DNA of 64,000 bases from Erysipelatoclostridium sp. An173. Lineage in GTDB: Bacteria > Bacillota_I > Bacilli_A > Erysipelotrichales > Coprobacillaceae. The translations under genes were made by a program, and so were the position numbers. Positions 1 through 64,000 of this stretch are shown here, piece after piece (the first letter of the stretch is position 1; each line of letters opens with the position of its first letter). The notes below the pieces were generated by a model. The model ran no database searches and was not told the origin of the DNA. It saw only the letters and a list, made by a program, of their open reading frames with translations. The stretch lies in contig NZ_NFKR01000002.1 of NCBI RefSeq assembly GCF_002160495.1, positions 62,001-126,000 on the forward strand, read 5' to 3'.

Positions 1-4
1 TTCA

Positions 5-856
5 TTAAATTAAATTATGGCGTTTCATGGCATTGTAGATACCATCATTAGTAATATCATCAGTTACTTCATCGGCAACCGCTTTTAAACCTTCTTTAGC
101 GTTACCAACGGCAATACCAACATTTACATATTCAAGCATTTCTTTATCATTCATGCCATCACCAAAAGCATAAGTATTTTTACGATCAATTCCTAAATGA
201 TTAATTAAAGTTTCAATAGCATTAGCCTTATGAATATTAGGAACTGATAATTCACCACTGTCATCACCAAACATAGGTACTGTACAATGAATAACATTAA
301 ATTCATTTTTGAATTCATTAATAATATCATCAAAAGGAATATTTGGATTTTCTAAAAAACAAGCTTTATTAATATCATCACGGCGTAATTCTTCACCTTC
401 AATCAAAGCATTAATAAAGTGATTTTCTTTACGTTGCCAGCGTTTTCTAGCTTCTAAATCATTTTCGATATCACCATAAATAATACGCTCCAATCTTTTT
501 ACAAGATTTTTACTAGCAAATAAACCACCATTACTTTCAACATAGTAATCAAAATTATTAGCTTCAAAATAATCAACCATATGATTTACAGCCTCTTTAG
601 TAACTTTTTTGTGATAAAGCATGGTATCACCGATTTCAACATAACCGCCACCAGCACCAATAACACCATCAATACCACAATCAAGGATAAAATCATAGAT
701 TTCAGCTTTACTTCTACCAGTACATAAATATACTAGATTTCCTTTAGCTCTAGTTAAAGCAATTGCTTTTTTAGTTGATTCAGGGACATATTCAACCCCA
801 TCAACTCCGGCAACTAAAGTACCGTCAACATCAAAAAATATAATCTTTTTTTCCAT
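5..856 (-). CDS. Cof-type HAD-IIB phosphatase
   Basis: Predicted cytosolic sugar-phosphate or flavin-precursor phosphatase of the HAD superfamily, Cof/YbjI type; the substrate cannot be read from sequence. Motif I is FFDVDGTLV at residues 7-15, with Asp9 and Asp11 as nucleophile and acid/base. The CTGRS segment near residue 46 is typical of the family, and the Mg-binding motif GDGMNDKEM lies near residue 233. The 283-residue length is normal for Cof proteins, with the C2B cap in the middle. It is complete at the window edge, with stop TAA at 5-7. The protein coded at 13085-13924 is a paralogue with the same motifs and a similar C-terminal ending. Confidence 0.9.
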   Translation of the reverse strand: MEKKIIFFDVDGTLVAGVDGVEYVPESTKKAIALTRAKGNLVYLCTGRSKAEIYDFILDCGIDGVIGAGGGYVEIGDTMLYHKKVTKEAVNHMVDYFEANNFDYYVESNGGLFASKNLVKRLERIIYGDIENDLEARKRWQRKENHFINALIEGEELRRDDINKACFLENPNIPFDDIINEFKNEFNVIHCTVPMFGDDSGELSVPNIHKANAIETLINHLGIDRKNTYAFGDGMNDKEMLEYVNVGIAVGNAKEGLKAVADEVTDDITNDGIYNAMKRHNLI

Positions 857-937
857 ATTCTTTCTCCATTATTTATTATTAACATCCTGCATTATATCAT
901 CGTTGTAATTAGAACATTATTATTTTCAAATTATGAA

Positions 938-1849
938 TTAAATTATTTTGCTCATATCAAGTTCTGGTTTTTGATAAGTATTATGATCTTGATAATCAAA
1001 TTGTTTTAAATATTCAATCACCTGATTAGTTAAATATGTTGGTGTTGAAGCCCCAGAACTAACAGCAGCGATTTTTTTGTTTTTAAGCAATTCAATATCA
1101 ATATCATGAACACTTTCAATCATATATGTCTCTTTTAAAGATTTTTCTTTAGCTATATTAGCTAATTTTTTAGTGTTATTGGAATGAGGATCACCAACAA
1201 TAAAGACAATATCAACTTCTTGAGGAATTTTTGCAATAGCTTCCTGACGAATAGTTGTCGCTTGACAGGTTTCTTTAGCGATTGTTAAATTAGGAAGTTT
1301 TTCTTTGGCGTAATTACAAATTTGATAAACATCATATAATGACATTGTAGTCTGGTTAGTAATTACATAATTTTTATTAGGATCTAATTTATCAATATCG
1401 AGATTTTGTTCGATTAAATGAATATGTTTAGGATCAATACCTAATGAACCTTCAGATTCAGGATGACCATTTTTACCAATATATAATACTTCATAATCTT
1501 TAGCTAAATATTCTTTAATTAAATCATGAGTTTTGATTACATCAAGACATGTTGCATCAATAACTTCTAGTTTTTTTTCTTTAGCTTTTTTTATTACTTT
1601 TTCATCAACACCATGAGCAGTGATGATTATCGTACCATGATCAACCTGGTCTAGTAATTCTAATCGTGATGCTCCTTTTTTATCGAGGGTTTTAATACCA
1701 AGATTTTTAAGGGCATCAACAATATACTGGTTATGGACGATCATACCTAAAATATAAACATCTTTTTTATTTGCTTGTTGCTTAGCTATTTGAATAGCTC
1801 TAACAACGCCTTTACAATAGCCTCTTGGACTAATTGGATATACTTTCAT
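938..1849 (-). CDS. ispH: 4-hydroxy-3-methylbut-2-enyl diphosphate reductase IspH
   Basis: Last enzyme of the MEP isoprenoid pathway: an iron-sulfur enzyme that converts HMBPP to IPP and DMAPP. The three cluster-binding cysteines are visible as Cys12 (GYCKGV), Cys101 (DATCLDV) and Cys195 (ETCQATTIRQ). Substrate-binding elements such as TAHGV and the Ser-Asn pair in DPHSNN are also present. The 303-residue length is usual for the family. It lies 17 nt downstream of the YqfQ-like gene on the same strand, so the two are probably cotranscribed. The ribosome site AGGTGA precedes the ATG. ispG, the step before it in the pathway, lies about 3 kb away, as in Bacillus. Confidence 0.96.
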   Translation of the reverse strand: MKVYPISPRGYCKGVVRAIQIAKQQANKKDVYILGMIVHNQYIVDALKNLGIKTLDKKGASRLELLDQVDHGTIIITAHGVDEKVIKKAKEKKLEVIDATCLDVIKTHDLIKEYLAKDYEVLYIGKNGHPESEGSLGIDPKHIHLIEQNLDIDKLDPNKNYVITNQTTMSLYDVYQICNYAKEKLPNLTIAKETCQATTIRQEAIAKIPQEVDIVFIVGDPHSNNTKKLANIAKEKSLKETYMIESVHDIDIELLKNKKIAAVSSGASTPTYLTNQVIEYLKQFDYQDHNTYQKPELDMSKII

Positions 1850-1866
1850 TTAAGTCACCTCGAAAT

Positions 1867-2220
1867 TTATTGTATCATATTTTCAAAGGTGACGTCATTA
1901 TTGTCCTGGTTATTTTCGGTTTTTTGTTTTTCAATCGGAGTAATACTGTTTTCTACTTCATCAAAATCAATATCATTAATATGACTAACTGCATTTATGA
2001 CTCTAAAAGCGTTTTTAGTATTATTGATGATGGGACGAATTTGATATATTAATGGAATAATCTGGTTGATAGTATAGATTGTTCTAGTGGCATAGTGAAT
2101 GGTTTTTCTTAGGTTTTCTTTATTCCTCATTTTTTTGTTGATTGGAAATTGTGGATTCATAGGATACATTTGAGGGTTAAAGTTATTGTAGTAATAATTT
2201 TCATCATAAAATGGATTCAT
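1867..2220 (-). CDS. yqfQ: YqfQ/VrrA-like protein
   Basis: Small protein of unknown function. The first ~25 residues are rich in Tyr, Asn, Pro and Met, as in the Bacillus YqfQ (VrrA) family. A helical stretch with QIIPLIYQIRPIINN follows near residues 55-70, and the tail is acidic. There is no signal peptide or clear transmembrane segment. The family call rests on composition and on position: in Bacillus yqfQ lies between ispH (yqfP) and cshB (yqfR), with nfo (yqfS) next, exactly the neighbours seen here. The start has a good site (GGAGGGATAAA). Confidence is good for being a gene and moderate for the family. Confidence 0.72.
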   Translation of the reverse strand: MNPFYDENYYYNNFNPQMYPMNPQFPINKKMRNKENLRKTIHYATRTIYTINQIIPLIYQIRPIINNTKNAFRVINAVSHINDIDFDEVENSITPIEKQKTENNQDNNDVTFENMIQ

Positions 2221-2356
2221 TTTATCCCTCCTTCTATAATAAGTTATGCATGAGAAAATCTTTTGTGATTGATTTTATTAATAAGTAATTATAGTTGCTT
2301 TTTTATTTTGTTATGATAAAATTAATTGACTTTAAGAAAAGGAGGAATGTTTAAAA

Positions 2357-3727
2357 ATGTGTACATTTAATCAGTTTAAATTAGCGGACTTTTGTAATCA
2401 AGTAATTAATGAACTTGGGTTTAAAAAGCCGACAGCAATTCAAGAAAAAGTAATTCCTTTGATTAAAAAGAATAAAGATGTCATTGGTATTTCACAAACA
2501 GGTACTGGAAAAACTCATGCGTTTTTATTACCGATTATGGATAAAATAGATCCTGAAAAAGATATGGTGCAAGCTGTTATTACTGCACCTACTAGAGAAC
2601 TTGCACAACAAATTTTTGATAATGCTAGATTATTTGAAAAATATAATCCTAAATTACGAGTATCTTTAATTATAGGTGGTAACGATCGTCAAAAGACTAT
2701 TCAAAAATTAACCACGCAACCACATGTTGTAATTGGAACACCAGGAAGAATTAAAGATTTATCATTAGATGAACAAGCATTAAAAATAACTACAGCAGAT
2801 ATTATGGTTATTGATGAAGCTGATATGACGTTTGAATTTGGTTATTTAGAAGATATTGATGCTGTTGCTTCTAAAATGAAAGAAGATTTACAAATGCTGG
2901 TCTTTTCAGCTACTATTCCACAAATTATGCGTCCGTTTTTAAAGAAATATTTAAAAGCACCGGTATTAGTAGAAATAGAAAACCAGACTATTACTAATCA
3001 AAATGTTGAAAATATTTTATTAGCAACTAAACATCATGACCGCTATGATGTTTTAAAGAAAATTATATCATTAATTGATCCTTATATTTGTTTGATTTTT
3101 GCAAATACTCGTGAAGAAGTTGCTGGTATTGCTAAAAGATTACGTGAAGATGGTTTAAAAGTTGGTGAGATTCATGGGGATTTAGAACCACGTGAAAGAA
3201 GACAAATGATGCGTCGAATCAATAATAACGAATTCCAATATATCGTGGCAACTGATATTGCTGCTAGAGGAATCGATATTGATGGGGCCTCACATGTAAT
3301 TAATTATCAGTTACCTAAAGAACCGGATTTCTATATTCATCGTAGTGGTCGCTGTGGACGTGGTAAATATACTGGTATTTGTTATAGTTTATATGATTCT
3401 ACTGATGAAAATAATTTAAAGATCTTAGAGCGTCGTGGTATTGAATTTAAAAATATGGGGATCAAAAATAACAAGTTTGTTGACCTTGGTGAACGTTTAA
3501 AAAGAACTAAACGTGTTAAACAACAAACAGAATTAGAAAAAGAAGTTCAAAAAATTATTCGTCGTCCTCAAAAAGTTAAACCAGGATATAAGAAAAAAAG
3601 AAAAAGAGAAATTGAAAAACTAGTTCGTAAACAAAAACGAGCAATTATTCAAAACGATATTCGTCGTCAGAAAAAAGAACGAGCTAGAGCTGCTCAAATC
3701 GCTAAAAGAAAGGAAGAAGAAATTTAA
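2357..3727 (+). CDS. cshB: DEAD-box RNA helicase CshB-like
   Basis: ATP-dependent RNA helicase, likely acting in cold adaptation, ribosome assembly or mRNA turnover. Motifs in order: Q motif near residue 25 ([11 protein letters not shown]), Walker A QTGTGKT, PTRELA, TPGR, DEAD at 153-156, SAT, and the C-terminal helicase motifs ARGIDI and [10 protein letters not shown] Lys/Arg-rich tail from about residue 385 to 456 is typical of CshB and probably binds RNA. Its last base is shared with the nfo start codon, so translation is coupled. It diverges from the ispH operon. Confidence 0.93.
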
Positions 3728-4587
3728 TGTTAATTGGTAGCCATGTATCAATGTCTGGTAAAGAAATGTTATTAGGCTCAGTTAAAGAGGCTTTATCATA
3801 TGGTGCTAATACTTTTATGTTTTATACTGGAGCACCACAAAATACAGTTAGAAAACCGATTGAACAGCTAAAAATTGCTGAGGCTAAAGCATTGATGGAA
3901 GAAAATAATATTGATATTAATAATATTGTTGTTCATGCGCCATATATTATTAATTTAGCTAATACTATTAAACCTGAAACTTATGAATTAGCGGTAACTT
4001 TCTTAAAAAAAGAAATCGAACGCTGTAAAGTAATTGGAGCTAAAATATTAGTTTTACATCCTGGTTCTCATGTTAAAGCGGGAGTAGAAGCTGGATTAAA
4101 TCAAATTGTAAAAGGTCTAAATGAAGCTACTAAAGATTGTGGAGATGTTAAAATTGCTCTAGAAACAATGGCTGGTAAGGGTAGTGAATGTGGACGTACA
4201 TTTGATGAATTAGAATATATTTTTAATCATGTAGAAGATAATTCATGTCTTGGTTTTTGCTTAGATACTTGTCATATTCATGATGCTGGATATGATTTAA
4301 CAAAATTTGATGATATTTTAAGTGAATTGGATCAAAAAATTGGATTAAATAGATTATTGGTTGTTCATGTAAATGATTCTAAAAATGAACGTGGGGCTCA
4401 TAAAGATCGTCATGAAAATATTGGTTATGGTAAAATTGGTTTTGAAACTTTAAATAAAATTGTTCATCATCCTAAATTAAAAAGTGTTCCTAAGATTTTA
4501 GAAACACCATATAATAATAAAATTGCACCATATAAAGAAGAAATAGAAATGTTTAAGACTCAAACATTTAATCCTAATTTAAAGTAA
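3727..4587 (+). CDS. nfo: Deoxyribonuclease IV (AP endonuclease)
   Basis: Zinc-dependent endonuclease IV that cuts abasic sites in base-excision repair. Metal-binding segments spread through the 286-residue TIM barrel are all present: [46 protein letters not shown], and the RHENIG/ETP segments. The ATG overlaps the helicase stop by one base, so the two form an operon. The 3' end overlaps the end of the convergent DUF2624-like gene by 28 bp. Confidence 0.95.
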
Positions 4588-4826
4588 GCAGGACAGTTAT
4601 CTAAAAAGTTTTTAATTTTAAGACAAGTCGCAGTACTTGTCTTTTCGCTTATATAATTATAAAGCACTTCATTATAATGACTATCAATTAAAGCATAACG
4701 GTTATTTTGAATTAAATTATAAATAATTAGTAGCTGATCTTCGTCAATATCAATATCCTGACTATAAACTAACTGTTTAAAATTTTTAAAATCTAATGCA
4801 AATAAATCACTATAACAATTATTCAC
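4560..4826 (-). CDS. DUF2624-like small protein (YqfT position)
   Basis: An 88-residue soluble protein of unknown function. In Bacillus the gene after nfo is yqfT, a DUF2624 member. The helical pattern here ([20 protein letters not shown], then a short C-terminal helix) resembles that family, but I call it from pattern and place only. GTG at 4826 is preferred over the in-frame TTG at 4829 because it sits 8 nt after GGAGGT (TTG is only 5 nt away). It lies downstream of ispG on the same strand, beyond that gene's terminator. Its last codons are antisense to the end of nfo. Confidence 0.6.
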
Positions 4827-4862
4827 CAATAGTTACCTCCTTTATATAATATATGCACCAAA

Positions 4863-4892
4863 TAAAAAAGTAGTACTAAAAAGCACTACTTA
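4863..4892 (-). terminator. Terminator of ispG
   Basis: On the minus strand a 9-bp stem with one G-U pair (AAGTAGTGC / GTACTACTT) and a TTTTTA loop is followed by six T. The stem begins inside the ispG stop region. Confidence 0.75.
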
Positions 4893-5941
4893 ATCATCAA
4901 TAAAATTTCTTTTTTCAATTCTTCAACCATATCACTTTGTTTAACTTTACGAATAATTTCACCTTTTTTAATTAATAACCCTTCATTAACACCACCGGCA
5001 ATACCAATATCAGCATGTTTAGCTTCACCAGGGCCATTTACAGCACAACCCATGATGGCTACTGTAATATCGGCATTGATAGTATTTAAAAAATCTTCAA
5101 TTTCTTTAGCGACAGGAATTAAATCATATTGAATTCGGCCGCAAGTTGGACAAGATACTAAAGTAGGAACGTTTTTAATTAATCCTAATTCTTTTAAAAG
5201 TGTTTTTGCAACCTTGATTTCTTCAACTGGGCTATCACTTAAAGAAACTCTGATTGTATTACCAATTCCTTGATATAACAATGTTCCAATTCCTAAACTT
5301 GACTTAATTGTACCACTTAACTTTGTTCCAGCTTCAGTAACTCCTAAATGTAGTGGATAGTCAAATGTTTCGCTGGCAAGTTTATAGGCTTCGATAGTTA
5401 GTAAAGTGCTTGATGATTTTAATGAAATGCAAATATCGTGGAAATCAAGACTTTCTAAAATTTCAACGTGTTTTTTAGCGCTTTCAATCATTCCTTCGGC
5501 GGTTGGTTTACCGTATTTGGTTAAGATGTCTTTTTCTAAAGAACCGCCATTAACACCAATTCTAATGGGAATATGGTGTTCTTTACATGCGGTAACTACT
5601 TGTTTTACTTTATCGATTGAACCAATGTTACCAGGATTGATTCTAATTTTGTCGATACCTGATTCAATCGCTTGTAAGGCTAGACGATAATCAAAATGAA
5701 TATCAGCAACTAGAGGGACATCGACTCTATTTTTAATATCTTTGATTGCCAGGGCATCACGTTGATCTAATACAGCTAGGCGGACTAATTGACAGCCAGC
5801 AGCTGTTAAATCCTGGATTTGTTTTACCGTTGCTTCTACATCGTGAGTTTTAGTATTGGTCATTGATTGAATGATGACATCATTATTACCACCGATTGTA
5901 AGATTACCAACTTTAATTGATCTTGTTTCTTCTCTTTTCAT
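4886..5941 (-). CDS. ispG: (E)-4-hydroxy-3-methylbut-2-enyl-diphosphate synthase IspG
   Basis: Penultimate MEP-pathway enzyme: a 4Fe-4S protein that converts the cyclic diphosphate MEcPP to HMBPP, the substrate of IspH. The N-terminal TIM barrel starts with QSMTNT. The C-terminal cluster domain shows the expected cysteines in SCPTCGR near residue 262 and [10 protein letters not shown] near residue 300, with a conserved Glu in the last motif. The 351-residue length is normal. It starts at ATG 5941 after GGAGGAATT and ends in the stem of its own terminator. Confidence 0.96.
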
Positions 5942-6163
5942 AATTCCTCCAATTTATATAAATCTAAATGATAATTTTTTACCGATTTAGCTTAATTTTT
6001 TTGATTTTGCTTAAATTTATTATATCATATCCTTTTAGGTTATAAAATATTTGTTTATTTAGTTAATTAAAGAAAAAAAGATAATGAAATTTTACAATAA
6101 TTATGTTAAAATCTTTTCGTTTTATAAAAATTAAGTAAAAATATGGTTGAAAAGAGGTTCGAA

Positions 6164-7585
6164 ATGGAAATTAATAAGGAAGAGAAAGTTACGTCTGTAA
6201 GTACAGAAAATATTTACAAACTAAATGGTCGAGTACCTTTAAAAAAGGCTATTCCTTTTGGGTTACAACACGTTCTAGCAATGTTTGTTGCTAATCTGGC
6301 ACCAGTAATGATCGTTTGTGGTGCGGCCGTTGTAAGAGGAACTGGAGAGCATTTAACTTCAGCAGAGATTACTTCGCTATTACAATGTGCGATGTTTGCA
6401 GCCGGGATAGGAACTTGCATGCAATTATATCCAATTTGGAAAATTGGTTCTAAATTACCAATTGTTATGGGTGTTAGCTTCACGTTTTTAGGAAGTTTAT
6501 TAGTAATTTGTACAAATCCACAACTTGGATATGAAGGTATGATTGGAGCTGTTATTTTAGGTGGTATCTTTGAAGGTTTAGTAGGGCTTAGTGCTAAGTA
6601 CTGGAAACGCTTTTTAACACCGGTAGTATCAGCCTGCGTAGTAATTGCTATTGGGCTTTCATTATTATCTGTTGGTATGGATTCATGGGGTGGTGGAACA
6701 AACGCTCAGGATTTTGGGGCCTGGTATCATTTATTTGTAGGGGCTTTTACTTTAATTGTCTGTCTTGTTTCACGTTATTTATTAAAAGGTGTTTACAAAA
6801 ACTTAAATATTCTAGTTGGATTGGTTTTTGGTTATTTATTATCAATTGTTTTTACAGTAGCTGATATTGCACCAATGGTTGATTTTTCAGGGATTTCCAA
6901 AACAATTCAGGAAGTAGGGTATTTTAGTATTCCTAAACTAGTTTTCTTTACAAGCCATCAGCCGGTTTTTGATTTAGGAGCATTTTTTACGATTGCTATT
7001 GTCTTTTTAGTATCAGCAGCAGAAACAACAGGGGCAACTACTGCTGTTTGTAAAGGGGCTTTAGATCGTGACATAAAGATGGAAGAATTACAAGGTTCAC
7101 TTGCTGTTGATGGTTTTTCAAGTGCAATTTCTGGATGCTTTGGATGTTTACCATTAACATCTTTCAGTCAAAATGTTGGTTTGGTTACAATGACTAGAGT
7201 AATTAATCGTTTTACAATTTTTGTTGGGGCGGTAATTTTAATTCTAGCTTCATTATTCCCACCACTAGGAGCTTTCTTTAATTCGTTACCACAAGCTGTT
7301 CTAGGCGGGTGTACAGTAATGATGTTTGGTTCAATTATGTATGAAGGAATTAAGATGCTTAAAGATAACGAATTTGATGATCGTACGATGATCATAGTAT
7401 CTTTATCTTTTTGTATCGGAGTTGGATTAACTCAAACTTCAGGAAATTTCTTTGCTGCTTTCCCATCAGTTGTTGGTGATATCTTTAATGGTAATGCTGT
7501 AGCAGGGGTATTTGTTGTATCATTGCTTTTAAGCTTATTTTTACCAAAAGAGAAAAAAGAAAAGCAAGAAAATAAAAAAGCTTAA
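6164..7585 (+). CDS. Xanthine/uracil (NCS2) permease
   Basis: Membrane nucleobase transporter, 473 residues, with about 12-14 hydrophobic segments. It opens with PFGLQHVLAMFVANLAPVMI, the NCS2 signature, and has the conserved SAAETTGATTAV segment near residue 290. It resembles the PbuX/UraA group; specificity for xanthine, guanine or uracil is not clear. ATG 6164 is chosen over ATG 6143 because AAGAGGT lies 6 nt before it and nothing suitable precedes the earlier codon. No purine riboswitch is visible in the 220-bp leader. A terminator follows. Confidence 0.88.
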   Translation: MEINKEEKVTSVSTENIYKLNGRVPLKKAIPFGLQHVLAMFVANLAPVMIVCGAAVVRGTGEHLTSAEITSLLQCAMFAAGIGTCMQLYPIWKIGSKLPIVMGVSFTFLGSLLVICTNPQLGYEGMIGAVILGGIFEGLVGLSAKYWKRFLTPVVSACVVIAIGLSLLSVGMDSWGGGTNAQDFGAWYHLFVGAFTLIVCLVSRYLLKGVYKNLNILVGLVFGYLLSIVFTVADIAPMVDFSGISKTIQEVGYFSIPKLVFFTSHQPVFDLGAFFTIAIVFLVSAAETTGATTAVCKGALDRDIKMEELQGSLAVDGFSSAISGCFGCLPLTSFSQNVGLVTMTRVINRFTIFVGAVILILASLFPPLGAFFNSLPQAVLGGCTVMMFGSIMYEGIKMLKDNEFDDRTMIIVSLSFCIGVGLTQTSGNFFAAFPSVVGDIFNGNAVAGVFVVSLLLSLFLPKEKKEKQENKKA

Positions 7586-7594
7586 AAATGATAT

Positions 7595-7637
7595 GATCCC
7601 ACTAAAGTAGATAATATCTATGATGGTGGGATTTTTT
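7595..7637 (+). terminator. Terminator after the NCS2 permease
   Basis: ATCCCAC at 7596-7602 pairs with GTGGGAT at 7626-7632, followed by a T run. Confidence 0.7.
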
Positions 7638-7666
7638 GATAAAATAGTTTAAAAATAATAAAATTA

Positions 7667-7696
7667 ATCCCCAATTAGTATGATCTAATTGGGGAA
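7667..7696 (-). terminator. Terminator of pepF
   Basis: An 11-bp perfect stem (TCCCCAATTAG / CTAATTGGGGA, 7668-7678 and 7685-7695) lies just past the pepF stop. The T tract on the minus side is weak (ATTAATTTTA). Confidence 0.6.
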
Positions 7697-7700
7697 TTTT

Positions 7701-9473
7701 CTAAGCTTTTTTTAATGTTTCAAATTGATTTAATAAACTTTCAAAATAAGCAAAAGCATCTTCATAGATTTGATCATCTAGAGGATCAACACCAGCTGTT
7801 TTTAATAAGTCAACTGGAGCTTTGCTGCCACCTGATCTTAAGAAATTTAGATAGTCATCAACTTGCTTTTGATCACCGTTTAAAATTCTTTTAACGATTG
7901 CTAGAGCAACAGTCATTCCTAATGTATATTTATAAACGTAATAATCATAGTAGAAATGAGGAACATAATAACAAGACCAGCCTGTTAATTCATCTAATGT
8001 AACATCAGGACCGTAATATTCTTGATTTAATTTAGCATATAAATCAGTAATTACTTTTGAAGATAATGGTTCATTATTTTCAGCCATAGTATGAAGTTTA
8101 TATTCAAAATCAGCGAACATTGGCTGTCTAAAGATTAAACCAACACAGTTTTCTAATTGCTCATAGATAAAATAAGCTTTTTCATCATCGGTTTTGGCAT
8201 TATTGATCATATAATTGATCAATAAAGTTTCATTTACTGTTGATGCTACTTCAGCAACAAAGATGCGATAATTAGCATTTACAAACTCTTGATTATGGTT
8301 TGACAAATAACTATGAGCACTATGACCTAATTCATGAATTAAAGTTGAAAGTGAATTATAATCACCGATAAAATTCATTAAAATAAAAGGATTAGAATCA
8401 TAGCAGCCACTAGAGTAAGCACCTATTCTTTTACCAGTTGTTGGATAGAAATCAATCCAGCGTTCTTGACGGGCTTTATCAATTATTTCTAAGTATTCTT
8501 TACCAAATGGTTTTAAACATTCCTTGATGATCGTAAAGCATTGATCAATAGTATATTTTTTATTGATTGAAGAAACTAAAGGAATATTTAAATCATAATT
8601 GTATATTGTATCCATCTGTAAGATTTCTTTTTTTAGACGATTATAACGATGGAATAGATGACGATATTTTACATTAGCACTTTCAAGTACTTTAAAGAAT
8701 AAATCACTTGGAACATCATCATCAAAAACACTAGCTTCCAATGAATTAGCGAATTTTCTTACATCAGCATAAAAAGCATCTTTTTTCATAACGCCTGAAA
8801 GAGTTTGGGCAAAAACGTTTTCAAAGCGGCGATATTCTTTAAAGAAATTTGTATAAGCCTGCTTACGAACTTCAGGATTTTTACTTTTTAAAAATTTATT
8901 TAAAGTAGCATTATTTAATGTTTTCTTTTTACCGTTTTCTTCAACATCTTCAAATTCCAATCTTAAAGCATCGAAGACCTGACTTGAAGTATCTGAAATA
9001 CTATCGACTTTAGCTAGTAGTTCTTCTTGTTCTTTTGGTAATATATGTTGTTTATATGAAAGTAAAGAATGAATCTTATAGCTATATTTTTGTAACTTTG
9101 GATCTTTTATATAGGTTAAGACTTTTTCTTCGTTTTCAATAATTTCATTATCGACAAAAGAAATTTGTACTGAAGAGGCTTCTAAAATACCCATAATACT
9201 AGCCATCATGGTTTGATAAGTTTGATTGTTTGGTTCAACATCACAGTTTAAATGAGCAAAACAGTATAATTTATTGATAATGCGTTCGACTTGATCTTTT
9301 AAAGTCATAAAATTATAAAAACTATCAATACTATTAGTGATTTTATTTTTGAAGCTAACAAGATCATTTATTAATGATTTAGCTTTTTCTAGATCTTGGT
9401 AAAAAGCTTGATCACTAGAATAGATGGTACTTAAATCCCAGGTATCTTTAATATCGATATCTTTTCGTTCCAT
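7701..9473 (-). CDS. pepF: Oligoendopeptidase F (M3B metallopeptidase)
   Basis: Cytosolic zinc peptidase that degrades oligopeptides. The zinc site HELGH lies at residues 380-384 (His380, Glu381, His384), and the third ligand is expected in the VAEVASTVNE segment some 25 residues later. The N-terminal helical PepF domain and the 590-residue length fit the family. The start ATG follows GGAG. It stands alone between two terminators, so it is probably monocistronic. Confidence 0.94.
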   Translation of the reverse strand: MERKDIDIKDTWDLSTIYSSDQAFYQDLEKAKSLINDLVSFKNKITNSIDSFYNFMTLKDQVERIINKLYCFAHLNCDVEPNNQTYQTMMASIMGILEASSVQISFVDNEIIENEEKVLTYIKDPKLQKYSYKIHSLLSYKQHILPKEQEELLAKVDSISDTSSQVFDALRLEFEDVEENGKKKTLNNATLNKFLKSKNPEVRKQAYTNFFKEYRRFENVFAQTLSGVMKKDAFYADVRKFANSLEASVFDDDVPSDLFFKVLESANVKYRHLFHRYNRLKKEILQMDTIYNYDLNIPLVSSINKKYTIDQCFTIIKECLKPFGKEYLEIIDKARQERWIDFYPTTGKRIGAYSSGCYDSNPFILMNFIGDYNSLSTLIHELGHSAHSYLSNHNQEFVNANYRIFVAEVASTVNETLLINYMINNAKTDDEKAYFIYEQLENCVGLIFRQPMFADFEYKLHTMAENNEPLSSKVITDLYAKLNQEYYGPDVTLDELTGWSCYYVPHFYYDYYVYKYTLGMTVALAIVKRILNGDQKQVDDYLNFLRSGGSKAPVDLLKTAGVDPLDDQIYEDAFAYFESLLNQFETLKKA

Positions 9474-9499
9474 TTAATTTTCTCCTTTTTTAATAAAAT

Positions 9500-9526
9500 A
9501 AAAACCCTATCATTAGATAGAGTTTA
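9500..9526 (-). terminator. Terminator of rpsT
   Basis: On the minus strand AAACTCTATC pairs with GATAGGGTTT (one G-U pair) around the rpsT stop codon, followed by TTTATTTTATT. Confidence 0.7.
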
Positions 9527-9773
9527 CCAGCTTAGCTAGTCTTGATTTTTGTCTTCTTGCATAATTCTTGTGATGAATTCCTTTAGATACAGAAGCATCT
9601 AATTTTGATGCAGCAACATTGTATGCAGCAACTGCACCTTCTTTATTTCCAGCTTCAACTTCTGCTAATACTTTTTTGATTGCAGTTTTTAAAGCTGATT
9701 TATATGAATGATTTTTTGCTCTTTTTAGATTATCGTTTTTATAACGTTTAATTTGTTGTTTCATATTTGCCAT
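9513..9773 (-). CDS. rpsT: 30S ribosomal protein S20
   Basis: An 86-residue, strongly basic helical protein that binds 16S rRNA in the small subunit. The N-terminus MANMKQQIKRYKNDN and the C-terminal KGIHHKNYARRQKSRLAKLV are typical of S20. It diverges from gpr, the same neighbour as in Bacillus. The ribosome site is GAGGTGAAAG before ATG 9773. Confidence 0.96.
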   Translation of the reverse strand: MANMKQQIKRYKNDNLKRAKNHSYKSALKTAIKKVLAEVEAGNKEGAVAAYNVAASKLDASVSKGIHHKNYARRQKSRLAKLVNSI

Positions 9774-9898
9774 GATCTTTCACCTCGCTTTTTTTCTTGC
9801 CCATTCATTATATATAAATAATTGGATAAATGCAACTTTTTTTTGATTTTGAGCGATTAAAATTTAGTGATTAGGCAATATTTAAAACAGGTGATATG

Positions 9899-10858
9899 AT
9901 GAGTTTTCAAAATATGCGTAGTGATTTAGCCACAGAATCGTTAGAACAGTTAGAAATAGACAATCATTACCAGCGTGAGGAGTATGTAAATAATGGTGTT
10001 CGAATCGAAAAAATTAATATTTTAAAAGAACATCATAGTATTAATCAAGGAATTGGCACTTATATTGAAATAAGTTTTCCTGATTATAAACAACAAGGAG
10101 TAATTGTTGAAGAGTTAACTAAAAATTTAAAACCACTGATTGATAAAATTGATTATCCTAAAATTTTAATGGTTGGATTAGGAAATCAGTTTTTAACCAA
10201 CGATGCCATTGGACCGCGTACTTTAAGAGATTTAAGAATAACTCATTTTTTAGATGATGAAGAAAAATTAAGTAATCGTTTTTATGACATTTTAGGGATC
10301 GTACCAGGAGTTATGGTACAAACCGGTATGGAAAGTGCTGCAATCGTAAAAGCGTTAGTAGAAAAAGAAAATATCGATTTAGTAATCGTTGTAGATGCTT
10401 TATGTGCCCGTAATTATCATAAATTAGCTCATGTAATCCAAATTAATGATGTTGGGATCAATCCTGGTAGTGGAATTGGCAATTATCGTCAGGCTATTAA
10501 TGAAAAGACAATTGGTGCTAAAGTAATTGCTATTGGGGTACCAACAGTAATATATGCAAGCAGTCTTGTTAGTGATGTTTTAAATTATACACTGGATTAT
10601 TTTGGTGATAGTTTAAATCCAGTTAATAAGTTGAAAGTAGGCAAAAGGGATAAATACCAGGGAGATTTATCACCTAAACAAAAGGAGATGATGCTAGGGC
10701 AGATTGGTAAGTTAAATGATAGTGAATTGGAATTGTTGTTTAGTGAGGTATTAGATCCAATTGATTGTAATTTTGTCTTAAGTGATAAACAGATTGATGA
10801 ACAATGTGAGATCATGGCAAAAATAATTAGTAAAAGTATTAATAGTTTAAGGTACTAA
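9899..10858 (+). CDS. gpr: GPR spore endopeptidase
   Basis: Germination protease that degrades small acid-soluble spore proteins. It is made as a zymogen in the forespore and is active after germination. Family segments seen: RSDLATES at the N-terminus (the usual autoprocessing region), MVGLGNQFLTNDAIGPR near residue 100, PGVMVQTGMES, VVDALCAR and GIGNYRQAINEKTIGAKVIAIGVPTV. At 319 residues it is slightly short of Bacillus GPR. Start ATG 9899 is preferred over the adjacent ATG 9896 by distance from AGGTG. Followed by spoIIP, as in Bacillus. Confidence 0.94.
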   Translation: MSFQNMRSDLATESLEQLEIDNHYQREEYVNNGVRIEKINILKEHHSINQGIGTYIEISFPDYKQQGVIVEELTKNLKPLIDKIDYPKILMVGLGNQFLTNDAIGPRTLRDLRITHFLDDEEKLSNRFYDILGIVPGVMVQTGMESAAIVKALVEKENIDLVIVVDALCARNYHKLAHVIQINDVGINPGSGIGNYRQAINEKTIGAKVIAIGVPTVIYASSLVSDVLNYTLDYFGDSLNPVNKLKVGKRDKYQGDLSPKQKEMMLGQIGKLNDSELELLFSEVLDPIDCNFVLSDKQIDEQCEIMAKIISKSINSLRY

Positions 10859-10873
10859 ATAGTTATATTCGTG

Positions 10874-10891
10874 CATACAATTAATTGTATG
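10874..10891. promoter_or_regulatory. 18-bp perfect palindrome before spoIIP
   Basis: CATACAATT followed by its exact reverse complement lies between the gpr stop and the spoIIP ribosome site. The left half CATACAAT matches a sigma-E-type -10 box, but no convincing -35 stands 13-15 bp upstream. It could be a promoter element, an operator or an RNA hairpin. Confidence 0.45.
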
Positions 10892-10904
10892 GCGGGTGAT
10901 GGAA

Positions 10905-11645
10905 ATGAGGCTAAAAAACAGTATCTTGATTGTTGGTAAACTGACATTGATAGCAGGATTAATTGTATATTTACCGACAAAAGTAACTAATTATAATGCT
11001 CAAGTAATTAATGCGATTGATTCTACTGATAGTCAAACAGTAGCTCTTAATACTGATAATAGTGATTTTGTGGCAACTAAGGATAAAAAAATTCATATTT
11101 ATAATACTCATCAAAGCGAAGAATATGATGGTTATGATGTGGTTTTGGGAGCTGGCTATTTAAAAGAGTGTTTAAATACAATGGGGTATCAATGCGATGT
11201 TGAAGCTAATGATTTTGAAAATTATAAGGCGGTTCATAATATTGCTTACAACAAGTCGTATACGGTATCTAAAATGTATTTAGAGGAGAGTTTGAAGCTA
11301 ACGGGTGGTTATGATCTTGTAATTGATTTTCATCGTGATTCGATTTCTAAAGAGCTATCAACGATAACTCATGAAAATAAGAATTATGCCAAAATAATGT
11401 TTGTAGTAGGGAAAAGCAGTGGGAAGTTTGATGCTGTAAATCAATTGTCTCAAAGTTTATCAGATATTGCTAATGGCATGGTTCCTAAAATAAGTCGTGG
11501 TGTTTATGTTAAAAGTTCTCATTATAATCAAGGAACAACTGATAATATGGTATTAATTGAAGTAGGGGCTCAAAGTAATACAAAAGAAGAAGTACAAGCA
11601 ACAGTTGATGTAATTGCAAGAACAATAGGAGAGTATTTAGGATGA
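10905..11645 (+). CDS. spoIIP: Stage II sporulation protein P
   Basis: Amidase/endopeptidase of the SpoIID-SpoIIM-SpoIIP machine that thins septal peptidoglycan and drives engulfment. It has an N-terminal membrane anchor at residues 7-25 and an extracytoplasmic amidase domain: IHIYNTHQSEEY near residue 65, LVIDFHRDS near residue 140, and MVLIEVGAQSNT near residue 210, carrying the expected His and Glu zinc/catalytic residues. At 246 residues it is much shorter than the Bacillus protein, mainly because the linker after the anchor is short. ATG 10905 is chosen because it sits 6 nt after GGGTG. It overlaps the next gene by 4 nt. Confidence 0.92.
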   Translation: MRLKNSILIVGKLTLIAGLIVYLPTKVTNYNAQVINAIDSTDSQTVALNTDNSDFVATKDKKIHIYNTHQSEEYDGYDVVLGAGYLKECLNTMGYQCDVEANDFENYKAVHNIAYNKSYTVSKMYLEESLKLTGGYDLVIDFHRDSISKELSTITHENKNYAKIMFVVGKSSGKFDAVNQLSQSLSDIANGMVPKISRGVYVKSSHYNQGTTDNMVLIEVGAQSNTKEEVQATVDVIARTIGEYLG

Positions 11646-11926
11646 AAAATTTTTTGATTGATTTATGTTTGGTGGGAATGTTGATTTTTATGATTAATGG
11701 TTTGTTTAATGATTATGGAATTCAAAAAGAAGTTTTTAACCAGAATCTTGAACAGTTTGAAGAGACGATTGAAAATAATCAAATAATCTCTAGTGATTAT
11801 GGAGCTGTTAGTGATAATGAGGAAAATACATTATCGCTAGTAGTTAAAGAAATTAGTGATGGCTGTATTAAGGTAATTGAGACTTTTGTTTTAATTATTT
11901 CTAATATTATCAGTAGTTTGTTTTAA
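11642..11926 (+). CDS. Small membrane protein coupled to spoIIP
   Basis: A 94-residue protein of unknown function with two hydrophobic segments, at residues 4-21 (FLIDLCLVGMLIFMING) and about 75-94, around an acidic middle. Its ATG overlaps the spoIIP stop by 4 nt, so it is translationally coupled. In Bacillus the gene after spoIIP is yqxA (DUF3679), also a small protein with an N-terminal membrane segment. Equivalence is inferred from position, not from clear sequence likeness. A sporulation role is likely from context. Confidence 0.65.
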   Translation: MKNFLIDLCLVGMLIFMINGLFNDYGIQKEVFNQNLEQFEETIENNQIISSDYGAVSDNEENTLSLVVKEISDGCIKVIETFVLIISNIISSLF

Positions 11927-11929
11927 AAT

Positions 11930-11951
11930 AAGTGCCTATGGGCACTTTTAT
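11930..11951 (+). terminator. Terminator of the gpr-spoIIP group
   Basis: AAGTGCC (11930-11936), loop TATG, GGCACTT (11941-11947), then TTTA. Confidence 0.7.
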
Positions 11952-12013
11952 GTTTAAATAAAAATTAAAACAAGGTATAATTGAGGCAAATAGAAGAAAG
12001 TGATGGTGTTTAA

Positions 12014-12967
12014 ATGGAAAAAACAAAAATAGTATTCATGGGAACGGCAAGCTTTTCTAAAGAAGTTTTAGTTAACTTATTAGAAAATGATTATAATATT
12101 ATCGGTGTTGTAACTCAGCCTGATCGTTATGTTGGTAGAAAGAAAGTATTAACGATGCCTGAAGTTAAAGAAGTAGCTTTAGAGTATAATATTCCTGTTT
12201 TTCAACCAGCAAATATTAAAAATGATTATCAGTCAATTATTGATTTACAGCCTGATTTGATCATTACGGCAGCATATGGTCAATTAGTACCAGCAGCTCT
12301 TTTAGAGGCGCCAAAACTAGGTTGTATCAATGTTCATGCCTCTTTGTTACCTAAATATCGAGGTGGGGCACCAGTTCATTATGCAATCATTAATGGTGAA
12401 ACAACAACTGGTGTTACTATTATGTATATGGTTAAAAAGATGGATGCCGGTAATATTATTAGTCAGCAGGAAATTGCTATTGGTGATAAAGAAACAACTG
12501 GCCAGTTATATGATCGCTTAAGTGTTGCGGGAGCAAAATTACTTTTAGAAACATTACCAGATATTATTGCAGGTACTAATCAATCAATTGTTCAGGATGA
12601 AAGTCTAGTAACTTATGCTCCAACGATTTCAAGGGAAGAAGAGAAACTGGATTTTAACTTAAGTGCAAAACAGGTTTATAATAAAGTTCGAGGATTAAAT
12701 CCATGGCCAGGAGCTTTTACAACTTATCAAGGTAAAAACGTTAAAATCTGGGCCGGTGATATTCATGATTGTCCAAACGCTAAAAAACATCATGAACATC
12801 AAGAAAATGGAACGATCGTAAAAATCTTTAAAGATGCCATTGGTGTTAAAACTGGTGATGGAATATACTTAATTACTGAATTACAAATTGCTGGTAAAAA
12901 ACGAATGCTAGTTAAAGATTATTTAAATGGAAATAATATATTTGCCGTTGATAGCAAATTTGAATAG
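12014..12967 (+). CDS. fmt: Methionyl-tRNA formyltransferase
   Basis: Formylates initiator Met-tRNA using 10-formyl-THF. The N-terminal formyltransferase domain has INVHASLLPKYRGGAPVHYAIINGE near residue 107 (Asn and His catalytic, SLLPKYRG signature) and a later D-G-D loop equivalent (MDAGNI). The C-terminal OB domain begins near residue 205 (FNLSAKQVYNKVRGLNPWPGA). At 317 residues it is normal. It is monocistronic here, without the usual def or priA neighbour, and ends in a strong terminator. Confidence 0.95.
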   Translation: MEKTKIVFMGTASFSKEVLVNLLENDYNIIGVVTQPDRYVGRKKVLTMPEVKEVALEYNIPVFQPANIKNDYQSIIDLQPDLIITAAYGQLVPAALLEAPKLGCINVHASLLPKYRGGAPVHYAIINGETTTGVTIMYMVKKMDAGNIISQQEIAIGDKETTGQLYDRLSVAGAKLLLETLPDIIAGTNQSIVQDESLVTYAPTISREEEKLDFNLSAKQVYNKVRGLNPWPGAFTTYQGKNVKIWAGDIHDCPNAKKHHEHQENGTIVKIFKDAIGVKTGDGIYLITELQIAGKKRMLVKDYLNGNNIFAVDSKFE

Positions 12968-12992
12968 AAGCGCTATTGCTTCTATTTTTTAC
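12963..12992 (+). terminator. Terminator of fmt
   Basis: AATAGAAGC / GCTTCTATT stem (12963-12971, 12978-12986) followed by TTTTT; it begins in the fmt stop codon. Confidence 0.8.
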
Positions 12993-13084
12993 TAAATAAG
13001 AAAATATAAATCATTTTATGAAAAAATAATGTCAAATCAAAAAAATTAGGTATAATATTGCCATATCATAATGGAGGGTACAAA

Positions 13085-13924
13085 ATGGGTAAATATTTAT
13101 TTTTTGATATTGATGGAACTTTGATGGGACCTAGTAAACAGGTTACGCCAAAGACTGCTAATGGAATTAAGCAGGCACGTGAAAATGGACATAAGTGCTT
13201 TTTATGTACGGGACGAGCACCGGTGTCAATTATGAAATCAATTAGAAAAATTGGTTTTGATGGGATTATTTCTTCTGCTGGTGGTTTTGTAAACATTGGT
13301 GGGAAATACATATTTGAAAATTTTATTAATCAATATGTTTTATCTGAAGTAATGCTGTTATTTACTAATAAGAAAATTTTATTTAGTTTAGAGACAAAAG
13401 ATGCTTTGTATCAAACTCCTGGTGTTAAGGATTTTTTTGATAAAAAGAATAGTAAAATTATGGAAAACAACTTAGAATTGGCTCGTTTTTTAGAGGAAAG
13501 AAAAAACGAGGAAGTTCGTTTACCAATTAGTGAATTTGATATTTTAAAACATAAAGTTACTAAGGTTTGCTTTATTTCTGAAGATAAAATTGCATTTTAT
13601 GATTGTGTAAAATATTTAAGTGAATTTTTTAATATTGTTATCTTTTCTAAAGAAAGTGATGATTTTATTAATGGTGAAATTATTTTAAAGAATTGTACTA
13701 AAGGTGATGCTATTAAAAAGGCAGTTGATTATTTGGGTGGTAAGATTGAAGACACAATTGCTTTTGGTGATAGTATGAATGATTATGAAATGATAAAAGA
13801 TGCGGGATATGGTGTTGTTTCTTATTTGGCTCCGGAAAAATTAAAAGCTATTGCTGATGATACTTTTGATGATCCTGATAATGATGGTATTTATAAGAGC
13901 ATGAAAAAATTAGAGTTGATTTAA
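13085..13924 (+). CDS. Cof-type HAD-IIB phosphatase
   Basis: Second HAD phosphatase of the Cof type in this window, 279 residues, substrate unknown. Motif I is FFDIDGTLM at residues 5-13, CTGRAP lies near residue 43, and the metal motif GDSMNDYEM near residue 227. The ending DNDGIYKSMKKLELI parallels that of the gene at 5-856, so they are paralogues. The start is ATG 13085, 6 nt after GGAGGG; an open frame from 13058 lacks a ribosome site and overlaps the promoter. A TATAAT box stands at 13049-13054. Followed closely by the XRE regulator. Confidence 0.88.
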   Translation: MGKYLFFDIDGTLMGPSKQVTPKTANGIKQARENGHKCFLCTGRAPVSIMKSIRKIGFDGIISSAGGFVNIGGKYIFENFINQYVLSEVMLLFTNKKILFSLETKDALYQTPGVKDFFDKKNSKIMENNLELARFLEERKNEEVRLPISEFDILKHKVTKVCFISEDKIAFYDCVKYLSEFFNIVIFSKESDDFINGEIILKNCTKGDAIKKAVDYLGGKIEDTIAFGDSMNDYEMIKDAGYGVVSYLAPEKLKAIADDTFDDPDNDGIYKSMKKLELI

Positions 13925-13947
13925 TATATAATTTGTGGGGAATTATA

Positions 13948-14286
13948 TTGCATATAGGACAGGTTTTAAAGTGGATCAGAAGGACCAGACAGGTTTCTCA
14001 AGATGAAATGGCTAAAGCGATCAAAGTTAGTAGAAGTAGTATTTATCGCTTTGAAAATGATGGTGATTTTAGTATTCAAAATTATTTAAATTATTGTAAA
14101 TATTTGCAGATTGAAGCTTATCTACCGTTATTGATTTGTTGTAATGGAAGCTGTAAAAAGATGTTTAACAGGTTACAAAAAACAAATTTAGATTTTGAAG
14201 CTTTTGAAATGCTAGTGGCTAGAATTATGATTGAAGGAACTGTCAAAGAAACAGAAATGATGATAAAAATGTTTGATATAAATTAA
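13948..14286 (+). CDS. XRE-family transcriptional regulator
   Basis: A 112-residue putative DNA-binding protein. A Cro/C1-type helix-turn-helix covers residues ~4-58 (VLKWIRRTRQVSQDEMAKAI, then VSRSSIYRFENDGD). The C-terminal half is helical with two cysteines and may be for dimerisation. The start is TTG 13948, 7 nt after GGGGA, which places the HTH at the N-terminus as in the family. It ends in a 27-bp hairpin shared with the convergent exopolysaccharide operon. A link to that operon is possible but only from proximity. Confidence 0.75.
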   Translation: MHIGQVLKWIRRTRQVSQDEMAKAIKVSRSSIYRFENDGDFSIQNYLNYCKYLQIEAYLPLLICCNGSCKKMFNRLQKTNLDFEAFEMLVARIMIEGTVKETEMMIKMFDIN

Positions 14287-14355
14287 AAAAACAGGTTTTG
14301 AAATGAAGTCGTTATTTTAGTGTTCAAATAACAACTTCATTTGTACCTGTTTTTT
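14286..14355. terminator. Long bidirectional terminator
   Basis: Three nearly continuous stem blocks: 14286-14296 with 14345-14355, 14301-14309 with 14334-14342, and 14311-14317 with 14326-14332, about 27 bp in all. A-rich and T-rich ends face both ways. It separates the XRE gene from the convergent exopolysaccharide operon. Confidence 0.8.
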
Positions 14356-15313
14356 AGTTTATATAGCCTAATTCGTGCATTTTATTAATCAATTGATTAG
14401 CTAATAATTGATGATAATAATTATTACCGTTGATATCATCAATTAATAAACTTGAAGGAACACTATTGTTTGCAAGTGCCATTTGATCTTCACTAGTAGC
14501 AGTGATCTTAGCATCATTCAATCCATTAGTAAGTAAATAATTTTTAAAATCTAAGTAGTGTTCACCATATGTATTAGCTAGTAAATTATTTGTAGCATCA
14601 TGATTATCCATCGTTAGTGATACGACGATGTATTTATCGGTATTGAAACTATCGATTATTTGTTTTTGATAATTTACTAAGCTGCCTTGAATGCTTTCTT
14701 CATAGGAACCAGTAAAAAGAATTAAAATATTGTCATTAAGAATTTCTGGTTTTGTAATTTCTATTTTAGTTAATGTAGTAATCATTGATGAATCACCAGC
14801 TTCTAAACGCTTAAATAATAATTGATTAGAGTTACTGTCATAACTAATAGTTCCAGCGATATTGTTGATAATACATGATTCAATACCGGTTTGACTATTG
14901 ATAAGAGCATCGATAACTTCACCATTTTCATTTAATAATGTAATACTAACGGCATTAGTATCGCTTGGAATAGTGAAGTTGTTTACATATACGTCTTGAT
15001 TACCAAGTTTTATAGCTAAGGCTTGAGAATTAATATGATTATCACCGATTATTTCGATATCATTTTTAAGACTTTCTTTTAAATAATCTGGGTAACTAGT
15101 AACATCATTAGTGCCAAGAGTTAGACTGTCACCGACACAATAAATCGTCGCTAAATCATTATTTGATGATACTTGTGTGGTTTGATTATTTGTATCGTTA
15201 TATTTTTTTGCTAGCTGACTAGTCTGGTAACGATCATAAAATATCATCGCTAAAATTAAAATAATGCATATTGGAACAATAATTATAAAAAACTTATTAT
15301 TATGCTTTTTCAT
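14354..15313 (-). CDS. Membrane-anchored SGNH-hydrolase-like protein
   Basis: A 319-residue extracytoplasmic protein with one N-terminal membrane anchor (residues 8-26). A block I motif CVGDSLTLG near residue 60 places it in the SGNH/GDSL hydrolase group, which includes polymer O-acetyl-esterases and transferases. A beta-rich insert fills residues ~90-190. The C-terminal block that normally reads D-x-x-H appears as DDIN near residue 293 (SSLLIDDINGNN), so the catalytic His may be replaced by Asn. It is last in the cpsC-cpsB-cpsD transcript, 2 nt after cpsD. It may modify or bind the exopolysaccharide. Confidence 0.7.
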   Translation of the reverse strand: MKKHNNKFFIIIVPICIILILAMIFYDRYQTSQLAKKYNDTNNQTTQVSSNNDLATIYCVGDSLTLGTNDVTSYPDYLKESLKNDIEIIGDNHINSQALAIKLGNQDVYVNNFTIPSDTNAVSITLLNENGEVIDALINSQTGIESCIINNIAGTISYDSNSNQLLFKRLEAGDSSMITTLTKIEITKPEILNDNILILFTGSYEESIQGSLVNYQKQIIDSFNTDKYIVVSLTMDNHDATNNLLANTYGEHYLDFKNYLLTNGLNDAKITATSEDQMALANNSVPSSLLIDDINGNNYYHQLLANQLINKMHELGYIN

Positions 15314-15315
15314 CT

Positions 15316-16041
15316 TTAGTAATAGTGATAATAACCGTTTTTACTGTTATCTTGTTCAACTTGGGTTAATACTGTTCCAATAATATTGACATTGTTTTTC
15401 TTTAATATTTCAATTGATGCTTTAGCATCTTTACGATTTGTAATACTTGATGAGCAAACAAAGATAGTTCCATCAACAACATTACCAATTGGAATGGCAT
15501 CACTAACTGACATGATTGGTGGACAATCAATAATAATAAAGTCATACAATTCTTTTAAATCATTAATAAAATCTTTAAAAACAGTACTACCGATTAATTC
15601 GGTAGGGTTAGGAACCTTAACACCAGAAGTTAAAACTGATAATTTTCCTACAAAAGAATCATCTTCATAAAATTGAAAATATTTAGAACTGATTTTTTTA
15701 CTTTCATCATATTCCATTAAAGCATTAGTTAAACCACGTGAATTTGATAATTTAAGATAACGATGGATCGTTGATTTTCTTAAATCACAGTCAATCAATA
15801 AAACGTTATCATATTTAGTTGCATAAATCATAGCTAAATTAATTGAAGTAGTACTTTTTGATTCACCTGGAATTGATGAGGTCACATTTATCGCTTTTAC
15901 ATTTTGTCCGACCGTTGAATATTCAATTCCGGTTCTAATATGACGATATACTTCTTTAAAATCAATTTTACTATGCTTGTTTTCTGGTTGTGTGATTAAA
16001 AAAGTTTGTTTTTCTACACTGTTTCTTTTATTTTTTAACAT
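15316..16041 (-). CDS. cpsD: CpsD/CapB tyrosine autokinase (BY-kinase)
   Basis: Bacterial tyrosine kinase that works with the CpsC adaptor to control exopolysaccharide chain length and export. Walker A is IPGESKSTTS near residue 55, Walker A' is LLIDCDLRKS near residue 78, and Walker B is FIIIDCPP near residue 160. The C-terminus has a tyrosine cluster (GYYHYY), the usual autophosphorylation site. The 241-residue length matches the split Gram-positive form. The ribosome site AAAGGAG precedes ATG 16041, one nt from the cpsB stop. Confidence 0.92.
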   Translation of the reverse strand: MLKNKRNSVEKQTFLITQPENKHSKIDFKEVYRHIRTGIEYSTVGQNVKAINVTSSIPGESKSTTSINLAMIYATKYDNVLLIDCDLRKSTIHRYLKLSNSRGLTNALMEYDESKKISSKYFQFYEDDSFVGKLSVLTSGVKVPNPTELIGSTVFKDFINDLKELYDFIIIDCPPIMSVSDAIPIGNVVDGTIFVCSSSITNRKDAKASIEILKKNNVNIIGTVLTQVEQDNSKNGYYHYY

Positions 16042-16812
16042 TTACTTTCTCCTTTTAAACCATGGTATTTTCGATACTTTACGAATTTTTATTAATTCTA
16101 TAGGTTGACCGTTGATAATCGCTAAGGGATTATCATACATTAACTTAATAATATCTTCACTATTAAATTTTTTAGTTAAAACATCATATGTCTCTTTTAA
16201 ATTAGGGCTTCGTAATCCGCTGCTACGATGTACATCATTAGCAATAACATGAACCATTCCTAATTCTAATAATCTAATAGCAAAATCATGGCTAGTACCT
16301 TGATTTAAGATGCTTGAACTATTGATTTGAATAATATAGCCACGATCAATCCATTCTTTAATGATATTTTCGTTTAAGTGATGATGAAAATATCTTTCAA
16401 CATGAGCTATTACCAGCTTGTTTTTCAAACTATATTCATAAAGACGTTCATCATAGTCTTCAGGTAATTTTTGAGTTACATTAAATTCTACAAGTAAATA
16501 AGGACCATTATTAATAGTCAAATAATGGTTGTTTTCTAGTAGTGTTAAATAATCGCTATTTAACATTACTTCACAACCTTCATATATTTCGATATCTAAA
16601 CTTTTAGCTAATGTCTTTAATTTACCAATTTGCAGAATAATTTTATTAAATTCTTGGATGGTCGTTGTTCCTGGGGTGATGTGTGGTGTTGCAACAATCT
16701 TAGTAATATTTTGAGCTTTAGCAGCTTTTAAGGCCGCTAAGGCTTCATCAAGATCTTGAATGCCATCATCAACATGCCAGGTATAGTGACTATGGATATC
16801 AATAAATTCCAT
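16042..16812 (-). CDS. cpsB: CpsB/YwqE-type PHP tyrosine phosphatase
   Basis: Metal-dependent phosphatase of the PHP family that dephosphorylates the CpsD tyrosine cluster. The metal motif is DIHSHYTWHVDDG at residues 4-16, with other expected ligands in ATPHITPG near residue 42, HVERY near residue 137, and NDVHRSSG near residue 198. The 256-residue length is normal. No good ribosome site precedes it; it starts 2 nt from the cpsC stop, so translational coupling is likely. Confidence 0.92.
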   Translation of the reverse strand: MEFIDIHSHYTWHVDDGIQDLDEALAALKAAKAQNITKIVATPHITPGTTTIQEFNKIILQIGKLKTLAKSLDIEIYEGCEVMLNSDYLTLLENNHYLTINNGPYLLVEFNVTQKLPEDYDERLYEYSLKNKLVIAHVERYFHHHLNENIIKEWIDRGYIIQINSSSILNQGTSHDFAIRLLELGMVHVIANDVHRSSGLRSPNLKETYDVLTKKFNSEDIIKLMYDNPLAIINGQPIELIKIRKVSKIPWFKRRK

Positions 16813-16814
16813 TG

Positions 16815-17498
16815 TTACTGTTCAAAATAAGGAATTGTTCCTAATAATGGTACTCCAAGAATTTGTTCAGCTTGTTCGCCGCTTTTGATTTTTGTATCTA
16901 ATAAATATGTCAACAAAATGTATGCTAAAGAAATCACGATCCCAATGATGCCACCAATTAAAATATTTTTAGTCATGCTTGGTGAAACTGGGTTAGCGTT
17001 TATTTCTGGCTGATCGACAATTGTCAAGTTAGTAACATTAAGTTTTTCTTGAACTAATGTTGTAAATACTGTGATTGTTTCTTCGACGATATTTTTAGAT
17101 AGTTCTGGATTAGTTGTTGTTGCACTAATTTCAATAATTTGTGTTTCAGCAGTATTGGTAACAGTTAAAGCTTTATTAACTTCATCACCAGTAATATTTA
17201 GATTACTAGCAACTTGATTTTGGATTGCATTTCCTTGTAATAATTCAATATAGTTATTTACCATCATGTTATTAGCGTTTAATTGTGATGAGTCGATTGA
17301 ACCATCAACTACTTCTGCTTTTAATAAAATACTTCCTTGAGAAGCATATTTTTTATCAATAAAAAAGGTAGTTAAAGATACAGCAATGACTATCCCGACT
17401 AACGCTAGAATTATGATTAATTTGATATTTTTTTTGAATAATTTAAATAATTCTGATAAGTCAATTTCAACTTCATCATTTAATTCTGTTTTTTCCAT
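16815..17498 (-). CDS. cpsC: CpsC/Wzz chain-length determinant and kinase adaptor
   Basis: Polysaccharide co-polymerase and transmembrane activator of CpsD. Two membrane segments flank an extracellular domain, at residues ~28-50 (IIILALVGIVIAVSLTTFF) and ~175-198 (NILIGGIIGIVISLAYILL). The motif NANPVSPSMTKN before the second segment is the family proline motif. The start is ATG 17498, directly after GGGAGGAAAT; the longer frame from 17513 includes the ribosome site. It is first in the cpsC-cpsB-cpsD operon. Confidence 0.9.
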   Translation of the reverse strand: MEKTELNDEVEIDLSELFKLFKKNIKLIIILALVGIVIAVSLTTFFIDKKYASQGSILLKAEVVDGSIDSSQLNANNMMVNNYIELLQGNAIQNQVASNLNITGDEVNKALTVTNTAETQIIEISATTTNPELSKNIVEETITVFTTLVQEKLNVTNLTIVDQPEINANPVSPSMTKNILIGGIIGIVISLAYILLTYLLDTKIKSGEQAEQILGVPLLGTIPYFEQ

Positions 17499-17513
17499 AT
17501 TTCCTCCCAACAA

Positions 17514-17900
17514 TATACTTTTATTTTATATATTATTAACATAAATAAAATAACTATTCGCATAGTATTATCCTTTATAAGTTAAAAAAAAGCAATAATT
17601 TATTAGGAAAAATCTTAAAAAAATCATATTTAAATAACAAAAAAATTAGAAAATAATTAAAATGGTTATATTAGGTACAATTATTTGTTATTATTGCTTT
17701 ATATCTAAATGTAATAAATGTTAAATTTTTTGTTATTTATTGTAAAAATAATTTATAAAGTGTATAAAGTATTTGAAATTACTTGACTTTTTAATCATTA
17801 TTTAAAATAATATATTTTGTATATGATATTGACCAGAAATGTAAATTTATGAAATAAAATTGTGATTTATTTTTTTAGCATTTTAGGGGGAGGAAGAGAT
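17514..17900. promoter_or_regulatory. Divergent exopolysaccharide control region
   Basis: About 390 bp without a gene and over 80% A+T between cpsC and the dehydratase gene. It must hold promoters for both directions. An 11-bp perfect inverted repeat, AAAGCAATAAT at 17589-17599 and ATTATTGCTTT at 17690-17700, spans 112 bp. A TTGACT at about 17783 may be a -35 for the rightward gene. No small ORF with a ribosome site was seen. Confidence 0.4.
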
Positions 17901-19805
17901 ATGGGAGAAAAGACCAAATTAAATGCTCGAAGATTTCTGTTAGTAGGTTTAGATATCATTAGTATTTTAATTGCAGCATATGGATCATTGTTTTTAAGAT
18001 TTAATGGACCGATTGATCCAATGTTTTTATCAAGACTTAACAATATAATCATTTTGCTAGTTTTAATTGATATTTCAATTTTTGTTTGTTTTCGTTTATA
18101 TCATAGTTTGTGGCAGTTTGCTTCAATTACAGAATTAAAAAATATTATTATTGCCGCATTTACAAATTGCATAATAAATACAGTCGTTTGTGAATTGACT
18201 GGGAATGGGCAACCTAAAAGCTGTTATATAATCTTTTTTTTAATGTTAGTATTGATGGTCGGTGGGACTCGCTTTTTATATCGGTTTATAAGAATGTATA
18301 AACAACATGTAATAGCCGAAAAAGAAAGACGACCACTAGAAAAAGTTTTAATCGTTGGAGCTGGAGTAGCTGGTGAAAAAGTATTAAGAGAAATCAATAA
18401 CTCTAATCATATCTATAAAGAAGTTGTCTGCTTTATCGATGATGAACCTAGCAAATGGAAAAGACAGATCCATGGTGTTGATATCTATGGCGGTCGTAAC
18501 AAGATCATTGAAGCTGTTGAAAAATACGGTGTCAGTGAGATCCTCGTTGCGATGCCTTCAATCAGTAAAAAGGAATTAGCTAATATTTTAAATATCTGTA
18601 AGGAAACAAGATGCCAGATCAAAAGACTTCCTGGTATCTATCAGTTTATCAATGATGATATCCATATCAGTGATTTTAAGGATGTTGAAGTTCAGGATTT
18701 ACTTGGCAGAGAACCGATTAAAGTCAATCTTGATGACATCATGGGTTATGTAACCGGTAAGGTAGTAATGGTTACTGGTGGCGGTGGTTCAATTGGAAGT
18801 GAATTATGCCGTCAGATTGCTGCCAATAAGCCAGAGACTTTGATAATCGTTGATATCTATGAAAACAATGCCTATGATATTCAGCTGGAATTAAGACGTA
18901 AATATCCTGATTTGCATCTGGAAACAATGATAGCATCAGTTAGAAATTCAGTAAAAGTAGATAAGCTGTTTGAAACATATCATCCGGATATTGTTTACCA
19001 TGCAGCAGCACATAAGCATGTACCGTTGATGGAAGATAGTCCTAATGAAGCAGTAAAGAACAATGTTTTTGGAACACTGAATGTAGTAAAAGCAGCTGAT
19101 AAATATAAAACAAAGAGATTCATATTGATATCAACAGATAAAGCAGTAAATCCAACGAACATCATGGGAGCAACGAAACGGTTATGTGAAATGATCGTAC
19201 AGACATATAATAAAAAATCAAAAACGGAATATGTAGCAGTAAGATTTGGAAATGTCTTAGGATCAAATGGATCAGTAATTCCGTTATTTAAAAAACAGAT
19301 CAAAGAAGGAGGACCGGTAACGGTAACGCATCCAGATATCATCAGATACTTTATGACGATACCTGAAGCAGTAAGTCTGGTACTGCAGGCCGGAGCATAT
19401 GCCAAAGGTGGCGAGATCTTTGTATTAGACATGGGAGAACCAGTCAAGATAGCAGATATGGCAAGAAACCTGATCAAGCTATCAGGATATGAACCAGATG
19501 TAGATATTGATATAGTTTATACCGGATTAAGACCGGGAGAAAAGCTGTATGAAGAGCTATTGATGGAAGAAGAGGGATTACAGGATACCCCAAATCATAT
19601 GATTCATATTGGAAAGCCAATTGAGTTGGATGAAGAGAGTTTTTTTGAAGATTTAAAAGAGTTAAAAGAAGAGGCCTATGAAGAAGTAGACGATATTCGC
19701 ATATTAGTTAAAAAAATGGTTCCAACTTATCACTATAATGTTAAAACTAATAAAACACCAATAGTTAAAGAAGTTGAAAGGCCTAAAGAAACAGTAGAAG
19801 TATAA
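17901..19805 (+). CDS. Membrane-bound UDP-sugar 4,6-dehydratase/epimerase (CapD/PglF/WbpM type)
   Basis: Makes a modified UDP- or dTDP-HexNAc precursor for surface polysaccharide. Four N-terminal membrane segments (residues ~8-125) are followed by a CoA-binding-like domain (VLIVGAGVAGEKVL near residue 150). The catalytic SDR domain starts with VTGGGGSIGSELCRQI near residue 293 and has STDKAVNPTN and MGATKR segments; as in this family the usual Tyr of YxxxK is replaced by Met in the MGATKR segment. ATG 17901 is chosen after GGGAGGAAG. Base and codon use change sharply about 18470-19580 (more ATC, CTG, AGA, CCG) and then return, suggesting a mosaic gene. LoaP follows. Confidence 0.88.
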   Translation: MGEKTKLNARRFLLVGLDIISILIAAYGSLFLRFNGPIDPMFLSRLNNIIILLVLIDISIFVCFRLYHSLWQFASITELKNIIIAAFTNCIINTVVCELTGNGQPKSCYIIFFLMLVLMVGGTRFLYRFIRMYKQHVIAEKERRPLEKVLIVGAGVAGEKVLREINNSNHIYKEVVCFIDDEPSKWKRQIHGVDIYGGRNKIIEAVEKYGVSEILVAMPSISKKELANILNICKETRCQIKRLPGIYQFINDDIHISDFKDVEVQDLLGREPIKVNLDDIMGYVTGKVVMVTGGGGSIGSELCRQIAANKPETLIIVDIYENNAYDIQLELRRKYPDLHLETMIASVRNSVKVDKLFETYHPDIVYHAAAHKHVPLMEDSPNEAVKNNVFGTLNVVKAADKYKTKRFILISTDKAVNPTNIMGATKRLCEMIVQTYNKKSKTEYVAVRFGNVLGSNGSVIPLFKKQIKEGGPVTVTHPDIIRYFMTIPEAVSLVLQAGAYAKGGEIFVLDMGEPVKIADMARNLIKLSGYEPDVDIDIVYTGLRPGEKLYEELLMEEEGLQDTPNHMIHIGKPIELDEESFFEDLKELKEEAYEEVDDIRILVKKMVPTYHYNVKTNKTPIVKEVERPKETVEV

Positions 19806-19871
19806 AACATAATTATTAAAGGTAATTGTCGCAAAGTCGCATTATTAAAGATAATTTGTAATAATGAAGCG

Positions 19872-19897
19872 TTAGTCGGCATGTATTTGCTGACTAA
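19872..19897 (+). promoter_or_regulatory. RNA hairpin before the LoaP-like gene
   Basis: TTAGTCGGCA, a six-base loop and TGCTGACTAA form a 10-bp stem with one G-U pair, 29 nt before the loaP start. There is no T run, so it is not a terminator. Size and place resemble the leader hairpins bound by LoaP proteins; that role is inferred. Confidence 0.5.
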
Positions 19898-19925
19898 TTG
19901 CGCATACCCAAATGGAGGAATGAGT

Positions 19926-20444
19926 ATGTGTGAAAACTGGTATGTAATTCAGGTACGAAGTGGAAAAGAAGACGAGATAAAAAATACTTGCGAAAGATCG
20001 ATTCCAAAGGATATTTTGCAAGAATGTTTTATTCCTCGTAGTGTTCGTTTACGCAAAAAACAGGGAACCTGGAGGGAAATAGAAGAGATATTGTTTAAGG
20101 GTTACGTTTTTATGATTACAGATCATATTGAAGAATTGTTCAATAAGTTAAAACTGGTACCCGATCTTACTAAAGTGTTGGGAAATGATGGCGAGTTTAT
20201 TTGTCCAATTTTAAAAGAAGAAGCTAGGTTTTTAATGAAATTTGGTAAAGAAAATCACTTAGTAGAAATGTCTCAGGGCTATATTGTTGGTGATAAAGTT
20301 AATATAATTAGTGGTCCTTTAGTTGGATATGAAGGAAAAATAAAAAAGATTGATCGTCATAAGCGAATTGCTTATATTGAAGTTAGTTTATTCGATCAAG
20401 TGGTGGTAGTTCAAGTAGGTTTAGAAATAATTAGTAAAAGTTAG
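19926..20444 (+). CDS. loaP: LoaP-type NusG paralogue, processive antiterminator
   Basis: A specialised NusG that lets RNA polymerase read through terminators in long polysaccharide or secondary-metabolite operons. The NGN domain occupies residues 1-~105 (MCENWYVIQVRSGKEDEI). A C-terminal KOW domain starts near residue 115 (YIVGDKVNIISGPLVGYEG). ATG 19926 sits 7 nt after GGAGG and gives 172 residues, normal for LoaP; longer frames are unlikely. It follows the dehydratase but is itself followed by a terminator and an opposed gene, so any target operon lies upstream or elsewhere. Confidence 0.85.
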   Translation: MCENWYVIQVRSGKEDEIKNTCERSIPKDILQECFIPRSVRLRKKQGTWREIEEILFKGYVFMITDHIEELFNKLKLVPDLTKVLGNDGEFICPILKEEARFLMKFGKENHLVEMSQGYIVGDKVNIISGPLVGYEGKIKKIDRHKRIAYIEVSLFDQVVVVQVGLEIISKS

Positions 20445-20472
20445 AAGACAGTTGAAAACAACTGTCTTTTTA
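20445..20472 (+). terminator. Terminator of loaP
   Basis: AAGACAGTTG, AAAA loop, CAACTGTCTT, then TTTT. Confidence 0.85.
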
Positions 20473-20474
20473 GT

Positions 20475-20502
20475 GATAAAAAAAAGCGGTTAAACCGCTT
20501 TA
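20475..20502 (-). terminator. Terminator of the zinc-ribbon gene
   Basis: On the minus strand AAAGCGG / CCGCTTT with a TTTAA loop, followed by a T tract. Confidence 0.8.
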
Positions 20503-20503
20503 A

Positions 20504-20764
20504 TTACTCGCCTTCAAATATTTCTAAAATATCTGTAAGATTAAATCCTTTTTTCTTTTTGCGTTTATTGTCAGAAGAATCTTTGTGTGAATCATAATGA
20601 TCAGAATCAGATTTTGATTTTTTATAACTACCTGAACGTTCAATAATTTTTTCTAATTCACCACGATCTAACCAAATACCACGACACTCGGGACAATAGT
20701 CAATTTCAACACCATGTTTTTCTGACATTAATAAAGTAACATCTTTACATACAGGACACTTCAT
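20504..20764 (-). CDS. TFIIB-type zinc-ribbon protein
   Basis: An 86-residue protein of unknown role. Two CxxC pairs, CPVC at residues 3-6 and CPEC near residue 24, in the pattern CPxC...YCPECRGIWLDRGELEKI are the hallmark of the zf-TFIIB (PF13453) group. A charged Ser/Asp/His/Lys-rich linker and a short C-terminal helix follow. The ribosome site is AAAGGAGG before ATG 20764. It is single between a terminator and a divergent pseudouridine synthase. Confidence 0.85.
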   Translation of the reverse strand: MKCPVCKDVTLLMSEKHGVEIDYCPECRGIWLDRGELEKIIERSGSYKKSKSDSDHYDSHKDSSDNKRKKKKGFNLTDILEIFEGE

Positions 20765-20827
20765 ATTCTTGGCCTCCTTTGAAACATTATATCATATTAT
20801 TAAGTTGTATTACAATATCGATATTAA

Positions 20828-20855
20828 TTGGTCTTTTGGGAAATTATGTTATAAT
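20828..20855 (+). promoter_or_regulatory. Promoter of the RluA-family gene
   Basis: TTGGTC at 20828-20833, a 16-bp spacer and a perfect TATAAT at 20850-20855, 22 bp before the chosen start codon. It supports the later start over the in-frame ATG at 20779. Confidence 0.6.
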
Positions 20856-20877
20856 ACGCTTTGAAAGAGGGAACATT

Positions 20878-21780
20878 ATGAAGTATCAAATTAAAGGTGA
20901 TTATCTTATTATTGAAATTAATGATGATTTTGTAGGAATGTCGGTTGAACAATTTTTCAATTATTTTCATTTATCAAGAAAAACGATTCATTTATTAAAA
21001 CAAAATAAACAATATGCTTTAAATAACAATTTTGTAACTAGTAATACTCTTTTAAAACAAGGTGATTCATTAAAGGTTTTAGCATTTGATCAGGGAATCG
21101 ACTATCAGTTTCAATCATATCCTTTAACGGTTGTTTATGAAGATGATTTTATTTTAATCGTCAATAAACCAATAAATACTGCTATTTATCCAGAAGATAA
21201 AAATGGTTTAAATACGCTTTGTAATTACGTTGCTAATTATTATCTAGAAACTAATCAATATATTCCAGTTAGACATATTCATCGTTTAGATAAAGATACT
21301 ACTGGTTTGGTTATGTTTTGTAAATGTGCCTTTTTACAGCCTAAGTTAGATATAATGATGGCAAATAAAGAAATTAAACGAACTTATTTAGCAATTGTTG
21401 ATGGCATAGTAAAAAAGGATCTAATAATTAATAAACCAATTAGTCGAGATCGTCATCAAAATAGAATGCGTACTAGTAATAATGGTAAAAAAGCGGTGAC
21501 TAAAGTTCATGTTTTAAAAAGAAGTTTTCCAAGTAATTATACGGTTGTAAAATGTGATCTACAAACTGGCCGTAAACACCAGATTAGAGTTCATTTAAGT
21601 TCTATTAATCATCCGCTTTTAAGTGATCCTTTATATGGAACTAACAGTAAATTGATTAATAGAGTAGCGTTGCATGGCTATAAATTAGAATTTAATCATC
21701 CTTTTTTTAATCAGAAAATAACTGTTTTTGCAGATATACCTGATGATATGAAATTTATTGGAAAAATCGATTTACAATAA
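20878..21780 (+). CDS. RluA-family pseudouridine synthase
   Basis: Isomerises uridines in 23S rRNA or tRNA. An N-terminal S4-like domain (residues ~1-75; SRKTIHLLKQ) precedes the catalytic domain. The catalytic Asp lies in the HRLDKDTTG motif near residue 138, and the later GRKHQIRVHL segment is typical of RluD/RluA. At 300 residues it is normal. ATG 20878 follows AGAGGGAAC and a perfect -10 box; the open frame from 20779 would begin with an unrelated hydrophobic stretch. The exact RNA target cannot be told. Confidence 0.9.
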   Translation: MKYQIKGDYLIIEINDDFVGMSVEQFFNYFHLSRKTIHLLKQNKQYALNNNFVTSNTLLKQGDSLKVLAFDQGIDYQFQSYPLTVVYEDDFILIVNKPINTAIYPEDKNGLNTLCNYVANYYLETNQYIPVRHIHRLDKDTTGLVMFCKCAFLQPKLDIMMANKEIKRTYLAIVDGIVKKDLIINKPISRDRHQNRMRTSNNGKKAVTKVHVLKRSFPSNYTVVKCDLQTGRKHQIRVHLSSINHPLLSDPLYGTNSKLINRVALHGYKLEFNHPFFNQKITVFADIPDDMKFIGKIDLQ

Positions 21781-21881
21781 TATAACTAATTAATTCTTTA
21801 CATTCTTTTTACTTATTTCTACTAGTTTCTATTACTAATATCAGTAATATTTAGTTAGGGTATAAAAGAAGGGTGATAAAA

Positions 21882-22403
21882 ATGGATAGTAAAGCAATTA
21901 ATCGGTTTTCGTTAGTTAAATTTTTTCAGTATTTTATTATTCCACAATTATTAATTGTTTTGATGTTAACGGTTGTGATATTTTTAATAGAAAAAGACAA
22001 TCCAATCATTTATTTATTGTTTGTTGGGATCGTTTTTCTAGTTGTTTGTTTATGGCAAATAGTAATTATGCAGCCAACTTTTATTGATATTGAATCTGAC
22101 AAGATGATCTATCGTCATAAAAATAATTTGATCAAGATCGTAGGCCAAAAATTAGGAATCTTTAATCGTGATGAACATAATTATAGTGATTATCAATTTA
22201 ATAAAATTACAGATATTAGTTTTAGATTTAATTATTTGGTTATAAAAGGACAAATTGTAAAAAGAAGCTATACAGTTTATATGGATGATGATGAAGAGGT
22301 TGTTGAAAAACTATATCAGGAAATTAAGATTCCTCGTGTTTATTGTCATTTAGAACAACTGGTTGATAGTAATTTTTTATTGTCGCTTAATGCAGGATTA
22401 TAA
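21882..22403 (+). CDS. Membrane protein with a possible PH-like domain
   Basis: A 173-residue protein I do not recognise. Two hydrophobic segments at about residues 14-35 and 43-65 are followed by a soluble region with alternating beta-like pattern (IDIESDKMIYRHKNN, then ITDISFRFNYLVIKG), like bacterial PH-domain proteins. ATG 21882 follows GAAGGGTGATAAAA. The stop codon lies in the loop of its terminator. Neighbours give no functional hint. Confidence 0.65.
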   Translation: MDSKAINRFSLVKFFQYFIIPQLLIVLMLTVVIFLIEKDNPIIYLLFVGIVFLVVCLWQIVIMQPTFIDIESDKMIYRHKNNLIKIVGQKLGIFNRDEHNYSDYQFNKITDISFRFNYLVIKGQIVKRSYTVYMDDDEEVVEKLYQEIKIPRVYCHLEQLVDSNFLLSLNAGL

Positions 22404-22417
22404 ATCCTGTTTTTTTG
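22393..22417 (+). terminator. Terminator of the PH-like membrane gene
   Basis: CAGGAT / ATCCTG stem around the stop codon, followed by seven T. A second inverted repeat (about 22422-22449) follows, facing the end of the convergent carboxypeptidase gene. Confidence 0.75.
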
Positions 22418-22446
22418 TGAAACAACCTATAATTATTATAGGCTGT

Positions 22447-23586
22447 TTAAAATAAATATTTAAATGTTTTAATTGCCTTTGATAAAAAAGTAGCTTTGCT
22501 TACATCATTGCCACTATATAATTCATAATTAGCAATTGTTTTACCGTTAACGATAACTTCAAGATTACCCACCGGATCACCTTGCTTTACTGGTAATAAA
22601 TCTTTTTGATAAGTTATTTTTGTTGTTGCTTTTTCATTGCTGTTTTTAGCCTTAGTATAAACAATATTCTGTTTACATTTTACATCAATACTAAGATTAT
22701 CCATTTTATCAACTAGATGCTGTTCAATAACACTATCTTTTTTAAATAAAGTAATCTGTTGATAGTTATTAAAACCATAATCTAATAAATTACACATTTC
22801 TTCGTTTCGAGTTTTTGGTGCACTTTCATTCATTAACACCCCAATAATTCTTTGATCATCTCTTTTAGCAGTAGTTACTAAACAATAACCAGCTTCTTTA
22901 GTATATCCCGTTTTTAAACCATCAACACCATCATATAGTTTTAGTAGCTTATTAGTATTAACAAGCCAAAAGCTTTGTTTGGTGTCTTCACGAATATAAC
23001 TGTCATATAGCGAAGTTACATTTAATAAATCTTCACCACCGATTTTAATTAAATAGGCTGCCATAATAGCTAAATCATATGCACATGTATAATGATCTGG
23101 GTCGTGAAGACCGGTAGCATTTTTAAAATGAGTATTTTTTAAGTTTAATTCTTTAGCTTTTTCATTCATCATAGTAACGAATTTTTCAATGCTTCCGGCA
23201 ATATATTCCCCAACAGCAACACTGGCATCATTAGCACTGGCAATAGCAATTGATTTAAACATATCTTGAAGGCTCATTTTTTCGCCTACTTCTAAATAAA
23301 CTTGAGAACCACCCATGCTGGCAGCATATTTAGAGGTTGTTATTTCATCATCGAAAGAGATTTTTTGATCATTTATAGCTTCAAACATTAAAATCATAGT
23401 CATAATTTTAGTTGTTGATGCCGGATACAGTTTTTCTTGAGCGTTTTTTTGATATAAGATTTGTTTAGAATTTGCTTCTATCAAGATGGCACTTTTAGCA
23501 TTAGGAGTTATATCATCATCAACAGCATTGACTTTCTGGATTGGTAAGATACAAAAGATTAATAAAATAATTAAGATTTTTTTCAT
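22447..23586 (-). CDS. dacF: D-alanyl-D-alanine carboxypeptidase (DacF-like)
   Basis: Penicillin-binding protein that trims peptidoglycan stem peptides, 379 residues, with an N-terminal signal segment (residues 3-20) and a C-terminal domain. The serine-peptidase S11 motifs are present: STTK near residue 57 (nucleophile Ser), SAND near residue 117 and KTGYT near residue 223. In Bacillus dacF is the first gene before spoIIAA; here it is next to spoIIAA but divergent, so it cannot be in the same transcript. ATG 23586 follows GAGGCGAT; the longer frame adds no useful signal. Confidence 0.9.
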   Translation of the reverse strand: MKKILIILLIFCILPIQKVNAVDDDITPNAKSAILIEANSKQILYQKNAQEKLYPASTTKIMTMILMFEAINDQKISFDDEITTSKYAASMGGSQVYLEVGEKMSLQDMFKSIAIASANDASVAVGEYIAGSIEKFVTMMNEKAKELNLKNTHFKNATGLHDPDHYTCAYDLAIMAAYLIKIGGEDLLNVTSLYDSYIREDTKQSFWLVNTNKLLKLYDGVDGLKTGYTKEAGYCLVTTAKRDDQRIIGVLMNESAPKTRNEEMCNLLDYGFNNYQQITLFKKDSVIEQHLVDKMDNLSIDVKCKQNIVYTKAKNSNEKATTKITYQKDLLPVKQGDPVGNLEVIVNGKTIANYELYSGNDVSKATFLSKAIKTFKYLF

Positions 23587-23676
23587 CAATTTTATCGCCT
23601 CAGTAAATAATATGTCCAAGTTTGATAAAAATACATCATTTAGTTATAAGACTTTTTTTGTTTACTTTCTTCTACT

Positions 23677-23686
23677 TTTGTCGAAA
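23677..23686 (+). promoter_or_regulatory. Spo0A box upstream of spoIIA
   Basis: TTTGTCGAAA contains TGTCGAA (23679-23685), the consensus 0A box, 53 bp before the spoIIAA start. In Bacillus the spoIIA operon is activated by phosphorylated Spo0A with sigma-H. A clear sigma-H -10 was not found. Confidence 0.6.
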
Positions 23687-23738
23687 GCATTTAATCATGT
23701 TTTTAAAAGATGTAAGATAGGTTCGAGGAGATGAGATA

Positions 23739-24062
23739 ATGGAAAATAAGATAGAATATAAGATTATCGATGATAAAATTGTAGTATATTTTTATGGTGA
23801 ACTTAGCTGTAGTTACATAACTAAATATCGCAGTTTATTAAATAGTATTTTAGATAAAGTAAATGGTCCGGTCTATTTTGATTTTGGTAATACTAGCTTT
23901 ATTGATAGTTCGGGGATCGGCTTGGTTTTAGGACGTTATAATCAATTAAAGTTAGATGATCGTAAATTATACTTAGCTAATTTATCTAAAACGGCGTATA
24001 AAGTGTTTGAATTATCAGGAATGTTTGAATTAATGGAGTATGTTGAGGAGGTAAAGGGGTAA
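23739..24062 (+). CDS. spoIIAA: Anti-sigma F factor antagonist SpoIIAA
   Basis: STAS-domain switch protein. When dephosphorylated it binds SpoIIAB and frees sigma F in the forespore. The phosphorylated serine is in the FIDSSGIGLVLGRY motif (Ser58 by family alignment). The 107-residue length is normal. It starts after GAGGAGATGAGATA, and its stop shares a base with the spoIIAB start, a tightly coupled operon. Confidence 0.95.
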   Translation: MENKIEYKIIDDKIVVYFYGELSCSYITKYRSLLNSILDKVNGPVYFDFGNTSFIDSSGIGLVLGRYNQLKLDDRKLYLANLSKTAYKVFELSGMFELMEYVEEVKG

Positions 24063-24499
24063 TGAATCAAATGGAATTAAGTTTTAGTGCTAAAATAGAA
24101 AATGAACCATTTGCAAGAACAAGTGTAGCTTCATTTATTACAGCATTAAATCCAACGATTGACGAACTGGTTGAAATAAAAACAATCATTAGCGAAGGGG
24201 TAAGTAATGCTATTATTCATGGTTATCAAAATAACGCTAAGTGTAATGTTGTTATTAAGGTTACAATCGAAAATAACCGCCAAATCAAAATCATTATTCA
24301 AGATTATGGTAAGGGGATCGAGGATATCGATCAAGCTAGAAAACCAATGTATTCTTCATTAAAAGAACTTGAACATGCAGGTATGGGGTTAACAATTATT
24401 GAAGCTCTTTGTGATGATTTAGAAATTCATTCAACTGTTGATTTAGGAACTAAACTAACAATTAAAAAGAATTTGAAAGATAATAATTTCAATGACTAA
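24062..24499 (+). CDS. spoIIAB: Anti-sigma F factor SpoIIAB
   Basis: GHKL-type serine kinase and sigma F inhibitor. The N box is EGVSNAIIHGY near residue 45, G1 is DYGKGIEDI near residue 81, and G2 is GMGLTIIEAL near residue 107. It phosphorylates SpoIIAA and holds sigma F in the predivisional cell. At 145 residues it is normal. It overlaps sigF by 8 nt. Confidence 0.95.
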   Translation: MNQMELSFSAKIENEPFARTSVASFITALNPTIDELVEIKTIISEGVSNAIIHGYQNNAKCNVVIKVTIENNRQIKIIIQDYGKGIEDIDQARKPMYSSLKELEHAGMGLTIIEALCDDLEIHSTVDLGTKLTIKKNLKDNNFND

Positions 24500-25208
24500 T
24501 AATACAATTGAACTAATTAAACAGGCTCATGGCGGGGATGAACAAGCTAAAGAATTAGTTGTTTCTCAAAATTTAGGATTAGTCTGGTCAATTGTCCATC
24601 GATTTAAAAATAACTATTATGATAAAGAAGATTTATTTCAAATTGGCTGTATCGGTTTAATGAAAGCAATTAATAATTTTGATACTAGTTATGGAGTGCA
24701 ATTTTCAACCTATGCAGTACCAATTATTATGGGTGAAATTAAACGATATTTTCGTGACGATGGGACTATTAAAGTAAGTCGTTCTTTAAAAGAACTGAAT
24801 TTGAAAATAAACAAGGCTCGTGAACAGCTTACTAATCAAACTGGTCATGATCCAACGATTGAACAATTAGCTAACTATTTACAAGTTGATCAACAGGATA
24901 TTGTTGAGGCAATTGATTCATCATATTATCCAACTTCATTAAGTGAACCGATTTATGAAAAAGATGGTTCTTCGATTTCAATGGAAGAAAGAATTGAAAA
25001 CAAAAATAATAAAATGTGGTTTGAAAAAATTGCATTAGAGATGGAAATTGATAAGCTTGATGAAAAAGAAAAACTTATTTTATATATGCGCTATCATCTT
25101 GATTTTAATCAAGAACGGGTAGCTAGAAGGTTGAATATTTCGCAAGTTCAAGTATCGCGTTTGGAAAAGAAAATTATTGCAAAGCTTCGTAGTCACTTGA
25201 ATGAATAG
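24492..25208 (+). CDS. sigF: RNA polymerase sigma-F factor
   Basis: First forespore-specific sigma factor, 238 residues. Region 2 contains DLFQIGCIGLMKAI and FSTYAVPIIMGEIKR. Region 3 includes the SRSLKELN and PTIEQLA segments, and region 4 ends with an HTH (FNQERVARRLNISQVQVSRLEKKI). It is third in spoIIAA-spoIIAB-sigF, as in all endospore formers. Signal peptidase follows 32 nt later. Confidence 0.95.
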   Translation: MTNNTIELIKQAHGGDEQAKELVVSQNLGLVWSIVHRFKNNYYDKEDLFQIGCIGLMKAINNFDTSYGVQFSTYAVPIIMGEIKRYFRDDGTIKVSRSLKELNLKINKAREQLTNQTGHDPTIEQLANYLQVDQQDIVEAIDSSYYPTSLSEPIYEKDGSSISMEERIENKNNKMWFEKIALEMEIDKLDEKEKLILYMRYHLDFNQERVARRLNISQVQVSRLEKKIIAKLRSHLNE

Positions 25209-25240
25209 TAAAAAATGATATAATGTCCTCAGGTGATAAT

Positions 25241-25756
25241 ATGGAAGAAACAGTGAAGAGTAAAAAGAGAGTCTTATTAGAATATTTAAGGGTTATTGTT
25301 ATTACTTTAATCGTTACTTATGGGGTTTTATATTTTGTTCAGATTTCTAGAGTGTATGGAACATCAATGGTACCAACTTTTCACGAAGGTAATATTGTTT
25401 TAGTTGATAAGGTTTTTTATAAACGTGGTGAACCTGAGCGTAATGATATTGTAGTTGTTGATTACCGTGATGCTAATCAAAATGAAACTTTTATTATTAA
25501 AAGGGTCGTTGCTGTTGGTGGTGATCATCTAGAAATCAAAGATAATCAGGTATATTTAAATGGTGAATTATTACAAGAGGATTATATTAATGGAACGATG
25601 ACCAATAATGAAGATATGTCAATTGATATTCCTGAAGGCAAGGTTTTTGTAATGGGAGATAATCGAAATAATAGTCTTGATTCGAGAAGATTAGGTTATT
25701 TTGATTTTGAAGATGATGTTATTGGTAAGGTTTTCTTTACGGTTCCTTTCTTTTAA
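25241..25756 (+). CDS. sipS: Signal peptidase I
   Basis: Membrane-bound leader peptidase, 171 residues, with one N-terminal membrane segment (residues ~15-33). The catalytic Ser lies in GTSMVPTFHEG near residue 40, and the Lys in the KRVVAVGGD motif near residue 81. The GDNRNNSLDSR box near residue 140 is also family-specific. ATG 25241 follows AGGTGATAAT; the frame from 25223 includes that site. It lies just after sigF with no visible terminator between, so it may be partly cotranscribed with spoIIA. Confidence 0.93.
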   Translation: MEETVKSKKRVLLEYLRVIVITLIVTYGVLYFVQISRVYGTSMVPTFHEGNIVLVDKVFYKRGEPERNDIVVVDYRDANQNETFIIKRVVAVGGDHLEIKDNQVYLNGELLQEDYINGTMTNNEDMSIDIPEGKVFVMGDNRNNSLDSRRLGYFDFEDDVIGKVFFTVPFF

Positions 25757-25762
25757 ATTAAT

Positions 25763-25787
25763 AAAGGTCTAAAGCGACCTTTTTTTG
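25763..25787 (+). terminator. Terminator of the sigF-sipS region
   Basis: AAAGGTC / GACCTTT stem (25763-25769, 25776-25782) followed by TTTTT. Confidence 0.75.
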
Positions 25788-25818
25788 TTTGAAAAAATAA
25801 TTTTTTTATAAATAAGTG

Positions 25819-25850
25819 TTGTATACAATGTACTTTTTATGTTAAAATGA
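25819..25850 (+). promoter_or_regulatory. Promoter with palindrome TTGTATACAA
   Basis: A 10-bp perfect palindrome (25819-25828) coincides with a -35-like TTGTAT. A TAAAAT -10 lies 18 bp downstream. The palindrome resembles operators of FadR-type GntR regulators. It controls the PEPCK-fold gene. Confidence 0.45.
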
Positions 25851-25904
25851 CACAAATCAATAAGTGGGGGTATGATGCTTATTGATAAAAGAAAGGGTGA
25901 TAAA

Positions 25905-27659
25905 ATGTCATATAAATTTAAAATCGTACGCGGAAATGCAATTTTAAACTTTTCTGAAGAATATTGTCAATCACGTTGTCAATTGATTGAAAGTGAATCT
26001 TTTGCACGAGTTTTACGTGGTTTTGTCAACGAAGGAAAGAGAAAAGAAAATACTACTTATACTTATTTAAGAGAAGTTAAAAGCGAAAGTATTGATATAG
26101 TAAATGATTTAAGAACGATTTTTAAATTGTTATTAGTAATGTCAGTTGAAGAAGTTTTATCTTCATATCCTCATTTTGAAGGATATTTTAGAGATCGTGA
26201 TGAATTTGTTAAAGTAATTGAAGAAGTATATTTATTCTGGCGTAAATTACAACGTTACAGTGTAGTATATAACGAAACAACTAGTAGAGGGTATCAAAAT
26301 GTACAATTTGCGGATGCTCAAGCAAAATTCGAAGAATTAGTATTATCAGTATATCGAACAATTGAAGAAACAGCATTAGGATATCGTCATCAAGTATATC
26401 GTCAAATTACAGCTGGTGTTAATGCTGGTTTAAGAGTAACAAATATGCGTTCTTTTTTACCATATGAATACCGTAATTTAGATGATATTCCTTTTATTGA
26501 AACAGTGATTATTCATCCACCATTTATTACTTATTCAAAACGTAATAAACGTGATGGAATTTTCCCTGAAATTAAACATAATCCAATTGAAGATTTAAAA
26601 TTTGATTCTGAACAATGGTTCTGTTATCCAGCTAAAGTTGGTAACTTATTAGCATTTGTATATTTCAATGTTGCTTTCATGGCTCAAGGGGTTGCATTAT
26701 GTAACTTATTTGAATTAGCTAGTGAAGAAGAATATCGTAATCGTAAACCAGATATTATCTATGTATATGGTTATGAAGATGGTGAAAAGAACCAGGCTTT
26801 CTATCAAGATGATGAAAATGATATGATGGTAGCTTTATTATCTGCAAGTGATGATTTCGATTACTTTGGATATATGAAGAAAATGATGTTAACTTTACAC
26901 AATGTTCGTAAAATTAATCAACGTCAATTACCAATTCATGGGGCAATGGTTAAAGTTACATTACATTCTGGTGAAGTTAAAAATATCGTTGTTATGGGTG
27001 ATAGTGGTGCTGGTAAATCGGAAACAATTGAACAAATTAAAGTATTTGGTGCCGCTTATATCCGTGATTTAGTAACTGTATATGATGATATGGGTGTTCT
27101 ATACTTAGATGATAAAGGACAAATTAAATCATCAGGTACAGAAATTGGGGCTTTCGTGCGTTTAGATGATTTAGATGCTGGTTATAGTTTCAAAGAATTA
27201 GACCGCTCTGTATTTATGAATCCTGATAAAGTAAATGCTCGAATTGTAATTCCAATTACAGATTATAAAGATGTTGTTGCTCCTCATGAAGTTGATTTAT
27301 TCTTATATGCAAACAACTATGAAGAAGGTGGCGAAGCATTAAGTTTCTTTGATGATGTTGATAGTGCTTTAAAAGTATTTAGAGCTGGAAATCGTATGTC
27401 AAAAGGAACAACTACTGAATATGGATTAGTTGGAAGTTTCTTTGCAAATCCATTTGGTCCAGTACAACGTCAAGAACAAACAGAAATCTTATTACATGAT
27501 TATTTTAATCGTATGTTTAAACAAGGTATTAAAGTTGGTCAATTAAGAACTCGTTTGGGTATTAAAGGTTACGAACATCGCGGGCCACAAGAAGCAGCAA
27601 CAGAAATTTTAAAATATATTACTGGTGAAACTGAATTAAAACAATTAGAAGAAGAATAA
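25905..27659 (+). CDS. PEP carboxykinase/HPr kinase-fold ATPase of unknown function
   Basis: A 584-residue protein. The P-loop GDSGAGKSET at residues 365-374 is of the PEPCK/HprK type (compare GxSGxGKSE in HprK and GLSGTGKTT in PEPCK). A segment after it resembles PEPCK: YDDMGVLYLDD, VIPITDY, and GNRMSKGTTTEYG like the family's GYTAKxAGTE. The ~360-residue N-terminal half shows no motif I know. ATG 25905 follows AAAGGGTGATAAA; the frame from 25872 has no site. Codon use is even, with many preferred codons, suggesting high expression. It may be a PEPCK relative or a protein kinase; function is open. Confidence 0.7.
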   Translation: MSYKFKIVRGNAILNFSEEYCQSRCQLIESESFARVLRGFVNEGKRKENTTYTYLREVKSESIDIVNDLRTIFKLLLVMSVEEVLSSYPHFEGYFRDRDEFVKVIEEVYLFWRKLQRYSVVYNETTSRGYQNVQFADAQAKFEELVLSVYRTIEETALGYRHQVYRQITAGVNAGLRVTNMRSFLPYEYRNLDDIPFIETVIIHPPFITYSKRNKRDGIFPEIKHNPIEDLKFDSEQWFCYPAKVGNLLAFVYFNVAFMAQGVALCNLFELASEEEYRNRKPDIIYVYGYEDGEKNQAFYQDDENDMMVALLSASDDFDYFGYMKKMMLTLHNVRKINQRQLPIHGAMVKVTLHSGEVKNIVVMGDSGAGKSETIEQIKVFGAAYIRDLVTVYDDMGVLYLDDKGQIKSSGTEIGAFVRLDDLDAGYSFKELDRSVFMNPDKVNARIVIPITDYKDVVAPHEVDLFLYANNYEEGGEALSFFDDVDSALKVFRAGNRMSKGTTTEYGLVGSFFANPFGPVQRQEQTEILLHDYFNRMFKQGIKVGQLRTRLGIKGYEHRGPQEAATEILKYITGETELKQLEEE

Positions 27660-27666
27660 TATTTTA

Positions 27667-27698
27667 AAAGAATCCATTTTATTATGGGTTCTTTTTTT
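27667..27698 (+). terminator. Terminator of the PEPCK-fold gene
   Basis: AAGAATCCAT / ATGGGTTCTT stem with one G-U pair, followed by a T run. Confidence 0.75.
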
Positions 27699-27733
27699 AT
27701 TTAGGATGAATATGTTTTGATGAGGGGATGAAA

Positions 27734-29131
27734 GTGAATAAAAGTTTAAAAATACTATTGATTATAATTGTTTTGATCTTTTCAATAGTTATTTTATTAA
27801 TTTATCCAACTAACCCAATTGTTTTATATAGTTATCATCCAGTTGCAGAAATTTCACAAAAGTTTGATCCTTATGAAAACATAAAAAGAGTAATAGGTGG
27901 TAAAGTTAGTGATGTAAATGTTGATACTAGTAAAATAGATTTTACTAAGACTGGTAAATATCCGATTACTTATCGTTATAATAACATTGAAACTACAGTA
28001 ACTTTAGAGTTACAAGATACAATTATTCCTGATCTTGAAGTTCAAGAGTTAACAATTGATTTAAATATGGAAGTTAAGGCTAGTGATTTGATTAAAAACT
28101 ATTATGATAGTAAAAGAACTGAAGTATCTTTTAAAGAAGACTATCAATTTGATAAACCTGGAGATTATGAAGTTGCAATTCGGATTTGTCGTAATAATAA
28201 TTGTGTAACCAAAAAAAGTGTTATTCATGTTTTGCCAGAAGATAATGTATCACCAGTAATTAATGGAGTACGTAATTTAACAGTTTTAAAAGATAGTGAT
28301 ATTGATTTATTATCAAGTGTTAGTGTTAGTGATAATCAAGATGATAATCCAATTTTAACAATCGATAGTTCTAATCTGGATATTTCTAAAATCGGTAATT
28401 ATCAAATAACTTATTATGCTAAAGATCGTTCTTTAAATGTTACTAAAGAAACATGTATAGTTACAGTAGTTGAAAATAAAAAAATAGGAACAACAGTTCC
28501 TAGTGATGAAAAAGTAGTGTATTTAACTTTTGACGATGGACCTTCAGAAAATACGCAGCAGGTTTTAGATATCTTAGATGTTTATGATGTTAAAGCTACT
28601 TTTTTTGTAACCGGAACAAATAAGGAATATTTTGATTTGATAAAAACAGCTTATGAAGCTGGACATACAATTGGTTTGCATACTTATGTTCATGAATATG
28701 ATCAGATTTATTGTTCTACATCTGCTTATTTTGCGGATTTAAAGAAAATCGAGGATTTGGTTTATAATCAAATAGGTAGCATCCCTAAATATATTCGCTT
28801 TCCTGGTGGGAGCAGTAATCAAATTTCTAAGCAGTATTGTAATAGGATAATGAGTAAGTTGACTAAAGAAGTATTAAATCGTGGTTATCAATATTATGAT
28901 TGGAATGAAGATAGTGAAGATGGTTCTGGACAATTGTCGGTAAAACAGTTAATCAAAAATGCTACGGCAGCAGATGAAAATAATATTATTTTATTATTTC
29001 ATGATGCTAATGGAAAAGAAAATACAATTAAAGCTTTAGGACCAGTTATTGAATATTATCAAAATAAAGGATATGTTTTTAAAGCTATTGATGATAGTTC
29101 TTATGTAGTCCACCATAGTGTAGTAAATTAA
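27734..29131 (+). CDS. Cell-surface polysaccharide deacetylase with Ig-like repeats
   Basis: A 465-residue membrane-anchored enzyme, likely removing acetyl groups from peptidoglycan or another surface glycan. It has an N-terminal anchor at residues 5-24. Three beta-sandwich DUF5011/Ig-like repeats cover residues ~35-250 (pattern IxxxGxYxITYxAxD). The NodB domain starts near residue 257 with YLTFDDGPS (catalytic Asp, metal Asp), then HTYVHEY (metal His pair), RFPGGSS and LLFHD. GTG 27734 is preferred, 6 nt after GAGGGG; ATG 27728 lies too close. Confidence 0.9.
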   Translation: MNKSLKILLIIIVLIFSIVILLIYPTNPIVLYSYHPVAEISQKFDPYENIKRVIGGKVSDVNVDTSKIDFTKTGKYPITYRYNNIETTVTLELQDTIIPDLEVQELTIDLNMEVKASDLIKNYYDSKRTEVSFKEDYQFDKPGDYEVAIRICRNNNCVTKKSVIHVLPEDNVSPVINGVRNLTVLKDSDIDLLSSVSVSDNQDDNPILTIDSSNLDISKIGNYQITYYAKDRSLNVTKETCIVTVVENKKIGTTVPSDEKVVYLTFDDGPSENTQQVLDILDVYDVKATFFVTGTNKEYFDLIKTAYEAGHTIGLHTYVHEYDQIYCSTSAYFADLKKIEDLVYNQIGSIPKYIRFPGGSSNQISKQYCNRIMSKLTKEVLNRGYQYYDWNEDSEDGSGQLSVKQLIKNATAADENNIILLFHDANGKENTIKALGPVIEYYQNKGYVFKAIDDSSYVVHHSVVN

Positions 29132-29182
29132 CGATAATAGTCATTGTTTTTCTAGTAATTCATATAATTTAATGGTGATTGG

Positions 29183-30187
29183 ATGAAAGATAAACTAATT
29201 AAGTATGCTTATTATTTGTTGCTTGTAATAATATTTGTTTTGCTTGCATATGCATTAGTTAACTGGCTAGTTCCTTTATTTTTTAGCTTTTTAATTGTTT
29301 TGGTTTTGCAGCCTTTATTAGCTAAAGAGATTGAACTACTTAAAATAAAGAATTCTTTTTTAACTAAGTTAGTTATTGTTTTGAATTATTTATTTTTTAT
29401 TACAGTCATCATTGTTATTGTAGTTTTTACAGTAATTCAAATTTATAAAATACTAGAAATTATGCCTGAGTATTTAAATGATTTATATCAAAAATTAAGT
29501 AATAATCATTATATAATTGATGCTGGTAAGTATTTAGATATTATTTATAGTGGCTCAATGAGTTTAGTTGAAAATATTTCGACTAGTTTTATTACTAGTT
29601 TAATAACTTTTATAATGAAAATACCTAGTTTTCTTTTTGATTTAATGTTTGTGGTAATTACTTCTTTGTTTATCTTATTAGATTATGATTTAATTGAAAA
29701 ATATGTTTTAAATAAATATCCGGTGACTTCTTTGGTAGTTGATACAGTAAAAAATGTTTTAAGTAATATTTTTAAAGCTTCTGTTATCATCATGATCGTA
29801 ACATTTGTAGAATTATACTTAGGCTTTGTTTTAATTGGATTATCGCAAAGTGCCATGCTTGCTTGTATTATTGCAGTAATTGATTTTTTGCCTGTTTTAG
29901 GATTAGATATGATCATGGTGCCTTGGATCATAATTAATGCGTTAACTAATAATATTTATTTAGCGATAGCTTTACTGATAATTTATTTGATCGTTGTTGT
30001 TACTAAAAATATATTAGAGCCTCGACTATTAGCGAAAAACCTTGGTCTTAGTCCAATTGTTTCATTAATAGGAATGTATTTGGGGATGCAATGGTTTGGA
30101 ATAATCGGTTTATTTATTGCCCCAACTTTAATTATGATCATTATTCAAGTTTTTAAAGTAAAACATCAGTTAAAAAATAATGAATAG
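29183..30187 (+). CDS. AI-2E family (YtvI-like) membrane transporter
   Basis: A 334-residue protein with about eight hydrophobic segments, two at each end of a less hydrophobic middle, as in the AI-2E/UPF0118 family. The segment DFLPVLGLDMIMVPW near residue 235 and the following EPRLLAKNLGLSPIVSLIGMYLGM are family signatures. Members include the sporulation-linked YtvI and Na+/H+ antiporters; the substrate cannot be named. The ribosome site GGTGATTGG before ATG is weak. Confidence 0.85.
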   Translation: MKDKLIKYAYYLLLVIIFVLLAYALVNWLVPLFFSFLIVLVLQPLLAKEIELLKIKNSFLTKLVIVLNYLFFITVIIVIVVFTVIQIYKILEIMPEYLNDLYQKLSNNHYIIDAGKYLDIIYSGSMSLVENISTSFITSLITFIMKIPSFLFDLMFVVITSLFILLDYDLIEKYVLNKYPVTSLVVDTVKNVLSNIFKASVIIMIVTFVELYLGFVLIGLSQSAMLACIIAVIDFLPVLGLDMIMVPWIIINALTNNIYLAIALLIIYLIVVVTKNILEPRLLAKNLGLSPIVSLIGMYLGMQWFGIIGLFIAPTLIMIIIQVFKVKHQLKNNE

Positions 30188-30236
30188 TTAGTTAGAATCA
30201 TGTATAATATAGGCGTTGAAGTAAAGAGGAGTATTT

Positions 30237-31793
30237 ATGGAACGGAAAGATTTGAAATTATGGGCTCGTAAAGAAGCTAATAATCATCGTTGGCAAATTT
30301 GGAAATGTTTATTGATAATATTGTTAGTTACATTAGGATTAATTGTTTCTTTGATTCTTATTTTTAATTGGCTATTGAGTTTAAAGACAACATCTATTAT
30401 TGGTGTATTGGATTTTGTAATTGTCTTAGCTATTTTACTGGCATATTTATTTAGTGCTGGTTTTTCAACACAGTTTTATTGTTATATCAAGGAAATTATT
30501 AATAATGGTAATAGTGATTTAAACTTACTAAAAACATCGTTTATAACGTATATTAGAAATGGTTTTATTTGCTGGTTAATCTTTTTTATCGATCTTTTAG
30601 GAATGTTTTTGTTTATATTACCTGGAATCTTTTTGTTGATAAAGTTTTTGCCAGTTCCGTATTTGCTTGCAAATCATCAGGAAATGAATGTTATTGATAT
30701 TTTAAAAACAAGCTGGCAGATGATGTCTTTAAATAAAATGAAGGATTTGTTACTTTTAATTTTAAGTTTTGCTGGCTGGTTTATTTTAGGTATCTTTACA
30801 TTTTTGATTGGTTTTATTTGGGCATTACCATATTTTTTATTAGCTCTTAGTAGATTTTTTATCATACTGGAAAATGAGTATTTTGGTTTAGAAGAAATAC
30901 AAAATGAAGATAATAGTAAAGAAATCCAAGAATTTGCCTTATTAAATAATTTAGATGTTATGGGTAACAATATATACGGATTATTTAATGACTTTCCGGT
31001 TGTAATTAAGGTCTTACCAGAAAATACAATTATAAAAATTAGTATTGCTGGTAATAAACGTTCAAGAATTGATAATTACTTTGCTAAGTTAGAGCGCTTA
31101 GGATTTTTAAAAACAATAAATTATAGTAATGATATAATTACTATTTCTATAATAAGTCAAAACTTAAATAATGTTTATGAAACATTAAAGAATATAACAA
31201 TGATCATTCGTAAGATTGGATATCAGCCAGCGTGCTGTCATTGCCATTGCAATAAGCCGGTTTCATTTTGTCTTTATCATGGTGAAATTGTTTATGTCTG
31301 TAAAGATTGTTTCAATGAATTAAAGAATAAACAATCAGTTCCTAAAGAAAAATATAGTATTGGTTTTTTAGGGGCTGTTTTAGGGGCACTGTTTGGTGGT
31401 TTGATCTGGATATTAATTTATCAATTTACAGCCTTTGGTCGTATAACTGGTTATATAATTGCTTTACTTGCAATTTTAGGCTATCAAAAATTTGCAGGAC
31501 GATTATCTTTATCAGGACTAATAATTAGTGGGTTATGTAGTGTTGTTAGTTTATTAGTGGCTGAGTTCTTTGGCTTGAGCTTACAAATCTTTTTAGCGAC
31601 AAGAATTGATAGTTTGATCCAGTCAATTATATTAACACCGAATTTTATCATGCATAGTGATATTATTTATCTAGTTGTAAAAGATATTTTATTTGGACTT
31701 TGTTTTATGGCGATTGCTTTTATACAGTATAGTTATTCTTTAATGCACACGGAAAAGAAACCAAATATAGTTAAATTAGACAAAACAGCTTAG
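30237..31793 (+). CDS. DUF975-like membrane protein with zinc-ribbon and second membrane domain
   Basis: A 518-residue protein. Residues 1-210 have about five membrane segments and look like DUF975/YciC (KDLKLWARKEANNHRWQIWK, and the LPGIFLLIKF turn). A soluble region with possible ACT-like pattern (residues ~225-325) follows. A Cys/His cluster CCHCHCNKPVSFC...CKDC at ~330-358 probably binds zinc. Four more membrane segments complete it. This combination is not one I know as a named protein. It starts after AAAGAGGAGTATTT. Confidence 0.65.
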   Translation: MERKDLKLWARKEANNHRWQIWKCLLIILLVTLGLIVSLILIFNWLLSLKTTSIIGVLDFVIVLAILLAYLFSAGFSTQFYCYIKEIINNGNSDLNLLKTSFITYIRNGFICWLIFFIDLLGMFLFILPGIFLLIKFLPVPYLLANHQEMNVIDILKTSWQMMSLNKMKDLLLLILSFAGWFILGIFTFLIGFIWALPYFLLALSRFFIILENEYFGLEEIQNEDNSKEIQEFALLNNLDVMGNNIYGLFNDFPVVIKVLPENTIIKISIAGNKRSRIDNYFAKLERLGFLKTINYSNDIITISIISQNLNNVYETLKNITMIIRKIGYQPACCHCHCNKPVSFCLYHGEIVYVCKDCFNELKNKQSVPKEKYSIGFLGAVLGALFGGLIWILIYQFTAFGRITGYIIALLAILGYQKFAGRLSLSGLIISGLCSVVSLLVAEFFGLSLQIFLATRIDSLIQSIILTPNFIMHSDIIYLVVKDILFGLCFMAIAFIQYSYSLMHTEKKPNIVKLDKTA

Positions 31794-31805
31794 GCTGTTT
31801 TTTTA
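31783..31805 (+). terminator. Terminator of the DUF975-like gene
   Basis: AAACAGC / GCTGTTT stem around the stop codon, followed by TTTT. Confidence 0.8.
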
Positions 31806-31860
31806 TAGTTAGAAGCTATATCAAATATTAGAATTAGATATTTTTCAAACTTGTTTTAGT

Positions 31861-31878
31861 ATGTTACAATAGTAACAT
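31861..31878. promoter_or_regulatory. Inverted repeat at the lysR promoter
   Basis: ATGTTAC (31861-31867), AATA, GTAACAT (31872-31878). A -10-like TACAAT (31865-31870) overlaps it, and the lysR ribosome site follows. It fits an autoregulatory LysR site (T-N11-A form). Confidence 0.5.
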
Positions 31879-31893
31879 TGTGGAGGTGAGACT

Positions 31894-32796
31894 ATGACAT
31901 TGCAACAATTAAGATATGTTATTACCGTAGCTAAAAATGGTTCTATTTCCGAAGCAGCTAAAGAATTGTTTATCTCACAGCCAAGTTTATCTAACGCTAT
32001 TAAAGAATTAGAAAAAGAAATGCAAATTGTTATTTTTTCACGGACTAATAAAGGGATAGTTGTAAGTGAAGAAGGACGTGAATTTTTAGGATATGCCCGC
32101 CAAGTCGTTGAACAGGCTGATTTGCTTAAAGAGCGTTACTTGGAAACAAAGACAGTAAAAAAACGTTTTAGTATTTCAACACAGCATTATTCTTTTGCGG
32201 TTGATGCTTTTGTTGATCTAGTAAAAAAATATCGTGATAGTGAATATGAATTTACGCTTAGAGAAACACGAACTTATGAGATAATTGAAGATGTTAAAAC
32301 ATTAAAAAGTGAAATTGGAATATTATATTTAAATGATTTTAATGAAAAAGTAATTACTAAATTATTAAAAGAAAATAATCTTGTTTTTAAGGAATTATTT
32401 CAGGCAAAACCCCATATATTTGTAAGTAATACTAATCCACTTGCTGTTAAGAAAATTGTGACTTTAGAAGATATTGAACCATATCCTTATTTGTGTTTTG
32501 AACAAGGAGAGTATAATTCATTTTATTTTTCAGAAGAAATTTTAAGTACTTTAACTCACCGTAAAATTATTAGAGTTAGTGATCGAGCTACTTTATTTAA
32601 TTTATTGATAGGATTAAATGGTTATACAATATCTACCGGTATTATTAGTGAGGAATTAAATGGGAAAAACATAATTGCAATTCCTTTAGCTGTTGATGAA
32701 ATAATTAAAGTTGGATATATTGTTCATAGAGATATTAACCGAAGTTTTTTAGGATCCTTGTTTATAGAATCGCTTCAAAATAATATTGAATTTTAG
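31894..32796 (+). CDS. LysR-family transcriptional regulator
   Basis: A 300-residue regulator. The N-terminal winged HTH (MTLQQLRYVITVAKNGSISEAAKELFISQPSLSNAIKELE region) and a C-terminal substrate-binding domain are complete. It resembles the CysB/CysL-like group in its first residues, but the ligand is unknown. It has its own promoter and terminator. The two genes that follow on the same strand (unknown membrane protein, PHP hydrolase) are candidates for control by it. Confidence 0.9.
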   Translation: MTLQQLRYVITVAKNGSISEAAKELFISQPSLSNAIKELEKEMQIVIFSRTNKGIVVSEEGREFLGYARQVVEQADLLKERYLETKTVKKRFSISTQHYSFAVDAFVDLVKKYRDSEYEFTLRETRTYEIIEDVKTLKSEIGILYLNDFNEKVITKLLKENNLVFKELFQAKPHIFVSNTNPLAVKKIVTLEDIEPYPYLCFEQGEYNSFYFSEEILSTLTHRKIIRVSDRATLFNLLIGLNGYTISTGIISEELNGKNIIAIPLAVDEIIKVGYIVHRDINRSFLGSLFIESLQNNIEF

Positions 32797-32819
32797 GTGC
32801 TTTTTTAGCATCTTTTTTT
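32795..32819 (+). terminator. Terminator of lysR
   Basis: AGGTGCT / AGCATCT stem with one G-U pair, T-rich loop, followed by seven T. Confidence 0.65.
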
Positions 32820-32909
32820 ATTTAATAATCTTTTTTTGTCTATAAATGAACAATAATCAATGATATAATTATATAATATAAAGCAAATTTAAAGGAGGGG
32901 AGATGGGCT

Positions 32910-33728
32910 ATGATTAATTATCTAATAGCTTTTGTTTCTGGAAGTCTTGGGACAATGATTGGTGGAACAGCTTCATTTGTCATTACTGGTTTAGTAGGTC
33001 TTATTGTAATTATCTTAGATGGGTTAGGAGCTAACACTCATCTATTAACAAATCAGGTCTTGAATTTATTATTTATGCCTTGTGTTTGTTTTAATGGTGC
33101 GGTAGCAGGATTGGCATATGCAGCTAATGTTAAACATTATGATATAAATGGTGCTGATGGGAATCGTTCATTATATTTTACTGGTGATCCTTTAGTTTTA
33201 ATTATTGGTGGAATTTTTGGCTTATTAGGCTATGGATTATTTTCATTGTTTACATATTGGAATTTTCCTATTGATATTGGTGCACTAGTTGTACTATCAC
33301 TAAATATGTTGATTAGAGTATTGTTTGGGACTAATAAATATATCCATCATCCCAGCCAACCGTTATTTAGCTATAAACAGGCTAATTACTGGTGTTTTCA
33401 AATAATATTTGCCGCAGTATTATCATTAATAACAGCTTATTTTGTAGGAATTACTGGTGTTGCTAGTCTAGGGTTTTCATTAAGTGCTTTAAGTCTGGTT
33501 TTTGCTTTTTCGACTCCGGATTTTCCAGCTACTCATCATACTACTTTAATTGCTGGTTATGCAATGGTAGCAACAAATTCATTAGCTATTAGTACAATTT
33601 TTGGGGTTTTAGCACAGTTATTTTTTATTGTTTTTAATACCTATTTTAATACTGATTTAGATAGTCATGTAGATGCCCCAGCTGCTTCAATCGCTCTATT
33701 TAGTTTGCTTATTTTTACATTATTTTAG
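32910..33728 (+). CDS. Unrecognised multi-pass membrane protein
   Basis: A 272-residue protein with about eight hydrophobic segments. It is rich in Gly near the N-terminus (SGSLGTMIGGTASFVITGLVG is in the first segment). The polar loops carry conserved-looking HHPSQPLF and FPATHHTTLIAGY. The latter, with paired His in a membrane setting, may be functional. Hydrophobic topology suggests a transporter. It is 9 nt before the PHP gene and probably cotranscribed with it. No family name is claimed. Confidence 0.65.
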   Translation: MINYLIAFVSGSLGTMIGGTASFVITGLVGLIVIILDGLGANTHLLTNQVLNLLFMPCVCFNGAVAGLAYAANVKHYDINGADGNRSLYFTGDPLVLIIGGIFGLLGYGLFSLFTYWNFPIDIGALVVLSLNMLIRVLFGTNKYIHHPSQPLFSYKQANYWCFQIIFAAVLSLITAYFVGITGVASLGFSLSALSLVFAFSTPDFPATHHTTLIAGYAMVATNSLAISTIFGVLAQLFFIVFNTYFNTDLDSHVDAPAASIALFSLLIFTLF

Positions 33729-33737
33729 GAGGTCTAT

Positions 33738-34454
33738 ATGGGAAAAATAGAATTAGATGTTCATACACATACTATTGCAAGCGGTCATAGTTATTCATCG
33801 ATGAATGAAATGGTAAATGAGGCTAAAGCTAAAGGTTTGCAGTTATTAGGGATGGTTGAACATGATGTGGGAATACCAGGTACTTGTGATCCAATATATT
33901 TTAAAAATTATCATGTGATTCCAAGAGTTTTTAATGGTTTAAAAATAATTTTAGGAATTGAGGTTAATATTTTAGATTATGATGGTAAATTAAGTATTAG
34001 TGATGATCTTTACCAATGTGTTGATTATTGCATGGCTGGAATTCATTTTCATTGTTACAAACCGGGATCAATTGAACAAAATACAAATGCAGTAATTGAA
34101 ACAATCAAAAATCCGCATATTAGCGTTATTGTTCATCCTGATGATGGTTATTGCCCGCTAGATTATGAAAAAGTTGTTTTGGCAGCTAAAAAATATCATA
34201 CATTATTAGAAGTCAACAATAATGCCTTAAGAAGTTCATCACGATTAAATTCACGTGAAAATGTAATTGAAATGTTGCAGTTATGTAAAAAACATCAAGT
34301 GAAGATTATTTTAGGTAGTGATGCTCATATTCATTTTGACATCATGAATTTTGATCATATTGAAGGAATTTTAGAAGAAATTGATTTTCCTAAAGAACTG
34401 ATTGTTAATTATGATGTGGATGAATTTTTAAAGTATATTGATAAGAAAGTTTAA
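33738..34454 (+). CDS. PHP-domain phosphoesterase (YcdX-like)
   Basis: A 238-residue metal-dependent hydrolase. Metal-binding residues are seen in DVHTHTIASGHSY at 7-19, MVEHDVG near residue 40, GIEVNI near residue 74, AGIHFHC near residue 101, VHPDDGY near residue 134, and GSDAHIHFD near residue 193. This is the arrangement of YcdX-type proteins. Substrate unknown. The ribosome site is GGAGGTCTAT. It is second in a two-gene unit with the unknown membrane protein. Confidence 0.88.
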   Translation: MGKIELDVHTHTIASGHSYSSMNEMVNEAKAKGLQLLGMVEHDVGIPGTCDPIYFKNYHVIPRVFNGLKIILGIEVNILDYDGKLSISDDLYQCVDYCMAGIHFHCYKPGSIEQNTNAVIETIKNPHISVIVHPDDGYCPLDYEKVVLAAKKYHTLLEVNNNALRSSSRLNSRENVIEMLQLCKKHQVKIILGSDAHIHFDIMNFDHIEGILEEIDFPKELIVNYDVDEFLKYIDKKV

Positions 34455-34470
34455 TAAGATTGATAAATTA

Positions 34471-34500
34471 AAAACCGTATGTTTTTAACATACGGCTTTA
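34471..34500. terminator. Bidirectional terminator
   Basis: CCGTATGTT (34475-34483), TTT, AACATACGG (34487-34495). An A tract on the left and CTTTATTA on the right let it serve both strands. Confidence 0.7.
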
Positions 34501-34596
34501 TTATCAACTTTATAGAAATTTTTATGTGAAACCACATCTAATTTATATTCAAACTTTACAATCTATATTCTAAAACCACTCTATTTTGACTCAACC

Positions 34597-34848
34597 TTAG
34601 TGAGCCACTGATATAATTGGGGGTCTACGTTTCATATTTAGGCGATAGTCTTTTTTCCAATTAATTCTTAGACTCATTGAAGTGATCTTACTAGAAATGT
34701 ATGCGATTAATTTTGGTTTGACAGATAAAATTGTTTCTCTATCTTCTACTAGACCAGTTCCAAATAGTTGATACGCTTGTAATAATACATCTACTAATAC
34801 AATTAATGTATAAAGCATTAATACTGAAATAATATACATTTCGTTCAT
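34597..34848 (-). CDS. Small membrane protein, unrecognised
   Basis: An 83-residue protein with one hydrophobic segment (residues ~5-29) and a basic C-terminal half ending KRRPPIISVAH. The ribosome site AAAGGAG lies 8 nt before ATG 34848, which is why I accept it. It stands alone between the PHP operon and the trp leader. Positive-inside charge suggests the C-terminus is cytoplasmic. Confidence 0.55.
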   Translation of the reverse strand: MNEMYIISVLMLYTLIVLVDVLLQAYQLFGTGLVEDRETILSVKPKLIAYISSKITSMSLRINWKKDYRLNMKRRPPIISVAH

Positions 34849-35032
34849 ATTATCAACTCCTTTCGTCTAATCCTTTCCTCACCATTATAATAGCACATAT
34901 CCGCTAAAAATGGAAGCCCTTTCATTGAAAAAATAATTTTTTTTTGCTGATTTAATCAATGTTTTTTTAATTTTATAATAATGATAAAAATTGTTTTTGG
35001 ATAAAAACATTTATTAAAATGTAAATATTTTA

Positions 35033-35061
35033 TTGACAGTTATAATTATCCAGTATATCAT
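35033..35061 (+). promoter_or_regulatory. trp operon promoter
   Basis: Perfect TTGACA (35033-35038), 17-bp spacer, TATCAT (35056-35061). Transcription would start near 35068, just before the T-box leader. Confidence 0.8.
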
Positions 35062-35065
35062 AATA

Positions 35066-35346
35066 AACAAGAAAACCGTTGAAGTGGAGATAAAAATAGA
35101 TCGTGCACTTATAGAGAGCTTGGATGGTGGAAGCAAGCAGAACGCAGCCTATTAAATGGACCACGGAGGGCAAAGTGAAAAGCTGAGGCTGAGTATTCTT
35201 TGACGTAAGACTTACGTAAGTAGTCATAGATGTGATAGCATCTAGTAAGGGCACGAGTGTATCGTGAAGCAAGGTGGCACCGCGGAATAAGTGTAGTTTA
35301 TTATCCGTCCTTGACAGAATTATTTTCTGTCGGGACGGTTTTTTAT
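35066..35346 (+). promoter_or_regulatory. Trp T-box riboswitch leader
   Basis: Leader of the trp operon that senses uncharged tRNA-Trp. Stem I has the AGAGAG and GGTG elements (35113-35130) and a likely specifier TGG at 35157-35159. The T-box AAGGTGGCACCGCGG stands at 35271-35285, followed by a terminator whose arms CCGTCCTTGACAGAA and its complement end in TTTTTT (about 35305-35346). Low Trp charging should favour the antiterminator. An open frame on the opposite strand here is a by-product of the structure. The stretch 34849-35032 before it holds nothing else I can name. Confidence 0.95.
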
Positions 35347-35367
35347 TTATCAAGGAGGAAAAATTTT

Positions 35368-36825
35368 ATGTATTATCCAACATTAAAACAAGCTAAACAA
35401 ATTATTGCTAATGGGGATTATGACATTGTTCCAGTTAGTAAAGAAATCTATGGAGATGGAATTACTCCAATTGAAGTAATGCGAATTTTAAAAAACTATA
35501 GTGAGCATTGCTTCATGTTAGAAAGTGTGGATGATACAAAACGATGGAGCCGCTATACCTTTTTGGGGTTTGAGCCCATAAGTGAAATTACCTGTTTAAA
35601 TAATGTTGTAACAATAGATGGTCAGATTTATAAAACTAAGCATCCGCAAGATTATATTAAACAGATCTTAAAAAAATATAAAAGTCCTAAAATACCTAAG
35701 TTACCAGCATTTACTGGTGGTTTAGTAGGGTATTTTGCATATGATTATTTTAAATATAATGAATCGACATTAAATTTAATGGTAGAAAGTGATGGTTTTA
35801 ATGATGTTGATTTAATGTTATTTGATCAAGTGATTTGTTTTGATAACTATCGTCAAAAGATAATTTTAATTGCAAATGCTAAGTGTAATGATCTAAAGAC
35901 TGGTTATCAAAAAGCGGTTGATAAAATAGAGCGATTGGAAGAATTGATTTTTAATGGCAGCAAAGCTGAAATTGAACCATTGCGTTTAACAAGTGATTTT
36001 AAAGCGTTATTTACCAAAGAACAATATTGCAATATGGTAAAAAAAGCTAAAGATTACATTAAAGAAGGTGATATTTTTCAAGTAGTTCTAGCTAACAGAT
36101 TGAAAGCTAAAGCTACCGGGAGTTTGTTTGATAGCTATCGAGTTTTAAGAACAACTAACCCATCGCCTTATATGTTTTACTTTTCAAGTCCAAGCCAGGA
36201 AATTGCAGGAGCTTCGCCAGAAACGTTAGTTAAAATGGAAGATGGGAATTTATATACTTATCCCTTAGCTGGAACACGAAGACGGGGACAAGATGAAAAT
36301 GAAGATCAAAAACTAGAAAAAGAATTATTAGCTGATCCAAAAGAATTAGCAGAACACAATATGCTAGTAGATTTAGGGCGTAATGATTTAGGAAGGGTTG
36401 CTAAATTTAATAGTGTTAAAGTAGAAAAATATTTAGAAATCTTGAAGTTTTCTCATGTCATGCACATTGGTTCAACAGTAGTTGCTAAGGCATTAGAAAA
36501 TAAAGATGCTATTGATGTAATTGGAGCAATGCTACCAGCTGGGACATTATCAGGAGCTCCTAAAATCAGGGCTTGTCAAATTATAAATGAGTTAGAAAAG
36601 TCTCGTCGTGGTATTTATGGTGGTGCAATTGGATATATTGATTTTACTGGTAATTTAGATACTTGTATTGCAATTAGAATTGCTTATAAAAAAGGTGAAG
36701 ATGTTTATGTTTGCTCGGGGGCTGGAATTGTTCATGACAGTATTCCAGTTAATGAATATCGAGAGTGTTTAAATAAAGCTAAAGCAGTGATCAATGCCAT
36801 TTATGAAGCTGATGGAGGAATTTAA
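35368..36825 (+). CDS. trpE: Anthranilate synthase component I
   Basis: Converts chorismate, with ammonia from TrpG, to anthranilate; first step of Trp synthesis. At 485 residues it is normal. The chorismate-binding domain has PSPYMFYF, GASPETLVKMEDG, TYPLAGTRRRG, LVDLGRNDLGR and GTLSGAPK segments. The N-terminal ETAPLHA-like regulatory region carries the LESVDDTKRWSRYTFLG motif. ATG 35368 after AAGGAGGAAA is the start; the longer frame runs back through the T-box. It is followed by trpG 1 nt after its stop. Confidence 0.96.
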   Translation: MYYPTLKQAKQIIANGDYDIVPVSKEIYGDGITPIEVMRILKNYSEHCFMLESVDDTKRWSRYTFLGFEPISEITCLNNVVTIDGQIYKTKHPQDYIKQILKKYKSPKIPKLPAFTGGLVGYFAYDYFKYNESTLNLMVESDGFNDVDLMLFDQVICFDNYRQKIILIANAKCNDLKTGYQKAVDKIERLEELIFNGSKAEIEPLRLTSDFKALFTKEQYCNMVKKAKDYIKEGDIFQVVLANRLKAKATGSLFDSYRVLRTTNPSPYMFYFSSPSQEIAGASPETLVKMEDGNLYTYPLAGTRRRGQDENEDQKLEKELLADPKELAEHNMLVDLGRNDLGRVAKFNSVKVEKYLEILKFSHVMHIGSTVVAKALENKDAIDVIGAMLPAGTLSGAPKIRACQIINELEKSRRGIYGGAIGYIDFTGNLDTCIAIRIAYKKGEDVYVCSGAGIVHDSIPVNEYRECLNKAKAVINAIYEADGGI

Positions 36826-36826
36826 G

Positions 36827-37396
36827 ATGATTTTATTAATTGATAATTATGATAGTTTTGCTTATAACTTATACCAGTTAATTGGTTCAATCACTGATGA
36901 TATTAAAGTTATTCGTAATGATGAATTGACAGTAGAACAAATTACTGCTTTAAATCCAGCAGCAATTGTAATTTCACCAGGACCAGGGCGACCTAAAGAT
37001 GCTGGAGTAATTGAAGATGTGATTAGATATTTTTATGATAAAAAACCACTTTTAGGTATTTGTTTAGGTCATCAGGCTTTATGTGAGGTATTTAATGGTA
37101 AGATAACGTATGCTAAAAAGTTAATGCATGGTAAAAGTTCTTTGATAAAAACAGTTGATGATAAATTATTCAAGGGGATTATTCAACCATTTTCAGTAGC
37201 TCGTTATCATTCACTTGTAGTAGCAAAAGAAACGATAGCTAGTGAATTGAAAATTTTGGCTATTAGTGATGATGGTGAAATTATGGCTGTTAAACATCGT
37301 GATTATCCAGTATATGGATTACAGTTTCATCCTGAATCAATACTAACAAGTGATGGCAAAAAGATAATTGAAAATTTTTTGGGGGTAATAAAATGA
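36827..37396 (+). CDS. trpG: Anthranilate synthase glutamine amidotransferase
   Basis: Releases ammonia from glutamine for TrpE. Class I amidotransferase, 189 residues: PGPGRP near residue 52, the catalytic Cys in GICLGHQAL near residue 80, and His-Glu in QFHPES near residue 170. ATG 36827 uses GGAGG located in the end of trpE. It overlaps trpD by 4 nt. Confidence 0.95.
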
Positions 37397-38400
37397 TTAA
37401 AGAAGCGATTTTAAAATTAGCTAAAAAACAGGATCTAACAGCTAGTGAGGCTAGAGCTTGTATGAATGAAATTATGGATGGTCAAGCTAGTGATGTGCAA
37501 ATGAGCAGTTATTTAACAGCATTAAGTTTAAAAGGGGAAACAATAGAAGAAATAACTGGTAGTGCTGCGGGGATGAGAGAACATTGTATTAAATTATTAA
37601 ACGATGAAGATGTTTTAGAAATCGTAGGAACAGGCGGTGATGGTTCAAATTCATTTAATATTTCGACGACTTCATCAATCGTAATAGCAGCTAGTGGCGT
37701 TAAAGTAGCTAAACATGGTAATCGTGCTGCAAGTTCTAAATGTGGGGCAGCTGATGTTTTAGAATCTTTAGGAATAAAAATTGATGTATCTCCTCAAAAA
37801 AGTGCTACAATATTAAACAAGATTAACATATGTTTCTTATTTGCTCAAAATTATCATATTGCTATGAAATATGTAGCACCGGTAAGGCGCGAGCTAGGAA
37901 TTAGAACGGTCTTTAATATTTTAGGACCATTAACTAATCCTGCTGGTGCTAATATGCAGGTAATGGGCGTATATGAAGAAGCGTTAGTCGAACCATTAGC
38001 TGAGGTTTTATCAAATTTAGGGGTAAAAAGAGCAATGGTTGTCTATGGACAAGATGGTTTAGATGAGATTTCATTATCGGCACCAACTACTGTTTGTGAA
38101 GTAAAAGATGGCAGCTATATTAGCTATACAATAACACCAGAGCAATTTGGGATGACTCGCTGTCAAAAAGAAGATCTAATTGGCGGTAGTCCTGAGTTTA
38201 ATGCTAAAATCACTCGTGATATTTTACGTGGTGTTAAAGGACCAAAACGTGATGCAGTATTATTGAATGCTGGAGCAGCGATTTATATTGCCGGAAGGAC
38301 TGAAACAATGCAAGAGGGAATTGACTTGGCTACACAGTTAATTGATGAAGGGAAAGCTTTAACTAAACTAGAGGAGTTCATAAAGGAAACTAATATGTAG
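37393..38400 (+). CDS. trpD: Anthranilate phosphoribosyltransferase
   Basis: Joins anthranilate and PRPP. A 335-residue protein with the PRPP-binding [14 protein letters not shown] motif near residue 80, [18 protein letters not shown] near residue 107, and the [20 protein letters not shown] segment. Separate from TrpG here, unlike the fused enterobacterial form. Coupled to trpG by a 4-nt overlap. Confidence 0.96.
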
Positions 38401-38413
38401 AAGGAGTTAAAGT

Positions 38414-39211
38414 ATGATTATTGATGATATTATTGAAAAAACAAAAGAACGGGTAGAAGAAAATAAAAAGAGAAATTCAATTGATAAATTAGCAAAACTA
38501 GCTTTTGCAAAACCAATATATAATGACTTTCCATTTGAAAAAGCGTTAAGAAAACCAGGTTTATCTTATATTATGGAAGTTAAACGAGCATCACCATCAA
38601 AAGGGGTTATTACTCAAAACTTTGATTATAAAACGATTGCTAAAGAATATGAAGATATTGGAGCAGCAGCTATTTCTGTTGTTACGGAACCGGATTTCTT
38701 TAAAGGGGATGATGATTTCTTAGCAGAAATTAAAAAAATCGTAAAAATACCAGTCTTAAGAAAAGATTTTGTAATCGATGAATACATGATTTATGAAGCT
38801 AAATTATTAGGAGCTGATGCTGTTTTATTAATTTGTAGTGTATTAGATGAAATTACGTTAATGCGTTGTTTAAATCTAGCGGAACAATTAGGAATAAGTG
38901 GTTTAGTTGAAGCTCATAGTTCAATGCAAATTAAAAAAGCGCTTCGAGTTGGTGCTAAAATAATTGGGGTTAATAATCGTGATTTAAGAAATTTTGAAGT
39001 GGATTTAAATAACAGTGTTGAACTTCGTTCAATGGTACCTGAGGATGTAATTTTTGTTTCTGAAAGCGGCATTACAACTTATGATGATATTAAGTTAATG
39101 GAAGAAAATAAAGTTGATGCTGTTTTAGTTGGAGAAATATTGATGCGTTCTCATGATAAACGGAAGACTTTTGAAATTCTTCAAGGGCTTCGTCAGCCAA
39201 ATGAAAATTAA
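38414..39211 (+). CDS. trpC: Indole-3-glycerol phosphate synthase
   Basis: Closes the indole ring to give indole-3-glycerol phosphate. A 265-residue TIM barrel: MEVKRASPSKG near residue 55, LRKDFVIDEYMIYEAKLLGADAVLLI near residue 115, GVNNRDL near residue 185, and VSESGI near residue 215. Its end overlaps the trpF start by 11 nt. Confidence 0.96.
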   Translation: MIIDDIIEKTKERVEENKKRNSIDKLAKLAFAKPIYNDFPFEKALRKPGLSYIMEVKRASPSKGVITQNFDYKTIAKEYEDIGAAAISVVTEPDFFKGDDDFLAEIKKIVKIPVLRKDFVIDEYMIYEAKLLGADAVLLICSVLDEITLMRCLNLAEQLGISGLVEAHSSMQIKKALRVGAKIIGVNNRDLRNFEVDLNNSVELRSMVPEDVIFVSESGITTYDDIKLMEENKVDAVLVGEILMRSHDKRKTFEILQGLRQPNEN

Positions 39212-39797
39212 GATCTGTGGTCTATTTCAAAATGGGGATATTGATTATGTAAATGAAACCTTACCTGATTATATTGGTTTTGTCTTTGCTAAAAGTAAAC
39301 GACAAGTAAGTTATGATCAGGCTAAGGTAATGTCTAGTAAGTTAGATAAAAGAATTAAGACAGTTGGGGTATTTGTCGATGCTTCAATCGATGAAATCGT
39401 TAAATTAGTAAATGATCAAATTATTGATTTAGTACAATTACATGGTGATGAAGGTATTGATTATATTAAACAGTTGAAAGCTAAAATAAATGTACCAATA
39501 ATTAAAGCTATTAAAATGACACCAGAAACGGATTTAAGAACAATTAGTTTTCCCGTAGATTATTATTTACTAGATAGCGTTATTAGTGGTAGTGGTAAAA
39601 CTTTTGACTGGTCATTAATTAAAAAATTAGATAAACCGTTCTTTTTAGCAGGTGGAATTAATTCAGGTAATCTTGACGATGCCATTAAAATTAATGCTTA
39701 TGCTATTGATGTTAGTTCTGGGGTAGAAACTAACGGTATTAAAGATCCAAACAAAATAAAAGAAATAGTAAGGAGAATCAAAAATGACAGCAGGTAG
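39201..39797 (+). CDS. trpF: Phosphoribosylanthranilate isomerase
   Basis: Amadori isomerase between TrpD and TrpC steps. A 198-residue TIM barrel with KICGL (catalytic Cys) at residues 3-7, the usual [27 protein letters not shown] and [13 protein letters not shown] 39201 lies inside the end of trpC and has no strong ribosome site, so translation is probably by coupling. It overlaps trpB by 14 nt. Confidence 0.95.
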
Positions 39798-40968
39798 ATA
39801 TGGAATTCACGGGGGGCAATATATTCCAGAAACATTAATGAATGAAATTCATAATGTTGAAAAAGCATATGAATATTACAAAAACGACCCTGAATTTAAT
39901 CAAGAATTAGATCGGTTATTAAAAGAATATGCTAATAGACCTTCATTATTATATTATGCTAAAAAAATGACCGAAGATTTAGGAGGGGCTAAGGTATATT
40001 TAAAAAGAGAAGATTTAAATCATACTGGTTCCCATAAAATAAACAATGTTTTAGGTCAAGTATTAATGGCTAAAAAAATGGGAAAAAAACGAGTAATAGC
40101 AGAAACAGGAGCAGGTCAGCATGGCGTAGCTACAGCAACTGCTGCTGCATTACTTGGGTTAGAATGTGAAATCTTTATGGGTAAAGAAGATACAGATCGA
40201 CAAGCCTTAAATGTTTATCGAATGGAACTTTTAGGAGCTAAGGTTCATAGTGTTACTACTGGCACAATGACTTTAAAAGATGCTGTAAACGAAACTATGC
40301 GGGAATGGACTAAAAGAATCGATGATACTTTATATGTTTTAGGTTCAGTTATGGGACCACACCCATTTCCAATGATCGTTAGAGATTTTCAAAGTGTTAT
40401 TTCTAAAGAAGCAAGAGAGCAGATTTTAGAATACGAAGGTAAACTGCCAACTGCAGTCATGGCTTGTGTTGGTGGTGGCAGCAATGCTATGGGGATGTTT
40501 TATAATTTTATAAATGATAAAGATGTTCAGTTAATTGGCTTAGAAGCAGCAGGTAAAGGTGTGGATACAGCTTTTAATGCAGCAACGATTGCAACAGGGA
40601 CTTTAGGCGTATTCCATGGCATGAAATCATATTTTTGTCAGGATGAATATGGTCAGATTGCCCCAGTATATTCAATTTCAGCGGGACTTGATTATCCTGG
40701 TATTGGTCCAGAACATGCTTATCTTCATGATATTGGTCGGGCTCAATATATTCCAGTAACTGATGATGAAGCGGTAGCAGCATTTGAATATTTAGCTAAA
40801 ACTGAAGGAATTATCTGTGCTATTGAAAGTGCTCATGCTGTTGCCTATGCTCGTAAATTAGTACCAACAATGAAAAAAGATGACGTTGTAATTATCTGTT
40901 TGTCAGGTCGTGGTGATAAAGATGTTGCTGCGATTGCTAGATACCGGGGGGTGGATCTTCATGAATAG
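39784..40968 (+). CDS. trpB: Tryptophan synthase beta subunit
   Basis: PLP enzyme that condenses indole with serine. At 394 residues it is normal. The PLP Lys is in [15 protein letters not shown] near residue 85, the phosphate-binding loop is GGGSNA near residue 230, and other conserved parts are ETGAGQHG and [14 protein letters not shown]. Good ribosome site (AAGGAGAATCAAAA) inside trpF. Overlaps trpA by 8 nt. Confidence 0.97.
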
Positions 40969-41728
40969 AATTAAAAATGCTTTTAATAATAAAAAGGCTT
41001 TTATTCCTTTTATCACTGCAGGTGATCCAAGTAAAGAAGCGACGATAGAATATATTTTAGAAATGGAAAAAGCTGGGGCTTCGTTAATTGAAATTGGGAT
41101 TCCTTTTAGTGATCCAATTGCTGAAGGTCCAGTCATTCAGGAAGCTAATATTCGTGCTTTATCTAAGAAAATGACAACTGATCAGGTTTTTGAAATTGTC
41201 TTAGAAGTTCGTAAAAGTTCTAATATTCCAATTTGTCTAATGACTTATTTAAATCCTGTTTTTCATTATGGTTATGAAAAATTCTTTAAAAAATGTCAGG
41301 AAGTCGGTGTTGATGGAATTATCATTCCTGATTGTCCTTTTGAAGAAAGTAAGGAAGTTACTGAAGTATGTTATAAATATGATGTTGATTTTATTTCCAT
41401 GATTGCACCAACATCTAAAAAAAGAACGATCCAGATTGCCAGTCAGGCTAAAGGATTTATTTATCTGGTTTCTTCAATGGGAGTAACTGGTATGCGTAAA
41501 AGAATTGATGGTGATATTGCTGGAATTGTAGAAACTATTAAAACAGTAACCGATACGCCAATAGCACTGGGATTTGGAATAAATAATGTAGAACAAGTTG
41601 AATATTTTAGCCAGTTTGTTGATGGTATTATTGTTGGTAGTGCTATTGTTAATATTATTAAAGAAAATAAAAATCATGCCCATCAACCTTTGCATGATTA
41701 TGTAAGTTCACTAACTAGTGTATTATAA
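40961..41728 (+). CDS. trpA: Tryptophan synthase alpha subunit
   Basis: Cleaves indole-3-glycerol phosphate to indole, which is channelled to TrpB. A 255-residue TIM barrel with PFITAGDPS, the catalytic Glu in [19 protein letters not shown] near residue 46, and the Asp in [14 protein letters not shown] 40961 overlaps the trpB stop and gives a standard N-terminus; the frame from 40910 is not supported. Last gene of trpEGDCFBA. Confidence 0.95.
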
Positions 41729-41742
41729 TAAGTTATTATTAG

Positions 41743-41779
41743 GCTAATTAACAGGGAAGACCTGTTAATTAGCTTTTTT
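41743..41779 (+). terminator. Terminator of the trp operon
   Basis: 13-bp perfect stem GCTAATTAACAGG / CCTGTTAATTAGC (41743-41755, 41761-41773) followed by six T. Confidence 0.9.
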
Positions 41780-41858
41780 AAAACTTTGAAAATTTAAATA
41801 AGAAATAACCACCACTAAAAATTAACACCAATAATCCAATAAGAGCAACATTTTCCAT
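41778..41858 (-). CDS. 26-residue single-pass membrane peptide
   Basis: ATG at 41858 follows GAGGTGTTATAT and codes for 26 residues, beginning MENVALIGLLVLIFSGGYFL and ending FKFSKF. Almost the whole peptide is one transmembrane helix with a basic C-terminal end. Shape and length recall KdpF, the small stabiliser of the Kdp potassium pump, and it lies just left of K+ uptake genes but on the opposite strand. The rest of the 343-bp gap (41859-42072) is A+T-rich promoter DNA for ktrB, with a hairpin at about 41937-41974. Confidence 0.5.
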   Translation of the reverse strand: MENVALIGLLVLIFSGGYFLFKFSKF

Positions 41859-42072
41859 ATATAACACCTCTATTTCTACTTATAAAATAGCAAAAAAAGT
41901 ATAAAAATGATGTTAGGTATTTAGTTGAAGAATTAAGATTATATAAAAATTTTTTCATCTTTATACAATCTTAATATTAACCAGATAATCTTTATTTTAT
42001 ATTTATAATTAATCAAGTATATTAGTTATAAAGAATAAGGATAATAGGGGGGGATGTCTAATTAAGGAGAAA

Positions 42073-43392
42073 TTGACAGAAAAGCTGTTGCATAGTTATT
42101 CACCGATGAAGATAATATTTTTAGGTTTTTGTTTAATTATTTTTATTGGAACAGTTTTACTTAGTTTACCAGTTTCTTTAAAGGAAGGTAAAGAAATTTC
42201 AGTTTTGACATCTTTTTTTACGGCTACTTCAGCAACTTGTGTTACTGGTTTGATTAGAGTAGATACTTATAGTCATTGGAGCTGGTTTGGTCAGTTTGTA
42301 ATTATTTCTTTGATACAAATTGGTGGGATTGGTTTTATGACCTTATGTATTTATATTTTAACTTTAGCAAAAAAGAAAATCGGAATTATTTCACGTTCAA
42401 TCATGCAAAATTCTATTTCTTCACCACAAGTTGGTGGGATAGTTAAAATAACTAAATTCATTATTGGGGGCACTTTTATAATTGAAGCAATTGGGGCTTT
42501 TTTATTATCATTAGTATTTTGCCCACGATTTGGATTTTTAAAAGGAATCTGGTTTTCAATTTTCCATAGTATTTCGGCATTTTGTAATGCTGGATTTGAT
42601 CTTATGGGAACTATTGAACCCTTTAATTCACTTATTTCGTATCAAGATAGCTGGTATGTAAATTTGATTATTATGTCATTAATTGTAATTGGTGGTTTAG
42701 GTTTTTTAGTATGGCGTGATATTGTTGATAGTCACTTTAACTTTAAAAAAATGCGCTTGCATACTAAATTAGTAATCACTGTTACTTTAATTTTGATTTT
42801 TGGTGGAACTTTTGTTATTTATTTGTGTGAACAAGGAAATGCAACAGTATTAGAATCAATGTTCCAGTCAGTTACCGCTCGTACAGCTGGATTTAATAGT
42901 ATTGATTTATCAAAAATTAGAGAAAGTACACAAATGATTTTAGTAATTTTAATGTTTATCGGTGGTTCATCTGGATCAACTGCAGGTGGGATTAAAACAA
43001 CAACTATTGCAGTATTATTAGTTAATATCTTTAATTTATTTAAACAAAGAAAAGCAGTCGAAGTATTTCATCGTCGCATTGGTGATGAAATAATTAGAAC
43101 TGCTAGCTGTGTATTAATGGCATATTTAGTTTTTACAGTAACAGTTGGTTTGATTATTTGTCAAATTGACAATGTTCCATTTGTTTCCGCATTGTTTGAA
43201 AGTGTTTCAGCAATGGCAACAGTTGGATTAACAGTTGGAATAACTACGCAGTTAAGTGCTTTTTCACAGATACTATTAGCAATATTGATGATTATTGGTC
43301 GCGTTGGTTCGGTAACTTTTTTACTTGCTTTTGCTTCTAATCGAACTTTACCAATTGCCAAAGCACCAGCCGAAAAAATTCAAATAGGATAA
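42073..43392 (+). CDS. ktrB: KtrB/TrkH-type potassium channel subunit
   Basis: Membrane ion-conducting subunit of a Ktr K+ uptake system, 439 residues, four pore repeats. The filter regions are visible: TSATCVTGL near residue 55, HSISAFCNAGFDLMG near residue 165, TARTAGFNSID near residue 265, and SVSAMATVGLTVG near residue 377. The start is TTG 42073 after AAGGAG; no better start exists upstream in frame, and ATG 42106 has no ribosome site. Followed 12 nt later by ktrA. Confidence 0.92.
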   Translation: MTEKLLHSYSPMKIIFLGFCLIIFIGTVLLSLPVSLKEGKEISVLTSFFTATSATCVTGLIRVDTYSHWSWFGQFVIISLIQIGGIGFMTLCIYILTLAKKKIGIISRSIMQNSISSPQVGGIVKITKFIIGGTFIIEAIGAFLLSLVFCPRFGFLKGIWFSIFHSISAFCNAGFDLMGTIEPFNSLISYQDSWYVNLIIMSLIVIGGLGFLVWRDIVDSHFNFKKMRLHTKLVITVTLILIFGGTFVIYLCEQGNATVLESMFQSVTARTAGFNSIDLSKIRESTQMILVILMFIGGSSGSTAGGIKTTTIAVLLVNIFNLFKQRKAVEVFHRRIGDEIIRTASCVLMAYLVFTVTVGLIICQIDNVPFVSALFESVSAMATVGLTVGITTQLSAFSQILLAILMIIGRVGSVTFLLAFASNRTLPIAKAPAEKIQIG

Positions 43393-43404
43393 TATGGAGG
43401 AATT

Positions 43405-44049
43405 ATGAAATCAGTTTTAGTAATTGGATTAGGACGTTTTGGACGTCATTTATCAAGAAAGTTTATTGATGAAGGTAATGCAGTATTAGCGATTGAAAAG
43501 GATGAAACAAGAGCTGATAATGCAGTTAATATTGTAAATGAAATTCAAATAGGTGATGCAACTAATGAAGATTTTATAGAATCTTTAGGTGTTAATAATT
43601 TTGATATTTGTGTTGTAGCAATTGGTGATAATTTCCAAACAGCATTAGAAATTACAGTATTATTAAAAGATTATGGAGCTCAGTTTGTTATTGCACGTGC
43701 TAATCGTGAAGTTCATCGTAAGTTATTATTACGTAATGGTGCTGATTATGTTGTTTATGCTGAAAAAGAGATTGCTGAACGAATTGCAATCAAATATGGT
43801 TCTAAAAATATTTTTGATTATGTGGAATTATCTTCTGATATTGCAATTTATGAAATTAGGATTCCAAACAGCTGGCTAGGTAAAACAATCGTTGAAAAAG
43901 CAGTTCGAACTCGCTATCATGTTAGTATTTTAGCAACTAAAAAAGATGGTAAGATTTATCCATTGCCGCAACCAACTCATGTTTTTAAACCCGATGAAAC
44001 ACTAATTGTTATGGGAACAGCAAAATCAATTAAAGAAATTACGCGCTAG
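43405..44049 (+). CDS. ktrA: KtrA/TrkA regulatory subunit
   Basis: Cytosolic gating ring subunit of the Ktr channel. A 214-residue protein: RCK_N nucleotide-binding domain with VIGLGRFGRHLS at residues 5-16 (GxGxxG motif, acidic residue after strand 2), then an RCK_C domain from about residue 135. Binds ATP/ADP and, in Bacillus relatives, c-di-AMP in RCK_C. Ribosome site GGAGGAATT. Forms an operon with ktrB and probably with kdpD-kdpE, 40 nt downstream. Confidence 0.93.
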   Translation: MKSVLVIGLGRFGRHLSRKFIDEGNAVLAIEKDETRADNAVNIVNEIQIGDATNEDFIESLGVNNFDICVVAIGDNFQTALEITVLLKDYGAQFVIARANREVHRKLLLRNGADYVVYAEKEIAERIAIKYGSKNIFDYVELSSDIAIYEIRIPNSWLGKTIVEKAVRTRYHVSILATKKDGKIYPLPQPTHVFKPDETLIVMGTAKSIKEITR

Positions 44050-44089
44050 TAAAAATGTGTTATAATATTAACCATAAAGGGGTTAATTT

Positions 44090-46009
44090 ATGGATGTACA
44101 ACAAGAACATGTTTTAATTTGTTTATCACCATCGATATATAATCGTGATGTGATAAAAATGGCCGCAGCTGTCGCTAGAGATAATAAAGCAGTATTTACT
44201 GCTTTATTTGTTGAAACGCCTGATAATTCAAAAATAAGTAAAGAAGATCGTGAACAATTGCAGGCTAATATTGACTTAGCTAGACAATTAGGGGCTAATA
44301 TCGAAACGGCATTTGGTGAAGATATTGTTTATCAAATTAATGAATTTTGTCATAACTCACAAGTTACCAAAGTATTTATTGGTTATAGTCAAAGAAAAAA
44401 ATGGCGAATCTCATATAATGCTTTAGATAAACAAATATTAGAAACATTATGTGACTTAGATGTCAATGTTGTTTATCACCAAAGTGGCGAATCAAAAAAA
44501 AGTAATAAAAAGAAAAAAGAATTTATTTATAAAACTAGTGACTTTTTAATTTCAATTCTAGTTCTTTTACTGGCAACAGCAATTGGAATGTTATTTCACT
44601 GGTTAGGTTTTAGTGAAGCTAATACTATTACTATTTATATTTTAGGAGTTTTGATTATTGCTGTATCAACTTCTAATCGAATATTTAGTTTAGTATCATC
44701 AATTTTAAGTGTTTTGATTTTTAATTTTATGTTTACTAATCCCCGCTTTACTTTTGCAGCTTATGGTTCTGGTTATCCGGTTACTTTTGCAATTATGCTT
44801 ATTGCTGCTTTTATTACTAGTACTCTAGCGATTAGAATTAAAAAGCAGGCTAAACAATCAGCGCAATATGCTTATAGAACCAAAGTTTTATTAGAAACTA
44901 ATCGTTTATTACAAAAAGAAAAAAGTATTGCCGGGATTAAACAGACAACGGCTAAACAAATAATTAAATTATTAGAAATGCCGGTAATTATTTGTCAGGT
45001 TAATCAAGATAATCAAATTGAATATGAAAATTATGGAAATGATAATATTGATGTTACTAATGATAAGCAGGTTTGTAAAAACGTTTTAGATGTATATCAT
45101 AGTAAAAAAGCATATCAGGATGATAACTATTATTTACCAATAGTTAGTGCTAATGATATATATGGTGTTATTATTATTGTATTAAATGATAAGATCATTG
45201 ATGCTTTTGAAAACAATCTTGTTTTATCAATAGTAGGTGAGTGCGCTCAGGCTTTAGAAAAAGAATTATTTAATAAAAAACGTGAAGAAGCTGCAATTGA
45301 AGCTAAAAATGAGCGATTACGAGCCAATTTATTACGTTCAATTTCTCATGATTTAAGAACACCGTTAACTAGTATTTCTGGTAATGCCAGTGTTTTAATA
45401 AATGAATCTAAAAATCTTGATGATGAAAAAAAGCAGCAACTTTATGAAGTGATTTATGATGATTCATTATGGTTGATCAATCTAGTTGAAAATCTTTTAA
45501 GTGTAACCAGATTAGAAGATAGTACCGTTAGTTTACATTTAGAAACTGAATTGATTGAAGAAGTTATTAATGAAGCATTAAATCATATTAGTCGAAGAAT
45601 TGAACAGCATCATCTAGTATTTATTAATAACGATGAATTTATATTAGCTAAAATTGATGCTAGATTAATAATTCAGGTAATTATTAATATTATTGATAAT
45701 GCGATTAAATATACACCGGTTGGATCGACGATTGAAATTGAAGCGATAAAAAAAGATCATTTTGTTGAAATTCAGATTCGTGATAATGGACCGGGAATTA
45801 GTGACAGTGATAAAGAAAAACTATTTGAAATGTTCTATACGGTAAAACATAATACAAGTGATGCTAGACGTGGTTTAGGACTAGGTCTAGCCCTGTGTAA
45901 AACAATTATTATTGCCCATAATGGAACTATTACAGTAACTGACAATCATCCAAAAGGAACTATCTTTAGTTTTACGTTACCAATTGAGGAGGTTGAAATT
46001 CATGAATAA
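44090..46009 (+). CDS. kdpD: KdpD-type sensor histidine kinase lacking the N-terminal KdpD domain
   Basis: A 639-residue membrane sensor for K+ status. Residues 1-~130 form a Usp-like domain, four membrane segments follow (DUF4118, ~145-255), then a GAF-like region. The kinase core has the phosphoacceptor His420 in SISHDLRTP, an N box IDNAIKYTP, and G boxes RDNGPGIS and GLGLGLALCK. Full KdpD is ~890 residues; the ~200-residue Walker-containing KdpD domain is absent. No kdpFABC is in the window. ktrB-ktrA lie directly upstream and are the likely targets. Confidence 0.9.
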   Translation: MDVQQEHVLICLSPSIYNRDVIKMAAAVARDNKAVFTALFVETPDNSKISKEDREQLQANIDLARQLGANIETAFGEDIVYQINEFCHNSQVTKVFIGYSQRKKWRISYNALDKQILETLCDLDVNVVYHQSGESKKSNKKKKEFIYKTSDFLISILVLLLATAIGMLFHWLGFSEANTITIYILGVLIIAVSTSNRIFSLVSSILSVLIFNFMFTNPRFTFAAYGSGYPVTFAIMLIAAFITSTLAIRIKKQAKQSAQYAYRTKVLLETNRLLQKEKSIAGIKQTTAKQIIKLLEMPVIICQVNQDNQIEYENYGNDNIDVTNDKQVCKNVLDVYHSKKAYQDDNYYLPIVSANDIYGVIIIVLNDKIIDAFENNLVLSIVGECAQALEKELFNKKREEAAIEAKNERLRANLLRSISHDLRTPLTSISGNASVLINESKNLDDEKKQQLYEVIYDDSLWLINLVENLLSVTRLEDSTVSLHLETELIEEVINEALNHISRRIEQHHLVFINNDEFILAKIDARLIIQVIINIIDNAIKYTPVGSTIEIEAIKKDHFVEIQIRDNGPGISDSDKEKLFEMFYTVKHNTSDARRGLGLGLALCKTIIIAHNGTITVTDNHPKGTIFSFTLPIEEVEIHE

Positions 46010-46700
46010 ACCAGTAATTTTAGTTGTTGAAGATGATAATGCAGTAAGAAATCTAATTGTTACAACATTAGAAACTCATGATTACAAATATCATACTTCC
46101 CAAACAGGGAAACAAGCGATTATTGAAACTGCTTCAAAAAAACCTGATATTATGTTATTAGATTTAGGTTTGCCTGATATTGATGGAGTAGAAATAATTA
46201 AAAAAGTAAGAACCTGGACTAATATGCCAATCATCGTAATTAGTGCTCGTAGTGAAGATCATGATAAAATTGAAGCGCTAGATGCAGGAGCTGATGATTA
46301 TTTAACCAAACCATTTTCAGTTGAGGAGCTATTGGCGCGATTAAGAGTTGTTTTAAGACGACTAAGTTATAATCAAAATCAGCCAGTTGAAAGCAGTGAG
46401 TTTGTTAATGGTGATTTAAGAATTGATTATGCTAGTGGTTGTGCTTATTTAAAAGATAAAGAACTGCATTTAACACCAATTGAATATAAGTTATTATGCT
46501 TGCTTTCTAAAAATGTTGGAAAAGTATTGACTCATACTTTTATTACTAAAGAAATATGGGGGAATACTTTGGAAAGTGATGTTGCTTCCCTGCGGGTATT
46601 TATGGCAACACTTCGGAAAAAAATTGAAGCTAATCCTGCTAAGCCAAAATATATCCAGACTCATGTTGGAGTAGGATATCGAATGCTTAGAATTGAATAA
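46002..46700 (+). CDS. kdpE: KdpE-type response regulator
   Basis: A 232-residue OmpR/PhoB-family regulator. The receiver domain has the acidic pair in VVEDD at residues 8-12, phospho-acceptor Asp54 in LLDLGLPD, and conserved Lys in LTKPFS. The C-terminal winged helix begins near residue 130 (LHLTPIEYKLLCLLSKN). ATG 46002 follows GAGGAGG and overlaps the kdpD stop by 8 nt. With KdpD it likely controls ktrB-ktrA. Confidence 0.93.
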   Translation: MNKPVILVVEDDNAVRNLIVTTLETHDYKYHTSQTGKQAIIETASKKPDIMLLDLGLPDIDGVEIIKKVRTWTNMPIIVISARSEDHDKIEALDAGADDYLTKPFSVEELLARLRVVLRRLSYNQNQPVESSEFVNGDLRIDYASGCAYLKDKELHLTPIEYKLLCLLSKNVGKVLTHTFITKEIWGNTLESDVASLRVFMATLRKKIEANPAKPKYIQTHVGVGYRMLRIE

Positions 46701-46727
46701 TAAGTATATTATTTTTAATATCATATA

Positions 46728-46751
46728 AAAAACGCCATTTTGGCGTTTTTC
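46728..46751 (+). terminator. Terminator of the ktr-kdp group
   Basis: AACGCCA / TGGCGTT stem with TTT loop, preceded by A and followed by T runs. The rest of 46752-46928 shows nothing I can name. Confidence 0.75.
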
Positions 46752-46928
46752 GTTATCTGATTGAAAATTGATTTAGGTGAAAATAATAAGTATATCAGTC
46801 GGACGTTTTTTATTCATAGTACCATTATATTTTAGATAGATATTTATATTTGTGATTTTCTTCGCCGGAGTATAGTTGTTTTTTGCTTGACAATTTAATC
46901 ATTTTGATGATATTTGTTTTTTAATTTT

Positions 46929-48275
46929 TTATTTAATATTATTTTTATCTCTTAAGAATCTTTTTAAAAAGAATGCTAAAAAATAAGGAAAAGTATAGAA
47001 ATAATCATTAAATCCAATATTTTTATTAGCAAACTTGATTCCGTAATGAATATCTGAATATTTCTGGTCTTTAATTAATTTATTAAGTGATGTTGTAGCT
47101 TGATCATTTGCTTTTACTTCGACAGGAATAAGAGAGTTTCTATCTCGTATCATGAAATCCATCTCAATGGTACTTTTTTCATTTTTATAAAAATAAAGCT
47201 TATATCCCTGTTTAACAAGAATTTCTGATATGATATTTTCATATATTGCCCCTTTATAGGTATTAAAGTTTTTATTGTAACGAAGATCTTCTTGAACTTC
47301 TTCATCGAGGGATCCAATCAATAATCCTGTATCGCCAAAGTATAATTTATAATTGTCGGGATTGTAGTTTCCTTTTAATGGCAGTTCTGGAAGTCCCATG
47401 CAATAACAAACATTTACGATACCCGCATTGGATAGCCAATCTACAACTCCTACATAATCTCTATTTCTAGCATTTTTCTTTATCTTAGAGATTTTAAATT
47501 TTTTGTTGTCACTACCTAAAAATATAGGGAATTTTCTGTATATATCTAGGATTCTTCCTTTGTCTAGGCCGCCTGCATATTTAGTAATATCTTCTTCATA
47601 ATCTAATAATAATTGTTTTTGTAATTGAAGCGTCCCACTATAATTTTTTTGGGTCACAAAAGTAAAAACAACTTTTGGCATGCCGCCTAATACCATGTAT
47701 TCTCTAAAATTATCTAGAAGAATATTATATTCTAATGTTGATAATGGTTGAATATTCAGCATTTTTTTATAGAAACTTTCAATCTGCTCATCTTTATAAC
47801 CTTTTGCCCATAAATATTCTTCAAAATCTAAGGAATACATTTCATAGTCTTGTTTATATCCAACACTGTTTGATTCTATTTCTTGATAATTAATTCCCAT
47901 CAGTGAACCAGAACAAATAACATCATATCGTCCATCTATTTGAAAAGATTTTAAGCTTGTCGCACAGTTGATGCAGTCTTGTATTTCGTCAAAGAAAAAC
48001 AATGTTTCGTTTTCGATGAATTGAAATTCAGGATTAATAAGAGAAATATTTCTTATTATCGTATCTACATCAAAACCATCATCAAATATAGTTTTATATT
48101 GTTTTTGAAGAACAAAATTGATTTCAATAATTGATTTATAATGATTTTTAGCAAAATGTTCTATAGCTTCAGTTTTACCTATTTGCCTAGCACCTTTTAT
48201 AATTAAAGGATATCTATTATCTGTTTTTTTCCAATTTTCTAGAATCTTATCAACTTTACGTCTTAATCGCTCCAT
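46929..48275 (-). CDS. AAA_14/DUF4143 ATPase
   Basis: A 448-residue ATPase of the archaeal-type AAA_14 plus DUF4143 architecture, common in gut bacteria and of unsettled function. Walker A is GARQIGKTEA near residue 28, Walker B is LFFFDEIQD near residue 93, and a sensor-like CSGSLMG lies near residue 121. The C-terminal DUF4143 part has the nuclease-like ending STIEMDFMI...PVEVKA (residues ~365-390), resembling a PD-(D/E)XK core. The ribosome site GAGGTGATAAT precedes ATG. An unusual repeat array lies upstream. Confidence 0.85.
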   Translation of the reverse strand: MERLRRKVDKILENWKKTDNRYPLIIKGARQIGKTEAIEHFAKNHYKSIIEINFVLQKQYKTIFDDGFDVDTIIRNISLINPEFQFIENETLFFFDEIQDCINCATSLKSFQIDGRYDVICSGSLMGINYQEIESNSVGYKQDYEMYSLDFEEYLWAKGYKDEQIESFYKKMLNIQPLSTLEYNILLDNFREYMVLGGMPKVVFTFVTQKNYSGTLQLQKQLLLDYEEDITKYAGGLDKGRILDIYRKFPIFLGSDNKKFKISKIKKNARNRDYVGVVDWLSNAGIVNVCYCMGLPELPLKGNYNPDNYKLYFGDTGLLIGSLDEEVQEDLRYNKNFNTYKGAIYENIISEILVKQGYKLYFYKNEKSTIEMDFMIRDRNSLIPVEVKANDQATTSLNKLIKDQKYSDIHYGIKFANKNIGFNDYFYTFPYFLAFFLKRFLRDKNNIK

Positions 48276-48310
48276 ATTATCACCTCTTGTTTGTTACAAA
48301 TTTCTCTTAT

Positions 48311-48418
48311 CACAAAATTCCGAAAGATTATAGTGTTATTAAACACATTTTTCTCTATATTTAAAGTGTTATTTTCACATTTTTCTATAATTTTATAGAT
48401 TATTCTACACATTTTTCC
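48311..48418 (-). repeat. Array of 32-bp-period repeats upstream of the DUF4143 ATPase
   Basis: CACATTTTTCT recurs at 48344-48354, 48376-48386 and 48408-48418 (the last ending CC), exactly 32 bp apart. A weaker fourth copy (CACAAAATTCC) begins at 48311. Two of the copies are preceded by GTGTTATT. The array is 36-143 bp upstream of the ATPase start, where its promoter should be. Three helical turns per unit suggests a same-face protein-binding array. Confidence 0.6.
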
Positions 48419-48475
48419 AATTTTTAATATTTTAGTCAAGAAATGTATTTATATAAATATTGAAATTTAAAACAA

Positions 48476-48501
48476 TAGAGGGATAATGGTTATCCCTCTA
48501 T
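48476..48501 (-). terminator. Hairpin after the frameshifted gene
   Basis: On the minus strand a 13-bp perfect stem AATAGAGGGATAA / TTATCCCTCTATT overlaps the stop codon of the restored frame. It is followed by GTTTTAAATTT. Confidence 0.65.
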
Positions 48502-48910
48502 TCTATTAGATATAATTTTTCTTGATAAAGCATTTTTTCATTATTGCTGTAACTACCAGTTAGAACATGTTTACCATTTATATAGTCACCATTAAAGCTA
48601 AATGATAAATCTCTATCTTTGTCAAAGCCAATTAAAGTTGCATTAATGGTACTTAGTGGTGAACATTAGCACAAGTGATTTTTTCTAAAACTTTTAAAAC
48701 GTTTAAAAAATTATTATCTGGATTATCAATATCTGTCCATTTATCAAGGTTAATAGGTAAACACATTTGATCATCAATGATTATTAGTTCTTCAGGTGTT
48801 AATTTGTAAATAGATTTACATTGGTAAAAGACATCTAATATTTTTTGTTTTGATTTAGTTTTAAAAATTATTTTAGCATTTTCAATGTTATTAAGAGAAT
48901 ATTCTTTCAT
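48498..48910 (-). pseudogene. Frameshifted hypothetical gene
   Basis: ATG 48910 opens an 85-codon frame that stops at 48653. Reading on in another frame (from about 48664) gives 57 more protein-like codons (SPLSTINATLIGFDKDRD, later NGKHVLTGSYSNNEKMLYQE) that end at 48498, exactly in the terminator stem. Loss of one base near 48658-48664 would explain this. The restored product is ~137 residues. The family is not recognised. There is a ribosome site (AAAAGGAG) 11 nt before the start. A sequencing error is an alternative. Confidence 0.6.
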
Positions 48911-49003
48911 AATTAAATTAACTCCTTTTAATATTAATTAATAATTGATATGATAATTATATCATTTATTGGTAGTTTTTAAAAATGAAAGAGGGATTAA
49001 ATT

Positions 49004-49483
49004 ATGAAGGAGTATCATTTGATTGAACCGATATATGATAAAGATTCAAAAATACTAATTTTAGGTTCTTTTCCATCGGTTAAATCACGCGAAGCTAACT
49101 TTTTTTATCATCATCCCCAAAATCGTTTTTGGCGTGTTTTAGCAGCTGTTTATCAAGATACTGTACCTGAGGAAATTGCTGATAAAAAGGCTTTTTTAAA
49201 ACGCCATCAAATTGCTTTATGGGATGTTATAGCTAGCTGTAATATTAAAGGCTCTAGTGATAGCAGTATTAGTGATGTTGAGGTTAATGATTTGAATATG
49301 ATTATCGCTAATAGTTCAGTTAAACATATTTATACTAATGGTAATTTAGCTGATAAGTTATATCACCGTTATTTTGATGCGATTATTGATTTGCCGGTAA
49401 CTAAATTACCATCAACTTCACCAGCTAATGCTGCTTATTCGTTAGATAAGTTATTAATATACTGGCGTGTAATAAATGAATAA
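49004..49483 (+). CDS. DNA-deoxyinosine (hypoxanthine) glycosylase, UDG superfamily
   Basis: A 159-residue base-excision repair enzyme. The motif KILILGSFPSVKSRE near residues 17-31 and FFYHHPQNRFWRVL near residues 33-46 are typical of the family-6-like (Mug-type) deoxyinosine glycosylases. The C-terminal loop KLPSTSPANA corresponds to the second DNA-contact motif. It removes hypoxanthine formed by adenine deamination. It is on its own, 48 nt before the MATE gene. Confidence 0.88.
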   Translation: MKEYHLIEPIYDKDSKILILGSFPSVKSREANFFYHHPQNRFWRVLAAVYQDTVPEEIADKKAFLKRHQIALWDVIASCNIKGSSDSSISDVEVNDLNMIIANSSVKHIYTNGNLADKLYHRYFDAIIDLPVTKLPSTSPANAAYSLDKLLIYWRVINE

Positions 49484-49530
49484 GTTTGACTTTATTTTAA
49501 CAAATAGCTATGATATTGGAAGGTGATGTT

Positions 49531-50862
49531 ATGACAGAGGGGAATATTGCAACAGCATTATTAAAATTTTCAATTCCGATGATTTTAGGAAATTTATTAC
49601 AGCAGTTATATAATGTTGTTGATACTTTTATTGTGGGACATTATATTGGAACTGATGCCTTAGCAGCAGTTGGTTCTTCGTTTACGTTAATGACGTTTTT
49701 AACTTCGATGATTTTAGGTTTATGTATGGGTAGTGGCGTCTTGTTTTCGATGTTTTATGGTGCTAAAGAGCATGATAAAATGAAAGTTTCTTTTTTTGTC
49801 TCATTTGTAGGAATTGCAATATTTTCAATTATCCTGCAAATAATATGTTTACTGCTGATAAATCAAATCTTAGTATTTATGAATATACCAGGTGATATAT
49901 ATAAAGCTACGTATGATTATTTATTCATTATTTTTATGGGAATCATCTTTACGTTTTTATACAATTATTTTGCTTCTTTACTTAGAGCACTTGGTAATTC
50001 TAAAACTCCATTAGTGTTTTTAGCTATAGCAGCGATTATTAATATAGTTTTAGATATCTTTTTTATCACTAGTCTTAATTTAAATGTCGCTGGAGCAGCA
50101 CTTGCAACAACTATTGCTCAAGCCTTTAGCGGGATTGGAATAATGATTTATTGTGTGATTGTCAAAAAAGAATTGCTGCCAGAAAAGAAACATCGTCATT
50201 TTGATAGAGCGATATTTAAAAAGATTAAAGATTATTCATTATTAACTTGTGTCCAGCAATCAGTTATGAATTTTGGAATCTTATTGATTCAAGGATTAGT
50301 TAATAGTTTTGGATTAGTTACGATGGCTGCTTTTGTAGCAGCAGTTAAAATTGATTCGTTTGCTTATATGCCGGTTCAAGATTTTGGTAATGCTTTTTCA
50401 ACTTATATTGCTCAAAATAAGGGTGCTAATTTAGAAGGAAGAATAAAAGCTGGTTTGAAAGTAGCTATTACAATATCAACAATTTTTTGTTTAATTATTT
50501 CAGCTATTGTCTTTATATTTGCAGATAAATTAATGTTGATCTTTATAGAACCATCAAAAATAGAGATAATTCGTCAAGGAGCTCAATATTTACAAATTGA
50601 AGGAATATGCTATGTAGGAATTGGATGTTTGTTTTTATTATACGGTTACTACCGTGGGGTTGGAAAACCAGGTATTTCTGTAGTTTTAACAATCATTTCT
50701 TTAGGAACAAGGGTTGTTCTTGCTTACGCGTTTGCTCCATTTTTTGGAACTCTAGCTATCTGGTGGGCAATACCGATAGGATGGTTTTTAGCTGATGCAA
50801 CTGGTATAATATTTGGTATTAAAAAAGAAAAATGGTTAAGTAATAAATTTAAGGAGGCATGA
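49531..50862 (+). CDS. MATE-family multidrug efflux transporter
   Basis: A 443-residue, 12-segment Na+- or H+-coupled exporter. It opens with TEGNIATALLKFSIPMILGNLLQQLYNVVDTFIVGHYIG, split over the first segment, a hallmark of the DinF/NorM-like branch in Firmicutes. Internal repeat: ARG-free second half begins near residue 230. ATG 49531 follows GGAAGGTGATGTT; the frame from 49510 includes that site. It ends 1 nt before the carboxypeptidase start, so the two may be cotranscribed. Confidence 0.9.
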   Translation: MTEGNIATALLKFSIPMILGNLLQQLYNVVDTFIVGHYIGTDALAAVGSSFTLMTFLTSMILGLCMGSGVLFSMFYGAKEHDKMKVSFFVSFVGIAIFSIILQIICLLLINQILVFMNIPGDIYKATYDYLFIIFMGIIFTFLYNYFASLLRALGNSKTPLVFLAIAAIINIVLDIFFITSLNLNVAGAALATTIAQAFSGIGIMIYCVIVKKELLPEKKHRHFDRAIFKKIKDYSLLTCVQQSVMNFGILLIQGLVNSFGLVTMAAFVAAVKIDSFAYMPVQDFGNAFSTYIAQNKGANLEGRIKAGLKVAITISTIFCLIISAIVFIFADKLMLIFIEPSKIEIIRQGAQYLQIEGICYVGIGCLFLLYGYYRGVGKPGISVVLTIISLGTRVVLAYAFAPFFGTLAIWWAIPIGWFLADATGIIFGIKKEKWLSNKFKEA

Positions 50863-50863
50863 C

Positions 50864-52354
50864 ATGAATTTTCAAGATTTACAAACATATATTGATAAAC
50901 GACAAGCATTAAATCAAGCACTAACACTATTTTCCTGGGATCAAGAAACTGAAGCACCAGAAAAATCAATGGCGCTAACAGCTAAATCCGTTGGATTATT
51001 ATCAGGAGAATTGTTTAAAACAATTACTGATCCTAAAGTAAAAGAAATTTTATCAGATTTAGAAAAACAAGAGCTTACTATATCACAAAAAGCAATTGTA
51101 AAAAAATGGCTAAAAGATATACGCGACTTAGAAAAAATTCCAGCTCAAAAATATCAAGAGCATCAAGAACGTCTAATGATTGCTCAAAGAGTCTGGCAAA
51201 AAGCTAAGTTAGAAAACAATTATCAGTTATTTATGCCATATTTAAAAGAGATTGTTGCAACCGAAAAAGAATTTGCTCAATATCGAAAAACTAATGAAGC
51301 TTGTTTATATGATGTTGTATTAGAAGATTATGAACCAGGTTTCCATGTAGAACAATTAGATGAATTTTTTAATCAGTTAAAAGAACACATCGTTCCATTA
51401 TTAAAAGAAATCCAAGCTTCACCAATAAAAATTGATAAAGAATATAATTATAAACATTATAGCTTAAATAAACAAAAAGAATTCAACCGCTGGTTAGCTG
51501 GTTATGTTGGTTTTGACTTTAAAAAAGGTGTTATTAAAGAAAGTGAACATCCATTTACTACTGAATTCCATAATCACGATGTTCGAATTACTACTCATTA
51601 TTACAAAAATAATTTAGAAAGTGCTTTATTTTCAACAATTCATGAAAGTGGTCATGCTATCTATGAAATGAATATCGATGACGATATTACTATGACTCCA
51701 GTAGGATCAGGAGCTTCAATGGGAATGCACGAGTCACAATCACGTTTCTATGAAAATATTATTGGTCGCAGTGAAGAATTTTGGAAACCAGTTTATCCAC
51801 GTTTACAAACATTTTTTGCTGATAACTTAGAAGAAGTTTCATTAGAACAATTTGTTCAAGGAATTAATAAAGTTGAAGCTAGTTTAATTAGAACAGAAGC
51901 AGACGAACTTACATATCCATTGCATATTATGATTCGTTACGAATTAGAAAAGAAAATGTTTGCAGGAGAAGTTGACTTTGAACAGCTGCCACAATTATGG
52001 AATCAGCTTTACCAAGAATATTTAGGAATCACCCCACAAAACGATAGCGAAGGAATATTACAAGATATTCACTGGGCTGGGGGTTCATTTGGATATTTCC
52101 CAAGTTATGCTTTAGGTAGTGCTATTGCTGCTCAAATCTATGCTCATATGCAAAAAACAACAGCTGTTGCTGATTGGGTTGAATCTGGAGATTTTCAAGT
52201 ATTAAAAAAATATCTACAAGAATATATTCACCAATATGGGGCTATTTATCAAACTAATGAATTATTAGAAAAACTAACCGGTGAAAAATTCAATCCTAAA
52301 TACTACATCGAATACTTAACAAACAAATTTACAAAACTCTATCATCTTCGATAG
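50864..52354 (+). CDS. M32 metallocarboxypeptidase (Taq type)
   Basis: A 496-residue zinc carboxypeptidase. The zinc site is HESGH at residues 260-264, with the third ligand in the GMHESQSRF segment about 30 residues later. The N-terminal helix FSWDQETEAPEKS is typical of M32 (first Asp-Gln element). The GYFPSYALG segment near residue 410 is also family-specific. Ribosome site AAGGAGGCATGAC. The end lies in the stem of the terminator. Confidence 0.95.
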   Translation: MNFQDLQTYIDKRQALNQALTLFSWDQETEAPEKSMALTAKSVGLLSGELFKTITDPKVKEILSDLEKQELTISQKAIVKKWLKDIRDLEKIPAQKYQEHQERLMIAQRVWQKAKLENNYQLFMPYLKEIVATEKEFAQYRKTNEACLYDVVLEDYEPGFHVEQLDEFFNQLKEHIVPLLKEIQASPIKIDKEYNYKHYSLNKQKEFNRWLAGYVGFDFKKGVIKESEHPFTTEFHNHDVRITTHYYKNNLESALFSTIHESGHAIYEMNIDDDITMTPVGSGASMGMHESQSRFYENIIGRSEEFWKPVYPRLQTFFADNLEEVSLEQFVQGINKVEASLIRTEADELTYPLHIMIRYELEKKMFAGEVDFEQLPQLWNQLYQEYLGITPQNDSEGILQDIHWAGGSFGYFPSYALGSAIAAQIYAHMQKTTAVADWVESGDFQVLKKYLQEYIHQYGAIYQTNELLEKLTGEKFNPKYYIEYLTNKFTKLYHLR

Positions 52355-52364
52355 AGTTTTCTTT
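52332..52364 (+). terminator. Terminator of the M32 carboxypeptidase gene
   Basis: 11-bp perfect stem AAAACTCTATC / GATAGAGTTTT, six-base loop, then CTTTC. Confidence 0.8.
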
Positions 52365-52647
52365 CCTATATTTAAAAAACATTATTTTTTGATGTTATTA
52401 TCAAATTAACTTATTTTACCTTATTAAACCATATTTTTTTACATTGTGTTATTTTACATATAAAAACTATTTATAACTATAAATAATCATATCCAAAAAT
52501 TAAAAAAATTCAATTCTATAAAAACAAGACAACTAGCTAATTTACAAAAATAAAATAATAAAAAAATCACAAATAACAAAAAGATTAACTATTAAATATT
52601 TTTCTGTAAATCATAAAAACATTTGATTCTATCAATGTTTTCTAGAT
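52365..52647. other. A+T-rich spacer without genes
   Basis: About 280 bp, close to 90% A+T, between the carboxypeptidase terminator and the promoter of the peptide locus. No ribosome site with an open frame, no structured RNA and no repeat was seen. The length and composition resemble an insulating or laterally acquired boundary, but nothing proves that. Confidence 0.5.
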
Positions 52648-52722
52648 TTGACGTAAAATTTAGAAGTATTATAATTAATGTTATAAGAATATATACAATA
52701 ATTGTTAATGTTGTATAACATT
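52648..52722 (+). promoter_or_regulatory. Promoter and operator-like palindromes of the peptide locus
   Basis: TTGACG (52648-52653), 16-bp spacer, perfect TATAAT (52670-52675). Straight after it, AATGTTATA (52677-52685) and its reverse complement TATAACATT (52714-52722) form a 9-bp inverted repeat. The right arm is itself part of AATGTT-GTAT-AACATT (52707-52722). The start point falls between, a typical repressor position. Confidence 0.65.
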
Positions 52723-52748
52723 CTTAATGCAGGAAGGAGAGGGGTCTT

Positions 52749-53114
52749 GTGAAAACATATACTAAACCAGTAGTAAATTTTAACAAAGATGGTAATACTA
52801 AAAATGTTAAAACACTGGAAGATATAGATACTAAAACTCTATTTCGAATCAATCCTAATTATTTACTTCGCCAAGTAGCTGATGATTATGTAATAATTCC
52901 GATTGATGATGAATTAGAACTTAGCAATGCAATCATGACTCCAAATCGTAGTGCTGTTTTTATCTGGAACGAGTTTTTAGATGCTAATACGATTGAAAAT
53001 GTCGTAAAAAAAGCATTATCAAAATACGATGTTTCAGAAGAAACAATTAGAAGGGATGTTAGAAGATTCGTTTTTGAATCTCTTAACAAAAAGATTATTG
53101 AGGAGGTAAATTAA
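52749..53114 (+). CDS. PqqD-like RRE protein of a putative RiPP locus
   Basis: A 121-residue protein whose residues ~38-119 fit the PqqD/RiPP-recognition-element fold: YLLRQVADDYVIIPI, then SAVFIWNEFLD, then KALSKYDVSEETIRRDVRRFVFESLNKKIIEE. Such proteins bind peptide leaders and hand them to radical SAM enzymes. A ~35-residue N-terminal extension (MKTYTKPVVNFNKDG) is unusual and resembles the start of the next protein (aromatic, Pro, Val). The start is GTG 52749 after GGAGAGGGG. It ends 1 nt before the next ATG. Confidence 0.75.
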   Translation: MKTYTKPVVNFNKDGNTKNVKTLEDIDTKTLFRINPNYLLRQVADDYVIIPIDDELELSNAIMTPNRSAVFIWNEFLDANTIENVVKKALSKYDVSEETIRRDVRRFVFESLNKKIIEEVN

Positions 53115-53115
53115 T

Positions 53116-53553
53116 ATGTTAGAAAAATGGGAAACACCAAGAGTAACAATTCAAGAATTTGAACCAAACGAATATGTAGCTGTTTGTTGGGGAGTTGCTT
53201 GTGATGTTAGCTGGGCTAATAATTACGAACAAAAATATGGATTTTGGGATGGTGGAGATGTATCGCATGCTAGTGATCATTGTGGTAATTCTTCTAATCA
53301 GGTAATTTATGATCATAATGACGATGGTGTAGGTGAAGCAATGGTGGAAACTGGTACCGATGGATTAGGAACTCTAGATTGTACTATTTATACTGATTAT
53401 GATTGGTATACAGGAAGATTTACTGGACAAACTTCTGCTTCACAAGTAGAGGTTGGGGATTTGATTTATTGGACTACAAGTTCTGGTAATCGTACTTGGC
53501 ATCATAGAGGGACTGTAACAGCTACTGCAGAAGGTCACCCAAATCGTTCTTAA
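53116..53553 (+). CDS. Cys-containing protein with leader-like N-terminus, candidate RiPP precursor
   Basis: A 145-residue protein with no signal peptide. The N-terminus (WETPRVTIQEFEPNEYVAVC) looks like a peptide leader ending at an EYVAVCW site. Cysteines stand at 24, 29, 56 and 89. The rest is rich in Asp, Gly, Ser, Thr, Trp and Tyr. The last third (EVGDLIYWTTSSG...HHRGTV) recalls beta-barrel peptidase-like GDLIYW segments, so it may be a folded substrate rather than a short peptide. Strong ribosome site (GAGGAGGTAAATTAAT), 1 nt after the PqqD-like gene. A terminator follows. Family not recognised. Confidence 0.65.
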   Translation: MLEKWETPRVTIQEFEPNEYVAVCWGVACDVSWANNYEQKYGFWDGGDVSHASDHCGNSSNQVIYDHNDDGVGEAMVETGTDGLGTLDCTIYTDYDWYTGRFTGQTSASQVEVGDLIYWTTSSGNRTWHHRGTVTATAEGHPNRS

Positions 53554-53565
53554 TATTAATAAGCT

Positions 53566-53592
53566 AAAAACCGAGCAATCGGTTTTTATTTG
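53566..53592 (+). terminator. Attenuator-like terminator between precursor and radical SAM genes
   Basis: AAAAACCGA (53566-53574), GCAA loop, TCGGTTTTT (53579-53587), then ATTTG. It would lower expression of the enzyme relative to its substrate. Confidence 0.75.
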
Positions 53593-53606
53593 TATAGGAG
53601 AAAAAT

Positions 53607-54710
53607 ATGGATTTTTTAGATGGGGAAAATACAGTCGAAAAGATGTTGATAAAACATGGGGTTAAAGATAAAAGGCCGGTTAGTGGTACTTTGGAGTTAA
53701 CACCGTTGTGTAATATGAACTGTGATATGTGTTATGTTCATTTAAGCAATGAAGAGATGAATAAACAGGGGGAGATATTAGACATTGATAAGTGGCTTGA
53801 TTTGGTGGAACAGTTGGAAAAAGCTGGGGTTTTATTTATTATGTTAACTGGTGGTGAACCGTTATTGTTTCCAGGTTTTAAAGAATTATATTTAAAACTT
53901 AAAAGAATGGGAATGGTAATAACAGTTAATACTAATGGAACGTTGATTGATGAAAAGTGGGCAGCTTTTTTTGGTGAAAATAAACCACGGCGTATTAATA
54001 TTACTTTATATGGTAATGATGAAAAAATTTATCGTGATTTGTGTCATTATCCAGGTGGTTTTGAAAAGACAGTTCGAGCAATTAAATTATTAAAAGATCA
54101 TGGTGTAAAGGTAAAGATGAATGGTAGTGTTACTAAAGCTAATTTTGATCAGATCGATGATATGTATCGGATTGCTCAGGAACTAGATGTTCCTTTACAT
54201 ATGGATACTTATATGTTACCAGGATTAAAGGATCGTTTTAAAGCGTTTGAAGAACAATCTCGTTTAAGTCCTGAAAATGTAGCTCAAGCAAGAATTAAAG
54301 TGTTAAAAAATGAACTAGGTGATGAGGTGTTTTTAAATTACGTTGATTCAATGTTGATGAAGGTCAAGCAGCAATATAATTATGGTTGTGGTATTGAGTG
54401 TCAAGCTGGTAATTCTTCATTTATGGTTAACTGGCAGGGATTAATGAAACCTTGTGTTAGTTTGTTTACACCAGCAGTAGACGTTTTTAAAACTGGTTTT
54501 GAAAATGCCTGGAAACAGATCGTAACTGAAAGTAAAGAATTAAAAATAAATGAAAAATGTGCTCAATGTAAATTAAGACCACTTTGTAATACGTGTGTAG
54601 CGACAGCTAATTGGGAAACGGGTAGTTTTACAGAAATTCCTGAATATTGCTGCAAAGAGGCTAAGGAAATGTTACGGCTGTTGTTATTGGAAAAGAATAA
54701 TAATCAATAA
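53607..54710 (+). CDS. Radical SAM/SPASM enzyme of a putative RiPP locus
   Basis: A 367-residue peptide-modifying-type radical SAM enzyme. The SAM-cluster motif is CNMNCDMC at about residues 32-39 (CxxxCxxC), followed by TGGEPLL near residue 85. The SPASM-like C-terminus has Cys at about 262, 266, 285, then CAQCKLRPLCNTC (~313-325) and a CC pair near 348, enough for one or two auxiliary clusters. It resembles enzymes that form thioether or C-C links in peptides. Ribosome site AGGAG; 53 nt after the candidate substrate gene. Confidence 0.88.
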   Translation: MDFLDGENTVEKMLIKHGVKDKRPVSGTLELTPLCNMNCDMCYVHLSNEEMNKQGEILDIDKWLDLVEQLEKAGVLFIMLTGGEPLLFPGFKELYLKLKRMGMVITVNTNGTLIDEKWAAFFGENKPRRINITLYGNDEKIYRDLCHYPGGFEKTVRAIKLLKDHGVKVKMNGSVTKANFDQIDDMYRIAQELDVPLHMDTYMLPGLKDRFKAFEEQSRLSPENVAQARIKVLKNELGDEVFLNYVDSMLMKVKQQYNYGCGIECQAGNSSFMVNWQGLMKPCVSLFTPAVDVFKTGFENAWKQIVTESKELKINEKCAQCKLRPLCNTCVATANWETGSFTEIPEYCCKEAKEMLRLLLLEKNNNQ

Positions 54711-54783
54711 AAACGAAATCATTAGGTTCCATTTTTGTTTCATTAGCGAGTGTTTTTAGATATAATGGAACCGAAAGGGTGAG

Positions 54784-55314
54784 ATGATGGAATCGATGAT
54801 TGAGTTTGTTCATCGTAGAATTGAAAAAAATAATTACAACATCGCTGTTGATTTTACGATGGGTAATGGTTATGATACGCTATTTTTAAGTGGTTTAGCT
54901 AATAAAGTATATAGTTTTGATATTCAAAAGCAGGCTTTAGTTAATACTAAAGAAAGATTAAAGGATGTTAATAATGTTGAACTTATCTTAGATAGTCATG
55001 AACATGTAGATAAATATGTTGATAGTATTGATGTTGGTATTTTTAATTTTGGTTATTTACCTAATGGTGATCATAGTATTACTACTAAAGCTGATAGTAG
55101 TTTACAAGCAATAAAAAAAGGAATTGAGTTATTAAATCCAGGGTGTATATTGTATTTGGTTGTTTATGTTGGTCATGATGAGGGGAAAAGGGAAAGTGTG
55201 ATTATTGATGAATATGTTTCGAAACTGGATTTTAAGTTGTTTAATGTTGGAATGTTTAAAATGATTAATAAGGGGCTAGCTCCTTATGTAATAATGATTG
55301 AAAAAAGAAAATAG
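54784..55314 (+). CDS. mnmM: tRNA U34 methyltransferase MnmM-like (YtqB family)
   Basis: SAM-dependent methyltransferase, 176 residues. In Bacillus the YtqB family (MnmM) methylates the nm5 group of wobble uridine in tRNA. The SAM-binding motif I appears as AVDFTMGNGYDTLFL near residues 22-36, the acidic residue after strand 2 in YSFDIQ, and NFGYLPNGDH near residue 88 is typical of the rRNA_methylase (PF06962) group. ATG 54787 is an equally good start by spacing from AAAGGGTG. It has its own terminator and is not part of the peptide locus. Confidence 0.85.
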   Translation: MMESMIEFVHRRIEKNNYNIAVDFTMGNGYDTLFLSGLANKVYSFDIQKQALVNTKERLKDVNNVELILDSHEHVDKYVDSIDVGIFNFGYLPNGDHSITTKADSSLQAIKKGIELLNPGCILYLVVYVGHDEGKRESVIIDEYVSKLDFKLFNVGMFKMINKGLAPYVIMIEKRK

Positions 55315-55332
55315 ATTCTAGTTTAAGAATCT
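55312..55332 (+). terminator. Terminator of the mnmM-like gene
   Basis: AGATTCT / AGAATCT stem at the stop, followed by ATTTCTT. A second hairpin AGTAGATG / CATCTACT (about 55340-55361) with a T run follows, inside the opposed pseudogene. Confidence 0.65.
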
Positions 55333-55628
55333 ATTTCTTGAGTAGATGGTGTTTCATCTACTTTTTTATTTGTTTTGATGTTATTGATGATATAACCTAA
55401 ACAAAAGATAATTACAGCTGTTGCTAGATAGTCAAGAGTATTATTAACATAATACATAATACAATCATACCATTGTGTAGTAAAAGAAATTGACCCAGCA
55501 GCATGTAATGATAATTAATAAGTAGTTATATCATAGAAATTTAATACAAAAGCAATTAGCATAATTGCAGCTATAATATAGATAAATATAACTAATTTGC
55601 TAAGTGGCTGTTTATTTTTTGATGTCAT
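55323..55628 (-). pseudogene. Two-pass membrane protein gene with in-frame stop
   Basis: ATG 55628 after GGAGAGG opens a frame that meets TAA at 55515-55517 (codon 38) and continues in the same frame to TAA at 55323. The product would be 101 residues: segment one is LVIFIYIIAAIMLIAFVL, then the stop, a loop with TTQWYDCIMYYVNN, and segment two ATAVIIFCLGYIINNI, with an acidic tail. Continuity of frame and topology show a once intact gene broken by a nonsense change. Family not recognised. Confidence 0.65.
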
Positions 55629-55934
55629 TTAGGCCTCTCCTTTCATAGCTCTTAACTATAATTCATCATTGTGGGATAATTGTGGGATAAATGTTGTTTT
55701 ATGAATTAAAGTTCATTTTTTTGTGCAAATATAGTGGAATATTTATGTAATAATTAGAAAATAATTGGCAATCGATTAAGTGGAATATATTTGTTTTTTT
55801 TAACATATTGATTAGATGTAGCGTTGTTTTGAAAGAGTCATTATTTGATGTTATTTTAGTAAAAAAGGATGTCATTATTAATGAAATTACTTAGTAACAA
55901 TGTTATAATATAAGTAACAAAGGAGGAATGCAAC
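55629..55934. promoter_or_regulatory. Intergenic region before the HPr-like gene
   Basis: 306 bp without a gene. An 11-bp tandem duplication (TTGTGGGATAA twice, 55669-55690) lies behind the broken membrane gene. A perfect TATAAT at 55904-55909 is the likely -10 of the HPr-like gene, with no good -35. AGTAACAA occurs on both sides of the -10 (55893-55900 and 55913-55920). Confidence 0.4.
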
Positions 55935-56204
55935 ATGGTAAAAAGAATTAATGTTACCGTAACTGATCCAGTTGGTCTTTATGCTACTCCAGCAACAGAA
56001 TTAGTTGATAATATGAAGGTGTTTAAAAGTGATATTAAACTAGTCTACGCTTCAAAAACAGTCAACATGAAATCATTGATGGGAGTTTTATCATTAGGAA
56101 TACCAACCATGGCTAAAATTGAAATAATTGCTGATGGTGAAGATGCCGAAGCAGCAATTGATCAAGCAATGAAAAAGATGAAAGAGTTAGGTATTTGCGA
56201 TTAA
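55935..56204 (+). CDS. HPr/Crh-like protein lacking the catalytic histidine
   Basis: An 89-residue HPr-fold protein. The active-site segment normally GxHARPAT reads GLYATPAT: Tyr16 replaces the phospho-accepting His15, and Thr18 the conserved Arg17. The regulatory segment VNMKSLMGVLSLGI is intact, with Ser47 equal to Ser46, the HPr kinase target. It therefore cannot carry PTS phosphate but could be a Ser-phosphorylated regulator like Bacillus Crh (where His15 is Gln). Ribosome site AAAGGAGGAATGCAAC. A terminator separates it from mraY. Confidence 0.9.
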   Translation: MVKRINVTVTDPVGLYATPATELVDNMKVFKSDIKLVYASKTVNMKSLMGVLSLGIPTMAKIEIIADGEDAEAAIDQAMKKMKELGICD

Positions 56205-56216
56205 CAGTGATTGAAT

Positions 56217-56243
56217 AAAAGGGACTTTTGTCCCTTTTATTTT
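56217..56243 (+). terminator. Terminator of the HPr-like gene
   Basis: AAAAGGGAC / GTCCCTTTT stem with TTTT loop, then ATTTT. Confidence 0.85.
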
Positions 56244-56302
56244 GCCTATTTATCGATAATATGATATAGTAAAGACGAATTTGAAAAAAAGGGGTCAGAT
56301 AC

Positions 56303-57280
56303 ATGGAAAATTTTCTTAAGTTAGTATTTGCTTTTGTGATTGGGTTTATTTTAGTAGTAATAGCCATGCCAAAAGTAATACCATTTTTACATAAGATGAA
56401 ATTTGGACAGGTAGAACGTGAAGAAGGTTTAGAATCTCATAAAGTAAAAAACGGGACACCAACAATGGGTGGTATTGTTTTTGTCTTAGCAGCAATAATC
56501 GCAGCTGTAATCGTTAATATTGGTGATTTATTTAATCCAGAAATTATTTTAGCGACAATTGTTTTAGTTGGTTATAGTTTAATTGGCTTTGTAGATGATG
56601 CTTTAATTATCATTAAACATAGTAATAAAGGATTACCACCATTAGCTAAATTATTAGCACAGATTGCTCTTGCAATTATTTGTTATTTCTTTGCAATGAA
56701 TTTTATCCCTGGATTTACTTCAGTAGTAACAATACCAATTGTTAAAGTGGATATTGATTTTGGTATTTTATATCCAGCATTAATTCTATTAATGTTTGCT
56801 GGTACTAGTAACGGTGTTAATTTATCAGATGGACTTGATGGTCTAGCAACAGGGCTTTCAATGGTTGCGATTGCACCATTTATCATTTTTGCAACAATGA
56901 CTAAAGATTATGCTCTTGCAAGTTATGCAACAGCAATGGTTGGGGCTTTACTTGGATTTATGATGTTTAATTATCATCCAGCTAAAATCTTTATGGGCGA
57001 TGTTGGTTCACTTGGTTTAGGTGGTTTTCTTGCTATTCTAGCAATTTTAACTAAACAAGAATTATTGCTTATTTTAGTTGGTGGTGTATTTATAATGGAA
57101 ACTGTTTCAGTTATCATTCAAGTTGTTTCTTTTAAAACAAGAGGAAAACGAGTTTTCAAAATGGCACCAATTCATCATCATTTTGAAATGTTAGGATGGT
57201 CTGAACAACAGGTAACAATTTCATTTTGGTTTATTGGTTTTATTTGCGGAATTTTATCAATTGTAATCGGGGTGTTATAA
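56303..57280 (+). CDS. mraY: Phospho-N-acetylmuramoyl-pentapeptide transferase MraY
   Basis: Integral membrane enzyme that makes lipid I from UDP-MurNAc-pentapeptide and undecaprenyl phosphate. A 325-residue protein with ten membrane segments. Signature parts: GTPTMGGIVF near residue 51, the DDALIIIKHSNKGL loop near residue 98 (catalytic Asp pair), NLSDGLDGLATG near residue 173, MGDVGSLGLGG near residue 232, and the APIHHHFEMLGW loop near residue 290. It is paired with murD but not with a full dcw cluster in the window. Confidence 0.96.
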   Translation: MENFLKLVFAFVIGFILVVIAMPKVIPFLHKMKFGQVEREEGLESHKVKNGTPTMGGIVFVLAAIIAAVIVNIGDLFNPEIILATIVLVGYSLIGFVDDALIIIKHSNKGLPPLAKLLAQIALAIICYFFAMNFIPGFTSVVTIPIVKVDIDFGILYPALILLMFAGTSNGVNLSDGLDGLATGLSMVAIAPFIIFATMTKDYALASYATAMVGALLGFMMFNYHPAKIFMGDVGSLGLGGFLAILAILTKQELLLILVGGVFIMETVSVIIQVVSFKTRGKRVFKMAPIHHHFEMLGWSEQQVTISFWFIGFICGILSIVIGVL

Positions 57281-57281
57281 A

Positions 57282-58625
57282 ATGTTAACTGGTAAAAAAG
57301 TATTAGTAATTGGTTTAGCTCGTAGTGGTAAAGCGGCAATTAGATTATTACATCATTTAAATGCAACTATTACTGTAAATGAAGCTAAGGAGGCTAATGA
57401 TATTCCTGAATATCAACAATATGTAGATATGGGAATTGAAATGGTTACTGGTAGTCATCCAGATGAATTGTTTGAACGTGATTTTGATTTTGTAATTAAA
57501 AATCCCGGTATCAATTACCATAAGCCTTTTATCTTACGTTTAAAACAACGTCAGATTCCAGTTTATACAGAAATTGAATTAGCTTTTCAGGTAGCTAAAA
57601 AACAACATTATATTGGAGTAACTGGTACTAATGGTAAAACAACAACAGTTACACTAATTGATAAAATATTAAAAGGTAAATATCCAAATGTTCATTTGGC
57701 TGGCAATGTTGGTTATCCTTTATGTGATATTGTTATGGATAATAATTTGCTGGAAGAAGAAAATCACTATGTGGTTATTGAAATGAGTAATTTCCAATTA
57801 TTGGACATTGATACTTTTAAACCACATCTTTCAACGATCATTAATCTAACACCTGATCACTTAGATTATATGGCATCACTTGATGAATACTATGCTTCAA
57901 AAACAAATATTTATAAAAATACTGATCAAGATGATTATTTTATTGTTAATAAAGATGATAAGACAGTATTAGAATATTTAGATCGTTATCAAGTACCTTG
58001 TCAAAAAATAACTATTTCATTGATTGATGAAGCTGATTGTATGATTAAAGATAACGCTATTTATTATCAAAATGAATTTATTATTGATATTGCTGATATT
58101 AAAGTAGTTGGTAAACATAATTTACAAAATATTATGGTTGCCATTTGTATGGCTAAATTATCAAATGTAGATACTAAAATTATTAATCAGGAAATTGCGT
58201 CATTCATTGGTGTTGAACATCGAATTGAATTTGTTCGAGAAATTAATGGTGTTAAAGTCTACAATGATTCTAAGGCAACTAATACTGATGCTAGTATTAT
58301 TGCATTAAAAGCTTTTGATAAACCAGTTATTTTACTAATGGGTGGTTTTGAAAAAGGACTAGATTTACAAGAAATGGCTAGCTATGGTAATAAAATTAAA
58401 CGTTTAGTTACTTTTGGAGCAGCTGGAAAACGATTTAAAGAAGAAATGCATATTGAAAATAGTATTTATGTTGAAAATCTTGAGGCAGCAACACTTGAAG
58501 CATTAAATCATGCTGAAAATGGCGATATTATCCTATTGTCACCATCAACAAGCAGTTTTGATGAGTTTTCAGGTTATGAACAGCGAGGAAAAGTGTTTAA
58601 AGAAATTGTAAACAATTATAAATAA
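57282..58625 (+). CDS. murD: UDP-N-acetylmuramoylalanine-D-glutamate ligase MurD
   Basis: Adds D-Glu to UDP-MurNAc-L-Ala in the cytosol. A 447-residue Mur ligase: N-terminal UDP-binding domain with VIGLARSGKAAI near residue 9, ATP-binding loop GVTGTNGKTTTV near residue 110, EMSNFQL near residue 167, and NLTPDHLDYM. The C-terminal domain starts near residue 302 (VEHRIEFVREINGVKVYNDSKATN). It starts 2 nt after mraY. Confidence 0.96.
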   Translation: MLTGKKVLVIGLARSGKAAIRLLHHLNATITVNEAKEANDIPEYQQYVDMGIEMVTGSHPDELFERDFDFVIKNPGINYHKPFILRLKQRQIPVYTEIELAFQVAKKQHYIGVTGTNGKTTTVTLIDKILKGKYPNVHLAGNVGYPLCDIVMDNNLLEEENHYVVIEMSNFQLLDIDTFKPHLSTIINLTPDHLDYMASLDEYYASKTNIYKNTDQDDYFIVNKDDKTVLEYLDRYQVPCQKITISLIDEADCMIKDNAIYYQNEFIIDIADIKVVGKHNLQNIMVAICMAKLSNVDTKIINQEIASFIGVEHRIEFVREINGVKVYNDSKATNTDASIIALKAFDKPVILLMGGFEKGLDLQEMASYGNKIKRLVTFGAAGKRFKEEMHIENSIYVENLEAATLEALNHAENGDIILLSPSTSSFDEFSGYEQRGKVFKEIVNNYK

Positions 58626-58680
58626 TAAAGTCATCAATTGATATATACTTTGTCAAGTAGACACGGTAAAATTATATGTT

Positions 58681-58716
58681 AGTCATCGCGTTATCATAAC
58701 GTTGATGACTTTTTTA
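58681..58716 (+). terminator. Terminator after murD with a competing upstream arm
   Basis: AGTCATCGCGTTA (58681-58693), TCA loop, TAACGTTGATGACT, then TTTTT. AGTCATCAA at 58629-58637 is an exact complement of the 3' arm TTGATGACT and could compete for it. Confidence 0.75.
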
Positions 58717-58766
58717 GTTATATAATGGCTAATAATTTAATTAAAAAATCATTCGAAAATTAAAAG

Positions 58767-58813
58767 AAAAAACCTCTTTTGTAAATGTATATAAATAACA
58801 AAGGAGGTTTTTT
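58767..58813 (+). promoter_or_regulatory. Hairpin hiding the ribosome site of the Rpn gene
   Basis: A 16-bp stem (58767-58782 with 58798-58813, one G-U pair) and 15-nt loop. The 3' arm holds AAAGGAGG and ends in TTTTTT directly at the ATG. Transcripts entering from upstream would both terminate here and have their ribosome site masked. Confidence 0.75.
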
Positions 58814-59776
58814 ATGAAAAAGATTATCAAAAAAGTTTATGATTTTAAAAGTGATGTTCTTTTTAAATATTCTTTAGCTGATGATAAAGATTATGATTGT
58901 CGTTATTTGTTAAAACTGTTTATTGAAGGTATTTTAAATATTCAATGTCAGGATATCAAAGTTTTGAATCCGGATTTAAGTAGTGATCATGTTGAAGATA
59001 AAGATATGATCTTAGATATTAGAGTAACGGTTGCATCGGGTAAGCAGATTGATATTGAAATGCAGAACTCATCTTTTTCTGTTAGTCAACGTCATCGTTT
59101 TCAACTCTACGGGGCTAAAATGCTTACATATCAAGAAAAAAAGGGTAATAAATATCAATTTATTAATCCAGTCTATCAAATTATTTTTATCAACGATATA
59201 GATAGTGATAATCTACAGCTTTATGATACATATCAAAGTAGAAATAAAGAAGGTAAATTAGAAAAGAATAATCTGATGAATCGAGTATATGTTCAAGTAC
59301 CATATATCAATGTCATAAAGCAGTATAAAAAACTAGATGAATTCAGTGAATTAGAGCTGGCGATCTATATATTTGCAAACGGGATAACAGATGATATAAT
59401 GAAACTGAAAGAAGCAAAGGTGATTGAGATAATGAAAGACAAGATGGAAAGATTTAATCAGGACGATGAACTAAGATTAGCAGCATATAATCGGGAGTTA
59501 AATATTTATGCTCATGAGATGGAACTTGAAGAAAGCTATCAAAAAGGGGTGGAAAAAGGCGAAAAGGATGGAATGAAAAAAGGAATCAAAGAGGGAATCG
59601 AAAAAGGTAAAAAAGAAGAAAAGGAACAATTAACTTTGCAATTATTTAAATCTAGATACCCAGATGAAGATAGTAGTTTTCTAAATAACTTAGAAAGTGA
59701 AAACTATGATATGGTCTTTAAAATGTTATTGGAAAATCAATCACTTGAAACAATCAAGAAAGCAATTAAAAAATAA
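58814..59776 (+). CDS. Rpn-family recombination-promoting nuclease/putative transposase
   Basis: A 320-residue PD-(D/E)XK nuclease of the Rpn group (PF12784). It opens with YDFKSDVLFKYSLAD, and the nuclease core shows Asp in MILDIRVTVASG near residue 70 and the E-x-Q in QIDIEMQNSS near residue 80. The C-terminal third carries a Gly-Lys/Glu repeat (EKGEKDGMKKGIKEGIEKGK) usual for these proteins. Codon use shifts about 59330-59560 (more CTG, ATA, AAG, GCG), suggesting recombination between copies. Its ribosome site is sequestered by the hairpin just upstream. Confidence 0.85.
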   Translation: MKKIIKKVYDFKSDVLFKYSLADDKDYDCRYLLKLFIEGILNIQCQDIKVLNPDLSSDHVEDKDMILDIRVTVASGKQIDIEMQNSSFSVSQRHRFQLYGAKMLTYQEKKGNKYQFINPVYQIIFINDIDSDNLQLYDTYQSRNKEGKLEKNNLMNRVYVQVPYINVIKQYKKLDEFSELELAIYIFANGITDDIMKLKEAKVIEIMKDKMERFNQDDELRLAAYNRELNIYAHEMELEESYQKGVEKGEKDGMKKGIKEGIEKGKKEEKEQLTLQLFKSRYPDEDSSFLNNLESENYDMVFKMLLENQSLETIKKAIKK

Positions 59777-59785
59777 TAGATAGAA

Positions 59786-59812
59786 GCTGCTGATTTAGCA
59801 GCTTTTCATTTT
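59786..59812 (+). terminator. Terminator of the Rpn gene
   Basis: AAGCTGCT / AGCAGCTT stem followed by a TT-rich tract. Confidence 0.7.
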
Positions 59813-59856
59813 TTCAAGTTATTTACTGTTGAAAATAAAGGACAGATACTTGAAAA
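59811..59856. promoter_or_regulatory. TTTTCAAGT inverted pair before the lacI-type gene
   Basis: TTTTCAAGT (59811-59819) and its complement ACTTGAAAA (59848-59856) flank the likely promoter. A third copy lies at 60909-60917, between the regulator and the lyase gene. Confidence 0.4.
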
Positions 59857-59882
59857 TAATAATATACAAAAGGAGGAAGCCT

Positions 59883-60902
59883 ATGAAAGTCACGATGAAA
59901 GATATCGCTAAAAAATTAAATGTTTCAATTAATGCTGTATCAATTGCATTAAACGATAAACCAGGCGTAAGTGATGAAATGAGACTATTGATTTTAAAGA
60001 CGGCTGATGAAATGGGTTATATTAATGAAAAAAGAAAATATCTATCAGTGTTTTCTAAATCAAATATTGCGATTATGATGCAAAGCTATTATGCCGATAC
60101 CGGTCATTTTTATTCAATTGTTTTACGTTCGATCGTTGAAGAGGCTAAGAGTTTAGGTTATTTTTCAATTATGAATTATTTTGATGATTCTAATATGGAA
60201 TTGCCTGAATGTATCGTTGATCGAAAAGTAGCCGGTATTGTCATTGTTGGTAAAATATCGGATATGAATTTAAATCAATTAAAACAAACTGGAATTCCGA
60301 TTGTTTTAGTCGATTTTACGTCATTATATGATAGTTGTGATTGTGTTTTGACTCATAATAAACAAGGTGGCTATATGATTAGTGATTATGTAATTCAAAA
60401 AGGTTATCGAAAGATTGGTTTTTTTGGTGATTTGAATTATTCATTAAGTTTTCAAGATCGTTTCATTGGTTATAAAGAAGCATTGATTAATCATCAAATT
60501 ATTAATGATTATTTTGATGATGAATATATTAAAAAATATTCTTTTTTAGAAAATATTGAAAAATATATTATCAATAATCAAATTGATGAGGTAGTAAAAA
60601 TATTAAAATCTAAGGAATTGCCCGATGTTTTAATATGTGCTAATGATTCTAATGCCTTTGCGGTTATTAAGGCTTTGGTTCAAATGGGGTTGCGTGTTCC
60701 TATCGATATTGGAGTTACTGGTTTTGATGATACCCCGCTTTGTGAAAAGTTTATTCCCCCGCTTACAACGGTTCAGGTCCAAAAAGAAGCTATGGGTAAA
60801 GAAGCGGTCGCTAGATTAGTAGATCGAATTCAAAGAAAGGATTATCCTAAAAAAACAGAGTTATTAAGTGTTAAGATCATTGAACGAGCTTCTGTAAAAT
60901 AG
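59883..60902 (+). CDS. LacI-family transcriptional regulator
   Basis: A 339-residue repressor-type regulator. The N-terminal HTH (MKDIAKKLNVSINAVSIALN, then DKPGVSDEMRLLIL) is followed by a sugar-binding domain with IVIVGKISD, VVDFTSLYDSC-like loops and the FDDTPLCEKFIPPLTTVQVQKEAMG segment typical of LacI/PurR. ATG 59883 follows AAAGGAGGAAGCCT; a longer frame from 59829 is unlikely. The lyase gene lies 95 bp downstream on the same strand, so control of glycosaminoglycan use is inferred. Confidence 0.9.
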   Translation: MKVTMKDIAKKLNVSINAVSIALNDKPGVSDEMRLLILKTADEMGYINEKRKYLSVFSKSNIAIMMQSYYADTGHFYSIVLRSIVEEAKSLGYFSIMNYFDDSNMELPECIVDRKVAGIVIVGKISDMNLNQLKQTGIPIVLVDFTSLYDSCDCVLTHNKQGGYMISDYVIQKGYRKIGFFGDLNYSLSFQDRFIGYKEALINHQIINDYFDDEYIKKYSFLENIEKYIINNQIDEVVKILKSKELPDVLICANDSNAFAVIKALVQMGLRVPIDIGVTGFDDTPLCEKFIPPLTTVQVQKEAMGKEAVARLVDRIQRKDYPKKTELLSVKIIERASVK

Positions 60903-60964
60903 AAGCAGTTTTCAAGTAATTGAGCGTTGAAATTCAAGCTATATGAATAAATAATAATAATTGT

Positions 60965-60978
60965 AGTAAGCGTTTTCA
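60965..60978 (+). promoter_or_regulatory. cre-like operator before the lyase gene
   Basis: AGTAAGCGTTTTCA matches the cre consensus TGWAARCGYTWNCW at 13 of 14 positions. It lies 19 bp before the start codon. It could be bound by CcpA or by the adjacent LacI-type regulator. Confidence 0.55.
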
Positions 60979-60997
60979 ATGTAAGGAGGGTAGAAAA

Positions 60998-63900
60998 ATG
61001 ATAAAAAAGGCATTGAAAATAACATTGTCATTGATCATGTCTTTAGGGTTAGCGTTAAGTTCTTTGCATGTAACTTATGCAAGTGAAAATGATTTTGCAG
61101 TCATTAAAACAAGACTAAAAGATTACTTTTTAACCCAAGATACGATTGATGATGGTGCTAAAGTAGAAACATGTTATGTTTCGAAAGCTGAAGATTATCT
61201 TAAATTGATCCAGGAAGATGGATCGTTTGATGATGTTGATTATGATGCAACGACAAGCGCTGCTAATGGAGTTGCCTGGTCACCATATTTAGCGTTAGAT
61301 CGTCTTCAGGCTATTGCAATAGCTTACCATCAAGAAGGAAATTCTCTTTATCACGATGAAGAAGTTATTGATAAGTTGAATCAAGCGATTATATATTGGG
61401 GCCAAGAAGATCCCTCATCAACAAACTGGTGGGAAAATCAGATTGGGGTTCAATTAAGATTTTCTAGAATTGCTTTATTCATGGAAGATATCATCAGTGA
61501 TGATGCTTTTGATATTTTACTGGAAAAACTTTTAGAAAAAACACCAGAAAAATATGGAACCGGTCAAAATAACTTATGGTTTGATCAAAATTACGTTTAT
61601 TATGCAATTATCACTGAAAATGGAACTAAACATACTGATTCTAGCGGTTTTAAAAAGCTGGATTTAAAAGAATTGGTAGATGATTATTTAAGTTATTGTT
61701 TAGTTGTCCAGAGGGATGATAATACTGCTGAAGCTGTACAGGTTGACAATAGTTTCTATATGCATGGAAGACAGTTTTACTCTAATGGCTATGGAATGTC
61801 AATGTTTAGAGATATGAGTTTCTGGATTTATATGCTAAGAGAAACAGAATATGCTTTTAGTCAGGATGTTATTGATTTAATGGCTGATTATATGATTGAT
61901 GGTACTAGCTGGACCATTAGAGGCGATATCATGGAACTTTATCTTGGTTATCGTCCATATGATTATGATGTTGGTTATGAAAATTATGCATCCGAATATA
62001 TTGAACCATTAAAAAGAATGATTGCATCAGATCCTGAACATAGTAATGAATATCAAAATATTCTTGATAATATCCAAGGAAAAGATACATCAAATGGTAA
62101 AAATGGTAACTATTATATGTGGCGTTCTGGTTATGCTTCACATATGAGAGATGATTATGGTGTCAATATCAAAATGGACTCTGATCAAATTATTGGTGGT
62201 GAATGGCGTGGCAGCTGGAGTGGTTATGAAGAAGATGGCGGACAATTAATATACTGGACATCTTCGGCAGCATCTACTATTAGTGTTGATGGTGATGAAT
62301 ATACTAATGTTTATCCAACATATGACTGGTCACACTGCCCGGGAACAACAACTGCTGCAAGAATAGTTCAAGATTATTCTAATTCAGGACGTTTTACTAA
62401 TGGAACAGAACATACTATTGGAGTTTCTAATGGTAATTATGGAGCTACTGCTTATGATATGGATAAAAAAGGAACTCAAGTGAAGAAGGGGTATTTCTTC
62501 TTTGATGATGAGTTTGTTGCTTTAGGATCTGGTATTAGTTCTACTGAAAATGTAAATATCCATACAACTTTAAACCAATGTGAAGCAAATGATGTTAATG
62601 TTGGTGGCCAAACTGTAAGTGAAGGAACTAAGGAACAAGTCTACAATACTAATTGGTTATATAATGATAAAGTTGGTTATGTATTTTTAGATAATACTGA
62701 TGTAGTTGTAAGTAACAGTACCCAAATGGATAATCCATCATTATGGGATGAAGAGAAAAAAGCTGAAACACCAGCTACATTTACAGCTTATTTAGATCAT
62801 GGTTTAAAACCAAATGATGAAAGCTATGCTTATATTGTTTTACCAAATACTGATGCAAGCAGTGTAAGTGATTATGCTACAGATATTCCAATTACAGTTG
62901 TTGCCAACAATGAAGATGTTCAAGCAGTTAGACATGGTGGTTTAAAACAAACTCAAATTAATTTCTATAAAGCTGGTATATTAGAATATAAACCAGGTTA
63001 TACAATTTCTGTTGATTATCCTTGCAGTGTTATTATTGATGAAAGTGATGATACAAGAAAAATTTCATTAGCAGTTAATGATACTAGTGATAATCAAGTT
63101 GTACAAGTAACTTTAAATTATGATGGTCAAGAAACAAAAACAACTTTTGTTTCAGGGGCTCTACCATATGCTGGTCAAACAATCACTTTAAATGAAACAG
63201 CTGATAATCGTTATCAAGCTTCATCTAGTGAAGAAAATCATGACATCACAATGGCTTTCGACGGTGATGAAAGTACATATTTTAAAACTGAAGATTTAGA
63301 AGATGAATGGATTAGCATGTTTACTAGCAGTAATCAGCATCTAGCTTCAATGGAAATTATTTGGGGTGAAAATTATGCTAGTGCATATGATGTTTTAGTT
63401 TCTAAAGATGGTAAAGAATATGAATTGTTGACATCGATAAGTAACGGTGATGGTGGCAGTGACATCGTTGAATTAGGCGGTGTTTATCCATACGTTAAAA
63501 TCGTAATGAAAGAAGGCGTTGGTGATTGTTTTGAAATTAAAGAAATAACTTTCAAAACTAGTGATTCACTTGCCCTTAATAAAGAAGTAGAAGTAAGCGG
63601 TACTTCTACAAATGATCCGGGTAATGTTAAAGAAAATGCTGTGGATGGCAATACTGCTACAAGATGGAGTTCTTTAAGAAATGAAGATGATAACTGGATC
63701 ATTGTTGATTTAGGTCAATATGCAAAAATTAATGCTTTAACTATCCAATGGGAAGCAGCATGTTCTGATGATTATGAAATCCAGGTTTCTAACGATAAAA
63801 ATAATTGGGTTTCTGTCGAAGAAGGTTTAGCTACAGAAGATGATTTATTAGATGAGTATAATTTTGATGAACCAGTTTATGGTCGTTATGTTAAAATCCA

Positions 63901-64000
63901 TTCTCATAAATCAACGCAATTGAAGTATGGTATTAGTATTTATGAAATTTCTGTTTATGGAAGTTATGAAGAAGAAGATATAGCAGCCAATAAAAATGTT
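60998..64000 (+). CDS. Secreted polysaccharide lyase family 8 enzyme with F5/8-type C domains (partial)
   Basis: The open frame runs off the window after 1001 codons. Signal peptide: residues 1-28, cleavage after TYA. The alpha/alpha-toroid lyase domain (residues ~35-390) has NWWENQIG and the catalytic NSFYMHGRQF, with His256, Tyr265, Arg319 and Glu402. The spacings (9, 63 and 146 from His) equal those of His225, Tyr234, Arg288 and Glu371 in Flavobacterium chondroitinase AC. A beta-sandwich region with HCPGTTTA follows. At least two tandem F5/8-type C carbohydrate-binding domains follow (~720-850 and ~865-990). Likely substrates are hyaluronan or chondroitin. Ribosome site AAGGAGGG. Confidence 0.92.
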   Translation, partial: MIKKALKITLSLIMSLGLALSSLHVTYASENDFAVIKTRLKDYFLTQDTIDDGAKVETCYVSKAEDYLKLIQEDGSFDDVDYDATTSAANGVAWSPYLALDRLQAIAIAYHQEGNSLYHDEEVIDKLNQAIIYWGQEDPSSTNWWENQIGVQLRFSRIALFMEDIISDDAFDILLEKLLEKTPEKYGTGQNNLWFDQNYVYYAIITENGTKHTDSSGFKKLDLKELVDDYLSYCLVVQRDDNTAEAVQVDNSFYMHGRQFYSNGYGMSMFRDMSFWIYMLRETEYAFSQDVIDLMADYMIDGTSWTIRGDIMELYLGYRPYDYDVGYENYASEYIEPLKRMIASDPEHSNEYQNILDNIQGKDTSNGKNGNYYMWRSGYASHMRDDYGVNIKMDSDQIIGGEWRGSWSGYEEDGGQLIYWTSSAASTISVDGDEYTNVYPTYDWSHCPGTTTAARIVQDYSNSGRFTNGTEHTIGVSNGNYGATAYDMDKKGTQVKKGYFFFDDEFVALGSGISSTENVNIHTTLNQCEANDVNVGGQTVSEGTKEQVYNTNWLYNDKVGYVFLDNTDVVVSNSTQMDNPSLWDEEKKAETPATFTAYLDHGLKPNDESYAYIVLPNTDASSVSDYATDIPITVVANNEDVQAVRHGGLKQTQINFYKAGILEYKPGYTISVDYPCSVIIDESDDTRKISLAVNDTSDNQVVQVTLNYDGQETKTTFVSGALPYAGQTITLNETADNRYQASSSEENHDITMAFDGDESTYFKTEDLEDEWISMFTSSNQHLASMEIIWGENYASAYDVLVSKDGKEYELLTSISNGDGGSDIVELGGVYPYVKIVMKEGVGDCFEIKEITFKTSDSLALNKEVEVSGTSTNDPGNVKENAVDGNTATRWSSLRNEDDNWIIVDLGQYAKINALTIQWEAACSDDYEIQVSNDKNNWVSVEEGLATEDDLLDEYNFDEPVYGRYVKIHSHKSTQLKYGISIYEISVYGSYEEEDIAANKNV

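Follow-up and report, generated by a model that had tools for sequence, protein, structure and literature searches.

The window analysed here is a stretch of 64,000 nucleotides from Erysipelatoclostridium sp. An173, and the locus of interest within it encodes a PqqD-family RRE protein, a protein of 145 residues and a radical SAM/SPASM enzyme (Table 1). The initial annotation had described these genes as a set lying in one direction, which is confirmed, all three being on the + strand with a spacing of 1 nt between the RRE gene and the substrate gene. The locus start given by that annotation, 52640, encloses a promoter-like site which is the best of the seven such sites in the region (8.3 being expected); no inverted-repeat switch was found around it, and the window promoter is regarded as fixed. 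Two terminator-like sites (0.3 expected) represent the two strands of a single hairpin which, lying between the substrate and enzyme genes, would favour the substrate over the enzyme in amount. The locus is flanked by an M32-type carboxypeptidase gene upstream and an rRNA methylase gene downstream.

Table 1. Features of the locus in window coordinates (feature, position, strand, remarks)
Sigma-70 promoter-like site	52648..52675	+	TTGACG-16-TATAAT, 11/12 consensus match only
PqqD-family RRE protein	52749..53114	+	121 aa, GTG start, PF05402 E 7.8e-12
N-terminal leader-like extension of RRE protein	52749..52781	+	MKTYTKPVVNF, YxxPxV within; from RRE alignment
Substrate protein, 145 aa	53116..53553	+	ATG start; homologues and profile matches
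Substrate leader	53116..53187	+	MLEKWETPRVTIQEFEPNEYVAVC; WxxP, 15 residues, then Cys; predicted disordered
Substrate core domain	53188..53550	+	beta-rich (predicted), strong purifying selection; without significant PDB fold match
C-terminal Ser codon (Ser145)	53548..53550	+	candidate kinase target in the family
Terminator-like hairpin, possible attenuator	53565..53588	+	between substrate and enzyme genes
Radical SAM/SPASM enzyme, 367 aa	53607..54710	+	PF04055 E 3.4e-28

The 145-aa protein had been noted as having no known family, and it is indeed unmatched in Pfam, PHROGs and PADLOC and has only insignificant matches in NCBIfam; it belongs to an uncatalogued family. A congener has an orthologue with 59% identity, and a Lachnospiraceae MAG (locus L096) one with 88% identity overall and 92% in the core, so that the reading frame is not a chance one. 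Application of a leader model to the gene neighbourhoods yielded 47 non-duplicate members, 46 of them at E<=0.01 and one (L009:11450-11926) included for its match to the window protein, with lengths of 98-176 residues (median 140). The docking motif [W/Y/F]xxP is present in all 47, and a Cys follows it after 16-21 residues in 46 (after exactly 19 in 37); the leader-like start proposed from the window protein is thus kept by its homologues, with the Cys at its end. The window protein has Cys at positions 24, 29, 56 and 89. Among the substrates the number of Cys varies from 2 to 6, only the leader-end Cys and a second one within 30 residues being near-universal, so that the four Cys pointed out in the annotation are not a signature of the family. 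The C-terminal residue is Ser in 44 of the 47 substrates and in 34 (6.5%) of 525 further ORFs from these loci, an enrichment with a binomial probability of about 7e-49, a value which overstates independence because the members are related. This conserved Ser, like the recombinase-linked variation described below, comes from the relatives and is invisible in the window alone. Two types of core could be aligned, ...WHHxGxV...HPNRS (alignment A4) and ...HCTTNLDxxxWxTAKS (A5). The combination of a [W/Y]xxP-x15-C leader with a C-terminal Ser makes this substrate family easy to find.

A profile of the relatives of the RRE protein matches PqqD and lasso RREs of the PDB (9x8z, 9x90 and 5v1u). In the alignment, 5 of the 12 RRE proteins have a leader-like N-terminal segment of their own. 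Such starts are seen in the window and at L096 9030, L102 2799, L099 2851 and L124 9123, the segments being MKTYTKPVVNF, MKPYKKPEFHF, VKKYKKPEFHF, MKFDKPEMHY and MMRYEKPSVHV. The segment may dock on the groove of its own RRE as a form of self-inhibition, or the RRE protein may itself be a substrate.

The third gene product shows a weak match to the SPASM domain (PF13186, E 0.017); its seven C-terminal cysteines (C265, C283, C318, C321, C327, C330 and C349) and the CxxxCxxC motif are, however, invariant in the relatives (enzyme alignment A2). No NCBIfam equivalog scores above its cut-off with this enzyme, and PADLOC reports only generic viperin radical SAM similarity at the locus. An origin from phages, plasmids or defence systems was considered and rejected, the substrate being unmatched in phages, the enzyme in plasmids and the 16-base element TATAATCTTATTTGTA, described below, in viral contigs.

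The core of the substrate is under strong constraint. Between the window and L096 it is 92% identical, with pN 0.043 and a pS of 0.88 that denotes saturated synonymous change, the corresponding pN values being 0.186 for the leader and 0.317 for the enzyme; in this one pair the core thus evolves about seven times more slowly than the enzyme. The same contrast between leader and core is seen in two G004/Anaerostipes pairs. Recent recombinational swapping, which might have explained cores 92% identical as proteins between families, was rejected because the synonymous sites are saturated; the cores are conserved and not recently exchanged. Judged by these substitution patterns, the constrained core is unlike a hypervariable RiPP core. 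AlphaFold2 models of the window substrate predict an ordered, mostly beta core (mean pLDDT 76.6), with low confidence at the leader and the last seven residues, and the second core type behaves similarly (pLDDT 83.5); in such models a flexible leader and a free C-terminal tail would fit the handling proposed below for both ends. Searches of the PDB with the two core models gave no significant fold (best E 0.23 and 0.28), and a PDB profile search with the core found no match. Coevolution with the enzyme does not discriminate between leader and core (Mantel r 0.34 and 0.33).

These properties bear on the possibility that the locus encodes a conventional Cys-crosslinked RiPP (sactipeptide or ranthipeptide) with a longer precursor, in which thioethers would be formed from Cys and a short peptide released. 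Such a product would suit a SPASM enzyme with an RRE partner and a Cys-bearing substrate, and the window enzyme is weakly similar to the PapB, StsB and SkfB maturases; the models of these families, however, score far below cut-off (PapB 74/340, StsB 72/625 and AlbA 67/850 bits), the constraint extends over the whole of a core predicted to be folded rather than over a short segment, and the Cys number varies from 2 to 6 among the substrates. We consider this explanation improbable.

A search with the single sequence of the 145-aa protein found relatives in 3 of 98 related genomes, its own included. The profile search that the initial annotation had proposed was also run, and gave substrate matches in 6 of the 43 genomes of the taxonomic family; a close radical SAM enzyme (E<1e-60) is present in exactly these six. 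Full overlap by chance has an exact probability of 1.6e-7 under the assumption that the genomes are independent. With the leader and Cys pattern conserved and the two genes co-occurring in 6/43 genomes, neither of the outcomes named in advance as contrary, that is, a substrate occurring widely without the enzymes or homologues with no conserved leader and Cys pattern, was found. The substrate and radical SAM genes are mostly about 50-130 nt apart, a count of adjacency that is biased since the enzyme was the means of finding several of the radical SAM loci. Substrate genes remote from every radical SAM gene occur as orphans at L009 11450-12640 and L062 8731-9129 (G022), which suggests that such cassettes are mobile or are matured in trans. 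One orphan pair adjoins a group II intron-type reverse transcriptase.

Substrates placed away from the enzyme gene, and a core that is strongly conserved and predicted to fold, would also be expected if the 145-aa protein were a secreted effector or surface protein in which [W/Y]xxP did no more than mark the protein for export or processing, while the radical SAM enzyme acted on something else or was a regulator. The complete co-occurrence of substrate and enzyme among the genomes sampled in the family speaks against this, as does the short gap usual between their genes even when the retrieval bias is kept in mind, and we rate it as quite improbable. The reading borne out by the retained leader motif, the Cys and the co-occurrence is the one originally proposed, in which RRE, radical SAM enzyme and substrate function together; on the best interpretation, which is probably correct, a large protein substrate is modified by the radical SAM enzyme under the guidance of the RRE.

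The observation that no protease or exporter gene adjoins the three genes holds for the window, where a leader peptidase and an exporter are absent, but both are present in full-size relatives. In these, the substrate, enzyme and RRE genes lie together with a gene for an HprK-like P-loop protein within capsule/EPS clusters that also include Peptidase_S24/archaeal SPase I, an MsbA-type ABC exporter and an NTP_transf_5 protein, and adjoin CpsB/Wzz-like genes. The RRE, HprK-like kinase, SpI-type peptidase, MsbA-like exporter and NTP transferase are found together at L058, for example, and not at the window locus; in the window's genome (G000) contig C89 carries the genes for the signal peptidase and the exporter, C54 that for the nucleotidyltransferase and C91 one for a kinase-like protein. 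A view of the locus as stand-alone, or as necessarily a new class, is not supported, the missing parts being found in full-size relatives and partly elsewhere in the same genome. The three window genes resemble a satellite of a larger system that is LPP-like and linked to the capsule.

The kinase-like protein is present in 6/6 substrate genomes (E<1e-95), and its alignment has an invariant His, a P-loop APSGTGKST and an Asp. Its assignment to HprK is by motif and weak Pfam matches (PF07475 in 3/12, best E 9e-4), and a PDB profile search with it found no match. Characterised lasso kinases likewise carry His, Gly-x-Gly-Lys-Ser and Asp-Asp (PMC10368454), although here the first Asp of the pair is replaced by Gly. 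Since paeninodin-type lasso kinases act on a C-terminal Ser (PMC10368454), the C-terminal Ser of the substrates is the natural candidate for the target of the kinase-like protein. Phosphorylation or glycosylation of this residue is plausible for the full-size loci and less so for the window copy; counting against it is the occurrence of the kinase-like gene of the window's genome only on the 4.9-kb contig C91. This contig (L055) and contig C113 of G016 (L070), from two genera, carry a near-identical second set of PqqD, substrate, HprK-like and radical SAM genes, with a substrate beginning MKKKYKKPEIVFEKL... and ending in Ser, and transposase-like remnants adjoin the set. The C91 set may be recently transferred or contaminant DNA. 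On C89 (L054, 452-1528), the radical SAM gene of the capsule-linked locus has an in-frame TGA in its N-terminal part, at a contig start, and is possibly broken.

Comparison with known systems places the locus near two kinds of phospho-RiPP. Linear polyphosphorylated peptide (LPP) clusters (Popov et al. 2026, Nat Commun; PMC13381572) resemble the full-size relatives in having a discrete RRE, a YxxPxV-type leader, variable precursors, an HprK-like kinase, an archaeal/SipW-type signal peptidase, an MsbA-like exporter, an NTP transferase and capsular polysaccharide loci. LPP precursors are 35-200 residues long (PMC13381572), among which the 145-aa protein, annotated as much longer than usual, is of normal length, and LPP and lasso RREs bind a [Y/W]xxP motif (PMC13381572). 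The differences are nevertheless considerable. Of the LPP leader consensus YxxPxVLxHQxIxFETxxS only [W/Y]xxP is common, being followed here by xxE-x-F-xx-NEYVAAC, with NEYVAAC at the end of the leader, and in LPP by LxHQxIxFETxxS; LPP kinases phosphorylate Ser3 of the core, whereas the conserved Ser here is C-terminal and alignments A4 and A5 show no conserved Ser at the position equivalent to LPP Ser3; the cores here, unlike those of LPP, are large, conserved and predicted to be folded; and neither a radical SAM enzyme nor a recombinase or inversion is mentioned in the LPP text (PMC13381572). Paeninodin-type lasso systems likewise combine a [W/Y]xxP leader with a discrete RRE and an NTP transferase partner, and have an HprK-like kinase acting on a C-terminal Ser, the candidate target here; they differ in that a radical SAM enzyme is present here and the substrate is a protein domain; no macrolactam synthetase (C protein) or B2 protease was found among the ORFs of the window locus, or by eye in the listed neighbourhoods. 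An encoded precursor with a conserved leader and an adjoining RRE and modifying enzyme mark the locus as a probable RRE-dependent RiPP locus. It is best grouped as a variant among the LPP/lasso phospho-RiPPs that belongs to neither family, since the LPP leader consensus and the lasso cyclase are both wanting.

Less extensive likenesses are seen elsewhere. The SynChlorMet (SCM) cassette (TIGR04248-04251) also contains radical SAM enzymes (ScmE/F), a PqqD-like ScmD and ScmC, but the HprK-like protein here matches ScmC only weakly (E 0.0012) and all matches to the SCM models are far below cut-offs. PqqA/PqqD/PqqE and WgkB-type maturases similarly pair a separate PqqD-family RRE with a SPASM radical SAM enzyme, yet the scores are low (PqqE 67.9/381 bits, WgkB 66.2/650 bits) and the substrate here is unrelated and far longer. 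Shufflons and invertible promoters resemble the arrays of some relatives in having a recombinase gene between opposite short sites, one promoter and several selectable genes; no paper tying such an inversion switch to radical SAM RiPP substrates was found in the literature searched.

These arrays occur in G004, G008 and G036, where oppositely directed substrate genes flank a tyrosine recombinase gene (PF00589) whose orthologues at 72-79% are confined to the three genomes, the next best elsewhere being at 46%. The 16-base element TATAATCTTATTTGTA precedes the substrate start by about 30-50 bases; 12 exact copies of it are present in the 43 genomes, all upstream of substrate genes, with a thirteenth, carrying one mismatch, in the G008 array. 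One copy in each of the recombinase-bearing arrays (3/3), on the divergent 5' side of the recombinase gene, has a -35 box (TTTGCA-18-TATAAT), and the others are without it. Oppositely oriented recombination-type sites with an adjacent recombinase are present in L008, L059 and L064. The simplest reading of these sequences would be a single promoter on an invertible segment that bears the recombinase, with flanking cassettes also able to invert. In Lachnospiraceae/Clostridia (L096, L102 and L099) a serine recombinase gene (PF00239) precedes the RRE gene, and in L096 and L102 inverted repeats TCAAATAGTGTAC...GTACACNATTTGA, spanning 166 nt, lie between the two; a weaker version was recognised by eye in L099. 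An apparent invertible promoter thus stands before the RRE-substrate-radical SAM operon at L096 8808-8977, L102 2596-2761 and L099 about 2640-2810. A promoter scan gave an ambiguous orientation in L096 and L102, with plus-strand matches at chance level, and a clear minus-strand promoter in L099 only, for which reason the assembled state is not claimed to be off.

The TATAATCTTATTTGTA elements and the L096/L102 repeats might instead be duplicated promoters or operators, and the recombinase genes hitch-hiking mobile elements; the -10-like TATAAT within the element, the longer upstream homology common to paralogues of one array and the single orientation observed per array, in one genome per species, would all agree with this. 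Yet the element is common to very different substrates and genera with differing flanks, all but one copy per array have no -35 box, the sites bound the recombinase gene in opposite orientation, and an unrelated serine recombinase with repeats of its own occupies the matching place in Lachnospiraceae/Clostridia. This alternative is given a low probability, and DNA inversion in the relatives, as we infer it, is well supported by the anatomy of the loci.

The window locus has neither TATAATCTTATTTGTA nor a recombinase, no relic of the site beyond chance was found there, and the window's genome has no close orthologue of the tyrosine recombinase. In the congener G004 (L056), the M32-type carboxypeptidase and rRNA methylase genes flank the corresponding place, where an RRE gene and two radical SAM genes, but no substrate gene, are found. 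In the congener G008, an RRE/substrate/recombinase array on contig L059 adjoins the rRNA methylase gene, and next to the M32 gene, on a second contig (L060), is a further RRE/kinase/radical SAM/substrate set, so that this chromosomal slot is occupied by an array in a close relative. The window, at the chromosomal place of a congener's array, has a fixed version with one substrate.

The scheme that we infer, in every chemical step, in the Ser target, in secretion and in the occurrence of DNA inversion, would run as follows. The RRE protein would bind the WxxP leader of the 145-aa protein and present it to the radical SAM/SPASM enzyme, which would modify the core during or after its folding, the likeliest place being close to the conserved Cys24/Cys29 pair at the core start. 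In full-size relatives the archaeal-type signal peptidase would remove the leader, the MsbA-like exporter would move the protein out and the HprK-like kinase, followed perhaps by the nucleotidyltransferase, would act on the C-terminal Ser; in the window's genome the peptidase, the exporter and the kinase would work in trans. Site-specific recombinases of several relatives probably invert DNA, thereby selecting a single substrate from several for expression or switching the operon on or off. Rather than a small peptide antibiotic, the product has the look of a chemically modified protein, secreted or at the surface, that can be switched. A bolder proposal, which we hold to be rather unlikely, is a phase-variable coat in which recombinases choose a frozen core protein, the radical SAM enzyme modifies it, and the HprK-like kinase and nucleotidyltransferase attach its C-terminal Ser to exopolysaccharide; if true, gut Bacillota would possess a RiPP-type pathway to protein-glycan conjugates, with variation of antigens or phage receptors.

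Work on radical SAM RiPP enzymes usually concerns short peptides, and the partner here looks like a folded domain more conserved than the enzyme itself. The set joins radical SAM RiPPs, DNA inversion in gut bacteria and the phospho-RiPPs (LPP and paeninodin), which are described as having no known role, and, if the reading is right, would give capsule-linked phospho-RiPPs a testable role as surface or secreted proteins varied by DNA inversion. Sister capsule-linked loci (L069 9548, L071 8453 and L073 7046) encode radical SAM enzymes 30-35% identical, with a different protein of 128-138 residues between the radical SAM and kinase-like genes, and from these loci other large substrates probably exist.
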